Shown: in pieces, positions 1-64,000 of the stretch
Position numbering within the stretch: the stretch's first letter is position 1
Layout: every line of letters starts with the position of its first letter
Notes under the pieces: model-generated
What the model was told of the DNA's origin: nothing
The model's input: only the letters and a program-made list of their open reading frames with translations
Database searches by the model: none
Source of the DNA: Halichondria panicea
Taxonomy: Eukaryota > Porifera > Demospongiae > Suberitida > Halichondriidae
Assembly: GCF_963675165.1 (NCBI RefSeq)
Contig: NC_087383.1
Span: 682,001-746,000, forward strand
DNA: 64,000 bases
Direction: 5' to 3'
Translations under genes and position numbers: made by a program

Positions 1-223
1 CCGAGGGGAAGGGGTGTGGCTTAGGGTGTGGTTAATATGTCTGCATGGAATAATGGAAGAGGATCTCGGTTGGTTTCTAGAGACTAATGATTTAGATATA
101 GACTCTACATACAGTACTTCTAAAAGTGTTTTACTTATTAGAAAATCTTCATCTACATGTATAGTGTACGTGTAGCTAAGTAACCCACTCCACACACCCC
201 GCCCACACACACCCACGGCACAG

Positions 224-1093
224 GTCCACCTAGATGTGTCCAACAACAAGCTGGTAGACCTCCCTATAGGAGCGGCCAACACGTGGATGCAATCACTGGA
301 GCGTCTCTTCCTATCGCACAACAATATTACCGAGATCTCTCGAAACATCACTGAGTTGACCCACTTAACCATATTGGATCTATCTCATAACCGCATCACC
401 AGCCTCCCGCCTACCGCTAACTGGAGTGGAAACAGGCTGAACAAGTTGCACCTGTCGTTCAACCAGTTAACGCTTTTGACTCACCTTCCGTCAAAAGAGG
501 AGGCGGCTGCCAAAGAGAAAGGAGATCAACAACATAAGTATGCCAGTGTGTCAATGATTGGGTGAGAGTGGCTTTGTGTTTGTATATTTCTGTATATTTC
601 TGTATAATTAGAGTTTCCTCGTGTGTTTACGAGAAGAGGTGCAAAATAGATTATAGTTGCTTAATTTGCTGTGTGTGTGTTTGTATACCGTATAGCGCGA
701 AATTGTTGTTTCAGGCACTTATATTTCGTGGAATGGCCTCTAAAAGCATTTCGTTGCACAATGTTTGTGTGTGGATTGACTGCTTACCGAAAGTCACGCC
801 TTTAATCTTTGCATGATAGCAGATAATTAAAAAACAATTGTGTAGGAAGGATTGCTAACCCACGAAAACAGCGAAAATTAAGCCCCTCGAAAATTTCGCG
901 CTATACAGTATTTCTGTATAATTAGAGTTTCCTCATGTGTTTACGAGAGTAGAGGTGTATAATAGATTGTACTTACTTAATTTTCTGTGTGTGTTGTTTT
1001 GCTGTGTTTTGATTAGTGATTAAACGCAGTGTTTTGTTGATGTTGTTTCTGAAACTACTACACAGGCACACTCACACCTATCCCACACATACG

Positions 1094-1130
<37 letters not shown>

Positions 1131-4100
1131 CAATCTCTTGGGGAATGTCAACAAGAGAGGTGCTAAGAAGACCAAGACTGGTGCCGTCCCCACAAGCCCC
1201 TCCCCTTTAGACCACCCCCTGGAGGAAACCCCTCGTGAACTGCCCACTGAGCTGTGGCGGTCATGTCTCCAATCCTTGTACCTACAAGGCAACCAGATCA
1301 AGTTCCTGCCAGATTATGTGGGGGAACTGGACAGTCTAGCGAGGATTGACATCAGCGGGTAAGGGTCAACACTGTAATATGTGAGATTCACCCGTTAACT
1401 TTATAGCTATATAATTATTATCAAGGATGTGCCCACACTGGTCGGTGGTGGTGGTTGGTACTAACCACCTGTACATGTGAACAAAATAGGCATAGTTTTT
1501 TACCATAATTATTTTTAGGCAAATTTGTGTGAGTTGATTGCATGACGATTGGAAAAGGCACTTGAATACGATTTGTCTCAGTACCAAAATAATTTAAATG
1601 GGCACATTTTTGGATTTTGTTCATTAATTTGCAGAATTAAGTTTCTTGTGTATAATTATTAGTTACTAAACCACACCCCCTGCGCAGGAACCCTGATATC
1701 ACCAACCTCCCCCTCACACTTGGTCGACTACGCAACTGCTGGGAGCTCACTCTCAACGGACTCACAGTGAGAAATGTCCCACAGCATCTGTTGCCGGGCG
1801 TTGCTAGGGGAGGCTCCACCAAGCACCTGCTGGCGTACTTGAGAGCTCAGCTGCGACACTGTGTACCCTACAACAGGATGAAGCTGATGGCAGTCGGATT
1901 ACAGGTACGAAATGACTGCTCTAATTGACCTGCAGTTTGTAGAATAGTGTGTACACTGACATACTTGTAGTAGTGGACTTGACATGTTGTTTTCTGTAAT
2001 AATGTCATTTCTAGTGACGTGAAAAGGTTGTAAGTGCAGTACAGCACGCTAGTCGCTTATTAAGTATAATTATAGACGTTTCACAACTTCCTATTTTAAA
2101 TTATCCCTTTCCTCTGCTATTAGGGACGTGGCAAGACGACTCTGTTATCTGTGCTGCGTAACCCTGGCTCGTCACTGCCCCCCAACGTGTCTACAGTGGG
2201 TGTGGTCGTATCTGACTGGGTAGTCCACCCTCCAGCCATACTCAAGAAAAGGGGAGGGGCAGGGGCGCCACAAAGGGTATGGATAAATATTATACAGTAG
2301 TTTATGTACGTTCATACCACTACCATATTACTAGAATATTTTGTGTGAAAAAGCCAAATCAGCAGAAAATTTTACCCTTTGCGATCTAACTATTGCGTTT
2401 TGGGATGGATCGTGTGTCACTACATGGACTACTAATCTATGATTTTATTTATGCGAATTGATCAAAGTTCGCTAGTAATATGGTAGAATAATTATAATTA
2501 TACTGTCTTGTATGTACGTTCTGCGTGTAGAATGATACCTATCACACACACACGCCCACACACACACCCCACACACACACAGCACAACACGGAGGTGGTG
2601 TTCAGTATCTGGGACATGGCAGGACAGGAGGTGTACTACGCCACGCATCAATGCTTCCTCTCCAGGAACACCCTCTACCTCGTGGTGTGGAACATGGAGG
2701 AGGGTGACGGGGGAATAGACTATCTGCGCCCGTGGTTACTCAACATTCAGGTGGGCGTGGTGTGTGAGATGTGAGGGGGCGGTTGGTGTGGAGTGTAGCA
2801 TTATATACGTACATAGATGAATGGCCCAACCTAATACCTTATAGCGGGTAATTTTCGTTGGTGCAAATTTTCGTATGAATTGCCTAATTAATATTAAATA
2901 TTCGTACAGCTCAGGATAGTGACGTTGAACCTATTGAGGTAGAATGATTTCTTAGTTTTAATTTTTGTATGATGCTCTACAATACGAAGATTTCCATCAT
3001 ACGAAAATAACTTGCTATACGGTAGTCCTGTATATAGTACCCCACCCTCGTACATATTACACTCATTGCTATGACAACCCGTTCTCGTACAGGCCCGAGC
3101 CCCCAAGTCCCCCATCATCATAGTAGGCACTCACTTGGACAAGATACCTCCACAGAAGATAAAACCTCTTGTCGACCATTTCAAAGCTCGTATAAAAGAA
3201 TTGTACGCCAAGTCTGGCTACCCACACCTCTCTGGTATCATGATGGTATCTTGTGTGACGCAAGAAGGGATCAAGGATTTGATCGAGCGGATTCATTACG
3301 CTGCCGTTAATGCGGTGGACCCTGACACTAGGGACCACATTATCGGAGCACAGGTACGTGTGGGGTTAACTGATGTACTGTACAATTTAATGAGACTCTC
3401 TCAGCTGCCATAGCTTGAATTGCGTGGATCCAATCTCAACGATTTTATGATTTTCTGAAAGCTTAGAAAAATACCTTTCAAATGGTGTTATCAAAGTTTA
3501 TATTTGAAAGATAAAAGCATTTGCCAATTTGGCCGTAATAGCCCATGGTCCAAGGGCGAAAAATGACAAATTATGGCCCCAAACAAATATTAAATTTAAC
3601 ACATCATTTGAAAGGTATTTTTCTAAGCTTTCAGAAAATCTAAAAAAAATTGACATTGGATCAACGGTACTGAAGTTATGGCTGTTGAAAGATGTTCGAC
3701 TACCCCTCCGTTTAATCAATGGTTCAGGGACTCTCTCAGTTACCATAACTTAAATTCTGTAGATCCAATTTCAATGATTTTCTCATTTTCTGGAAGCTTA
3801 GAAAGAGACCTTTCAAATTATGTTATCAAATTTTATATTTGAGAGATAAAAGTATTTGCTAATTTGGACAGACCATGGTCCAAGGGCAAAAAATGACAAA
3901 TTATGACCCCAACCAAAATTAGGATTAAAACACATCATTTGAAAGGTATCTATCTAAGCTTTCAAATTGGATCAATAATACTCAAGTTATGGTTGTTGAA
4001 AGATACCTGTACATTATGTATCAATTGTTTAGTCATTGTAATTGCATACTGATCTACCCCCCCACCCAGGTACCCTCCAGTTATGTGGCTCTGCAGAAGA

Positions 4101-7100
4101 AGGTGTCAGAGGAAGTGATGCGTTGTAGGGAGAAGGAGACTCCGCCCGTCCTCAATCAGATGGAATTCTCTCGTTTGGCACAGACCCTTGATGACAATGA
4201 CATCACAGATCCTGAGGAGCTGTCACTAGGTGAGAATCAGCACGCATTAAGCTCTTTTATTAGTACATACACAGCTGTGTCCGTTGTAGGCAACGGATTG
4301 CCTGAAAGTTGCCTCTACATAGATGGCCCCACCCATTTGTTAGATCCACTCTTTAAGTTATGTAACTTCTGTTCAGTGGGCCACACTCCTGGTGTATGAT
4401 GGTGGCCTTATAAGAGTGTGACTCTTCTCCATTCTCTCTCTCTCTCTCTCTTCCCATTTCAATATATATCTCCTCCCCATACAGCTGCCCAGTTTCTCCA
4501 TGACAACGGGATCTTGCTCCACTACAACGACCACCTACGTGGCCTCAACAACCTCTACTTCATTGACCCAGTCTGGTTGGCTGACATGTTAGCGGAGGTG
4601 GTCACAGTGCCAGAGAAGAACTCATTCGTGCATAACGGGATGCTCAAGGAGTCCAACGTGGCGTTTATTTTCAGAGACAATCGTCGCTTCCCGAGCAAGT
4701 TCTTTCATCAGTATCTGCAGCTGCTAGAAGTGCGTGGGCGTGTGTGTGTGTAAAACATGTGGAGGGAATGCATTTGATATAGCTGTATATAAATTTTCTT
4801 TTTTTTATTAATTTTTTTCTCTCTCTCACAGCGTTTTGAGATAGCCCTGTCGCTAGGCAACGGTCTCCGGCTCGTACCATCTATGCTCCCCTTCCAACGA
4901 CCTATCATGAACTTTGTTGGCCCCGAGCCAATCGCACACGAACCCACGGACAGAGAGGATGGGGGTGTGGCCAGAAGTGAGCTGAACACATCTCAAGCGG
5001 GTACACCCACGGACCCTCAAATAGTAGACGGGATAGAGGTCATATCTCACCCCCTCACTTGTATACGACGTCGTTACAAAATGGCGTACGTACCGAGTGG
5101 ATTTTGGAGTCGTCTCATCTCTCGGTTGATGATTAACCTCAAGAGGTCTGGCCTTGTTGAGAGTGAGGGGGCGGGTAAACACACACCCTCAATGACGTAC
5201 TGGAGACGAGGGATACTAGTCGGGCACTCAACCGGCAAGTTTCTAGTGGAGGCCATTCAAGCGGGGACCAAGAAAGGTGGGTGGGTTGAATCAGCTGGTT
5301 TGTTCGTAGGGGGAGTGTCTCCAAGGCTATACATGTGGTATGGTTTTGTGTACCGTACGTATAGTGGATATTTCGAGGGTATAAACTGTCGTGAAAATGC
5401 TTTTAGAAATGTTTTCGCAGATTTAATTTTTGCGGAATAGCAGCCTTTATGTATGCAATATTAAATGTGTGTATATAAATGTTAGCGGTATATGCTCAAT
5501 CAGCCAAAACCACTAACAATTATTTATGTCCTCCCGCTATACGGTAATAGCAATTAAATGGTGCATGTTTTAACGAGGTGTCTTGTAGTCCTGTTACAAG
5601 TTCATTTCCAACGACATGCTAGACAAAGTGCTGGACTACTTGGCAGTACAGGTGGTTGCCATAGTACCTGAACATTGTCACTCTACCAGCATACATGTGC
5701 CTATAGTTACGTGTACTAGAGAGAGAGATATTCGTACAACCCCCCTGCAGAGATGTGGGGGTAGCTAATATATTGTGTGAATGTCAACCCCCCTGCAGCG
5801 ATGTGGGGGTAGCTAATATATTGTGTGAATGTCAACCCCCCTGCAGCGATGTGGGGGTAGCTAATATATTGTGTGAATGTCAACCCCCTGCAGAGATGTG
5901 GGGGTAGCTAATATATTGTGTGAATGTCAACCCCCCTGCAGCGATGTGGGGGTAGCTAATATATTGTGTGAATGTCAACCCCCCCTGCAGAGATGTTGGG
6001 AGTGGGGGTTGGTGACACCATGCTCAAGGAGAAGCTAGCCTATGTTGGTGATGGAGTGGACACACTGTCTGACGGACCACAGGGCGTTGATATCAGGGTG
6101 TGGTCTAATAACGGAGACTTCTCAGCCATGGGCTATGTTGTGGATCAGCTAGACTCTCTTGTTGATGAGTGGTTCCCTGGTGCGTGCCCAGTAGCATACA
6201 AAATGGCCGCCTCTATTTAGGAGTGTGATATTAGATGGAATTTTGCATGTTTTTTAAAGCAATTTTTTGCTACCTTAATAACTAGCAGCTGTTCCTGTTT
6301 CTGTTAGTATTGTTGGGTTGTGCATGTTTTAACGAGGTGTCTTGTAGTCCTGTTACAAGTTCATTTCCAACGACATGCTAGACAAAGTGCTGGACTACTT
6401 GGCAGTACAGGTGGTTGCCATAGTACCTGAACATTGTCACTCTACCAGCATACATGTGCCTAGTTACGATAACGTTAAGAGTTAGTTTACAACAGCTAGC
6501 TACGTTCACACATACAGTCACTCCTCTGTGTGTGTGTGTGTGCGTGTGCAGGTCTTAACGATATAGATGTGGAGGGAGAGTGGCTAGTTCAACGACAAGT
6601 CCTCTGGCCCATCCCCTCCAAGCTCACAGCTAAGGGAGGGGAGAGCACTCAGCGAGGCAGCTGGGACCTCGCCATTCCTGAGGAAGAGAGAGAAGAGGTA
6701 ACATTGTAACATTGATGCTATCAGGCCTGTTTTCACAGCTAGCTTTCAGAGGCCATTACTTGTGTTAGGAAGGTCCGATTTCAAAACTAATTAAAAAATG
6801 TAGTAGGTGTTTCGTAGTGCTACAATACATAGTCAGACAAGTTTTGTTTTGTGGGCAGTGATGATCATTTTGTAATGACAGCTGTCAACCCTAACACCAC
6901 ACCTTTGTGTGGGCGGTTGCGGCACTATGATAGTTTCTACTTGATCTGAGCCTATCACTCTAATTATAATAATAATAATAATAATAATAATCTCAATGCT
7001 ATTAATATGTCCCCTCCCACTCATAACACAGATGTACATCTTCCCTCTTGAGAAGTGTGCGGCTGAGGCGTTGCTAGGGGATAACATTTTGTGTCCAGAA

Positions 7101-10100
7101 TACAAAGTTCGAGTTCCTCTTAGTTACCTCGTACCTGACCTCCTCCTCACTGACTTGCCCTCTGAACTCACTGTTGACCTTTCAGTGTTTGAGTTCAACC
7201 CAAGGGTACGTACAATGTATATAGTCATGACGTTATTCCTTATAATTACTGTAGGAGCACCCCCCCTATAATTTGCTGTGTCTGCAAATAATTTATAATA
7301 CGTGTAGTACATATAATTATACCGAATTTGTGTCAACATGTTGTTCCTTTTAACTTAACACACTAAATGCCCACCCCCACACTCACACTACCCACCCACA
7401 CACACACACACACACATGTGTAGGACCCGGCCACTCGTCTGGGCCAGGGTGGTGCGGGGGCGGTGTATAAAGGACGTTATCGTCACGAGGCGGTGGCTGT
7501 TAAAGAATTCCTCACAGCCTCACAAGCCGAGCACCCGGAGGACACGGCTCAACGATCACTACAAGATGATGAGCTCATCTCTCAGGGGGAGGCACTATTC
7601 CTCTTCAGGTGAGCTTACCGTATGTGTACATATACTGTACAAGTATTGCTACAATAATCAGAATCTTGGAACAACCATAACTTAAGTTCTAAACTCTTTC
7701 AGGTGACATGTTCAAATCATTTTGATACATAATTATAAGCATGGTGCTAGTTAAGTTATGCTGTTCAATCATATATACCTGCTGATATCTGCATCTATTG
7801 CAAGTACCTGTACTTATGTCCCCCCCTTGTAATACAGGGACCTCCGCCAGGAAGTGACAGTTCTCGCCACCCTCAACCATCCCAACATAGTGTCCCTGCT
7901 GGCTGTCTCTGTTAGACCCATGTGCATGGTCATAGAGCTAGCCCCAATGGGTTCTCTCTTTGGCATCCTCGACAAGAAATTGGAGCTGATCAAGGCAGCT
8001 CAGGCCGAGGCTGGGCGTGTCATTGTGAGACTGCCTGGGGGCATTCTGGGTCATGAGATATCAGCCAAAGCCGCTCTCCAGGTGGGTGTGGCTTAACCGT
8101 ACAACGGCATACAGAACCAAACAGAAGGGCAATTAACACATACAAGCAGTTATTGATTGCTTATACTTCTTTCTCTCCCTAGGTTGCCATGGCTCTCCGC
8201 TACCTCCACAAGCACGGGATTGTGTACCGTGATCTCAAGTCTGATAATGTTCTTGCCTGGTCACTGGATCCCAACGATGCCGTCAATTTCAAACTTGCTG
8301 ACTATGGCATTTCCAGATTTGCCAACCCAGGTGGGGTCAAAGGTGAAGAGGGAACTCCCGGGTACTTGGCACCAGAAGCCATACGTAGGAGAGGGGAGGA
8401 TCAAGCTTTTGATGAGAAGGTGGGCTTTAACAAATTTTTTATCAAATTTATGTTTTCTTCGAAATTAGTAAGAATTTCATGTAATTAGAACCCTCCCACC
8501 CCCCTCAGGTGGATATCTTCTCATATGGTATGCTCCTGTTTGAACTGCTGACTGGGCAACGACCGTTTGAGAACCTCACTACAACCCAGGAGTTGAACAA
8601 GGCTGTGCTGTCTGGGGACCGCCCTTCTCTGTACGAGGGAAATGCTGAGCCAGCGTTCCCGGGAATGGTGGACCTCATGTTTGATGCTTGGAAACAGTCG
8701 TCAGCTGAGAGGCCAACAGCTGATGAGGTGGGGAACACTGTAGTAGTAGTAGACTAGTAGTAGTAGTATTAGTTTATGGTAGCCTAGAAATTGTGAATGT
8801 TAAAGTTAACTTCGAAAACAGGCCCATTTCAGGCACGCTTTTCCTCAGGGCCTATAGCTAGAGCATCAATGTGATTGGCTAGTAGCTTTGGGTTTGTGCA
8901 TGTTTTAACGAGGTGTCTTGTAGTCCTGTTACAAGTTCATTTCCAACGACATGCTAGACAAAGTGCTGGACTACTTGGCAGTACAGGTGGTTGCCATAGT
9001 ACCTGAACACTGTCACTCTACCAGCATACATAATGAAACTTCAGTATATAATTATGTTAATACATAATTTATGCATTTTAGGTATAATTGAAATAATGGC
9101 CCCCCCACACACACACTCACACACGTACTTCACAGATTGTGTCTCGGACATGTGAGCCTGGCTTCCTCTGTCGCCAGCACACCATCATTCGCACGAGGGA
9201 ACACAACCTGCAGAAGATTGACACCATGTACGCTCGTCCTGTACTAGCCGACGACATTGAGTCAGGTAAGAAGAGCTATGCCCTATGGACGTGGGCCAAG
9301 CAAGACATCGAGAGAAACTTCTCAATCATTGACGTACGGAGGGGTGTGTTCAATCTGCCAGAGAAGCCAGCTGCCGGGGGGAGAGTCTACGCCATGACTG
9401 CCACCGGAGAAGTGGAAAAGAGGATCTGGATTGGCACAGCTGTAAGTTATTAAGACATTGCAAAAGTGCAGTTACCATTGTTACGTACATAATCTAGAGT
9501 TATCATAATTATACAAATATTCTATTATATATATTTTATATATATTTTGCTACCCCCCCCCTCTCTACAGGATTTTGGCATCCAAGTGTACGGCTACAAG
9601 AACGTAGGAGACCCTCAGTGCCTGTGGACGTTCCACATGAAGGACTCGGTACTGGCTCTGGACACGGAGGTGGAGGGGGGCAGGGTAAGTCTCAGTCTCA
9701 CAAGCAATTTCAATCAACAATTTCAGCCATTATGGTAGCTATCTTTGGGAGCCTGTAATTTGTGTTCAATTTCAACAATAATTGATGCATATTGGATTTG
9801 TAATTCGTGTGCTCTAAAGAATATATGTTCACCCCACTTTCTCAGGTGAAGAGAGTGTTTGCCTCGCTGGCCAATGGCACGCTGTGTGTATTTGCACGCA
9901 AGAGTATACAGCTGCAGCAAGACTCGATCGGAGACGCCAAGTTTATCCCCGAGGCGTGTACAATCAGCTGTGACGAGGACCAGTTCCGTAAAGAAGCTGA
10001 GGATTGGGCTGACCCTTTAATATTGCTCTTAGGATTGAACCAGAAGGCGGCCAAGTGTATGGTGTTTGTTGGGCAGAGTCATCTCTGGTGTGGGTGTGGC

Positions 10101-11036
10101 AATACTATCACCGTTGTCGATATTGTACAAATGAAAGTTGTCAAGAGCATCCCCGTGTTTGTGAAGAGAATGGCGCTTGTGAACGAGCTCGTTTCCAATG
10201 ACAACAAAGTGTGGGGTGTGGGTAGACAGCTGTCGTGTGTTATGGAATGGGACGCTAATAACTTTAGCCTCCTCCATGTATTCAACTGCAATGTTATCGA
10301 CCCAACTGATGACATCATTAAATCAGACCCAAAAGGGATCGACGATCTGTACGATAGCGAATCGAGACCGATAGCTGCCTCTATTTCAGACCCCCTAGGG
10401 GAAGACGTAAGATCTCAGCTGTCCGGTTTCACAGTTGAGAACGACCCCAAGAGAGCAGCCCCCTTCTCGCAAAGCTCCACTCGTCGTACTCTTCGTGGAT
10501 TACATCCTCGGAAACGTGTTGCTAATATGAAAGACGACGTTGATGTCGGCCGGGCAAGGGTGACCACCACTCGTGATTTAGTTCGTCACCGGCAGAAGGG
10601 TTCCACTCGAACGACCTCGCTACTGATAATGGGTAAGACACTCTGGGTTGCTCGGGGGATGGGAGATATACTCGTAATCGATATCGGAGGTAGTAGTGAA
10701 TCGCACGGTCGAGTGCTCACGCGTTTAGCCACCGAAGGATGTGAGAAATTTGGCAACAAGTCGTATCACAAGCTCGTCTGCGTTGCCGGGGAGTACGTTG
10801 TTAGCTCTCAATGGTTGGAGCCGGTGGATATTCGATCGAGGGCGACTACGGTGAGTGGCGGCACACCCTCCACTCCAGACATGCCTCGAGCAGCTGTCAG
10901 TCGTCAACGGGAGGACACGGAAACGATGGCACATCAGGCGATCACAATCTGGAGTGCCTGGAATCACGATGGTATCAGTCAGTTTATGAGCCGGAGATCC
11001 GCTCAACTAATGCAAGAAATGGACGATGCTGTTTAA
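224..11036 (+). CDS. LRRK-like Roco protein kinase (3' part of gene, 5' end outside window)
   Basis: Nineteen exons fit in one frame: 224-537, 1131-1358, 1688-1904, 2124-2276, 2583-2750, 3093-3353, 4070-4229, 4485-4729, 4832-5276, 5991-6179, 6552-6697, 7032-7205, 7424-7608, 7838-8081, 8183-8419, 8509-8727, 9136-9441, 9571-9684, 9846-11036. They give 1731 residues (numbering from 224). Residues 1-250 are leucine-rich repeats. A Roc GTPase follows, with P-loop GLQGRGKTT, switch II DMAGQE and base-recognition THLDK. The COR domain (about 448-900) contains [13 protein letters not shown]. The kinase (about 901-1195) has glycine loop [12 protein letters not shown], lysine AVKEF, catalytic YRDLKSDN, a DYG in place of DFG, and APE. 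The C-terminal ~530 residues look like a degenerate WD40 propeller. This is the LRRK order of domains, and the DYG is shared with LRRK2. The family couples GTP binding to Ser/Thr phosphorylation in cytosolic signalling. N-terminal domains lie upstream; LRRK1 versus LRRK2 orthology cannot be decided here. Confidence 0.93.
686..910. mobile_element. MITE-like element, TACCGTATAGCGCG family
   Basis: Ends read taccgtatagcgcgaaat and, inverted, aaatttcgcgctatacagta, about 225 bp apart inside the first visible Roco intron. A close relative with the same internal sequence lies at 58173-58402. There is no coding capacity, so it is a non-autonomous inverted-repeat element. Confidence 0.7.
1089..1130 (+). 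repeat. (CA)n microsatellite forming a 3' splice site
   Basis: A pure CA run ends directly in the AG acceptor of the Roco exon starting at 1131. The same arrangement recurs before the exons at 2583 and 7424 of this gene. Confidence 0.8.
2321..2485. mobile_element. MITE-like element, TACCATATTACTAG family
   Basis: The 5' end taccatattactagaata is mirrored by ctagtaatatggta at the 3' end, 165 bp in total, in the Roco intron between exons 4 and 5. A related element is at 49564-49767 (shared internal phrase gatctaactattgcgtt). Confidence 0.65.
2835..3024. mobile_element. MITE-like element, TAGCGGGTAATTTTCG family
   Basis: Inverted ends: tatagcgggtaattttcgt on the left and acgaaaataacttgctatac on the right, in a Roco intron. 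Relatives occur at 5351-5546, 11543-11720 and 18810-18971. Confidence 0.65.
3411..3995. repeat. Dispersed tandem repeat (TTTGAAAGG family), intronic
   Basis: Two diverged copies of a roughly 300 bp unit contain catttgaaaggtatttttct, aagctttcagaaaatc and ccatggtccaagggc. The same family forms a larger array at 18975-19935 and a copy at 46120-46475, always inside introns. The short open frames here are not conserved between copies, so I read it as non-coding. Confidence 0.75.
5351..5546. mobile_element. MITE-like element, TAGCGGG family
   Basis: It begins taccgtacgtatagtggata and ends cctcccgctatacggta, with an internal cgagggtataaa as in the 11543-11720 element. It lies in the Roco intron that also holds a cassette copy and the acceptor minisatellite. 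Confidence 0.6.
5562..5711 (+). repeat. 140-bp splice-flanked cassette, copy 1
   Basis: First of three nearly identical copies (others at 6321-6468 and 8897-9030), all in Roco introns. Within it 5589-5651 (63 nt) sits between a TAG acceptor-like end and a GTGG donor-like start. It is open in two of three phases, one reading [16 protein letters not shown]. Skipping it joins exons 5276 and 5991 in phase, so it is not needed for the Roco frame. Confidence 0.85.
5739..5978 (+). repeat. 48-bp minisatellite of a 3' splice site (5 units)
   Basis: Five tandem 48-bp units each contain ccccctgcag followed by agatgtgggggtag or cgatgtgggggtag. The unit is a copy of the genuine acceptor and first codons of the Roco exon at 5991. 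Six candidate acceptors therefore stand 48 nt (16 codons) apart. An exon begun at an upstream copy would read E/A-M-W-G then TAG. Confidence 0.9.
6321..6468 (+). repeat. 140-bp splice-flanked cassette, copy 2
   Basis: Nearly identical to copy 1, with the 63-nt splice-flanked core at 6348-6410. It lies in the next Roco intron (phase 1, between exons ending 6179 and starting 6552). Confidence 0.85.
6722..6835. repeat. Dispersed intronic repeat (CAGGCCTGTTTTCA family)
   Basis: The segment caggcctgttttca through gtgctacaatacata resembles 12407-12520 (cyclin Q intron) and partly 45450-45540 (DDX49 intron). No coding potential is seen. Confidence 0.55.
8897..9030 (+). repeat. 140-bp splice-flanked cassette, copy 3
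   Basis: Same sequence as copies 1 and 2, with the core at 8924-8986, in a phase-0 intron of the Roco kinase region. Copies 1 and 2 sit in phase-1 introns, so the core could not be translated the same way in all three places. Confidence 0.85.
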
Positions 11037-11293
11037 CAGTGCTAGTCAAGTGTGTGTGTGTGTGTGCTTATGACAGTACCATGTAGTTAGTAAGAACCAA
11101 TTAATTTTATACTATATCTTTGCTGCTTTTTTTACAGTTCTGTACACTTTATGTTTGTTCAGAAAATTGTGACATTTACATGCAAGAATTTTGTATGGCA
11201 CTGATCGAATTTCCTCTAATTTAACGCTATGCATAGCAAATAGCTTGTTCTACCAACGACCTTTCCCTAGTTCACTCTTGTTGCATATAAAAG

Positions 11294-12858
11294 ATGTCTC
11301 TCTCTAGCTCTTCAAGCAAGTCTGAGTCTGTGCTGCTGAGTAACCAAACACCTGTTGAGTTTCTTACTGAAGCAGGTATATAATGAACACAGATATCTAG
11401 AGCTCTAATAGTGTCATCCTTCACCTTCTCTCTAGGCAGTAAACTGAGTCTGAGTGAAGAAGCGATATGCACTGCTGCTTACTATTACCACAAGTTCAAC
11501 TCCACCATGACACTGACACGCTATGACATCGGTGTGAGTACTGTATAGCGGGTATATTTTGAGGGTATAAATTTTCGCTGACTAAAGCATGTACCGCAAA
11601 CATTTATACCCACGAATTTAATATCGGCATGCATGCATGCTGCAAAAAAATTTAATCTGCAAAAATCTTTCTGATGGTCTTTCCGCAAAAGTTTTTACCC
11701 TCGAAATATACCCGCTATACGACACTTTATGTGCCAGCTGACGATATTCTTACCACGTACGCTTCACTGTAGTTGCTGCTTATGGCGACACTCAATTTGG
11801 CATCAAAAGTTCAAGAACATTCTATTAAACTGGGGGACGTAGTCAACGTTTGTCACAGGTAGGTTCAGCAGAGGGCATGTTGCTGCCTGTGAGAGCTTAG
11901 TTAAATTTTGATGTGAGTACTTGTAGAGTATTGATTTCTGTCGGATTCGATTATACTTGATAGCTGTATTGTTTTATCATAGCTATCCCTGTCTTTGTTG
12001 GTTTTAACATAATAATAATTGCAAATTGAATCGGTTCTTGCGTTTTGATAGATTGTATATTTGTTCCAGGAATGCTCTCCAATCTTTTCATTTCTTTTCA
12101 ACAGAGGCCTTCAGATTACTTATTTGCTGTCTCCATTATAGGCTCCTCCTCTAACTATCTGTGTATATCTTTCCTCATGGTGTTTGCCTGTGCAGGTGTT
12201 GGCATAAAGAGGAGCGTCCACTGGAGATAGGAGACCTCTACTGGCAGCTCAAGGACAGTGTTGCTAGGTACGAGCTGCTCCTGTTGAGGGCTCTCAAGTT
12301 TGATGCCCAAGTCAAACTACCTCATTCAGTGAGTACACTAGTATAGTATAGTATAGTATGAACTATGTCCATTTTTTGAAAAAAGCGTAGGCTATTAGTG
12401 GATACAGGCAGGCCTGTTTTCATAGCTAAGTTTGAGAGGCCATAACTTGTGTTGCGAATGTCCGACTTCCAAAAAAGTTTTTGAGCTGTTTGATAGTGTT
12501 TTTATAATACATACTGTGCTCTTGAGTAAATGCTTTGGATAATAATACTTTTTCTCTCCAGTATTTGCTCCACTTCCTACTGGCCATGTCCCGCTGGGTT
12601 GATGAGAGGGTGTGGTCACGCAGTTATGTGACACGAGTGGCATGGGCTCTCCTGCAAGACAGTTTCCATAGCGATCTGTGTCTACGCTACCCACCCGTCA
12701 CCGTAGCAACGTCTGTGCTATACGCAGCGGTACATTGCTGTGAACTGGTCATACCTTGTGATCCTCACAGCAAGCCATGGTGGAGCGTGTTTAGTCCTCG
12801 AGTTAGCCAGGAAGAACTAAAACTAATAAGCGCTAGGATTCTGAAACTTTATGATTAG
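11294..12858 (+). CDS. CCNQ: Cyclin-Q (FAM58-type cyclin)
   Basis: Five exons, 11294-11375, 11436-11533, 11773-11858, 12196-12328 and 12562-12858, encode 231 residues (human protein about 248). The two cyclin boxes are recognisable from EEAICTAAYYYHKF, LLLMATLNLASKVQEH, YWQLKDSVARYELLLLRALK, VAWALLQDSFHSDLCLRY and the C-terminal KPWWSVFSP. These align by eye with cyclin Q, the activating partner of CDK10. The ATG at 11294 is the only one upstream of the conserved region and follows the Roco stop by 257 bp. Intron 2 carries a MITE-like element and intron 4 a dispersed repeat. I am confident of the family; the CDK10 partnership is from known orthologues. Confidence 0.9.
11543..11720. mobile_element. 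MITE-like element, TAGCGGG family
   Basis: About 25-bp terminal inverted repeats: gtatagcgggtatattttga at the left and tcgaaatatacccgctatac at the right, continuing into gggta/taccc. It is 178 bp in cyclin Q intron 2. This is the clearest member of the family. Confidence 0.8.
12407..12520. repeat. Dispersed intronic repeat (CAGGCCTGTTTTCA family)
   Basis: It shares caggcctgttttcatagct, gaggccataacttgtgtt and a following tract with 6722-6835. It lies in the last intron of cyclin Q. Confidence 0.55.
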
Positions 12859-13172
12859 TTCATTTTATTATCTGTTCATAATAATTATACAAAAGTACAA
12901 GTACGGTGTTTGACAATAATTATATCGGGAGCCTATAATAATTTTTTATTTATGGGCTCCTGATTATCGGCTGTATATCTATTTACAAGTATTTGACAAT
13001 TTCAATAAAACAATCATCACTTAAAAGCAAGCTTAATTATAAGTGTTTTCATAAGATAACAATTAGGTAAGCATTCAAGTATATAGCACAAAATAATGAT
13101 TAACACATGGCATACATGCATACATGCGTGGTACTATAGTCTCAGTGTTGGCTGTGCACAGGGCAATGATCG

Positions 13173-15665
<2,493 letters not shown>

Positions 15666-16314
15666 GACTAACGGCTGTAGACAAGGCTGCGTGTTAATTG
15701 TGTGTGTTTATCAGGCTGAACATTCACCTGGTAATAATCGTCAGAACTAAAATTACCGGGTAGTATCGTGGCCAAGTGGTCAAGGCGTTCTGCTTATAGA
15801 TCAGTTGGTTGCGAGTTCGATTCCTGTCATTAGCAAAAAGCTTTTCGGTTTATCATAATAAAAGAAGTAAGTACGTCACTCAACGAACGATATATAGGGC
15901 CAGGCCACTACCTAACCACCAGCTTGTTTGTTTGTCCTAAAAAATACAACAGCCAGATACAACAGCCAGATGAAAAACCAGTCTTCTTTTTTGCATTCTA
16001 TATTTTACTTAGAGATTTGACGATCATTTTATAGACTCTTGTGCATGGATACGAACATAAACAGTATAGTACAAGACAAGCAGAAAAGCGCTGGATAAAA
16101 GTGAGTCCTACTGGATGATTGCAGCCACTTCTACTCTTGTGCATGCTTACTGTAGCTGTTAGATCTATGCTCAAACAATAATTATTATGCAATGCAATCT
16201 CCTAGATATAAAATAATCACACTGCACAGTGCACAGCACAGGTCCTCACACCATTCATACCATTGCATGTACTCACCAGTGTAGTCTGACACTATTGTAC
16301 TAACTACAGGTTCC
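15666..16314. promoter_or_regulatory. Divergent intergenic region between PSMC3 and the 488-aa gene
   Basis: The two start codons diverge across 649 bp, so promoters for both should lie here. I see no clear TATA box. It contains the tRNA-like relic at 15761-15834 and a direct repeat of acaacagccagat at about 15947-15971. No gene is supported in it. Confidence 0.4.
15761..15834 (+). pseudogene. tRNA-like relic (possible SINE head)
   Basis: An A-box-like D arm (gtggccaagtggtcaaggcg) and a B-box-like T arm (gagttcgattcc) are correctly spaced for a tRNA, most like the Ser/Leu style D arm. The acceptor ends pair poorly and the anticodon stem has mismatches, so a functional tRNA is doubtful. It may be a degenerate tRNA gene or the head of a tRNA-derived SINE. 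Confidence 0.5.
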
Positions 16315-17913
16315 ATGATGTCATCATCACCTCCGCCCAAGGAAACCGCCCACCACCCTGCGGAGACCCCCCACGATGATCCTCGATTGTCCTATCTCCT
16401 CACCTGTACCCCCCACCCTACCGTCTCATGTCTACTCACCTCCTCACTGACGGAGATACCTCCTCCCCCTATTACCACTAACTTACCACCTGCTGGGTCC
16501 ACTACAAGCCTCGGCTCTGATCATGGTTTTGTGATCAAGGACCGCTGGTTAGGGAGACCAACAGGCAGACTCTTGCTAATCAATGGTCCATGCTCCTGTT
16601 TACATCTACACCCTAATACGCCACTGTCAAGATGGGGCGATAGCGTGGCTATGGAGACATCACTGTCTGAGCATTTAGTACATTCACACAGATCACCATT
16701 GTCAAAGGCCAACTCAAAGCAGGGAATTGCTAAATCATCCAGTACTAGTAAAATTGATACATTTGGACGACTATATAAAGGACACCCTTACGAGAAAACG
16801 GACATACCGTTTCATTTCCAACACTTGGAGGCTGCAGATATGGCGACGGACTACGCTGCTTTGTATAGGAAGGCGTACACGTACCCTACAATGGAGGACA
16901 CCAACGCTGCCAGTGATTATACGAGCTACTCTGCACCTTCTGTGATAGAACCAAAACTGCTTACGTTTGGTGTGAGCAAACCAAAAGTGGCCGAGTCAAC
17001 GCACAAAACATCTAAGGTATGTGTGTAAGCAGTACAGGCATTCCCACCTCCTTATGGTATGTGTATTATACTGATTGTGATAATTACTAGCCAATATATA
17101 TAACTACTGTTTCATAGTTTGATAACACTGTTTCTATTTTGTCCGCAGTACTACAACTTCCACCATATGGACAAGAAGCCTTCCTCCACACAACTTATGG
17201 ACAAGAAGACGCCTCTCTCCACTCACTCTCTGGACGGCATTGCCACACAGTCAGTGTCTATTCTGGAGGTGTATCATGGTCAGACATTAGGCAACCTCCA
17301 ACTGAGTAGCCTACCGCACCCGGACACCCCTGACTCTCCTCCTACCAGTCACCACACCCCCTCTCACGAGCACACAAACTCCTATTCTGTGCAGTTGAAG
17401 GATCTCATCGATGCAACAACATCTCTCAAGCCTGCAAAGAAACACAATGTCCGATGGGCCTCTCACAAGTATCCCACCAACCTTTCCCCCTCAGCTAGCG
17501 TGCAAGGATTGCCAGTAGGTTACAGTGAAGCTGGTCCGACGCATATCGACCTGCCCAGACAAACATGTAGAAGAGTTCCAATGCATCCTCCAATGTTAAC
17601 TCGGAAAATCAGAGCCGCTTCTTTCCCACACGACATCCCGAGTACTGGCCTGTTGGATCTGTCTGCTACATCGTTCACGAAGATAACTCCCAAAGCCAAG
17701 GAGACCTTGCCCTCCAAGACACGTCACTCTCAGAACACGAAGCTAAGAATGGACAAAGGGACCAGCTCATCACACAGTGATCATGTGACCCTCGGCATAC
17801 AGAAGAAGAATCGATCAAAGCAGCTCATGCCTTCAAGCAAAGCACTTGTACCAAAGCAGCTGGGCATATTCTCAACAACAAGTTTAGCTCAGAAATCAAT
17901 GGACTACTTATAA
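16315..17913 (+). CDS. Unrecognised 488-residue Ser/Thr/Pro-rich protein
   Basis: Two exons, 16315-17016 and 17149-17913, join in phase 0 with canonical splice sites. Length and the absence of stops across both exons argue that it is real. The N-terminal 80 residues are rich in Pro, Thr and Ser (MMSSSPPPKETAHHPAETP). A more ordered central part holds HFQHLEAADMATDYAALYRK and a tyrosine-rich YTSYSAPS. The C-terminal half is basic with many Lys, Ser and His residues, and DKKPSSTQLMDKK contains a short repeated DKK. No signal peptide, membrane segment or enzyme motif is seen. The composition suggests a largely disordered, perhaps cytoskeletal or ciliary, protein, but that is a guess. It is divergent from PSMC3 and convergent with TBC1D7. 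Confidence 0.8.
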
Positions 17914-18148
17914 ATAACAATACTTGATTGTATGACTGCTTATTCACTTCATCATGTTAAAATTATTAATGATTTGTGTGCTGCTTGAAATTACATAAAC
18001 GAGCAATAAAATTCATAACACATGTAATAATTATAGCATTGAATAGCATTGACCTAATAAAGACGGGATATAATTATATCAATAATAAGAAGAGTCTGCT
18101 GTATTAATTAGTAGTGATGATGATTATTTTGATGCACGAGGTTGGTTG

Positions 18149-21100
18149 CTAGGGTGGTGGTAATAAGGGGCTTCCCCTGGTCTCCCACAGCTGTAGGCCT
18201 TTGCTCACTATTGCAGTGAAGTTCTCCTTGGGTATCTATGGAGGGGGAGGGGTAGTTCATCAACCATACACACATTGTACAGTTGGCTTGTAACAGTACA
18301 TAACCAATAGACTGGAACTGTACGAGAGAGCCAGAGAGGGGTAGTTCATCAACCATACCCACATGCTTACAGTATAAGGGAGAGAGAAGTGTCATAGAAC
18401 TGGCATTGTACGAGAGAGCCGGAGAGAGGGGAGGAGGGGCTTGCTTTGTAAGCAATAGCATCTACTATATAACACAATCATGCTGTAGGCTATAGGCTAT
18501 TATAATTATAGCACTCACTGTGTGCAGGACATGTGTGAGGTCAGTGTGAGAGGAGAGGCCTAGAATCCTCCTCTTGACAGACAGCAGAATGGCCGCCCCT
18601 ACAAACGCCAGCACAGCACACGACCCAGCAACCACTCGGTCCCACACACTGCATTAAGAGGAGAGGAGAGGGGGTAAGGAGATATCAGCGTACTGTCAGA
18701 GAAGAGGTTACCTTTCAAGACACGACTCGGGTAGATCTGCAGCAAAGCAATCACTGAACCACCTGCAGAGAGAGAGATTATACACAAGATGAATATTTGG
18801 CCCAAAGGATACCGTATAGCAGGTTATTTTCGTACGGTATAAATTTTTGTATATTTCGTATTGTAGAGCAACATAAAACTACGAATTATTCTACCGCAAT
18901 AAGTTTAACGTCACTTTCCTGAGCTGCAATTTAATTGGGCAGTTCACCAACGAAAATAACCCGTTATGGTAGCAACAAACACATCATTTGATAAGACCTT
19001 TCAACTTTAGAACCGTTGACACAATGTTATGATTTTCTAAAAGTTTAGAAATAGACCTTTCAAATAATGTATTTAAATCCAAAGTTTCGTCGGGGCCGTA
19101 ATTTGTCATTTTCGGCCTGTGTAAATTGGCAAATATTTTTATCTCTCAAATATGAACTTTGATGACACTATTTGAAAGGTCTCTTTCTGAAAATCATAAA
19201 ATTGTTGAAATTGAATCCACGGAATTCAAGTTATGGCAGCTGAAAGAGTCCCTGAACCATTGATAATGGAGGGGAGTTGAATATCTTTCAACTGCCATAA
19301 CTTCAGTACCGTTGATCCAATGTCAACTTTTTTTAGATTTTTTGAAAGCTCAGAAAGAGACCTTTCAAATGATGTGTTTCAATCCAATATTTGTTCTTTC
19401 CATGGTCCAGCCAAATTGGCAAATACTTTTATTGCTCAAATATGAAGTTTGATGACACCATTTGAAACGTCTCTTTCTAAGCTTTCAGAAAATCATAAAA
19501 TCATTGAAATTGGATCCACGGAATTGAAGTTATGGCAGCTGAAAGAGTCTCCGAACAATTGAACAGAGGGGTGTAGTTGAACATCTTTCAACAGCCATAA
19601 CTTCAGTACCGTTGATCCAATGTCAACTTTTTTTAGATTTTTTGAAAGCTCAGAAAGAGACCTTTCAAATGATGTGTTTCAATCCAATATTTGTTCGGGA
19701 CCATAATTTGTCATTTTTCGGCTTTGGACCATGGGCTATTATCCATGGTACAGCCAAATTGGCAAATACTTTTATCTCTCAAATATGAACTATGATGACA
19801 CCATTTGAAAGGTCTCTTTCTAAGCTTTCAGAAAATCATAAAATCATTGAGACTGGGTCCACAGAATTCATGTTATGGCAGCTGAAAGAGTCCCTGAACC
19901 ATTGATTAAACAGGGGGGATTGTAGTTGAACAATTTAGCAAGCTGCGGCAATCAATATCAAAAAGCATTCTGTAGCTCTAGACAAGGCTACAACGACAGA
20001 CATTGTTGGTGAGCTCACCGCGTGAGTGGGAGGGTGTCTACTAGTGTGAGGGTGTGGCTAATAGCTCACTGCATGAGTGGGAGGGTGTGGCTAATAGCCC
20101 CTATACTCTTGAGGTGACTGTACAGCACTGACTCCTCTGTAGCTAAGCAACACAAACACTGGGAGACCTGTAGAAATAGGAGGAGAGGTAATGAAACCAC
20201 TAATTTCACGCATTAAATTATTAAAATGCACTATTTAAGAGTACAACACTCACCAGCTTGTCCAGATGAGGCAGGACTATGATGGCAGACATTTTAACAA
20301 ACCCTGAGAACATCCAATAGCGTGGACACGCCCCCTCATCATCAAACATTGAGAGAAAAGCATCAGCAATCAGTCGCAACCTCAACTATAACAGCAGACA
20401 ATAATTATGGCTATCCCCATCCCCATTCACATAAGCACATGCTTGCTAACCTGTGCGGGCCTCCGGAGGTGGCTCTCTGTGGCAGTTAATAGTTTGTTAC
20501 TCTCCAACAAATACACTAACACAAACTCTTCACTGGCGCTAGGGTCAGAGGTCGCCTGAGGTGTGGTGACATCATCGCCACAGGGCTTCAACAAAGGTCG
20601 TTCTGTTACCTAGGTACAGAGACAATCTTTTTAAGATAAATTATAATGAGTGTTATTACCTGATGTAGTTGCTGGTGTGTGTGTGTGGGCGTTGCTATCC
20701 TGCCCATGATCTGTAAGGCGTGTCGGAGGTCAGAGTACTGTTGCGCTTTTTGCTCCTCGATAAACTTCGTGGTGTCCTTATCCGTGTGTACAGGTAACAC
20801 CCCTAGAGAAGGTATAATGGGCAGAACGAATAATGATGGGGGCCGGCTATCAACAGCGTTGCGGACATGTCATTGACTTACCTAGCAGCACTTTCCAGAT
20901 CAATGGTCGACAATAGACTGGCAGTGTATGCTGTAAACAGAAATGCCTCAGCTTCTCCAGATCTGCACAATCATATCGTGGATAGCTTTAGGGCAGTTAT
21001 ACAGATATATACAGTGCAGGCAGCTGCTTACCTAGCACGTCCATGCTCAGGAGGACCTCCAAGTGCCCCAGGCTCTTCTCTCCACCTTTAAATCCATGCA

Positions 21101-21173
21101 AACTCTTGTAGTAGTAAGAAGACCTGAAGTCTCTCCTCACTTGCACTGGCTCTGCTGCTTCTGATGTAGACAT
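18149..21173 (-). CDS. TBC1D7: TBC1 domain family member 7
   Basis: Nine exons on the minus strand: 21173-21032, 20962-20882, 20802-20660, 20609-20451, 20385-20254, 20167-20070, 18762-18712, 18648-18519, 18235-18149, giving 340 residues (human 293). Recognition rests on the N-terminal RRDFRSSYYYKS, LPVYCRPLIWKVLL, WFSDCFAADLPESCLERSV, VWDRVVAGSC and the C-terminal FTAIVSKGLQLWE, which match TBC1D7 in order. In animals this protein is the third subunit of the TSC1-TSC2 complex that restrains Rheb/mTORC1. The exon 6 donor is set by reading frame (phase 2, ATGCA before GTGAGC). Its surroundings are partly duplicated at 20011-20040. A 1.3 kb intron contains a MITE and a repeat array. Its start lies 121 bp from a divergent sulfotransferase start. 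Confidence 0.9.
18810..18971. mobile_element. MITE-like element, TAGCGGG family
   Basis: Ends taccgtatagcaggttattt and, inverted, aaataacccgttatggta. About 162 bp in TBC1D7 intron 6. Confidence 0.65.
18975..19935. repeat. Tandem repeat array (TTTGAAAGG family)
   Basis: About three units of some 300 bp in direct order. Each has cagccataacttcagtacc, gttgatccaatgtcaac, gagacctttcaaatgatgtg, ccaaattggcaaatac and aagctttcagaaaatcat. Two neighbouring units differ by only a few bases and by a short deletion. It fills most of TBC1D7 intron 6. Confidence 0.85.
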
Positions 21174-21293
21174 CTTTTATGCATGGTCGTCAAAGTGAGC
21201 AGCTCACAAACAAAAAGAGGGGTGGGGCTGGGCAAGCAGACCACAAAACCACATAGGGTAAGTCATCACTAATAAGCACATGAAGCAAGCAAG

Positions 21294-22184
21294 ATGTGTA
21301 CCTCTAAAGAGAATGCGTTTGATGAAATGTATCAACTTATCAGACCATTTCACAAGCTGCACGGTATTCTTGTTCCAGAATTTATGACGGCAGATCATTT
21401 TGACTCCTTAGCCACCGTCCAACTTGATGCGAGCGATGTGTGGATCTCAACTTTCCCCAAAGCAGGAACAACTTGGACACAACAGATAGTCAAGTTGATT
21501 CGCAATCAAGGTGAAGAAGATGACGTACAAATCTCAAAGAGTGTTCCTTGGGTGGAGAACTCTAATTATGCTGACATTGACATACCCTCACTGCCAAAGC
21601 CTCGTACGTTTAAGAGTCACATGCCGTACGAACTAATGCCCTGTGGCATTCCGAACACCACCCCCTGCAAGTACATCTATGTTACACGCAATCCAAAAGA
21701 TGTGGCCGTATCGTTGTACTTTCATTACCAGCGATCTCACGCTCTACCAGACAAAAAAATTGATTGGAATCTCTTCTATTGCAACTTTCTTAATGGGAAT
21801 GTAGAATTTGGAAATTTTCTGGACCACGTTTTGAGCTGGTGGCCACACAGAAACGATGCTAATGTTCTCTTTCTCAAGTTTGAAGATATGAAAAGAGATT
21901 TACGAGCAGTTGTTGCACGCATAGCACACTTCATTGGAGCTGACATTTCAGACGAGATTGTTGCTAAGGTGGCAGATAAAAGCACATTCAAAGCAATGAA
22001 AGCCAACGCTGCAGCTAACTACTCCTGGAGCAAGACTGATAATCCTGGCACAACTGACTTCATGAGAAAGGGAGAAGTGGGAGATTGGGAGAATTACTTC
22101 ACTGCTGAGCAGTCGGAGGAGATGGACAAAGTGTGCAGAGAGAAGTTACAAGGAACTGGATTAGACTACACATTCAAGATTTAA
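21294..22184 (+). CDS. Cytosolic sulfotransferase (SULT-type), intact
   Basis: A single open frame of 296 residues. The family transfers sulfate from PAPS to hydroxyl or amine groups of small molecules in the cytosol. PAPS-binding elements are all present: FPKAGTTWTQQIVKLI (5'-phosphosulfate loop), YVTRNPKDVAVSLYFHY (3'-phosphate site) and FMRKGEVGDWENYFT (C-terminal adenine-binding segment). A His corresponding to the catalytic base is plausible within FKSHMPYELMP. Substrate cannot be read from the sequence. The start ATG at 21294 lies 121 bp from the divergent TBC1D7 start. It is diverged from the two minus-strand paralogues that follow, so it belongs to an older duplication. Confidence 0.9.
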   Translation: MCTSKENAFDEMYQLIRPFHKLHGILVPEFMTADHFDSLATVQLDASDVWISTFPKAGTTWTQQIVKLIRNQGEEDDVQISKSVPWVENSNYADIDIPSLPKPRTFKSHMPYELMPCGIPNTTPCKYIYVTRNPKDVAVSLYFHYQRSHALPDKKIDWNLFYCNFLNGNVEFGNFLDHVLSWWPHRNDANVLFLKFEDMKRDLRAVVARIAHFIGADISDEIVAKVADKSTFKAMKANAAANYSWSKTDNPGTTDFMRKGEVGDWENYFTAEQSEEMDKVCREKLQGTGLDYTFKI

Positions 22185-22493
22185 GTGACTATTATTCAAT
22201 TGGATTGTACAGTAACTGCATGTTCAAGTGTACGTATAATTATGTATACAACGACAATAGGTTCATTGTTCTAGCAACTGTTGTATGTCTTCACTTTAAC
22301 ACAGATAAATATTCTTGATTGCAGCAAGGGTAGAATAGAACACACACACAGAGCACAGTACAGAACCTTCTTATATACAAAGCTAAGTAACTTCTAGATG
22401 TTACCACTAATTACAGTTCCAATTCTAGCTAGATTGTTCTAGATATATTACAGTATACTAAATAATAAATATCTAAGGAATTGTAACAAGATT
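22185..22493. other. Intergenic, 3' ends of convergent sulfotransferases
   Basis: 309 bp of AT-rich sequence between two convergent stops. I see no gene or clear repeat. Confidence 0.5.
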
Positions 22494-23423
22494 CTAGTCT
22501 CCAAAGTCAAACACTAGTCCAGTGTCCTTGAGCTTCTCTTCACAGAGTTGGTCAATCTCTGCAGATTGCTCGGGTGTCAGGCGGTTCCTCCAGTCACCCA
22601 CCTCCCCCTTCCTCATGAATGGAGTTGAACCAGGGTTAAACATAAAACTAACGGCCGAATAATTGGCAGTATCGTCCTTTTTCATTGAATCAAAAGATGT
22701 TTGAGCAACAACTTTATCAATCACCTCATCGGAGAAGTCAGCACCAATGAACGTTGCAATACGAGTGATGGCTGCTCGTGGATCCTTCTTCATATCTTCA
22801 AACATGAGAAAGAGAACATTATCTTCGTTTCTGTGAGGCCACCAGCTCAAAACATGATCAAAAAAGTCCCCAAAGTCAACGTTTCCATAGATGAAGTTGC
22901 GGAAGAAGATATCCCAATCCAATGTAGCGTCTTTCCTAACCGACATTCGTATGTAGTGAAAGAAATACGAGACTGCCACATCCTTTGGGTTACGAGCAAC
23001 GTAGATGTACTTGCAAGGAGTGGTGCTTGGTTTACCACAAGGCATTAAGTCGTACGTCAAGTGGCTCTTGAAGGCACGAGGTTTCGGTAAAGTGAAGAGG
23101 TTGACTTTGAAACGGCTTTGATCACTGTTTGCTTCTGCCCATGGCACACTTAGCATTAATTGAACGCCATCTTTTTCTCCTTTGTTTCGGATTAGTTTCA
23201 CGATATTTTGTGTCCATGTTGTTCCAGCCTTGGCGTAGGTAGCTATCCACACATCACTAGGGTCAAGGGGGAGACTGGCTGCCTCTGCAATGTTCTCAGG
23301 AGTAACAAAAAATGGTATATTCAGTCCAGCATGAGTAAAGATGCTCTGACATTGAGGTTTAAGCACCTGTTTAAATGCTTCCCAAGCGTCTTCTTTGCTC
23401 AATGTGGCCGTGGACATCTTCAT
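22494..23423 (-). CDS. Cytosolic sulfotransferase (SULT-type), intact paralogue
   Basis: One uninterrupted exon of 309 residues, starting MKMSTATLSKEDAWEAFKQV. Motifs: YAKAGTTWTQNIVKLIRNKG, YVARNPKDVAVSYFFHYIR and RKGEVGDWRNRLTPEQ, so PAPS binding should be intact. It is very similar to the broken copy at 24140-25067, indicating a recent duplication. The first base of the start codon is only 64 bp from an open frame running the other way that contains the truncated amidase 5' end, so a shared promoter region was probably duplicated with it. Confidence 0.9.
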   Translation of the reverse strand: MKMSTATLSKEDAWEAFKQVLKPQCQSIFTHAGLNIPFFVTPENIAEAASLPLDPSDVWIATYAKAGTTWTQNIVKLIRNKGEKDGVQLMLSVPWAEANSDQSRFKVNLFTLPKPRAFKSHLTYDLMPCGKPSTTPCKYIYVARNPKDVAVSYFFHYIRMSVRKDATLDWDIFFRNFIYGNVDFGDFFDHVLSWWPHRNEDNVLFLMFEDMKKDPRAAITRIATFIGADFSDEVIDKVVAQTSFDSMKKDDTANYSAVSFMFNPGSTPFMRKGEVGDWRNRLTPEQSAEIDQLCEEKLKDTGLVFDFGD

Positions 23424-23604
23424 TCAGATTTTACTGACCTCTAGCTCTGACTACTGACCACAAAATTAATGAAATTCTCATGACCCATTGGTAAAGATCA
23501 TTAACTTAACCTTGACTTATGTTTTGTTGATTATCTACGCATGTGCAAAGTTTCAGTGGGCTCTTTCATATATACTTCCTATGATCCTTATGACCCTTGT
23601 CGCA

Positions 23605-23800
23605 AAGATGTTTGTACTAGTTGCTGCTGTAAGTTTCTATGTTCTGATGAAGAAATCATGTTCCAAGAAAATAAGATATATTCCTCCAATTGAAGATGTG
23701 CTGCTATTAAAAGCCCGAGCAATCACTGCGAACATTAATTTTTTAGTTACAAAACTCCGTTATTACTGGCTACCCTCTTACAATATTGTCTTACATCTGC
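23605..23800 (+). pseudogene. Truncated copy of the amidase N-terminus
   Basis: FVLVAAVSFYVLMKKSCSKK followed by IRYIPPIEDVLL matches the membrane-anchor start of the amidase at 25792 almost exactly. Homology ends at the word ttacatct (23791-23798), where a perfect hairpin begins (23797-23835). No amidase domain follows. It is the remnant of a duplicated sulfotransferase/amidase unit, with a surrounding open frame of 105 codons that may still be transcribed. Confidence 0.8.
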
Positions 23801-23835
23801 TGTGAGTGCAACCTGTTAGGTTGCACTCACAGCAG
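23797..23835. repeat. Perfect hairpin at a duplication breakpoint
   Basis: The arm ctgctgtgagtgcaacct is followed, after 3 nt, by its exact reverse complement. It begins where homology with the amidase gene stops. Confidence 0.85.
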
Positions 23836-24139
23836 TGGTGGTGAACGGGATCCCGGATATAACACCACTGTCTTTTTTCGTTTGAAGAAAAAAGTTTTGA
23901 TCTTTGTGTTCTATAGGTGCCCCCCCGCATGTTAGAAACCACTGGCAGTATATAACGTTTGTACGAAAATCAAAATAATAACATGATATCGATCCATTTT
24001 CTAGCAATTATTATAGCTATCGAGGGTTTGCACTTTAGTGCTCTAGTTTGTTTGTTTGTTTGTTTGTGACAGGTAAATCTATATACTCACTACATGTAGA
24101 TTTAATCTTCTACTCAAGGAAATACAGTAATACGATATT

Positions 24140-25067
24140 CTACTCTCCAAAGTCAAACACTAGTCCAGTGTCCTTAAGCTTCTCTTCACAGAGTTGGTCA
24201 ATCTCTGCAGATTGCTCGGGTGTCAGGTGGTTCTTCCAGTCACCTACCTCCCCCTTCCTCATGAATGGAGTTGAACCAGGGTTAAACCACAAACCAACGG
24301 CCGAATAATTGGTAGTATCGTCTTTTTTCATTGAATCAAAAGATATTTGAGCAACAACTTCATCAATCACTTCATCAGAGACATCAGCACCAATGAACGT
24401 TGCAATACGAGTGATGCTTGCTCGTGGATCCTTCTTCATATCTTCAAACATGAGGAAGAGAACATTATCCTCGTTTCTGTGAGACCACCAGCTCAAAACA
24501 TGATCAAAAAAGTCCCCTGAGTCAACGTTTCCATAGATGAAGTTGCGGAAGAAGATATCCCAATCCAAGGTAGCGTCTTTCCTAACTAAGATTCGTATGT
24601 AGTGAAAGAAATAAGAGACTGCCACATCGATCCTTTGGGTTACGAGCAACGTAGATGTACTTGCAAGGAGTGGTGTTTGGTTTACCACACGGCATTAAGT
24701 CGTACGTCAAGTGGCTCTTGAAGGCACGAGGTTTCAGTAAAGTGAAGAGGTTGACTTTGAAAAAGCTTTGATCGCTGTTTGCTTCTGCCCATGGAACACT
24801 GTGCATCAATTGAACGCCATCTTTTTCTCCTTTGTTTCGGATTAGTTTCACGATGTTTTGTGTCCATGTTGTTCCAGACTTGGGGTAGGTAGCTATCCAC
24901 ACATCACTAGGGTCAACGGGGAGACTGGCTGCCTCTGCAATGCTCTCAGGAGTCACCAAAAATGGTATATTCAGTCCAGCATGAGTGAAGATGGTCTGAC
25001 ATTGAGGTTTAAGCACCTGTTTGAATGCTTCCCAAGCGTCTTCTTTGCTCAATGTGGCCGTGGACAT
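24140..25067 (-). pseudogene. Sulfotransferase paralogue with a 4-bp frameshift
   Basis: The minus-strand frame starts at 25067 (MSTATLSKEDAWEAF) and keeps the PAPS loop YPKSGTTWTQNIVKLI. It shifts near 24628, where the plus strand reads gccacatcgatcctttgg against gccacatcctttgg in the intact paralogue at 22494-23423. The extra four bases abolish the RNPKDVAVS frame. A second frame continues to 24140 with RKGEVGDWKNHLTPEQ. Everything else is conserved, so the break is recent, or a sequencing error. If the insertion is real the enzyme loses its 3'-phosphate site and C-terminus. Confidence 0.8.
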
Positions 25068-25791
25068 CTTTATACTTCTGCAGATGTGGAGCACTTTTTG
25101 CTGGATTTAAAGTCAAGCCTATATAATTATAAGCATGCACCCCGCCCCCTTTTTCCCTGAGCTAAGCCGCTACATAATTACATGTATAACATTCATTACC
25201 CATATTGCACTCTTAGCCATACTTATTAATTATACTAATTTTTGTTATGCTAATTAATATAACATACATAAATAACCAATCCTGCACACACTTGTGAAAC
25301 TCTGCTGCAAAAAAGCCACTCCCCAACTCTGACAATGCCTCCAACCAGTGATGTCCTAGGACTACATTCAAGCAGACAGAACTGAACGAACTTATTACTT
25401 TAAGCCTGTGCTACGACCTATGTTATAGTATATGCAGTTAGAACAGTTACAGGTAGAACTAGCAGCACTCTAGCTCAGTGGAAGCCATAAACTTGACCAG
25501 ACCCGCCCCTTTTAAATGCAGCTGCAGTTTGCTGTGGAGGTTTGTTACATGTTACATGTTACATGTAACAAACCTCCACAGCAAACTTAACTGTACCTAG
25601 CTCAGCTCTGATTTAGTCTACCTAGTCTGTTATTATTGTCAACAACATCCGACAATATGCAATAGGTTAGAAACGGTCCGTGGATTTTTGAGGATACGGA
25701 CTGAATTTACTACGCATGTGCAAAGACTAAATTAGCCGAGGAAGAGCGGCCTGGGATCGAGGCTAAGACTAAATTAGATATTGTAATCAAG
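25068..25791. promoter_or_regulatory. Divergent region between sulfotransferase copy and amidase
   Basis: The 724 bp between divergent starts should hold the amidase promoter. It contains a long perfect palindrome (25527-25587) and a stretch around 25730-25775 with agcctcgatc-type inverted words that recur at 27811 and 44521. No gene is supported. Confidence 0.4.
25527..25587. repeat. Long hairpin with 27-nt arms
   Basis: The left arm begins agtttgctgtggaggtttgt and runs on to tacatgt; the right arm is its reverse complement ending aacctccacagcaaact. A 7-nt spacer, also made of ttacatgt words, separates them. It lies upstream of the amidase start. Confidence 0.85.
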
Positions 25792-27604
25792 ATGTTGATG
25801 TTTTGTTTCTTTGTACTAGTTGCTGTTGTCAGCTTCTATGTTCTGATGAAGAAATCATATTCCAAGAAAATAAGATATATTCCTCCAATTGAAGATGTGC
25901 TGTTAAAGCCCGAGCAAATCACTGCGAACATTTTTAGTTACAAAACTCCGTTATTATCTGGCTACCCTCTTACAATATTGTCTTACATCTATCTCACAAC
26001 GTTGGGGAGGATTTTAGTCGCTCGGCTTATAATTCCAATGAGCAAGTTGAACATTTTCTCCGACTGTTTTACCGGAAGTTCCTTCATTGACCCACTCTGT
26101 ACCTCCACCATGCTTCTCAGAAAAGGAAAACAAAAGCATTTTGAACTCTCTTCTTGGCCGTATCAAAAAGTACCCAAACTGTACGTCTTCTTCTCATTAC
26201 TACAATGCTTACAAGTCTGGACAAACGACACCTTTGGAGATTGCTCATACCGTTCTGGCGGCTATTGAAGACTCTAACAGGGGAGAAAAAGCTCTTCGAG
26301 CTATCGTCTCATTCAACCGTGAACTGATTTCGTCTATGGCCGAGGCCTCGACTGAGAGGTGGAAGAATGGTTCTCAACTGTCTGTGATCGATGGAGTACC
26401 CATATCAGTCAAAGAGGATATTCCTGTTGAAGGCTACTCTTGCACTTGTGGTACCACCTTTGTTCCTAATTGTGTTACAAAGCTTGGCAAAACATCTTTG
26501 ACGGTCCAAAAACTCGTTGACGATGGAGCTATCATTATTGGTTTGACTAACATGCCTAGGCTTGGTTGTAACTCGGTGGGAAGCTGCGAGAACAATGTGC
26601 ACGGACAACCTCGAAATCCTCACAACACAAACTTCTTTTCCGGGGGCAGTTCATCAGGTTGTGCAGTGAGTGTAGCTGCCGGTCTTTGTCCTATTTCTGT
26701 CGGAGGAGATGGTGAAGGGTCAGGCCGAGTTCCAGCTGCTGTGTGTGGCGTGTATGCTCTAAAATGTACGCACGGGTTAATGTCTACAGATGTAGAATCC
26801 TACGGATCTTTGTTTTCCTTTTCAGTCAAAAGCCCGCTGACAAGTTCTCCATTTGATTTGGCTGTATATATTGAGGCAGTTTGCGATAAAAAATCGGCCC
26901 TCGATTTTACTGTTTTGAGTGAAAGTTTGTCTTCTCTTTCTGGACTGACTATTGGCGTTTATTCTGATTGGATGGAAAATGCTGACAAAGAAACTGTTGT
27001 TGTTTTCAAAGATGCCATTGAGAAGATGAAGCGTCTAGGTGCTGAGGTGAAGGATATTAAGATTCCAGAGCTTGAAGAGATACGAGTTGCTCATACAATA
27101 ACGTCTGTCACTGAGCTTTCTTCAATAATGGGGGAAGATGTTACTAATCACTTCTCTGAGCTTGGTCCAGGGGCTATCTTGATATCTGTCATGGGACGAT
27201 GTTTCTCAGCAATCGAATCCACCAACGCAATGAAGCAACGTACAAGAACTATCAAAGCTCTAAAAAGTATTTTTACCGAAGTCGATGTCATTGCTACACC
27301 AACAGCTGGTTGTCCGATACCCCGAATAACACCCGAGTACCTCACAGTGCACGGAGCTTTCGACGGTGAAGCAATTGGAAAATTAGAAACGTTCACCTTT
27401 CTTGCTAGTTTCACCGGATTGCCAGCCATAACTATTCCTGTAGGATTGTTGGGCGAGAACTTGCCTGTTGGCCTGCAATTGATAGCTCCGTGGTATCATG
27501 ATCTCGATCTTATCAAGTATGCATTGGCTATTGAAGACAGTGGGACTTTCCCTAGGCCCAATCCAGACAAGTCATACGATATTATTAAAACTGCAAGTCA
27601 TTGA
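25792..27604 (+). CDS. Membrane-anchored amidase-signature hydrolase (FAAH-like) with a frame break
   Basis: The 3' frame (26087-27604, opening from 26051) encodes a full amidase-signature domain. The presumed triad is Lys in VPISVKEDIP, cis-Ser in SGGSSSG and nucleophile Ser in GGDGEGSGRVPA. Members cleave fatty-acid amides or other amides. The N-terminal anchor MLMFCFFVLVAVVSFYVLMK and linker are in another frame (25792-26268). The two frames overlap at 26051-26268, so a frameshift, a very short intron or a sequencing error must join them; I could not choose. The glycine after the nucleophile's serine (SGR) replaces the usual isoleucine. The 5' end is duplicated at 23605-23800. Substrate unknown. 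Confidence 0.75.
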
Positions 27605-28805
27605 ACTTTTAATTAGTTAATTTTGTATGTATTCCCTACCATAAAAATTTTTCTATATGCATTCTTGCTTATTCCGTAACCATGCATAAATTATGTAGAG
27701 ACTGCTATTGTTTGCTGTAGGAATACGAGTGTCACATCCATCACAACAATAATATCCACAGTATACATTACATCACCCACACTCCTGCATATTAATTGAT
27801 GTACAGTTAGCCTCGGTCCCAGGCCTCTATAGAGAGGCTAATGGTAAAGAATGTCCATTTTGGTAAAGATCATTACATTAAGTTTTGTATAACGACATTT
27901 TCAATTCATGGCAATGCTAAAAAGAATGAAAGTACTTGTAAATGTGTAACAATGCCATGGATTAATATAATTATAGCCCAAGGCCGTTGCATGTTCATCC
28001 CTGCAGAGAAACAACATGCTAATTAGATGCACTTCCGAAGCTGTCCAGATGAAGCTGTGGCTGAACAGGGCATCACCTGCATGTGAATAGTGTGTGATGA
28101 TGCATGCCCTCGGTACAGACAAATAGTTAGCTAAATGATACAATAACTCTAGACAGGCTAGATGTGAGCGGTACAGACATAAGATTTTATGCAAGTTGTG
28201 AGTAATAAAAGTGTTACAAAAGCACAAATACAGTGAAAGGGACCCACCCACATGTGACAGCAACAAATAAGGGTTGGAATTGTATGATGCAATGCTTTCC
28301 ATGCAAGAGGTATATTACCACCATTATACGGGTACATGAAGCAGGGAGCTAGCTGACAACTCACTCTCTACGTTGTGAATATAATTGTTCTCTTCTTAGC
28401 AGATGGCTTCGTAAGGCAGCTGTTTTATTGCAACAGACCAAAAATTCCTAACCCATTCAGTAAGTTTGTGGCTAATACATAATTACTGCATGTATATAAC
28501 CCCCTAACGTAGCCCATGAATCTTTAGGCCATGCAAAGGCAGCTTTCCTTTAAATAGGCACTAAAAGAAACCGGTAATATACATCATCTGAATAGTAGAA
28601 TCAAGACTAGGGGGAGACATGATACGTAGAACTGGGGAGGGGGGGCACGGCTATAGTTTGTCATGAATAAGTGGGTGTGTTTTGAATTCATTATCATTCA
28701 ATGAAAATTAATGAAGGATTGTCATAGAGCCGGCTGCAGGTGGGCATACAAATGAAAACTCCGTTGATCGTCCCCTGATGCCAGACCAAGTGCGACAATA
28801 CTCTC
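27605..28805. other. Gene-poor AT-rich tract after the amidase
   Basis: No frame has recognisable protein similarity. A short inverted repeat, tagcctcggtcccaggcctc and following (27811-27840), belongs to the agcctcg hairpin family. Confidence 0.4.
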
Positions 28806-29250
28806 AGAAGTATTGACACTGGTTCAAAGAGTACTATAGGAGGTATTCCGAAGGCTCAGAACAATCTCCATAATCCTACTGTGGGAAGTCTCAAATCTTT
28901 GAAACATCACCACAATATTATGGAAATGTCGATCGCAACCCGGCCATGGCCACCAAAACTGATAGTCACTAAAATAATACTGTGGGAAGTCTCAACCGAA
29001 TATAAATAAATATTTCCTCGCAATGATAACACCTGCAAAGAGTATACTCATTAATAGTAGAAATATGGAGGGCCTTGGTTCAAAGAGTGTATATAAGTAC
29101 GGAGGTACCAGAAGGAAAGTCAGAGTTTACTCACACCCAAGGGAGATATAAATTGAAAATGATGTGGTTCAAAGAGTATAGTGTCTATATGAGTACCAGC
29201 AGGAAGGTCATTGAAAGAGACAAGTGTTCCTGAAGATGAAAGTAAATGAA
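28806..29250. repeat. Diverged copies of the 31-kb tandem repeat
   Basis: The phrases ctggttcaaagagtactata, tactgtgggaagtctcaa (twice) and ggttcaaagagtgtatataa recur. The last is also the core of the array at 30993-31310. Confidence 0.6.
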
Positions 29251-29463
29251 CAATCTAGTTATTGAACTTGTACATGTTAAGTTTATGTTTATTTACAGGT
29301 GACCCAGTGGTAATGATATCCTTCACAGCATCGGGAGTTGTGCACAACTGCATGTTTACAAAACGCGATTCTAAGTCCGCCTGACGAACCGGCTGTTATA
29401 CTTCCTTATAAGGCTTATTAGTTACCCCAAACTATGTTTGGGGAAGCCTAACAAATTCTCTAT

Positions 29464-29811
29464 GTGCAGAAACTATCGATCTCCTTCCAGCCTGCCTGTT
29501 TCTGGGTCAATCCTCGAAAACCTCGAAAATTTCGTGCCTCGAAACACTACACCAAAGAATATAGTCTTATTATGATGCAATATAATGTCTCACCAGCTCA
29601 GTGTGCTTCTTGTCTAAAAGAATGGCTGGACTGCTTGGCATTAAGTGTTGGTGTCCCTTATGAGTGTCTTGCCCGATCCTTACAAGGAAACCAACCCAGG
29701 CTCGAGGGGAGGTTCGTTGGTATGAGGGGGGTGAATGCATTGCTTTTGAAGCTGCTCTCACCTCTGGAAATTGTGATAACCACGTCACAGATCTATATAC
29801 ACGACAATTAA
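29464..29811 (+). CDS. Possible exon or small ORF, 115 codons, partly duplicated
   Basis: An open frame including QCASCLKEWLDCLALSVGVP and ARSLQGNQPRLEGRF. The segment 29615-29760 is repeated almost exactly at 30684-30832, where the frame is not preserved. I do not recognise a domain. It may be a fragment of a former gene spread by duplication. Confidence 0.25.
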   Translation: MQKLSISFQPACFWVNPRKPRKFRASKHYTKEYSLIMMQYNVSPAQCASCLKEWLDCLALSVGVPYECLARSLQGNQPRLEGRFVGMRGVNALLLKLLSPLEIVITTSQIYIHDN

Positions 29812-30683
29812 GTTGGGGCTAACAAGGAAGCTCAGACAATAATCATGTTATAATAATAATTAGCAGAAGCTAAGAACCATATCGACAAAGTTTGATATAT
29901 GTCCGGGTACATAGAAAACAGTACATGCACTCTAATCATGCAATCTGAATCGCTTGTTATAATTATAAGGACATGCATTAGTAGAAAATCAAACACTAAA
30001 CAGTTTTCCTACAACTCGTTAACTACAGAGAACAGTACAGGTATAGTTCCATAATTATGAGAGATACATTGAAATAGACAACTCACAGGCCACGGTAGAG
30101 CCGGTAATCTATACAAGTGTGTAGTTTCAACAACACTGGCCCACCTGTCTATTATGAGATGGCAATATAGACTACATGAGATACAGAACCATATGCATGC
30201 ATAATTATTATTGACAAAGTTCCACTTCGTAAACTCCACTGAGGTGAGAAAGATCGTTGTGACCCAGGCAACTAAAAACATGAGTTTGGACGAAAGGAAG
30301 AAAGTGTCCAAGGCCAGGCATCTTCAAAGGACATGAGGTTTATCACATCTAAACATAATTATAGAGTGATGTCAAAACCCTACGTGAGACACTTGCCAGC
30401 CAATACAACGAGGCTCCGGCAAGATTTGAATTTGAGAGGGCCAAGTGGATGTCTTGGATTGTGCACTAATATCCCCTGGTGAGCCGTATCATTGAAAACC
30501 TGCTCATCATTATATAAGGTACCAGCACATGTTAATTAATGGGGTCTGTATGTTCTGCCTGGTTTGCCTGCATTACGACCCCGGTTCAAGTATGGACAGC
30601 TGACTCATACTAATTTGTAAACACTAAATGCAGAAGAGATTGAATAGCCACTCTAATCATGCAATCTGAATGACTTGTTATAA

Positions 30684-30832
30684 TTCCAGAATGGCTGGAC
30701 TGCTTGGCATTAAGTGTTGGTGTCCCTTATGAGTGTCTTGCCCGATCCTTACAAGGAAACCAACCCAGGCTCGAGGGGAGGTTCGTTGGTATGAGGGGGG
30801 GTGAATGCATTGCTTTTGAAGCTGCTCTGAAG
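30684..30832 (+). repeat. Second copy of 29615-29760
   Basis: Shares agaatggctggactgcttgg through gaagctgctct with one inserted G in a G run. The two copies lie 1.07 kb apart in direct orientation. Confidence 0.85.
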
Positions 30833-30992
30833 AAGAAACAATAATTGTTATCACTGACCCTGTTTTTATATAGGTAATTTCTCTGTCTTAGACAACAATA
30901 TTATTTTTCGGCCACTTTCGATTCTACATGATGTTATAAATTAGACAAGATGCAGAAAAAAGTGTCTATACGAGTACCAAGAGGTACTAGAG

Positions 30993-31310
30993 GGAAAGTC
31001 AAAGGAAGCAAATTTAAGGGAGATATAAATTGAAAATGGTCTACCATGGGCTCATTAACAATAGAAATAATGGAGGGTGGAAGGCACTGCACTCCCTTGG
31101 TTCAAAGAGTGTATATACAAGTACCAGGAGGTACCAGAAGGAAGGTCAGGGAAAGTCAAAGGAAGCAAATTTAAGGGAGATATAAATTGAAAATGGTCTA
31201 CCATGGGCTCACAGTAAAAATAATGGAGGGTGGAAGGCACTGCACTCCCTTGGTTCAAAGAGTGTATATACAAGTACCAGGAGGTACCAGAAGGAAGGTC
31301 AGGGAACACC
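30993..31310. repeat. Tandem repeat, unit about 155 bp, two units
   Basis: Both units contain ggaagcaaatttaagggaga, tggtctaccatgggctca, tggaaggcactgcactccct and caagtaccaggaggtacc. The second unit is almost identical to the first. An apparent minus-strand protein repeat is a by-product of this tandem structure. Confidence 0.9.
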
Positions 31311-32832
31311 AAAGATTATATAGCAAAGGGAGATAGTGTATCAGAGTGTCTGCATACCAGGAGGTACCGGTACCAGAGGGAAAGTCAGAGTTCACTCACA
31401 TCAAAGATTATATAGCAAAGGGATTGCTGTGTATAATAGCTATTAGTATACTTCTATAATGACCATGCAGCTACACGACCGAACATTTTCTTCACCACCT
31501 CTCGTATGAGAACCTAAAGTCCCTCCCCCAATACCGCCTCGTATGGAGACAGAACCTAAAGTCCCCCCCCCCCAATACCAGAAGCTATATATAAGAATTC
31601 TTCTGTTGGCAGTGAAACAAAATAGAGGGTACACACGTTGTTACACTGTCAGTTTCCATCAAACATTTTCTTGTACACTTCAGTTACCGCTCAACTTTGT
31701 ATATACTCAAAGTTGTATTTTTTGATTGTAATGTGTGCATAGCATGTACGCGTATACCCTATTTCCTACTACCATTGACTAATATTCGGGCCTATGAGAA
31801 GTGCCGGGGCAAAGATGAGCATGATACCCCCATCTCACCGGGGTTATATCTGGCTGGGTTAAATTGTTCTCAAGTAAGTGCCTTATGATTTTTGCCTGAA
31901 GTATGGGGGGGAAGTAATATCAAGAGTTTATGAGACCAAACTGACAATTCAAAATAGCTTTGTACACTCCATTTAAAATTCTTAGTCTTCAATCTATTTG
32001 TAGAACGATATTACGTTTAATCTTCTTGTATATGAAATTATGTAAGTTATTTGCTTCGAATAATGAATTTTTAATGACGTGTAAAATGAGTGATGCAATA
32101 CAAGTCATGTGTGACCTGCACAGGTGTATACAAACTGCCGAGTTTCAGCAGTTGACGAAGATGGGTACGTGTGGAAACGTTTCGGCGAGACGTGAACAAT
32201 TTTACTTTTATTTTTCATTGTTATTGATATCAATATCGACAAAGTTCTCGATTATGCAATCTGAATAATTATAAGGACATCCACTAGAAGAAACAATTAT
32301 TGTTATCACAAATTGAAGGACAAGAGAACAGTGTACGAATATAATTATTACTACAAGGAACAAACTGACCCATGGGTAAGGTTGTAGCTTTCTCCGTCTT
32401 AGAAAAACGAAGGTACACAAGAAGCTGGCTTTCTCCGTCATTATACGCCGACTAGCTGGTATCATATACCATGTACGTACAAGTATGTGTTCTTGCACTG
32501 TGTTTAGGTATTTTTTTTATAATTATAGTCATTCCTATTTATTATACGCTGACTAGCTGGTGGTTTCACTTCATTAGTGTAAAGAGAATGCAACAAAGAT
32601 CAATCTTTCCCTTGGAGTCTACATAGTCTGGGAATCTATGAAGAGCTTCAGTGAGGGTCCATTCGAAGAACTTTTTGTGGACTAGTTAGAATATAGGCAA
32701 TGAAAAAAGGGAGTGTTTGGACGTTTTCTGGCATGCAGCTTTATGTCAGCACCTCCTCAGCAGATTGGTCCCTCAAAATATTATTGCAATAAAATTTTTT
32801 TAGACACGCATCATTGAATTAATTATTTCTTT
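31311..32832. other. Tract with weak coding candidates only
   Basis: Two short open stretches end at plausible donors: around 31790-31875 (YEKCRGKDEHDTPIS) and around 32070-32164 (MSDAIQVMCDLHRCIQTAE). They might be exons of an unseen gene. I cannot link them or assign a function. Confidence 0.25.
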
Positions 32833-33096
32833 ATGACTGTGGAGACTGGCCATGACGCACTGGATGATTCTGTAGCTACCAGAGACCCCTATAGGGTTGC
32901 TGCTGGGGAGATTATATGGATTTCACCCTCCACTCCCGGCCTCACCAAAGAGAAGATCACTACGCCCAGCCCTCCTCCCATCACCGGCCCGACCACTGAC
33001 GAGAGACTTCAAAGACTGGAAGAAGCCCAAATCATAACACTCGGGAGAGTTGATAGGCTGGAAGCCTCGCTAGCCAGGACCAAGTATCCCATCTGA
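32833..33096 (+). CDS. Candidate small protein or exon, 87 codons
   Basis: The frame is clearly richer in G+C than its surroundings, starts with ATG and ends with TGA. It encodes an acidic start, a Pro/Thr-rich middle (KITTPSPPPITGPTTDE) and a predicted short helix RLQRLEEAQIITLGRVDRLE. It could be a small gene or a remnant of a transposon protein. No domain is recognised. Confidence 0.35.
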   Translation: MTVETGHDALDDSVATRDPYRVAAGEIIWISPSTPGLTKEKITTPSPPPITGPTTDERLQRLEEAQIITLGRVDRLEASLARTKYPI

Positions 33097-33749
33097 TTCA
33101 GACCGAGAGGACCTTCTTAACCCCCCGACCGCCCAAGATGGTTGCACCTGTCAAACTAGGAATCTTGTACTAGAGGGAAGCCCACAACGATAAGAAATGA
33201 AGAAGGTTGATTGTCAAGAGAACAGGGAACACAAAGAGCGGAACACCATTCACGAGCTAGGGTATTAGCGTTGACGTGCATTACTGTTGAATGCTGTAAA
33301 ATAAGGAGAGATGTGGTTCCATGGCAGGAAACATATAAAGCATCACAGTTTACTAGTAAATAGTAGCATACGTAAATAACATATGCTAAATAATGAAAGT
33401 TACAACTGTTACTACAAGCACCATAGTCAAAGAGTAAGCAGTATATAATTATGTGTTCTACTGCAATGTTGTATGTAGAACAAATTCAAGAAGAAAATCA
33501 AATTTACAGTAGTAGTATTTATAATACTAATAACTTATATTTTATTGACTGTATATGTAAGAAACTAATAGAAGTAACAAGCAAAAAGGATGTCATGAAA
33601 GAAGGAAAGCACAGCACCAAAGATATCAGTTGCCTCAGGGCCGCCATATTCACACCCCAGGATGTGGTAATAAAAGAAAGAGCAGACCATCAATACCATA
33701 AAAGAAGTCAATACAATTATATCAAAGCTCTCAATTTGTTCTAAGGTGA

Positions 33750-33880
33750 GTGGGTTATCATGTTTGATAAAAGAGCTTAAGATCAATATTCTTCAGAGAG
33801 AGGAAGTATTAAGACGTCTTCTCGTTCACGCTTGCATGCATAGTGGAGGGGGTCTTTGAGGATTCATCATAAACATTCGG
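33750..33880 (+). repeat. Direct repeat, copy 1 (partner 35745-35875)
   Basis: Both contain tgtttgataaaagagcttaa, gatcaatattcttcagagag and cgtcttctcgttcacgcttg. In the second copy the region is open as EFIICLIKELKINILQREQV, so it may derive from coding sequence. Confidence 0.7.
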
Positions 33881-35389
33881 ATTAGCCCCACCCTCTATAA
33901 GGGCTCTACACGCCCGACATTTCCGAGCTGGCTAGCACAGGTGTCATATTTGTTCTAAAATGTTCCAAATGACGAACAAGCATAGCAACCATCGACAGTT
34001 AGTCAGGATCGATTAATACATACAACTTAAAGTGTCCCACAGAGAAACGCAGAATAAACAGTAATGTGGAGACTGTGTGTCCATCAGTGTCCCGGAGTGA
34101 AATATCGATGAAAGACACAGTTACAAGCTGCTTGGAGTACATGGCTAATGTAGAGGTAATAATAATTATAAGGAAGAGCAGAGCCAAGCATACAAAAAGA
34201 GAAACATGGCGAGCACAACTGTTTACAAAATACAGCAGCAGTATTCCCTGATCAATAACTACACATTGACCTAGCAGTGTACGTTGTGGAGCGTAAAGTA
34301 AGCCCCTATCTATGCCTTGCATGTACACCTTTTCATGTGTTTTCTTTATAATTATTAGTTTTATATAAAATTATATACTAAGAACAACTTGTTACTTCTA
34401 ACTCATTAGGACCTTGTACAGATCTACGCCCACAGCAGATTATTATACAAAAAACATCATTCTGAAGCATGTATCACCAATTGCTTTAGTTTCTATAAAA
34501 ACGAATCTCCAGTGTTCAGGACCTCCCTCCCAAGGAAGCCAATGTACTTTTGGCCCTGTTTGGCATCTCGCCAAAAAAACAATCTTGGATGGACAAGACG
34601 GGCAACATACCCTGCTCTAAACTTTGCTGCCACGGATTCAAGCCAGGAAGTTTGTCGCCTACATATCAGGTTTTACACCTCTTCTCTGGATACTAGTTCT
34701 TCTACTTGTAAGAACCGTCACTGGGAACTAATATATTAGCAAGTCTTATAACTATTATATTCCCGTTTGGACAAGGGCGAGGCTCGTACGGATCACCGGA
34801 GCTGTCTCAGTTCAGTGGATTGGCTGTGACAGGAGATTATGGAGAAGAAAGAGAGTAAAGTCATGTGATCCTCAAACACTGGATATTCGTTACACGGGAC
34901 ATGTCCTTTGAACTCTAGGGCACGTTACACAAGTCACAAAGAAACCAACTCTAAAGCGTGGAGATTATGTATGCCTACGGTGAGGCCAGGGGATGAGGGG
35001 ATGGGGAGAGGCCCACCAAGAATCTTCTTTAAATACAGTGATGCGCATGCTTCAGAATCACATGTGTAAGATTCGATAAAATATTTTGTTGTTGCCCTCA
35101 CTGCAGGAAGAAACGATCCTGTCGAAGACGGACACAATTTCTGAGACAACAAATTTAATAACTATATTATACAAGAGAAAATGTAAGATATATGGGAACT
35201 ACTTGGCAGAAGCTGCACCATGGCACTCATTAGGAGTTTAAACACCAACCATGTATTTGACTATTTAGACTATTAGTATATGAAGAAATAAATAAATTAT
35301 AATAATTCACGGAGCAGAGAAAAAATTCCAAGTTTGTGATCCCAAACACTGGAGATTCGTTTTGTCATTACATATCACGTTTTACACCT
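33881..35389. other. Repeat-rich tract without a supported gene
   Basis: Contains isolated members of the catgtgatcc/aacactgga repeat (34857, 35334). No recognisable protein is encoded. Confidence 0.35.
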
Positions 35390-35700
35390 TTATTCTGCTG
35401 GATTCACACATCGCTTATATATATAATTATATACATTTTCCTTGAACCAGCTTATTGCAACTCTCCTTTTATTGACGAGTTGGTCACTTTGAGGCCAGTT
35501 TAGTAAGGCAAGGAAATCATGTGCCTTACAGTGGGTCATCATAAAATCTTTATCATCCACAGAACTTTGGTCTGCATTTGGAGAGGAACAGTTCGGTGGT
35601 TTGAATTGAGAGACATCAGGATGGATCGTATTGACGGGATCCTCAGTGTCCATTTCATTATCTCTTGACTCGTCAGGATTAGCTGATTCTGCACAAGCAA
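35390..35700 (-). CDS. Candidate C-terminal exon of an unknown gene
   Basis: The minus-strand frame begins just after an acceptor-like ttgcttgtgcag and runs to a stop. It encodes an acidic stretch (ANPDESRDNEMDTEDPV), a Ser/Asn-rich part and a more ordered end (LALLNWPQSDQLVNKRRVAI). The composition looks protein-like. No upstream exon was identified. Confidence 0.3.
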
Positions 35701-35744
35701 ATGGCCTACTCAATGAAACCTCTTGATCTAATTCAGCCTCGCGA

Positions 35745-35875
35745 GTTTATTATATGTTTGATAAAAGAGCTTAAGATCAATATTCTTCAGAGAGAGCAAG
35801 TATTTGAAGACGTCTTCTCGTTCACGCTTGCATGCGGGGGTCTTCGAGGATTCATCATAACTGTTCGGATATGCA
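35745..35875 (+). repeat. Direct repeat, copy 2 (partner 33750-33880)
   Basis: See the partner entry. This copy keeps an open frame from 35701 to 35898. Confidence 0.7.
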
Positions 35876-36439
35876 CACAGGTATTAGGAATTATTGGGTA
35901 GTTTAATTACGTAATCCTGATGTCGAGTACGATCACCAATTATAATTATACATTAATTAATTCACAAAGCAGGAGAGGAAATTCCCAGTCATGTGATCCC
36001 GAACACTGGATCAAGGGTCAAACACTGTTAGTCATCAGGAGTATATGATGTGATACATGTACATGTAGTGTTGTGAAGGAATGTGTTGTTAGGTAAAAGT
36101 AGACGTGCAATCTATTGATGTACTGCTACTTACGCAAATATCTCATTCTAGATTGAAAATTGTTATCATGACAACCATACTGAGTGCTGCTTAACAGAGG
36201 TGATTGTGGATGAGGACTTGCTCTTGGCAACCAACCTGGAGGGAGCTGGCTGATCATCTTTATATTATCGGAGAAGACGTCAAAGGATCTCATGACTGTC
36301 TACGATACTGGTGAGTATAGTGGTTTTCATGCGTGTTGCTTGAATTGTGGCCCTGCTATAGGAAATCATATAGTTGTTGGAGCTTAATTCAAGCTGGGTC
36401 TAGAGCCAGGCGTTTGTTTAATACGCTACACGCTGCTCC

Positions 36440-37150
36440 ATTATTGGAATAGGATACCACCTACAACTGGACTGGCTGTGACAGGATGATGAAGAAGAAA
36501 GAAGAGGAAATTCCCAGTCATGTGATCCCCGACCACTGGATATTCATTAAACGGCATTTCTGAAGTACGATCACCAATTATAATTATACATTAATTAATT
36601 CACAGGGCAGGAGAGTAAATTCCTAGTCATGTGATCCCGAACACTGGAGCTGAACCAGTTCAGTGGACTGGCTGTGACAGGATGATGGAGAAGAAAGAGA
36701 GTAAATTCCCAGTCATGTGATCCCCGAACACTGGATATTCATAAACGGGATTCTAAAGTACGATCACCAATTACAATTACATATTATTTTACAGAGCAGG
36801 AGAGGAAATTTCTATAGTCATGTGATCCCGAACACTGGAGCTGAACCAGTTCAGTGGATTGGCCGTGACAGGATGATGGAGAAGAAAGAGAGTAAATTCC
36901 CAGAAATCTATTTCAACAAGTAAACAGGAATAATGTCCCAGTCATGTGATCCCAAACACTGGATATTCATTACGTAAAATTTTGAAGTACGTCACCATTA
37001 TACATTAAATAATTATTCACAGAGCAAGAGAGGAAATTCCTAGTCATGTGATCCCGAACACTGGAGCTGAACCAGTTCAGTGGATTGGCTGCGACAGGAT
37101 GATGGAGAAGAAAGAGAGTAAATTCCCAGTAATGTGATCCCCGAACACTC
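36440..37150. repeat. Tandem array of a ~210-bp unit
   Basis: About three and a half units. Each holds cccagtcatgtgatcccgaa, cactggagctgaaccagtt, ggctgtgacaggatgatgga, gaagaaagagagtaaattcc and acgatcaccaattataa. Related units occur at 59990-60290 and 61380-61665, and single words near 34857, 35334 and 35980. The phrase ctgaaccagttcag is itself palindromic. Confidence 0.85.
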
Positions 37151-37263
37151 ACTCACTTTCTACACTTCAGTACAACGAATTTTCCTTTGGTCACGAGGAT
37201 CAAACAGCGAACCCAATAGGTAAGGCTGGGTGTGTGATTGGTTTCCATGTACTTTTCTGAAGT

Positions 37264-38060
37264 ATGATCACCAAATACATATTTAATAACTTTGGGATGG
37301 GGAGAGGCTCACCAAGAATCTCCTTTAAATATATGATTATTTGCATGAAAAAAAAAGGGATGCCAAGCTATATAATTAAGCCAGCCGAGCAGGTGGCCAT
37401 CCTGGAAGTATGTGGGCCAAGGGCATGCGGGGGTAGGGAAAGGCCAACCAGGCCTCCCTGAGGACGGCCATGAAGAAGTGTGGATGAGACATCAGAAGTT
37501 CGAGTAGTGCAAGATTTAGCCTCTGATTTGAAAAGCCTCTGCTCAAAAGTCACGGTATCAACCTAGAGAAGCAATGCAACCATATTACGCAATGCATTGG
37601 GACCTAAAGGAGCCGGCTGAATTGAAACAATTTCTTTGTGTTCTAGGAAGCAGCCTTAATTGGCGGGCCACCTGTTGAACTGTGCATTGGCAACCAACAA
37701 TTGTGTTGAACTGTGCACTGTTTTGTTTTTTGTCCTTGTCCTTGTTCTCAGTCATAGTCTATTGTTTTATTGTGTCATGAATATTGAAACTCAATGTGAG
37801 AAAAAAGCAGTACACACAAAATACTGTTGCATGAAAAAAAATTATGAAAATGCAAGTTGTTCTCCTGGAAGAAAACAGTTGTGTTATGGGAGTGAAGTAT
37901 TCACGCTAGATTTCCATGCGGAGGATCATATTAGTTGTGATTGCTTACGTAGCATTATAATACGTAGTATACAAAATCAATTAGTTATTAAAGCTTATTA
38001 ATCAATTACGATAATTATGCATGCTGCACATAACTATCTACGCACAAGCAGGCCAATTAT
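37264..38060 (+). repeat. Segmental duplicate of 60270-60905
   Basis: Long stretches are shared in the same order: gagaggctcaccaagaatct, cagccgagcaggtggccatc, gacatcagaagttcgagtag, gtgaagtattcacgctagat and tatcaattgcgggatacaca. The local repeat unit at 36440-37150 precedes both copies. The short frames inside are not conserved. Confidence 0.85.
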
Positions 38061-38085
38061 CAATTGCGGGATACACACAAGAAGG

Positions 38086-38351
38086 GGAACGAGGCGTCGT
38101 GCTTGGAAGAGAAAGCACTGAATCGATACGGTGATCTACCATACATTCGACTATTAAAATAAATTATGAAAATGTAAAGATCTAATATGTAATGATTTGT
38201 AATATGCTGTTCTCCTGGAAGGGTTCCCTTTCATATCAATTGTGGGATGGCAATTCACGTAATATGAGGCAGTTCCGTTAAAGGGGAACGAGGTATCGTG
38301 CTTGGAAGCTATAGGAATAGCACCAAAGAGGCGACACGGTGATCTACCATC
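38086..38351. repeat. Two copies of a GGGGAACGAGGT motif block
   Basis: ggggaacgaggcgtcgtgct at 38086 and ggggaacgaggtatcgtgct at 38282 are each followed by a cacggtgatctaccat-type word. A third copy is at 61262-61325. Confidence 0.65.
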
Positions 38352-38689
38352 TCCTGCAGTAATCGCTGCCCCTGTGTCCATGCTGTCTCCAACAGCAGAT
38401 CACAACATTGTGCACTTCCATGTGACTAATAGCACAAGAGAGATTGTAATGATAATAATCGTGTCATCTGCAAGAACTTTACTTTCAGTATTCGAAACTA
38501 TTTCACAGGTGAATTGCTCTTTCGAAAGCATCTGTGTCAAAAGGGCGGAGTTAACAAGGACATCTGTAACATGTACGGCTCCCTTTATCGTTATCTGCAT
38601 GCTGGCGGATGCGAGCAGCCCTTCCCCTTAGTATAAATGGCTGCAAAAACGAGCTAGTGCTAAGTGCACCTATATAAATTGATATCATG

Positions 38690-38860
38690 TCGCGCTCATA
38701 TCATCCAAGATGGAAAGTGGCCGTCATGGCACACCTTTTCGACGAGGGGATGACTGGCAGCGCAGCCCTGGTGGATACGGCTGTCTTCCTTTTAACAGCA
38801 GCCTTTGTTGCTAAGCAATCCTCGTTAATTCATACTGCATATATTATTGTCGAATAACTT
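38690..38860 (+). repeat. Direct repeat, copy 1 (partner 39415-39570)
   Basis: Shares ttcgacgaggggatgac, gtggatacggctgtcttcct and cagcctttgttgctaagcaa with the partner 0.7 kb away. Both are followed by a poly-A tract and cactacctgagga. Confidence 0.8.
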
Positions 38861-39099
38861 ATTGCCCGCTGACAAGTTGCTGAATCTGAGTCTGATCGGA
38901 TGAAAGAGGGGTTATTAGGAGAAACAAGTTCGTATTTAATAACAAGAGCAGAGGACGTTTGTGTTTGGCCTTGCATACTCATAGGAAGGGGCAGTGGTTG
39001 TACAAAAAAAAAAAAAAACACTACCTGAGGACCTTAGATGCATCCTCTGTCTTTATATTATGTGGCTCGGGAATCGCACTCAAACTGGTGCAGAAGAGA

Positions 39100-39235
39100 G
39101 TCATGTCTTTTAATTAAAATGTGCATAGCAACGGAGGACCAGCACGAGACCTTCACATGGCGCAAGCTTGAATTACATTAATTAATCGAGGTATACGTGT
39201 CGTATCTGTTGGTCAAGATGTAACATGCATGTGCA
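39100..39235 (+). repeat. Direct repeat, copy 1 (partner 40236-40355)
   Basis: Shares aatgtgcatagcaacggagg (aatatgcatagcaacgaagg in the partner), ttcacatggcgcaagctt and cgtgtcgtatctgttggtca. Confidence 0.8.
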
Positions 39236-39414
39236 AAATTAAAGAGGGGTGGAGCTAGTGCACCTAATCGATATCTCTGCTGCAGGACAAGTAACAGAGT
39301 CAGTGACACAAGTATGCACAATACAAGAAGTCAGGGAACGTCTAGATGCGAGCAGCCCCTTGCTTTAGTACAAAAACGAGCTAGTGCACCTGGCAAGTGG
39401 TCGTCATAGTCTAC

Positions 39415-39570
39415 TACAATAAATACAACAAATTTGTCTCCCTCACCTATTCGACGAGGGGATGACAGGAACAACTGGTGGATACGGCTGTCTTCCTTTA
39501 ACAGCAGCCTTTGTTGCTAAGCAATCCTCTTAAAATTTAACTGCATATATTATTGTCGATAACTTCATTG
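39415..39570 (+). repeat. Direct repeat, copy 2 (partner 38690-38860)
   Basis: See the partner entry. Confidence 0.8.
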
Positions 39571-40235
39571 TTCCATTTGTTAAAAAAAAAACACTACCTG
39601 AGGAGGACCTTAGATGCGTCCTCCGTCTTCATGTGGCTCGGGAATCGCACCAGTATTTTGAACGAAGCTGTGCCCAGGAACTATTCAAGGATCATCAACT
39701 TTAGGTGCATGCCACAATGGTTGACTCTATTTAGAGACCAGGTGCTGTGATAAACCTCACAGTAAAAGAGTTCGAAGACGCCAAGCCAGAGGTCTCCAGT
39801 GGAAGAGACACCACTTATTGCTGCAGTAAAAAGCTGATCCTGTGAGGGCGGGAGCTATTCCCAGGACAACGAAAATGAAAATAAATAACTGTTTAAGATT
39901 TAATAATTATTCTTGATTTGCAAGATGGGTATAAAGTGCAATCAATTTCACCTTTGGACGGGAAAAAAGCAATTTCCGGGATAATGAAAAATGAAAATAA
40001 GTTTACGATTTAATTATAAATATAATCTAAGATGCTGTACTCTTGGAAAGAAGAGTTTGTTGCTCGACAGAGTTTCGGAAACTGGTGTCCACACAAGACC
40101 TCAAACTGGCGCAGAGGAGAATCGTGTCTTTAAATCATTTTAGTGTGGTCATGCAAACAGTCTAATAATCTTGGTAAAATAACAATTGCACATACAGCCG
40201 ACCACTTCTTAGTTTTGAAGTTTGTAACGGAGGAT

Positions 40236-40355
40236 TTAAAGTTTAATTAAAATATGCATAGCAACGAAGGACCAGCACGAGATCTTCACATGGCGCAAGC
40301 TTTAATTACATTAATTAATCGAGGTACACGTGTCGTATCTGTTGGTCACGCATCA
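40236..40355 (+). repeat. Direct repeat, copy 2 (partner 39100-39235)
   Basis: See the partner entry. Confidence 0.8.
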
Positions 40356-40499
40356 CACTGTTTTAGGGAGAATTTGCAGCGCACGCACACACGTCACTTA
40401 CCAACACTCTACATTGCTAAACGAGTTTACCAGATCATAAAAGTCGTAGCCACAACAAAATGGACTTAAGCAGATTGAATAACGTTCCTGTGCGTGCCA

Positions 40500-41360
40500 A
40501 AAAATGGATAAGTAGCCTAGAAAATCAAGTAAGCTAGAATACGAATTACAAGTACAGAGTGATGAAGATTATTTGTCTATATACAAATATATATATATAT
40601 ACCGGTAAGATTATTGAACAACAAGAGTTACCAGCACATGCAATTTATCTACCAGCATTACAAAGTATACAAGATGGTATTATACTAGCCCCTCGTCTCA
40701 AGGAAATCAATGCTGTATAGAATTCCTTTCCACAATTACGCTTATAGACAGCTTATCAATGCTCTCCCAAGATTGATTCGGGACTTGAATTTAGGTTTAA
40801 GAAAAAGACATCTGCCCAAAAATATTTATGATGATCTATCCATGTACAAAGCTCTGCACTACATTCAATACAAAGTTTCATTTATTTATGATGGTGGGTT
40901 TCTTAGCACTACAAGATACCATTAATAGTTCTCACAATGTTTAGTCTGTATATAAAAGCGTAATCACTGATTAGCCAGATACCAGAATAGCTCCATACAA
41001 TTATTATTTAGGACCCAGCTACGTAATTATTTAATAACAGGGCAACAAAAGAGACTGAATCAGCACACGAGTAAATGCCCTTGGTCCTCTGTATCATGCA
41101 TGGTCTTGGTTCATTAAAGCATGTGCATGTACACAATCATAGAAAGCTATAACAACACACACATACATACAAGTGACAACTAGCTAGGATAAGACCTACT
41201 ATACTAGCTAACTGAGAGGTGGTCCCATGTAGATCTACCACCATGGAGTGTATATACAGTGCATATACGACTTAATGCCAACATTGACTGAACTTGTGAC
41301 ATGTATCAGTGCATGTTGCTGTTGATTAATACATCTATTAAATGTTGTCTCTCTCGATCT
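40500..41360. other. AT-rich tract, nothing recognised
   Basis: One frame at 40710-40922 has 71 codons (INALPRLIRDLNLGLRKRHL) but no recognisable domain or flanking splice context. The rest is low-complexity AT-rich DNA. Confidence 0.35.
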
Positions 41361-41600
41361 GCAGTGGACTCTGGCATGGTAGAGTGGCTGTTTGGACCAG
41401 GGAGGCGAGGGATATCGTGGCTGACCTCTCTCGGTGCTTGTAAATTATTATGTGTTTATGTTGCTGCAGCTTGTCAGTAAGTACTGCCAAGATGCAGATT
41501 CGGGCCTAGGTGCACCTACGGACATGCCTGCTGGCGCTGCCAAGGTCCCCACCCCATGTCCAAATGCAGACAACCGAGCACCAACCCAGCTAACAGGTAG
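41361..41600 (+). CDS. Candidate exon pair of an unknown gene
   Basis: A G+C-rich island in AT-rich DNA. A first stretch after gatctgcag encodes DSGMVEWLFGPGRRGISWLT and ends at a GT. A second after ttgctgcag encodes APTDMPAGAAKVPTPCPN and ends before gtagtcc. Phases were not resolved and no domain is recognised. Confidence 0.25.
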
Positions 41601-44600
41601 TCCTGCACAGACGGGGACTAGCAAGGACTGGTTATTTCTCATTGCGTTTTCGATTTGCATTCATCCAATTCAATATGTATCTTAGCAATTCATTCAATGC
41701 CTTGTTGACGTTGATACTTATGGGTGTCAAAGACGACAGTCAACATCTTCCTTCTATTGCAAAGCGGGTGTTAAGCTCTATAAAATGTATCCAGTCTCGA
41801 CAAATCAAGACAACTCAAACTGAGCATATTATATATATAGGACTGGTTATTTAACATTGTGTTCAACTTGCAATCAATATGTATCTTCCACCAAATTAAT
41901 TATGCCATTTCTGCTGATCATGAACCTGTGATACTAATGACACAAGAAGTCATAACAATAAGTTATACAGCTATATAATTATGGTAATATTAACTAAGTT
42001 ATACGGCTATATATGGTAATTAAGTCATAATAATTGCCAGAAAGAGAAGAAAGTGATTGCTATCACATGACACATGTACAGGCAGGGATGGTAATACCTT
42101 AGTGTTTTTAATCTAAGATTATTGAACTATACAAGAGTTACCAGCTGTACAAAATTACAAGCCCCACCCGCACAAAAAGAAGGCGTAGAACGACAAGATT
42201 ACTGAGGCTATTAATTCCTTTCCATAATTATGCTCGAAAATATTTATAATGATTAGATTTTAATGATCTAAAGCTCCCAAATATCCATGTACAAAGTTCT
42301 GCACTAATGGTATCTTGTAGTGCTATAAGTATATAAAGAAACCCACCACCACCAAAAATAACTGGCGGTGTAATCACTGATTAGTCAGATACCAGTGTAC
42401 TGTCACAATTATTATTTACGAATAATTATAATTGACAAGCTCCTATAATTATATATTTACTGATTCACTCCGTATCCTAGGTGATGTCCAGTAATTAATT
42501 ACTTCCCTCATTCTTATAATCTACTTCTTCAGCAGATTTAAGTTGATATGATGCGTGTACAGCACAGAAATTATTTTGAAGAGCCGGGCATCTTGACAAA
42601 ATTTTGTACATGCACGACAGCTACCTAGAGATCACTACATTGATGGACAAGCAAACACTTGGAGAGGGGTTTTCTACAGGTGTTCGGTGTGTTTATATTG
42701 TATCTGTTATTTGTCCAATACCGCTCAATATTAACTCCCTTCTCCCATGTAATACTCGAGGGAAAGCAGCAATAACTACAACAAAACTGCATGGGCTCTG
42801 CTATAATTCATCGTCTTTCAGGCATCTCCTAATGCAATGTATACGGGACCACATGATCAGTTCTCCTTAAAACCATCACTTTATAAAGACTACTGTACAA
42901 GTCAGTATCTATATATACTACACACACATGCATGCGCTATTATTGCATTGGAGAAGATAATACTTGAACAAGTGCATAATTAAGAAGAGTGCTTATGTTC
43001 TACGGTAACAAAAGTTGTGAAGAAGCAAAGAATATTCTCGGCAAATTACACAATTGAGTAAACTACACAAACACCTTATACAAACCACACAGCTTCCCAG
43101 TTACTCTATGGGCTACACCACAGACATAAGCCACTATAAGCTTACTCTATGGGCTACACCACAGACATAAGCCTCTACCTACTTTTCACAACTTTAAACT
43201 AGATTAGGGTCTCAGGATGCTACCCTGTCACGAAAAGAGTGCTAAGAGGGGTGTCCTGCACGCAGCGGAGTTAAGGACTGCATGCTTTATGCATCTGTGA
43301 AGTCACGCTTTCCATTAAATTTTTGCATACAGATTCTTGGATGGCTGTGATTGGTGTAGTATTTGTACCGTACACGTGATGAAAAGTGAGTCACTAATAA
43401 AACTCGGGTGCTACATTCTTCTTATTACTCTACATAGATTATAAATGACTGTAACAGTTTTCTTTCTATATAAACTGACTGTCCTGTACATGCGCGTACA
43501 CGTATAAGCATTTACCAATATTATTATTATTATTTCTACAAACATTTACAGTAATGTACCAGCATACGCTTCATATATTAAAATGTGCACCAGATACAGA
43601 CATCGAAAAAAGTACTGAGAATAGCTAGATGGAAATACTTGAGCTACATGCTCACCACACAAGCTGCTGCCAGATGAGACTCGATGTACTACATTGTACG
43701 GGCTTCCAAAAAAAGCGGTCCGTGATACTCTCGCTCTTGCTTCAAAACTTGAAGAAATCTGTAAACAGCAATAGCATTGCATGCATAAAATCATACCATG
43801 CGCACACAATATCAGAACAAAAGTTGCTATATATGCAAAATATGTACACAAGAAACCACTTACCAGTTACTTGATTCCGGTTAGCTTCGTGCTGTGAAGA
43901 CAGCAATGGATTCGCCAGACCACCCATCGGTATCTTCCATCTTCACAAGTTCTAGTTCTCCTACCGCGAGGTCGCAATCAGATCTACGCATAGCGCATGT
44001 GCAGACAAGCACATGTGACAAGCCCCACCCCTCTTTAATTTTGCACATGCGCATTACATCTTGACTGTGAGTAAACTCTTACATTATGCATTGTGTACAC
44101 AGTAACCAAAGGCAAGAAAAACACCATTTAAAACTGAATCAGTTCTGTTATTACTACTGGCATTGTATGAATGATTTTTAAACTGAACTTTTCTTTCTTG
44201 GCCAGATAACTTGTTAGTCTTGTACAGTTTGTTCTTATTCTTCAGCTCTGTAAATAGGTAAATGTCAGATTTGTAGTGTCTCTATGAGTATAGATCCCAC
44301 TACACTATAAACTAAAAGTTAGATCTACATTTTAGCTCACCAAATTTCGATACTGTTAGCTTTGAATAGTCAATTTGTACAACAGTAGCCTGGTGTGCCG
44401 CCATGTCCGTTAAGATTTGCTGTAATCATTCGTTTATTTGTTAACTGTTAATTGTTAATCTTGAAACTGTAAATAGAAAACATGCAACTGAGTACACACC
44501 TCTAATGCGCATGCGTGCAATAGCCTCGATTCCAGGTCGAGTGGCTGGAATCGAGGCTAGCGTGCAAAGTCACGATTTGTTTCTAATAATACCGTATACT

Positions 44601-44640
44601 CTTATTTTAACCAACCAAACCCACATGGAAAAAAGAAATA
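41601..44640. other. Gene-poor tract before DDX49
   Basis: Contains a short tandem duplication at 43107-43172 (ttactctatgggctacaccacagacataagcc in two blocks). It also has an inverted relative of 39220-39245 at about 44020-44066 (cccctctttaattttgcaca) and the hairpin at 44521-44559. No supported gene. Confidence 0.4.
44521..44559. repeat. Hairpin of the agcctcg family
   Basis: Arms tagcctcgattccag and its reverse complement flank a 9-nt loop, 94 bp upstream of the DDX49 start. Related words occur at 25737, 27811 and 56155. Confidence 0.75.
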
Positions 44641-44652
44641 TTGAAAACTAAA

Positions 44653-47600
44653 ATGGGCACTACATCTTTCCCATCTTTGGGCTTATCTGACTGGCTTGTT
44701 GGGCAGGTAAATGCCGTGGGCATTAAGGATCCTACTCCTGTACAAGTCAACTGCATTCCCCCCATCCTAGAAGGTCAGCTTAATTGCTCGTGCTCTTACT
44801 CTCAGTCACCATGCACCAGTGTCTAGTCATCCCCACCCCTTGTGCTGTGTATACTGCTCCCAATATCTACTGTAGGGAGCCTAATAAAGACCAAATCATC
44901 CAACCATATACAATACACACAGATCCGCCCTCCCCCTTTCATCAGTACTATACCGTGCAAGTAAATATTTGTAATTACTCATACATGTATATCCTTTGTA
45001 CGCAGGTCGAGACTGTATTGGGTGCTCTAAGACTGGCAGTGGGAAGACAGCTGCCTTTGCCCTCCCCATTCTCCACCGACTATCAGAGGACCCGTATGGA
45101 GTCTTTGCTCTAGTTCTGACTCCGACGAGAGAGTTAGCCTATCAAATTGCAGAGCAATTTAGAGTGTTTGGCAGCCATATTGGTCTGAAAGATGTTGTCG
45201 TTGTGGGAGGAATAGGTGAGAGATATGAACACCTCTGACTTGAATTATGACATGGCGTTTTTACTACAATTACAGATATGATGAAGCAAGGCTTGTCATT
45301 GGCTAAGAAGCCTCACATCGTCATAGCAACTCCTGGTCGGCTAGCAGACCACCTGGCCAATACTGATACGGTATCACTCAAGAGAATAAAGTTTCTGGTG
45401 AGTGCACGTGAAGTACCTGCTGTAAGTGGGTGTGTCCTAGCTGCTAACTTACAATTTTTCATAATTTGTGTTTGGAACATCCAATTTCAAAACTAAAAGA
45501 TGCATTTAGTAGCTGTTTGGTAGTGCTACAATATGGTGTGCTTAGATTAGCTATTTGTTTTGGGTTAATCTGTTTCCTTTGGGCTCTATATGTATCAGTC
45601 TGTATTATTTATGATTGTAGTACATGACTGTATAACAATTTGCTCGGTGTGTTCACAATGTATCGTTTAGCTGCTTCTAAATTACACGACGTGAGACAGA
45701 AACGCACTCTGATTCTGTTTACACGTAGAGCTAAGGCTTGATTGATTGTGATTGCTCGATTTTCACTAAATTCCATCCATCTCCTTTGTAGGTACTAGAT
45801 GAAGCAGATCGTCTGCTGGACCCCAGTTTTGAAGAAGCCCTGGAAGTGATATTCGACCACCTGCCCAAGAAGAGACAGACACTTCTCTTCAGTGCCACAC
45901 TAACTGATACGATTGGTCGCTTGAGGGAGGTGGCCACCAACGAACCGTTCTGCTGGGAGGCACCCCGAGAGTGAGTATTCAGTATCGTTTATCGTTCAAC
46001 ATTATGTCATTTGTACGGTAAAATTTTGTATGTGTAACATTATGTCTATGAACCTCCTACACACTTCTGGCTTAATTAAGTTAATTGTGATTAGTGTCGC
46101 ATACTTACTGTACATGTACTTATCCCTGAACCATTGATTAAACGGAGGGAGGGAATTGTAGTTGACATCTTTCAACAGCCATAACTTCAGTACCGTTGAT
46201 CCAATGTCAAAAATTTTCACATTTTCTGAAAGCTTAGAAAAATACCTTTCAAATGATGTGTTAAAATCCAAAATTTTGTTAGGACCATAATTTGTCATTT
46301 TTCGGCCTTGGACCATGGGCTATTATCCATAGTCTGTCCAAATTGGGAAATAATTTTATTTCTCAAATTTGAACTTTGATGACACCATTTGAAAGGTCTC
46401 TTTTTAAGCTTTCTGAAGAAAAAAAATTGTTGATTTGGATCTGCGGAATTCAAGTTATGACAGCTAAAAAAGTCATTATAATATCAGTGAATGGGTACGG
46501 TGTAGTGTTGTATCGGTAGTACCACTGTTATGTGTGTACTGCTTTCTTTACATGCAGGGAAGCTACAGTGGAGGAGCTAGATCAAAAATATGTTCTTATG
46601 CCCGCTAAGGTGTGTACATGTTCACAGCCTATTTGTTAACATCTAGATGACAGGTACATAATTGTTATATTTGCAGGTAAAAGACTGCTACTTGATTTAC
46701 CTCATGGAGCACTTGCACAATGAAGAGAAGAAGACACTCATCTTGTTCACTCCAACGTGCCGGTAAGTTAGAGCTACTGATTTTATCGTAGCTTGCGATC
46801 TATCACTCTCATTCCTAATGCAGAAGCTGTCAGGTGTACTCCATACTGCTGCGTAACCTTGACTACCCGTGTGTGGCGCTGCACTCCATCTTATCACAGG
46901 TAATACGTATTTTTTCGATCGGTCCATTTTCAAATATAATTACTATAGAGCCAGCGATTGGCTTCACTGAACAAGTTCAAGTCAGGTCATGTGAGGATCC
47001 TCGTTGCTACGGACGTGGCTAGCAGGTATATTCCTTGTGTAACTGCTATGGAAAATTCTATGTAAGGAAATTCCAAACTTGCTCTTTTTCTCCGCATTTA
47101 GTTGAGATTTTAGGCGTGGTGTAGCTCAGCATTGTTCAATCAGAGACTAGTTGCTGAGTTGCAACGTGCCGTCCACGCACGCACACACACACTGCCCCCG
47201 CCCACACACACAGCACCGCCCCCTCACACACACCGCCCCCTGCAGAGGTCTGGACATTCCTACAGTGGATGTGGTAGTGAACGTGAACATACCGGCTAGC
47301 TCTAAAGACTACATCCACCGAGTGGGCAGAACTGCACGAGCCGGTGTGAACTAATTAAGAAAGCCTGGTTACATACATTACCCCCCCCCCCCCCCCCAGG
47401 CAGAGGTGGACTAGCGCTCTCCCTAGTGACCCAGTACGACATTGACAGACTGAAAAGCATCGAGGAAAACATCAGTAAGAACTACGTAATATTAAGCTTA
47501 AATATAGCTCTTGCAATGCAATATGGATACAGCGTTACATGGTGTGTGAGTGTGTGTGTGCGTGGGTGTAAGAAACCCTTTGTTGGTTCATATAATTATA

Positions 47601-48147
47601 TAGTTGGTATAGTATAGAAAAAAGGGGACAACTTTTGCTTCAGTGTAAAGATTCTGTGTTCGTGTGTGGCTTAACTTAATATTGAGGTATCACTTCATTT
47701 TACAGAGACCACTTTGACAGAGTATGACTCTAAAGAGAGTGAAGTGCTCAAGCTACTAAATTCTGTCAATGTTGCCAAGAGAGAAGTGGAAATTGTGAGT
47801 GGCTATTCAGTAGCCAAGGCAACAGCTATTGCAATGTATCTTTGTAAGAGCTATAAACGCTTTCTCTAATTAAATAGCAAAAACTATACACAGGTGTGCA
47901 TAATTGTGGTAGGCTTAGAGGTGATACATACACTCTTAGGTAGATTATATTATCATTACTTTGTTTGTCATTTTGCAGCGTCTTGGAGACACTGATTTTG
48001 GTGAACGTCGCAAGATCAACAAACGAAAACGGAAACTGCTTGAAGGTTTGTTAGCGTACACTCTCTGAGATTGTTTATTTTATCGTTGTTCTGCACATAA
48101 TTACTGCAGGGTATGTCAAGGCAAGAAAGACAAAGAAGAAGACATGA
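44653..48147 (+). CDS. DDX49: DEAD-box ATP-dependent RNA helicase DDX49/Dbp8
   Basis: Thirteen exons (44653-44773, 45006-45215, 45276-45397, 45792-45970, 46558-46609, 46677-46762, 46824-46899, 46949-47025, 47246-47343, 47400-47474, 47706-47794, 47979-48045, 48110-48147) make 429 residues. Motifs run in order: Q motif (DPTPVQ), motif I SKTGSGKT, Ia TPTRELA, Ib [37 protein letters not shown] and [12 protein letters not shown]. The conserved opening SLGLSDWL and the basic tail match DDX49/Dbp8, a nucleolar helicase of small-subunit rRNA processing. Exon 10 is preceded by a run of seventeen or more C residues as its polypyrimidine tract. Intron 4 carries a TTTGAAAGG-family repeat. The ammonium transporter follows on the same strand after 191 bp. 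Confidence 0.93.
46120..46475. repeat. TTTGAAAGG-family repeat in a DDX49 intron
   Basis: Has the same words as the TBC1D7 array: cagccataacttcagtacc, gttgatccaatgtcaa, acctttcaaatgatgtg, ggaccatgggctattatcc. Confidence 0.8.
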
Positions 48148-48338
48148 ACTATTAAGACTGTGTGCTACCTTTGTTTGTTTAATCCTCCCCCTCAAGTTGA
48201 GGTCAAAAAAACATGACATAATTATATTCAGACACACCCTTTTCAAGTGTGTCCTAGCCTGCATAGCATATAGATAAAAGAGTAGCTAGCTAGCTGTTGT
48301 GCCTACACTACACTGCGCTGAGCTAACTACCGGTAGCT

Positions 48339-49978
48339 ATGGATATGGAGCCAAACAGCGATTGCTTTGTGAATGGAGGGGTGGGATGCCAGGACAGGCT
48401 GACAGAATGCTTTGCAAGAGAAGTATCCCGGTGTCCCGTAAGTCAGCTAGCTTTAGTTAACCCACTTGCAATAGAGCTGTGTTGTGTAATTACACGCTTG
48501 AGCTACCTAGTACCTTGTTTTTAGCTTGTAAACATGTTGTAAATATAATGTGTTTTTTGTTTTTCCTGTACAGAACACAACCTACTCCTCTCGCTATGAC
48601 AACCCGAGTGCAGGATGGGTGTACATGTGCTCCATCCTTATGTTCTTTATGGTGAGTCAGCAGTGACAATTTAAAACCATTCTGAGCCTATTCATTTTTC
48701 CATTTTCGGCAAGTTTTAGATGAGCCAATAAACTAACATTCAGTGTTTGTTTGCAATTTTTGTCACAATTATTTTATAAACTCAAGCAACTGAAAGTGTT
48801 ATCATTATCATAATCGATGCTTGAAGGTCAGTTGTCGACAACCATGCTCAGTAAATTTTGGGAGTTGCCAAACAAAATGTTTTTGGGAAGAAATTTTGGC
48901 AAGTTGTAAGTTAGAGTTTGGGTATAATATTATAGTATTTCCCAGGCAACAATTAAGTCGCTGTACCCATCTGTTGAATATTACTCCCTCTATTTCAGAA
49001 AGCTGGGTTTCTATATCTCGAGGAAGCGTTCAGTCAAGCAGATAAAGTGTTTAGGAGGAGGGTGGTGTTGGCTGTGAGTCCTCACATGCACACTTGTCAC
49101 ACACACACAACACACACTTCATTGTTTGCATGGAAACACATTCCTTGAGATTACATATCTCAGACTGAACTGTGTCAACATACATACATATAGCGATAAT
49201 TATAATAATAGTGGGCCGAAATGTGCCTACTATTCTTCATTTTTATTGCAGCTGTACAAACATAACTCATGCTGTATATTAGGCCCCTCCCCCCAGGTCG
49301 TGCGTACGCCCTTAAGGTGATGTGTACATAGTTTGCATTCATTGTATTGCAAACGCTCACTCCTTTCGTAAGCCTCTCCAAGAATTAGTTTCCAAATGAC
49401 CTTTTATCAGTTATTAATTTTTGATGCAATTTTTCAAAATGGAAGTGGTTTCATTATGGCATGGTCATGGTATGGCTTGGTAGGAATTAATCAGATAGTT
49501 ACTTAGGAACCCTTAAAACACATATTTTAGTAACCGTGTATGTAGGTGTTTTCAAGTTTAATGTACTGTATTGCTAGAATACTTTGCGGGTGAAAAACCT
49601 TTGCGAATGAGCCTATTTAGAAGCCTTTGTGATCTAACTATTGCGTTCTGGCAAGTATTGTCTGTACATGTACATGTATTTACCAGTACTTATTTAGGTT
49701 TTGAATTGATCAACCCTCGCAAAGTTCGCATATGTTTGATACTCGCAAAACATTCTAGTAATATGGTATGTGTTGGGAGCTTGTACATGATCTAACCATC
49801 AACAGCTGTGTATAGTAAAGCTATTGTACTGTTATGATTCTTCACAGAAATACATTGACATCTTTGCTGGCACTATCGGGTTCTGGCTGTTTGGTTATGC
49901 CATCTCTGGAAACACTGATGCTGGAGTACTGGGAGAGGAGCAAGACTACATCTTCTGGTTCTTCAGAGTAAGCTTCTT

Positions 49979-50027
<49 letters not shown>

Positions 50028-53000
50028 ACGCACACGCACACACACACACTCACACGCACACGCACACACACGCGCACACACACACACACACACACACATA
50101 GATACTTAAGAAAAACACAATTTGAAATAAACCAACACATTAAGCGTGCATATGTGTGAAACAACAATTTGAAATAAACCAACACATTGTTTATTTTCGT
50201 CCAGTTTACGTTTGCTACGAACACTGCCACCATCCTGGGGGGTACCCTAGTGGGACAGGGGGTCCAGATGAGAGCTCTCGCCATCTTCGTCTACTCGTTC
50301 GTCATGACAGTGAGTGTACACCACCACCCTTAAAAATAGTTTATAGACATTGAGGTATTTAATGCTGGCTCTGTGTGTGTTACATCTGTTGCGATATTGC
50401 TATTGTTAACCACTATGCCCATAATTGGAGCATTTGTATTGTCTTTGCTATCACATTTGTAAATCATTTCTAATATCCCAAAAGGATACCCTTTTGACCC
50501 ATGAAGCCGTACTCTTAAATACCATACTTTAATTCCCTGGCCATTCTCCCCCCCCCACACACACACATGCCCTCAGGCCTTCATCCACCCTAGTCTAGCA
50601 CGTTTCTTCTGGTCCTCGTCCAACCCCCAGCAGCCGGCCTGGTCTCCGTATGCTCCTTGTAACGGCACCTACACAGCTGACCGGGAACACACCTTCAGTT
50701 TCTACACCGAAGACGTGGAACTCGGGGATTACATCTTCTTCGATTTTGCCGGCTCTGGACTTGTGCACGTTTGCGGTGAGGCATACGTACATGTACATCC
50801 TATTCAGTAGTTGAGAAAATTAAATTACTACGTTTAATAGCTTCAAGGTGACACAAATTGGCTAACTCTCTCTCAAGCCTGTCCAAATCCAGAGGCTTAT
50901 AATGGCAGGCTTATAATGACAAGTCCAGAGGCTTATAATGGCAGGCTTATAATGACAAATCCAGAGGCTTATAATGGCAGGCTTATAATGACAAGTCCAG
51001 AGGCTTATAATGGCAGGCTTATAATGGCAGGCTTATAATGGCGTATTATAAGCATGAGGGTCCATTTCAGTGGCCTAGAGGGTGACTTGTTAGTAACTAT
51101 AACGTTTCTGCAGGTGGTATGGGTGCTTTTGTACTGGCAGTGTTCCACAAACTGGAGATAAGTACTCGAACAAAGAAGATCAGAGAATGTTGCTCCTGTC
51201 TCAAGAGGAGTACAGATGATGATGACGTAAGAGCTACAGGCTTGTGTGTCCCTCAAGGCTTTAGTGTACTCACTAGCTGTACACACACTTTGCGTACAAC
51301 CACAAAACACGTGCCTCTTAATCGCAAATGCCTCCAGGGTATAATTATTGTCTGTATGCATACGCAATCGTTCTACTGTACTATGAATGATGCCTGGTGC
51401 TGAGCTTTGATCAGGTTCCTTCATGCCTCGCAGATTTATGGTCGCTCCTTTGTAGGGTCAAGCGTTCTAAAAGATCCGTTAGTGGTACGCTCCATCAGTA
51501 GACTCCATCATAGTGTGTGTATCTAGTAATCCTGCCTTGCAACTGCTTTTTTAATTGTACTTTTACTCCACCAATTTTAATCGCAGGCTCGAGCAGCTAC
51601 TTATGGAGCCGAGCGTCAAGACGTGGCACCAGAGGGAGCAAAAAAGTGAGCAAGAAATAATGATTCTGTTATAATGCCTGCCTTTCTAGCGGAGGTGTTC
51701 GTATCTTGCTTTGTAGAATGATACATTTGACCTATCGTTTATATTTATGAGTGTTCTCTGTATTGTGATGTAATCGTTTGTTTCTCCAGTTTCCTCGAGT
51801 GGATGTACCCAAGTGGTGGTGGTGACGAAAATGTGGAGAGTGCTGCTCTGGGTATCCTTATCCTGTGGACCACCTGGTGTGTGTGTGTGGTGGGTGTGTG
51901 TGAGGGGTGCTCTGGGTATCCTTATCCTGTGGACCACCTGGTGTGTGTGTGTGGGTGTGGGTGTGTGTGTGAAGGGTGCTCTAAGCGTATGGACGGTAAT
52001 GCGTTTATATGCTTGGTATTTACAAGTCTGTCATTCTGTAAGTACTTGACATCTCTGTACACAATGTGTGGGCATTCTTATTATAATTGTTAATTGTGAC
52101 AGCAATAAAAGATTCGCAGATAGTATTTGTTTTGCAGTCTGGAGGGGTGGCACATGCTATGAACCAAGACTGCATGTACATAATATACATGTATGCTGTT
52201 ACAGTATTATCCCCCCCTCCCAGGTTTGCGTTCAATGCTGGATCGGCTGAGAGCATCTCAGGGAAGGCGGTCCACTCGGCAGTGGGTAGGATTGCTCTGG
52301 TCATGTGCCTGGGTTGTGCCAGTGCCGGGATTGTGCAGACCATCATCTCAGGGCTTGTCCAGATCTACAAACGAGATGAGACGTTTAATTCCAATGAGAT
52401 AGCCAACGCTGTGTTGGGGGCTCTGGTGTCAGTCACTGGGTGCTGTACTTTCATCGATCCTCCGTGGGCCATTCTCATCGGAGGTAATTCAACCACCCTC
52501 GTCCCCACTCCCTCCCCTTTCATCCCCACTAGCCAGTACCTCTAAACCAAATACTATTTTATTGCTTTGTCGCACTGAGGCCATTTTACCATTTTATAAG
52601 TTAAGTTTGAGTGCCAAGTTGATACTAATAATGATGGCATTCTGTAGCTGGCTGTATTATGACGTTTTGTTTACGTTTTTAATTAGTTTCAACCTCCTCC
52701 CATATTATAGACTTTGTGTTTTCTTCTCTGCAGTGATATCTGTGGCAGTGTACCACTCTGGCTGCTACATAGAGTACCTCCTCAAGCTCCACGATGGAGC
52801 CAGGGCCTTCCCTGTGCACGCTATATGGTGAGTGGTGTGACAGTTATAATTAGAGGAAAGGAAACACCCTAAGTTAATGGTTCTGCTTTTAGCTATTCAA
52901 TTTGTTGTACAAATGTTATCCTCTGCTATCCCAAAAACTATTTGTATGCTCAATTTGTGTTGCCATGTTCTATTGTGCTACTGTAACAGCTGCAATGTGT

Positions 53001-53999
53001 TGTTGTCACTCGTTCCTCTCATGTACAGTGGTTTCTGGGGGGTACTGTGTGTCGGGATATTCAGTAAATCGTGTTTAATTCGAGAGACTTACGAAGATCT
53101 CTGTTTCTGCGTAACCTCTAACCTTCCCGCGTCAGTGAGTTGGACACTACAACGCACACACATATCATGTACATGCAGCTGGTGCTACGAGGAAATGATG
53201 GGTGGGGAATTTCCCCATTTGTATGTAGCCATAGAAATTCCTGTACTGTAAGACGTTATTCTATCCCGGAATTGCAGCCTTAATCATAGCTAGTATATAT
53301 ACAATGTACATGTCTTGTGTAGTTTATGTTGTATGGCTCTAACCACACACACACACACACACACGCAGGTGGACAACCACGGGCTCTTGTTTGCGTACCA
53401 GTTAGGCGGTGGTTTGTTCATCATGGCGTGGTCGATGACACTCTGTACCATTGTCTTCCTTGTCCTCTGGTTCTTTCCCGTCAACTTTGCACTCGCCTGT
53501 CTCCCATGGTATGTATAATAGTCTCCCCACCACACTGGTACGTATAATAGTCTCGCCACCACACTTACACGATGTAATGCAAGCTATTATCTTTGGCTGC
53601 TACAATTAGCACTAGCTATGATTATACTCCCATCTTTACTTGGCATGTATATAGTAGCTACGTATGTACACACTGTTAGTGTCTGTGAGCCTGTCATTAA
53701 TATTTAGTTAGGAGCATAATTATTGTATGCCTTATTAGAGCGTGATGTGACCACACCCCCTCCCACCTTGCAGGGTTATGGGGTTCAAGGACAAAGCGAG
53801 AGGTCTGGTAAAGTTCCAAGGCAACGTCCTCTTCACCCACTTCAACGAGATCGGGAGTCCAAACCCGGACGTGGATGTAAATGAGCCACCCCCCACCTCC
53901 GGGCACACCACCCCCTACACAGCTCCCCACACTTCTAACGTGAATTTCGGCTTAGTCTCTATCAACACAGCCCCTCAAGAAGCGCATGATAAAGACTGA
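48339..53999 (+). CDS. Ammonium transporter, Amt family
   Basis: Fifteen exons (48339-48437, 48574-48651, 48999-49073, 49848-49967, 50205-50309, 50577-50775, 51114-51226, 51434-51484, 51587-51645, 51790-51876, 52224-52483, 52734-52827, 53029-53134, 53369-53508, 53774-53999) encode 603 residues. About eleven membrane segments are expected. The family signature [13 protein letters not shown] and the later PVHAICGFWGVL supply the twin pore histidines. FAFNAGSA and [15 protein letters not shown] fit the remaining core helices. The family conducts ammonium (NH3/NH4+) through a trimeric plasma-membrane channel. An insertion of about 70 residues after the VHVCGG helix (charged, Cys-containing) and a long polar tail are variable regions. 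Part of exon 10 is duplicated in the following intron. Confidence 0.9.
49564..49767. mobile_element. MITE-like element, TACCATATTACTAG family
   Basis: Starts tactgtattgctagaatact and ends attctagtaatatggta. Shares ctaactattgcgttctgg with the 2321-2485 element. It lies in an Amt intron. Confidence 0.6.
49981..50100. repeat. CA/CG microsatellite
   Basis: About 120 bp of CA with interspersed CG steps immediately after the exon 4 donor of the Amt gene. Frames reading through it as repeated Thr-His or Cys-Val are artefacts. Confidence 0.9.
50883..51045. repeat. 36-bp minisatellite, about four units
   Basis: Unit: tccagaggcttataatggca followed by ggcttataatgacaag, itself containing a doubled aggcttataatg word. 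It lies in an Amt intron. Confidence 0.9.
51908..51947 (+). repeat. Partial duplication of Amt exon 10 end with its donor
   Basis: The block gctctgggtatccttatcct and following gtggaccacctggtgtgt repeats the end of exon 10 (51846-51876) plus donor. The reading frame is lost through the intervening TG-rich DNA. Confidence 0.85.
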
Positions 54000-54197
54000 T
54001 CGATCATTGATGCAAAAATGTGTGTACTCTGAACTATATATATATAGTTATTAGGTCAATAGCGTGCACAGTTGTAAATTTGCTTATAATTTGTACTATT
54101 TTTTGTGAATTTTAGCATTTATAATATTATGACTGTAAATTTCTGAATTGTCTTGTGACAAAACACGTATCATGAATATTGTACAAAATTTGCAAAA

Positions 54198-54620
54198 TAT
54201 GTGATGCAATTTGAGAAAACAGACCACTTGGCTTGGTCTAAAAAAGTTGAGATCTCTATGCATACTGATAGAGCAGAGAAATGCCTACACAATGCTATGC
54301 TTAGTCTGTACATACCTCATTCTATGACTAAGTTATAATCGTTTGAAGTTGGTTGCTATGAAATTGCATTATTCAAAAACGCCATTCAAAGATGCCCTAC
54401 TCATTAGTAAGCCTATGTTTTGCGTTTTTTGACGAAGCACTGAGGTGAACATATTTGGATTTAGAGCACCAGACTTCACATAGAGATAGTAGAAAGGCTA
54501 TAGATACTTGTAAGTTTATAAAACTAAATTCATCACTTTGCACTAAAGGTCACAAATTTGCCTCCAGCTCAAATTGAAAATCTAAGCCAAGTGGTCTGTT
54601 TTCTCAGATTGCATCACATA
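54198..54620. mobile_element. 423-bp element with 37-bp terminal inverted repeats
   Basis: The left end tatgtgatgcaatttgagaa (continuing aacagaccacttggctt) is matched by its reverse complement at 54584-54620 with one mismatch. A TA may be the target duplication. No coding capacity. It lies between convergent Amt and PTPS 3' ends. Confidence 0.85.
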
Positions 54621-54634
54621 TAAAACGTACAGCA

Positions 54635-55590
54635 TTAATGGCTACTACTGTCCATGGCAACCTCTCCACGATATGTGAAGACGTTGTTCTCAGTTTCTTG
54701 TACACAGACTTCGTACAGCAGCTCAGCATCATGTGATCCGAGAGCTCTCTTAAGCCCACCCCAAATAAAGACGGCCAGGTTTTCAGTTGTACTGCATGGA
54801 AACATAAGCAAATTGGTTACAAATTCACACAAATAATACCTAGTGGTATTGTACTGCATGTAAAAGTAATATTTATTATCATTGGTCTGAGTAAATTTAA
54901 TTAATTATGGATTATTAGACTTCATTATAATGCATCTCACTAATTGCTATAATCAAACCATCACTACACCTAGTACAGTGGAACCCCTCTATAACAGACA
55001 CCTTTGGGGAACAATGTTTTAGCCTTTATACAGAGGTGGCCTTTGTTGAGAGGTTGTTTTGTACACAAACTGTTCATTTGGGACCTGGGTGCCTGGCCAT
55101 TATATAGCAACTGGCCTTTATTTGGAGGTGGTTGTTAACAGAGGTTCCACTGTATATAATCAGTGGATCAGTACACACCTAACTTTGTCCTTGAAGAACG
55201 GCACATCTTTGTCCAGGTTTCTATGATCCAATGGTTTCATTATACTCTCTTCCATGGCACTCTTCAGAGCGACAATGTTCATCACCATCCCAGTCGTGTT
55301 GTCGACTGGTCCTCGTACCGTTGCCTTGACGACATAGTTGTGTCCGTGACCATTCACTCGTGCACACTTGCCGTATAGTGTATCATTTTCCTCTTCACTG
55401 AGCGTGTGGCTGTACGAGTGTGTGGTGTGTGATGTGTGTGTGGTGTGGGGGTGCAGTCAATATTCAGGCTCTGTTACAGAGGCTACAGATAACACATGGC
55501 CATGTTATGTATGCACACTCACCTGTAAAGTCTGTGTGCTGCAGAGAACTGCAATCTCTTGGTCACATACACAATAGGCAGAGAAGACAT
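54635..55590 (-). CDS. PTS: 6-pyruvoyl-tetrahydropterin synthase
   Basis: Three minus-strand exons, 55590-55523, 55409-55179 and 54791-54635, give 151 residues (human about 145). The enzyme converts 7,8-dihydroneopterin triphosphate to 6-pyruvoyl-tetrahydropterin in tetrahydrobiopterin synthesis. Zinc-binding histidines lie in FSAAHRLY and NGHGHNY. The catalytic Cys is in YGKCARV, and [21 protein letters not shown] and [11 protein letters not shown] are family hallmarks. The exon 2 donor is the GTGTGT after AAAGTTAG, which keeps frame with STTEN. Intron 2 contains a pogo-like MITE. Exon 1 has stray copies at 59878 and 61688. Confidence 0.93.
54976..55152. mobile_element. Pogo/Tigger-like MITE
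   Basis: 177 bp bounded by cagtggaacccctctataac and gttaacagaggttccactg inverted, with TA on both sides. The CAGTGGAACC end and TA target duplication are typical of pogo-type elements. It is inside PTPS intron 2. Confidence 0.75.
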
Positions 55591-55651
55591 TTAGAGGGGC
55601 GGGTTATTACATTCCTCGAGGCTAAGATCTTTGGAGGGCTTTTTTGGAGGG

Positions 55652-55686
<35 letters not shown>

Positions 55687-56676
55687 CTTTATGGCGAAAC
55701 AGTAGGTAAGTACAAACGGGTAGACAGATATAAATCGAAATCTAAGTAAGGTAAAGATATGAAGAACAAACATATAGTAAGTTTAGGTATGCCCATCAAG
55801 CACAGGTGATAGAGTTGGTGAGCTAGTGTGCGCATGCGTAGAATATTGGCGGCATTGCATGCTGTTGAATCGCTGCTTTAGAAAGCACATTGAGAGGTTG
55901 TGCCAACCCTATATTTATATTGGCCTTTCCCTGCAGAAATAGAGCAGTACACGAGTCAAAATTTGTGCAATAATTGAAAACACAACTGTCAATCCTATGT
56001 ACAACCTACTGGTTATGCTAATTTGTAAGCATTGCAAGTTGTTGGTTCTCAGAATTACTAATTACTCTTTTTGTTTGTGTAGTTCATACAGATTAATATT
56101 AGCTCTATAGCTATTTTCTGTGTACCTTTGCCTAGCCTCGATTCAAGGCCGATTAAAATACGTTTAATTGGCCGCTAACCTTTAGCCCTATTATGCGCAT
56201 AAACTTGTTTCAGTTTAAAAAGAAATTACTGAGCAGTGATTGTGAGAACCAACTTTATTCATACACGGGGAGAACCTTGAGACTAGAGGCGAACCTTATT
56301 TTTCCAACCTTATCAACAACATGAATAAAGCAGCACTGCTTTATTCATACATGGGGAGCACCTTGAGAGGCCACCAACTTATTGTGCCCACCCTATCTAT
56401 CTGTAAACATTGCAAGTTGTTGGTTCTCGAGCAGTGATTGTGAGAACCAACTTTATTCATACATGGGGAAAACCTTGAGAGTTAGAGGCGAGCCTTACTT
56501 TTCCAACCTTATCTGTAAGATAAATCAGCCTTGATATAGATCTAGCTACAGCCTTCCAGAGGGTCTGACATCAGAAGAATGTGGTAAAACCTGCTTATCT
56601 GCAGTAGATATAAATAGTCTTCACTCACCAAGCAATCAGCCATAGGATTCAGCAGACTTTCACCAGAGAACGAAAA
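55591..56676. promoter_or_regulatory. Divergent region between PTPS and channel paralogue 1
   Basis: Contains a T run of about 32 nt (55651-55682). It also has gcgcatgcgtagaat (repeated near 61875), an agcctcgattcaagg word, and repeated blocks around ggttctcagaat and attcatacacggggagaacc (56270, 56346, 56455). The last blocks recur upstream of paralogue 2 (62065-62130), so they were duplicated together with the channel. Confidence 0.5.
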
Positions 56677-58089
56677 ATGTATTTCAAAATGTCAACAAAA
56701 GCAACTCAACAGTTGGATGATGCCAGTGAGAATTTCAATACCGCTAAGACGAACAGAAAGCGAGTGGCCGTGGTCCATCGTCTTAAAAAATTCGGAGACA
56801 ACTCTTCTCTCAGTGCTGCAGTGTACGAGTTTAAGAGCAAGTCGATTGTCAAGCGCCTTCTTTGGGGATTGATTGTAATTTTAGCAATCGCCGGGTTTTG
56901 TTGCATCACTGGTTTGAGTATCAAGATGCTGATCGACGAGCCAATATCTACCTCTATTACTGAAATGAGGCAGGATGAGTTGGAGTTTCCTGCTGTGACT
57001 GTGTGCAGTTTGAATTTCCTTGACTCAGCTGTCCTCTCAAAGAGTGTAGTCGATCAATTAATAGCTCTGTTTACTGCTGGTCAACCTCCAAATGTGCCTC
57101 CATTGACAGAATGCATTTCAATTGCAAATAAGATAACCAGCGACACTGATATTGACATCGGCTTTGGAAATCTTATTTTGGATCTTGCAAAAAATGATCT
57201 TATCAGCTTAATCGAACAATGTTTTTTTGAAGGAAATAATTGCATTAACGACTTAAAAATAGTTAACACAACAAGTGGTGTCTGCTTTACATTCAATGGG
57301 CCGAATAAAACTGCCAAGTCTCTTAATGTCCAAGGGACAGGTGTGCTGAACGGTCTTAGGCTTCAAATCGGAAACGGAAATCAAGCATTTACCCTGAATA
57401 ATAACTATGGTTTCAAGGTCATTGTTCACAATCGTGATGAGCCACCGAGACCAGAAAGTGAAGGGGTGGTGGTTGGACTCGGAAGCAGCCTCAATGTTGG
57501 AATGAAGCAGGTGACTTCAGCCGACGAAACACAATTTTACTCCAGCCAAGGTTGTGTACGAAATTCAGATAATCCCTCTAACAACTTAACATTCTCAGAA
57601 TACTCATCGTACTCTCGCTCTCTTTGCTTGAACGATTGCTTTTATACACACATTGCAAACGAATGCCATTGTGTGGAAAGAAAATTTTACACACCTGTTA
57701 AAAGTCCTTACACTGAAATGAGGGATTGTGGTTTAACAGACATATGCTGTGAAGTCTACACATTTCGAACATTAAAAAACAGCTGCAACTGCCCACTGAA
57801 GTGTAAAACAGTTGATCGTACTCTCACAACAAGCAGTGCAACAAATGAGGATTGTGGGAGGGTCGGTATACATGTCTACTACGAGAGCCTTGTAACTGAA
57901 GTACGTGTGACAACAGATTCGTACACTCCTTGGAGCCTGATCTCTGACATCGGAGGCAACACAGGACTGTTCCTGGGCTTCACGCTACTGACGATAGGGG
58001 AAGTGCTGCTGTTGGTGCTTGGATTGTTCAGTGACTGCTGCTGTTCCTCTTGCAAGAAACGATTCAAACAGAAGATGGAAGAATCGTAA
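56677..58089 (+). CDS. DEG/ENaC/ASIC-family cation channel subunit, paralogue 1
   Basis: A single-exon 470-residue protein. Cytosolic N-terminus; first membrane segment about residues 60-85 (LLWGLIVILAIAGFCCITGL); the family FPAVTVCSLNF just outside it; a large Cys-rich extracellular loop ending CNCPLKCKTV; then TM2 in WSLISDIGGNTGLFLGFTLL. The cytosolic end DCCCSSCKKRFK could be palmitoylated. Family members form trimeric sodium-permeable channels gated by peptides, protons or force. The selectivity G-x-S of TM2 (GAS in ASICs) reads GFT here. The HG motif of the N-terminus is not obvious. Paralogue 2 at 62316 is about 85-90% alike by eye. Confidence 0.88.
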   Translation: MYFKMSTKATQQLDDASENFNTAKTNRKRVAVVHRLKKFGDNSSLSAAVYEFKSKSIVKRLLWGLIVILAIAGFCCITGLSIKMLIDEPISTSITEMRQDELEFPAVTVCSLNFLDSAVLSKSVVDQLIALFTAGQPPNVPPLTECISIANKITSDTDIDIGFGNLILDLAKNDLISLIEQCFFEGNNCINDLKIVNTTSGVCFTFNGPNKTAKSLNVQGTGVLNGLRLQIGNGNQAFTLNNNYGFKVIVHNRDEPPRPESEGVVVGLGSSLNVGMKQVTSADETQFYSSQGCVRNSDNPSNNLTFSEYSSYSRSLCLNDCFYTHIANECHCVERKFYTPVKSPYTEMRDCGLTDICCEVYTFRTLKNSCNCPLKCKTVDRTLTTSSATNEDCGRVGIHVYYESLVTEVRVTTDSYTPWSLISDIGGNTGLFLGFTLLTIGEVLLLVLGLFSDCCCSSCKKRFKQKMEES

Positions 58090-58172
58090 ACTGACAGTCT
58101 GAAAGACAAACAATAATCTGACTCAATATCATAATTATAGCTTACAAGTTAGTAATAGAACACAAGCCTATA

Positions 58173-58402
58173 TACCGTATAGCGCGAAATTTTCGAGGCA
58201 CTTATATTTTGTGGATTGGCCTCTAAAAGTATTTTCGTTGCACAATGTTCGCGGAATGACTGCTTACCGGAAGCCACGCCTTTAAATCTTGCACGTTATA
58301 GCAGGTAAAGAACGATTTTCGTGGACTTAATTTTCGTGTAGGATTGCTAACCCACGAAATCCACGAAAATTAAGCCCCTCGAAAATTTCGTGCTATACGG
58401 TA
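58173..58402. mobile_element. MITE-like element, TACCGTATAGCGCG family
   Basis: Inverted ends taccgtatagcgcgaaattt and aaatttcgtgctatacggta, with internal cctctaaaagtattttcgtt as at 686-910. Confidence 0.8.
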
Positions 58403-58969
58403 CATGTATATAGCCATCCATAGTTACTATTAGGAGGAATGTGGGTGAAACGTGCAGTTTGCAGTATATATGTATAGTAACTTATATTATACAAAATGTT
58501 GAATAGGTGGTACAGGCTGGCCAATGCCCTTCTCTGACCCAGCGTAGGTATAGTTCTGCTTGTTTCAAAATATCCAAATAGCTAATCGAGTAGTCCGACT
58601 GCTTTAGGCAAACTTCTGAACCTTTTCCATATCCTCAATATTGCATTTCAAGACATGCATGATTGTACATATAATACATGTAATCAATCTACATTGTACT
58701 CCATGGCATGCATGCATACCATAATTATAACACAAAATATCAGGTTTTAAATGTGTAATCAATAAATATCACAAAATATTATTAATGACACTGTACAAGC
58801 CTGATTGCATTTTTCTAACTATTGCGAATTGCATGCTACTATGGGAAATGGCCTGTGCGTTTCTTTTGTTTGCGATTTATGCAAAAGCTCGCAAATTCGC
58901 AATCGAAAGAACATCGCATTCGAAACCATGGAGATATACGGTTGGATTACAGCAGTTGAAAGAGGTTAG

Positions 58970-59395
58970 TATATGTGACAGGGCCTAGGAAAACAACCCT
59001 TATGGAGCAAACTAATTAATTTTATTTTATTGCTTAATTAAATAAAGCAGTGCTTAAGCTTCAAATTGATTACAATATCACTCACTTTGCACCTTCCTAC
59101 CCCAAAATATTTTCGGGTGAAAGGGGGACAGTATTGACCTACCGTTTTGAGAAACTAATGTTCCAAGTTCTATCCGCATGCAAGAACAGCCTGGCATGAA
59201 AAAATTCAATGGCTGCCTTGTAACGGCTATACAAAAAAATGTTTGGATAAAAAAATTTTTTTTTAAGTTAGAGGAGATGTTGACTTATGAAAGAAAACCA
59301 AAATCCTAAAATAGCTCTAATATTTTACTTTGTAGTGTACTGAACATTATTAGTTTGCTCCATAAGGGTTGTTTTCCTAGGCCCTGTCACATATA
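58970..59395. mobile_element. 426-bp element with perfect 47-bp terminal inverted repeats
   Basis: The left arm starts tatatgtgacagggcctagg and runs to gcaaactaat (59016). The right arm at 59349-59395 is its exact reverse complement. No coding capacity. The perfect arms suggest recent insertion or a constraint on the stem. Confidence 0.9.
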
Positions 59396-59593
59396 CCTAC
59401 ATTCCATATACTGCTACCCCCCCCCCCCCCCCCCACTTACTATTATTCAGTATTGTTGACTTCTTTCGTGATTCTCAGAATCGCATGTTACACACGAGGG
59501 AGAGAAAGAATATCAAAGAAGAGGAAAAGTAATAGCTGGAGTAATTAACTAAAAATTCATGTGATATAATACCACACAACAGGTGTGTCCTTT

Positions 59594-59875
59594 CCCATGC
59601 AGCAGTGTGTACGAGTTCAAGAGCAAGTCAATTGTCAAGTGTCTTCTTTGGGGATTGATTGTAATTTCAGTAATTGCAGGGTTTTGTTACATCACTGCTA
59701 TAAGAGTATCATTGATAAGCCGATATTTACCTCCATTACTGCAGAGGGAGTTGGAGTTTCCTGCTGTGACTGTGTGCAGTCTGAGTTTCCTTGATACGAC
59801 AGTCTTAAAAGATTTCTCGAATGATCAGTACAGAGTTAGTCACTGATCGATTCGAAGCAATGTTTGCTTACAGTC
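59594..59875 (+). pseudogene. Truncated third copy of the DEG/ENaC channel
   Basis: Begins at VYEFKSKSIVKCLLWGLIVI, continues through FPAVTVCSLSFLDTTVLKDF in a second frame after a small deletion, and stops at cagtcaacct. Compared with paralogue 2 it lacks the first 45 codons and everything after residue ~145. Right after the break comes antisense PTPS exon 1 sequence (gtgtgctgcagagaactgca). Confidence 0.85.
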
Positions 59876-59877
59876 AA

Positions 59878-59925
59878 CCTGTGTGCTGCAGAGAACTGCA
59901 TGCAATCTCTAGGTCTTGGTCACAT
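59878..59925 (-). pseudogene. Fragment of PTPS exon 1
   Basis: cctgtgtgctgcagagaactgc plus caatctct and ggtcttggtcac match the antisense of PTPS exon 1 with small insertions. Confidence 0.75.
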
Positions 59926-59989
59926 CCATTTGTTTAATGGGTTATATACGTTACATGTTGCTATAACCAACATTACTGTAATAGGATAT

Positions 59990-60290
59990 ACCACCTACAA
60001 CTGGACTGGCTGTGACAGGATGATGGAGAAGAAAGAAGAGGAAATTCCCAGTCATGTGATCCCCAAACACTGAATATTGGAATTCTTGAAGTACGATCAC
60101 CAATTATAATTATTTTAATTGACACATGCTGAGCAAGAGAGGAAATTCCCAGTCATGTGATCCCGAACACTGAAGCTGAACCAGTTCAGTGGATTGACTG
60201 TAACAGGATGATGGAGAAGAAAGAGAGTAAATTCCCAGTCATGTTGATCCCCAAACACTGGATTCTAAAGTACGATCACCAAATACATAT
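59990..60290. repeat. Copies of the ~210-bp unit of 36440-37150
   Basis: accacctacaactggactgg, tgtgacaggatgatggagaa and cccagtcatgtgatccc words recur in the same order. Confidence 0.85.
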
Positions 60291-60905
60291 TTAATAACTT
60301 TCGGATAGGGAGAGGTTCACCAAGAATCTTCTTTAAATATATGATTATTTGCATGAAAAAAAAGATGCCAAGCTATATAATTAAACCAGCCGAGCAGGTG
60401 GCCATCCTGGAAGTATGTGGGCCAAGGGCATGCGGGGGTTGGGAAAGGCCCACCAGGCCTCCCCGAGGACGGCCATGAAGAAGACAGTTATTGTGGATGA
60501 GACATCAGAAGTTCGAGTAGTGCAAGATTTATAGCCTCTGATTTGAAAAGCCTCTGCTCAAAAGTTATAATATTATAGAGAAAAAAGCAGTATACACACA
60601 AAATACTGTTTATACACACAAAATACAGTTTGCATGAAAAAAATTATGAAAATGTAAGCTGTTCTCCTGGAAGAAAACAGTCGTATTATGGGAGTGAAGT
60701 ATTCACGCTAGATTTCCATGCGGAGGATCATATTGGTTGTGATTTGTAGTTGTGAATGCTTACGTAGCATTATAATATGAAATAAATTGGTTATTGAAGC
60801 TTATTAATTGGCTTTGACAATTACGATAATTATGCATGCTGCACATAACTTATCTATGCATGCACAAGCAGGCCAATTATCAATTGCGGGATACACACAC
60901 AAGCA
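60291..60905 (+). repeat. Segmental duplicate of 37264-38060
   Basis: Same ordered words as the partner, from tttaataactttcggatagg to caattgcgggatacacacac. It differs by short insertions and by deletion of a segment around 37560-37790 of the other copy. Confidence 0.85.
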
Positions 60906-60959
60906 ATAATTATGCTTTCCAACGATCACACCCAGCCATTGGGTCTAACGATTTATTGT

Positions 60960-61150
60960 TTCAGGCAACTATTATGTCTGCGTGGAAGGTCTTACGGAGC
61001 CTTGCTATAGTCTGAGATGCGGGTATAGAATAAAGAAGACAGCCGAGCAAGTCGCTTTCCTCGAGAAGATGTGGGTCAAGGGCATGTGGGGATGGGGAAA
61101 GGCCCACCAGGCCTCTCTGAGGACGGCTATGAAGGAAACAGTTAATTAAT
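60960..61150 (+). pseudogene. Protein-like relic related to the 37372/60385 block
   Basis: Open for about 55 codons after tttcag: NYYVCVEGLTEPCYS, then KTAEQVAFLEKMWVKGMWGW, then GKAHQASLRTAMK. The blocks at 37372 and 60385 carry the same stretch with frame-breaking changes (AEQVAILEVCGP). It appears to be the least decayed copy of a C-terminal coding segment. No known family is recognised. Confidence 0.4.
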
Positions 61151-61261
61151 AATTGAAAATAATTATAAAGTGTAGTTGTTTCTTCTCATAACAGACTCTG
61201 ATGTCCATGCTTCTGTATCCCGCAATTGTACTGGCTAAGATAGACGGTTTTAGTTATAGAA

Positions 61262-61325
61262 GGGGAACGAGGTGTCGTACTTGGAAGGGAAAGCACTGAA
61301 TAGGCGACACGATGATCTACCATGC
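61262..61325. repeat. Third copy of the GGGGAACGAGGT block
   Basis: ggggaacgaggtgtcgtact with cacgatgatctaccatgcat, as at 38086 and 38282. Confidence 0.65.
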
Positions 61326-61379
61326 ATTCGACTATTTGAAAATGTAAAGATCTAATTTAATACAAGTAATGATGCTGTT

Positions 61380-61665
61380 CCCCCGAACAGTGGATATTCG
61401 GGATTTCTGATATATTTTTTGAAGTGATCGGCCAATTATAATTATATACTAATTCAAGTCATGTGATCCCGAACACTGGAGCTGGATTGGCTGTGACAGG
61501 ATGATGGAGAAGAAAGAGTAAATTCCCAGTCATGTGATCTTCAGAAATCCCGTTTAATGAATATCCAGTATTTTCTGAAGTGTGATCGGCCAATTATAAT
61601 TATATACTAATTCACAGAGCAGGAGAGGAAATTCCCAGTCATGTGATCCCGAACATTGGAGATTT
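61380..61665. repeat. Further copies of the ~210-bp unit
   Basis: Two partial units with caagtcatgtgatcccgaac, ggctgtgacaggatgatgga and gatcggccaattataatta, one adjoining an inverted stretch (61537-61570). Confidence 0.75.
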
Positions 61666-61687
61666 ATGTAATAATTTGCACACTCAC

Positions 61688-61757
61688 CTGTAAAGTTTGT
61701 GTGCTGCAGAGAACTGCAATCTCTTGGTCACATACTGTACACAATAGGTAGAGACAT
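61688..61757 (-). pseudogene. Duplicate of PTPS exon 1 with donor
   Basis: Matches 55523-55590 including the donor cactcac at its left, with a 5-nt insertion (tgtac) and a 3-nt deletion that disrupt the frame. No exon 2 or 3 follows on the minus strand. The DNA up to channel paralogue 2 resembles the DNA between PTPS and paralogue 1. Confidence 0.85.
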
Positions 61758-62315
61758 TACTGCTAGAGGGCGGGTTGTTTGTGAAACAATATTGCCAAAG
61801 AACATGGCCTCTATTTCAGAGCGCCCTCGAAATCAGCTCTCTACATTCCTCGTGACTTTGGCCCATGGCTAATGTGCGCATGCGTAGAATGGTGCGAGGG
61901 CATTCTGGGCGGCACACGTTGCTATGCTGTTAATTCTTAGAATCGCTGCTTTATTCATAGCTACTATAAATTTATAGTATCTATGCTTTATTCATGCACG
62001 TATTCGGGGAGCTCCTTAGAGGCTACGAGCTTATAATATGTGCCAACCCTATCTGTAAACATTGCATGTTGTTGGTTCTCAGAATCACTGCTGCTTTATT
62101 CATACACGGGGAGCACCTTGAGAGGCGAGCCTTGTTTTACCTGTAAGATTGATTGACCTGATACGTCTAGCAACAGCTTTTTCCTAGAAGGTTTGACATC
62201 AGAATGCGGTAAAATCTGTTTTTCTGCAGTAGATATAATTATAATAGACTAGTCTTCATTCATTCAGCCATAGATATTAAAGCATCCAGCAAAGAATTTC
62301 ACCAGACAACAAAAA
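61758..62315. promoter_or_regulatory. Upstream region of channel paralogue 2
   Basis: Shares gtgcgcatgcgtagaat, gaatcgctgctttattcat and attcatacacggggagcacc with the region upstream of paralogue 1, so both channels probably keep the same promoter. A core promoter cannot be pinned down. Confidence 0.45.
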
Positions 62316-63743
62316 ATGAATTTGGAAATGTCAACAAAAGCAAAGTTTGACGACACCAGTGAGAATTTCAATGCTACGACAAACAAAAAGCGAGTGGCCG
62401 TGGCCCACCGTCTTGAAAAATTCGGAGACAACTCTTCCTTCAGTGCTGCAGTGTACGAGTTTAAGAGCAAGTCAATTGTCAAGCGTCTTCTTTGGGGAAT
62501 GATTGTAGCTTTAGCAATTGCAGGGTTTTGTTACATCACTGCTCAGAGTATCAACATGCTGATCGAAGAGCCGATATCTACCTCTATTACTGAAATGAGG
62601 CAGAGGGAGTTGGAGTTTCCTGCTGTGACTGTGTGCAGTCTGAGTTTCCTTAACGCAACTGTCCTAAAAGATTTCTCGAATGGCCAGTACAATAACGGAC
62701 TCTTAGTCAATCGATTAGTAGAAATGTTTGATTACGCTCAACCTCCAAATGTGCCTCCATTGACAGAATGCATTTCAATTGCGAATGAGATAACCAGCAA
62801 CACTGGTTTTGACATCGGCTTCGGAAATCTTGTTTTGGATCTTGCAAAAAATGATCCTATCGGCTTAATCGAACAATGTTTTTTTGAAGGAGATGATTGC
62901 ACTAACGACTTAGAAATAGTTAACACAATAAGTGGTGTCTGCTTTACGTTCAATGGGCCAAATAAAACTGCAAAGCCTCTTAATGTCCAAGGGACAGGTG
63001 TGTTGCAAGGTCTTCGGCTTCAAATCCGAAAAGGAGATCAAGAATTTAGCCTGAATAATAACTATGGTTTCAAGGTCATTGTTCACAATCGTGATGAGCC
63101 ACCGAGACCAGAAAGCGAAGGGGTGGTGGTTGGACTCGGAAATACCCTTAATGTTGGAATGAAGCAGGTGACTTCAGCTGACAAAACACAATTTTACTCC
63201 GGCCAAGATTGTGTAACAAATTTAGATAATCCCTCTAACAACTTAACATTTTCAGAATACTCATCGTACTCTCATTCTCTTTGCTTGAACGATTGCTTTT
63301 TTACGCATATTGCAAACAAATGCCAATGTGTGGAAAGAGAATTTTACACACCCGTTCGGAGTCCTTACACTGAAATGAGGGATTGTGGTTCAACAGACAT
63401 ATGCTGTGAAGTCTACACATTTCGGACATTAAAAAACAACTGCAACTGCCCACTGAAGTGTGAAGTAGTTGATCGTACTCTCACAACAAGCAGTGCAACC
63501 AACCAATTTTCTGAGGTCGGTATAAATGTCTACTACGAGAGCCTTGTAACTGAAGTACGTGTGACAACAGATTCGTACACTCCTTGGAGCCTGATCTCTG
63601 ATATTGGAGGCAACACAGGACTGTTCCTGGGCTTCACGCTACTGACGATAGGGGAAGTGCTACTGTTGGTGCTTGGATTGTTCAGTGACTGCTGCTGCTC
63701 CTCTTGCAAGAAAAGATCAAAGAAAAGCTGGAACATATTCTGA
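62316..63743 (+). CDS. DEG/ENaC/ASIC-family cation channel subunit, paralogue 2
   Basis: A single-exon 475-residue protein, starting MNLEMSTKAKFDDTSENFNA. It has the same architecture as paralogue 1: TM1 (LLWGMIVALAIAGFCYIT), FPAVTVCSLSF, Cys-rich loop, TM2 (DIGGNTGLFLGFTLLTIGEV). It also has GFT where the family usually has G-x-S. Differences cluster just after TM1 (VLKDFSNGQYNNGLLVNRLV, several residues longer than paralogue 1) and at the extreme C-terminus (SKKSWNIF instead of a longer basic tail). The extracellular Cys positions appear preserved. The pair could form homomers or heteromers; ligand unknown. Confidence 0.88.
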   Translation: MNLEMSTKAKFDDTSENFNATTNKKRVAVAHRLEKFGDNSSFSAAVYEFKSKSIVKRLLWGMIVALAIAGFCYITAQSINMLIEEPISTSITEMRQRELEFPAVTVCSLSFLNATVLKDFSNGQYNNGLLVNRLVEMFDYAQPPNVPPLTECISIANEITSNTGFDIGFGNLVLDLAKNDPIGLIEQCFFEGDDCTNDLEIVNTISGVCFTFNGPNKTAKPLNVQGTGVLQGLRLQIRKGDQEFSLNNNYGFKVIVHNRDEPPRPESEGVVVGLGNTLNVGMKQVTSADKTQFYSGQDCVTNLDNPSNNLTFSEYSSYSHSLCLNDCFFTHIANKCQCVEREFYTPVRSPYTEMRDCGSTDICCEVYTFRTLKNNCNCPLKCEVVDRTLTTSSATNQFSEVGINVYYESLVTEVRVTTDSYTPWSLISDIGGNTGLFLGFTLLTIGEVLLLVLGLFSDCCCSSCKKRSKKSWNIF

Positions 63744-64000
63744 ATTGACATGCAGTCTGAGAGACTTGACTCATTATCGTAATTATATATATATATAGCT
63801 TCCACAATAGTTATTTTAGTATACACGAACCCATATAGCTGCATGTAGCCATCTTAATACTGTTATTTCCTTTCATGCTCTGATTAATTTTTGCTGAACG
63901 GTGAGTGAAGACTTGTCTCTTTTATAAGTAATGGAGTAACTAGTCCATCAATCCGTATACGAGAGTTGGAATTCGTAGAAACTGCAATTGCCACTTTCCA
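63744..64000. other. 3' flank of paralogue 2
   Basis: About 257 bp of AT-rich sequence to the window end. No gene or clear repeat. Confidence 0.5.

Follow-up and report, generated by a model that had tools for sequence, protein, structure and literature searches.

The window analyzed here (64,000 nucleotides, C7:682001-746000 in a 131-Mb assembly of 39 contigs) contains a minisatellite in which the end of an intron and the first bases of the following exon are tandemly repeated, and this array is a mirage of the kind known from amphioxus, ordinary as a single locus. In the interpretation that we consider likely, the intron-exon boundary was duplicated in tandem, exon definition picks the last of the resulting acceptor modules, and the upstream decoys are silent or leak into decay; the array probably represents noise that is tolerated, and not a dedicated switch. 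For the genome as a whole, the evidence leaves about even chances for a broader proposal, namely that duplication of the 3' splice-site module is a recurrent and fast-turning class of minisatellite that has arisen independently in many genes, and that the spliceosome can be relied on to select the final one, even where as many as 30 or more nearly identical acceptors stand in a row.

The gene that carries the array, at 176-11036, is an LRRK-like ROCO kinase gene in which Pfam matches, taken exon by exon, identify LRR, Roc, COR-A, COR-B, and kinase domains; its COR region aligns to human LRRK2 and LRRK1. The features around the array intron are as follows.

4832..5276, + strand: exon before the array intron, encoding the end of COR-A and the first part of COR-B, with acceptor tctctctcacag at 4831; supported by COR-B and LRRK2/LRRK1 matches.
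5277..5990, + strand: phase-1 intron of 714 bp with donor AAG/GTGGGT; supported by COR-B donor scoring and by the joined protein, which matches human LRRK1/LRRK2 COR on either side.
5991..6179, + strand: coding exon for the end of COR-B (EMLGVGVGD...); its frame is kept solely via 5990 or a cryptic acceptor at 6002, and it includes the LRRK2 match VVDHIDSLMEEWFPG.

The COR-B domain is split by the intron at 5277-5990. When four candidate phase-1 donors were scored against COR-B, the donor at 5277 gave the highest score (40.3 bits versus 38.6, 36.8, and 36.6), and the protein joined through it aligns with LRRK2 on both sides of the junction, as far as VVDHIDSLMEEWFPG. Only 2 of the 28 AG dinucleotides in 5600-6019, those at 5990 and 6002, leave the exon open. 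Frame and homology together point to 5990 as the probable main acceptor. The array itself consists of the following elements.

5737..6000, + strand: minisatellite across the intron-exon boundary, period 48, 5.5 copies, 96% match (TRF).
5740..5750, + strand: first decoy acceptor, CCCCCCTGCAG, with no YTNAY found 13-60 nt upstream in the motif scan.
5751..5798, + strand: unit 1, 48 bp, starting AGATG.
5765..5769, + strand: CTAAT of unit 1, a branch-point-like motif (motif scan) and putative branch site.
5799..5846, + strand: unit 2, 48 bp, starting CGATG.
5847..5893, + strand: unit 3, 47 bp, with C5, starting CGATG.
5894..5941, + strand: unit 4, 48 bp, starting AGATG.
5942..5990, + strand: unit 5, 49 bp, with C7, starting CGATG and ending in the coding exon's acceptor.

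The original prediction, made from this DNA alone, that the intron end and exon start stand in tandem copies with six acceptors is borne out, TRF placing the repeat at 5737-6000. The acceptors, six in all and of the form C5-7TGCAG, have their last bases at 5750, 5798, 5846, 5893, 5941, and 5990, which gives units of 48, 48, 47, 48, and 49 bp; these vary solely in the base they start with (A, C, C, A, C) and in how long the C-run is (5-7). The portion of exon contained in a unit is short: AGATGT[T/G]GGG, 10 nt with one mismatch, or 6 nt in the units that start with C. The motif scan finds a single YTNAY motif per unit, the CTAAT, which recurs at 5813, 5861, 5908, and 5956 and is located 29-31 nt upstream of acceptors 2-6; the unit is therefore an entire 3' splice-site module together with about 10 nt of exon. 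A weak donor-like sequence, GGGG/GTAGCT, is also present in every unit. The tandem repeats span the intron-exon boundary and the units carry a splice signal, the structural features of a mirage. The unit belongs to a single locus, with five exact matches in the genome, all at the window array; no further copy was found elsewhere in the genome with up to one mismatch allowed, and none in viral contigs. The only paralogue found for the exon, a weak match on C17 (41% over 32 amino acids), has no array in the 800 bases around it.

These features are most readily read as a slippage-born minisatellite that formed over the boundary; the tandemly duplicated segment would have started about 38 nt upstream of the acceptor and reached about 10 nt into the exon, taking in the branch-like CTAAT, the C-run, CTGCAG, and the exon start. 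The result would be an intron that includes the array and terminates in six 3' splice sites that are nearly identical, and in which the last acceptor, 5990, bordering the coding exon, is mostly used and the upstream acceptors are mostly silent. Exon definition involving the donor at 6180 would probably direct the choice to 5990, the last unit having its own CTAAT 31 nt upstream. The decoy and true acceptors are almost alike in sequence, and no local feature was found that accounts for the last one winning. Masking of the decoys by RNA structure was considered and rejected: in the predicted fold (z = -1.85), the C-run pairs with the next G-run downstream at all six acceptors, and the C-tract is paired at 0.74-0.95 at each of them, the true one included, so that predicted structure does not explain acceptor choice.

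Splicing from the donor at 5277 to any of the acceptors 5750-5941 would give GAG or GCG, ATG, TGG, GGG, and TAG (E/A-M-W-G-stop), and a premature stop is thus introduced after four codons by all five decoys. With this donor in phase 1, the expectation that TAG comes after three codons at the upstream sites is correct (the junction codon, ATG TGG GGG, and then TAG). It should be noted that, of the reading frames of the unit, two out of three are interrupted by stops, and the early stop is therefore unremarkable in itself and no sign of design. Any use of the decoys would yield transcripts that stop within four codons and are likely to be decay-prone, which would represent a fitness cost and not control.

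Minisatellites are abundant in this genome (about 10 arrays with period 20-100 and at least 4 copies in 190 kb sampled), and one of those sampled (L029), met by chance, is a further acceptor array immediately 5' of an exon. Genome-wide, three successive CCCCYRCAG motifs at a spacing of 20-50 nt gave 444 matches versus 61 for the reversed pattern; when the dominant family, the EFR3-like unit, is left out, there are 71 matches, at 20 loci, versus 3 reversed, the loci being the better unit because these counts include overlapping matches. The search with CCCCTRCAG gave nine loci and the control with AG changed to TG gave 11; the pattern sees C-run acceptors at 20-50 nt spacing only, so that all of these counts are lower bounds. 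Flanking sequence was inspected for 26 AG arrays and for all 11 TG arrays, the window array making 27 and the EFR3-like cluster being set aside. An exon starts directly at the last acceptor in 16 of the 27 C-run AG arrays (window counted), with calls outside the window based on visual inspection of open frames, donors, and domain matches, as compared with 0 of 11 AG-ablated controls, in which Pfam matched none of the open frames. In 16 of 16 cases, it is the last acceptor that the exon follows. Domain or structure-database (PDB) support is available for nine of these exons (LRRK, EGF twice, LRR, AP-3 beta, C1, DNA ligase 1, ankyrin, and F5/8), the two EGF genes being near-copies of which the Pfam scan covered the first; the other seven were judged by eye from an open frame, accompanied in most cases by a donor. 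In many of the 16 arrays, the start of the unit resembles the start of the exon, with a shared start of 2 to 34 nt. The DNA ligase 1 exon at C17:5670004-5671010 (L065) has at least 20 tandem CCCCCACAG acceptor units upstream, about 41 bp each. Before unrelated exons, stops or frameshifts from array acceptors occur at a chance-like level.

The donor counterpart, three successive AGGTRAGT motifs genome-wide, shows no excess (24 matches versus 43 reversed). Arrays of a donor-like unit, AGGTGAGT, are present at C11:869538, C15:166993, and C13:1688678 and are possible donor-side counterparts. T-rich acceptor arrays were discarded as mirages, nearly all of the 51 matches belonging to one dispersed AT-rich repeat; the exceptional array at C8:305043 has no exon after it. 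Three further loci that matched the acceptor pattern (C3:5342331, C3:7632192, and L053) read as Pro-rich in-frame coding repeats and were rejected.

Comparisons between paralogues show that the length of acceptor arrays is unstable in this genome. Two recent duplicates of an EGF gene, on C1 (L040/L083) and C11 (L054/L082), have flanks that are about 88% identical and arrays that differ at the same acceptor: three units of about 50 bp (49-52 bp) with up to 34 nt of exon copied on C1, and five 39-bp units with about 21 nt of exon copied on C11. The two arrays may have separate origins, or rebuilding may have followed the gene duplication. A tandem cluster at C7:1.8-3.05 Mb (L029, L047-L050, L084-L088), labelled EFR3-like because the adjacent N-terminal exon has a weak match in Pfam, contains about 37 matches to one exon; in the copies that were checked, the number of acceptors ahead of near-identical exons is 6, 8, 25, or at least 31, and some copies in the cluster contain stops. 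The window array was seen in one haplotype, and paralogous arrays elsewhere in the genome vary in length; since similar arrays differ among close paralogues, as in the EGF pair and the EFR3-like cluster, the copy-number instability that had been proposed for the window array is likely.

Several other repeats lie in or near the array intron.

5561..5703, + strand: 143-bp dispersed element upstream of the array, identical to 6320-6462 (repeat search).
6320..6462, + strand: the other of the two identical copies of the 143-bp element, within the following intron (repeat search).

This element has four copies in the genome, three in introns of the LRRK-like gene (5561-5703, 6320-6462, and 8896-9038) and one on C3 (L003). 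The two identical copies are direct repeats at a distance of 759 bp with the COR-B exon 5991-6179 between them, and recombination between the copies could delete this exon. At about 5400-5550, the array intron also contains the end of a dispersed repeat that is 75-87% alike at dozens of genome sites. On the - strand of the window, at 13863-13920, an array of about 20-bp units (CATAATCACTTCCTGTCCC) immediately precedes the acceptor of a proteasome-ATPase-like exon; its units lack AG, and the pyrimidine tract alone is therefore multiplied. A dispersed AT-rich repeat, TTTTTACAGAGGGTTTTAAAAAAATGATGCTG, forms short arrays, often as opposed pairs some hundred bases apart (for example at C2:6110980, C7:881101, and C13:5283382).

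Among the alternatives to efficient use of the last acceptor, it is conceivable, and in our judgment unlikely, that acceptor choice is noisy, with several decoys in appreciable unregulated use, less LRRK-like mRNA, and an array that constitutes a mildly deleterious load. The signals are near-identical at every site, and where acceptors are duplicated the sites nearer the donor are often favoured, both of which would be expected to promote such use. However, the DNA ligase 1 exon retains an array of at least 20 units and EFR3-like exons retain arrays of at least 30, and the persistence of such long arrays suggests that exon-proximal choice is efficient. The original prediction went further in proposing a tunable switch, in which the share of stop-bearing, decay-prone LRRK-like mRNA would depend on how many upstream acceptors there are and repeat number would vary among individuals. 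The stop after E/A-M-W-G from all five upstream sites, the CTAAT and C-run that decoys 2-5 share with the true site, and the differences in length of related arrays among paralogues are all compatible with this, but arrays of the same type also precede many unrelated exons, that of DNA ligase 1 included, with stops and frameshifts as by chance, and the amphioxus mirages leave splicing normal, with no aberrant mRNA in published tests (PMC3087553, PMC3902484); the switch thus gains no positive support and is very unlikely. That the array is an intermediate in intron creation, its GGGG/GTAGCT sites defining 10-nt micro-exons between 38-nt introns or the tandem duplication seeding a new intron, is highly improbable, since, although the unit holds GT...CTAAT...CAG and mirages have been proposed as a source of new introns (PMC3087553), the donor of the unit is weak, a 38-nt intron is below the 50-60-nt introns read in one other gene (L020), and inclusion of all five micro-exons would add 50 nt and break the frame.

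If the reading of the last acceptor is general, the arrays would provide a natural series in which acceptor number is titrated against the accuracy of splicing. Near-identical acceptors number from 3 to 30 or more in dozens of genes, among which are several near-identical paralogues that differ in repeat number, and the set should be useful for examining how the spliceosome picks one acceptor among copies and whether repeat number costs expression.

Mirages have been described in amphioxus in Adh3, the globins BflGb6 and BflGb9, troponin C, and PGBD5 (PMC3087553, PMC3902484). The unit in BflGb6 comprises an intron's 3' end together with the start of the exon and is present in 6 and 3 copies on two haplotypes, and splicing is regular by RT-PCR (PMC3087553); regular splicing has also been reported for the Adh and troponin C mirages and inferred for PGBD5 (PMC3902484). 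The present array resembles these in being composed of minisatellite-like tandem copies of an intron-exon boundary with its splice signal, but it is located in an LRRK-like gene of another genome and has 48-bp units, compared with 150-160 bp in BflGb6 and 10-72 bp in Adh3. The arrays described here also differ in recurring in many genes and in being known from DNA sequence, whereas splicing in amphioxus was followed by RT-PCR. Human IFI6 represents a donor counterpart, in which downstream units are used and three mRNA forms are produced (PMC4526556); as in that minisatellite, a splice site is present in each repeat unit and adjoins the true one, but the units of IFI6 supply donors and those of the window array acceptors. 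In intron gain by tandem genomic duplication (PMC4974935), extra copies of splice sites likewise result from tandem duplication, whereas here the end of an existing intron has been duplicated. Acceptor mirages, which we have found described only in amphioxus, are therefore extended to another genome, in which they recur in many genes.
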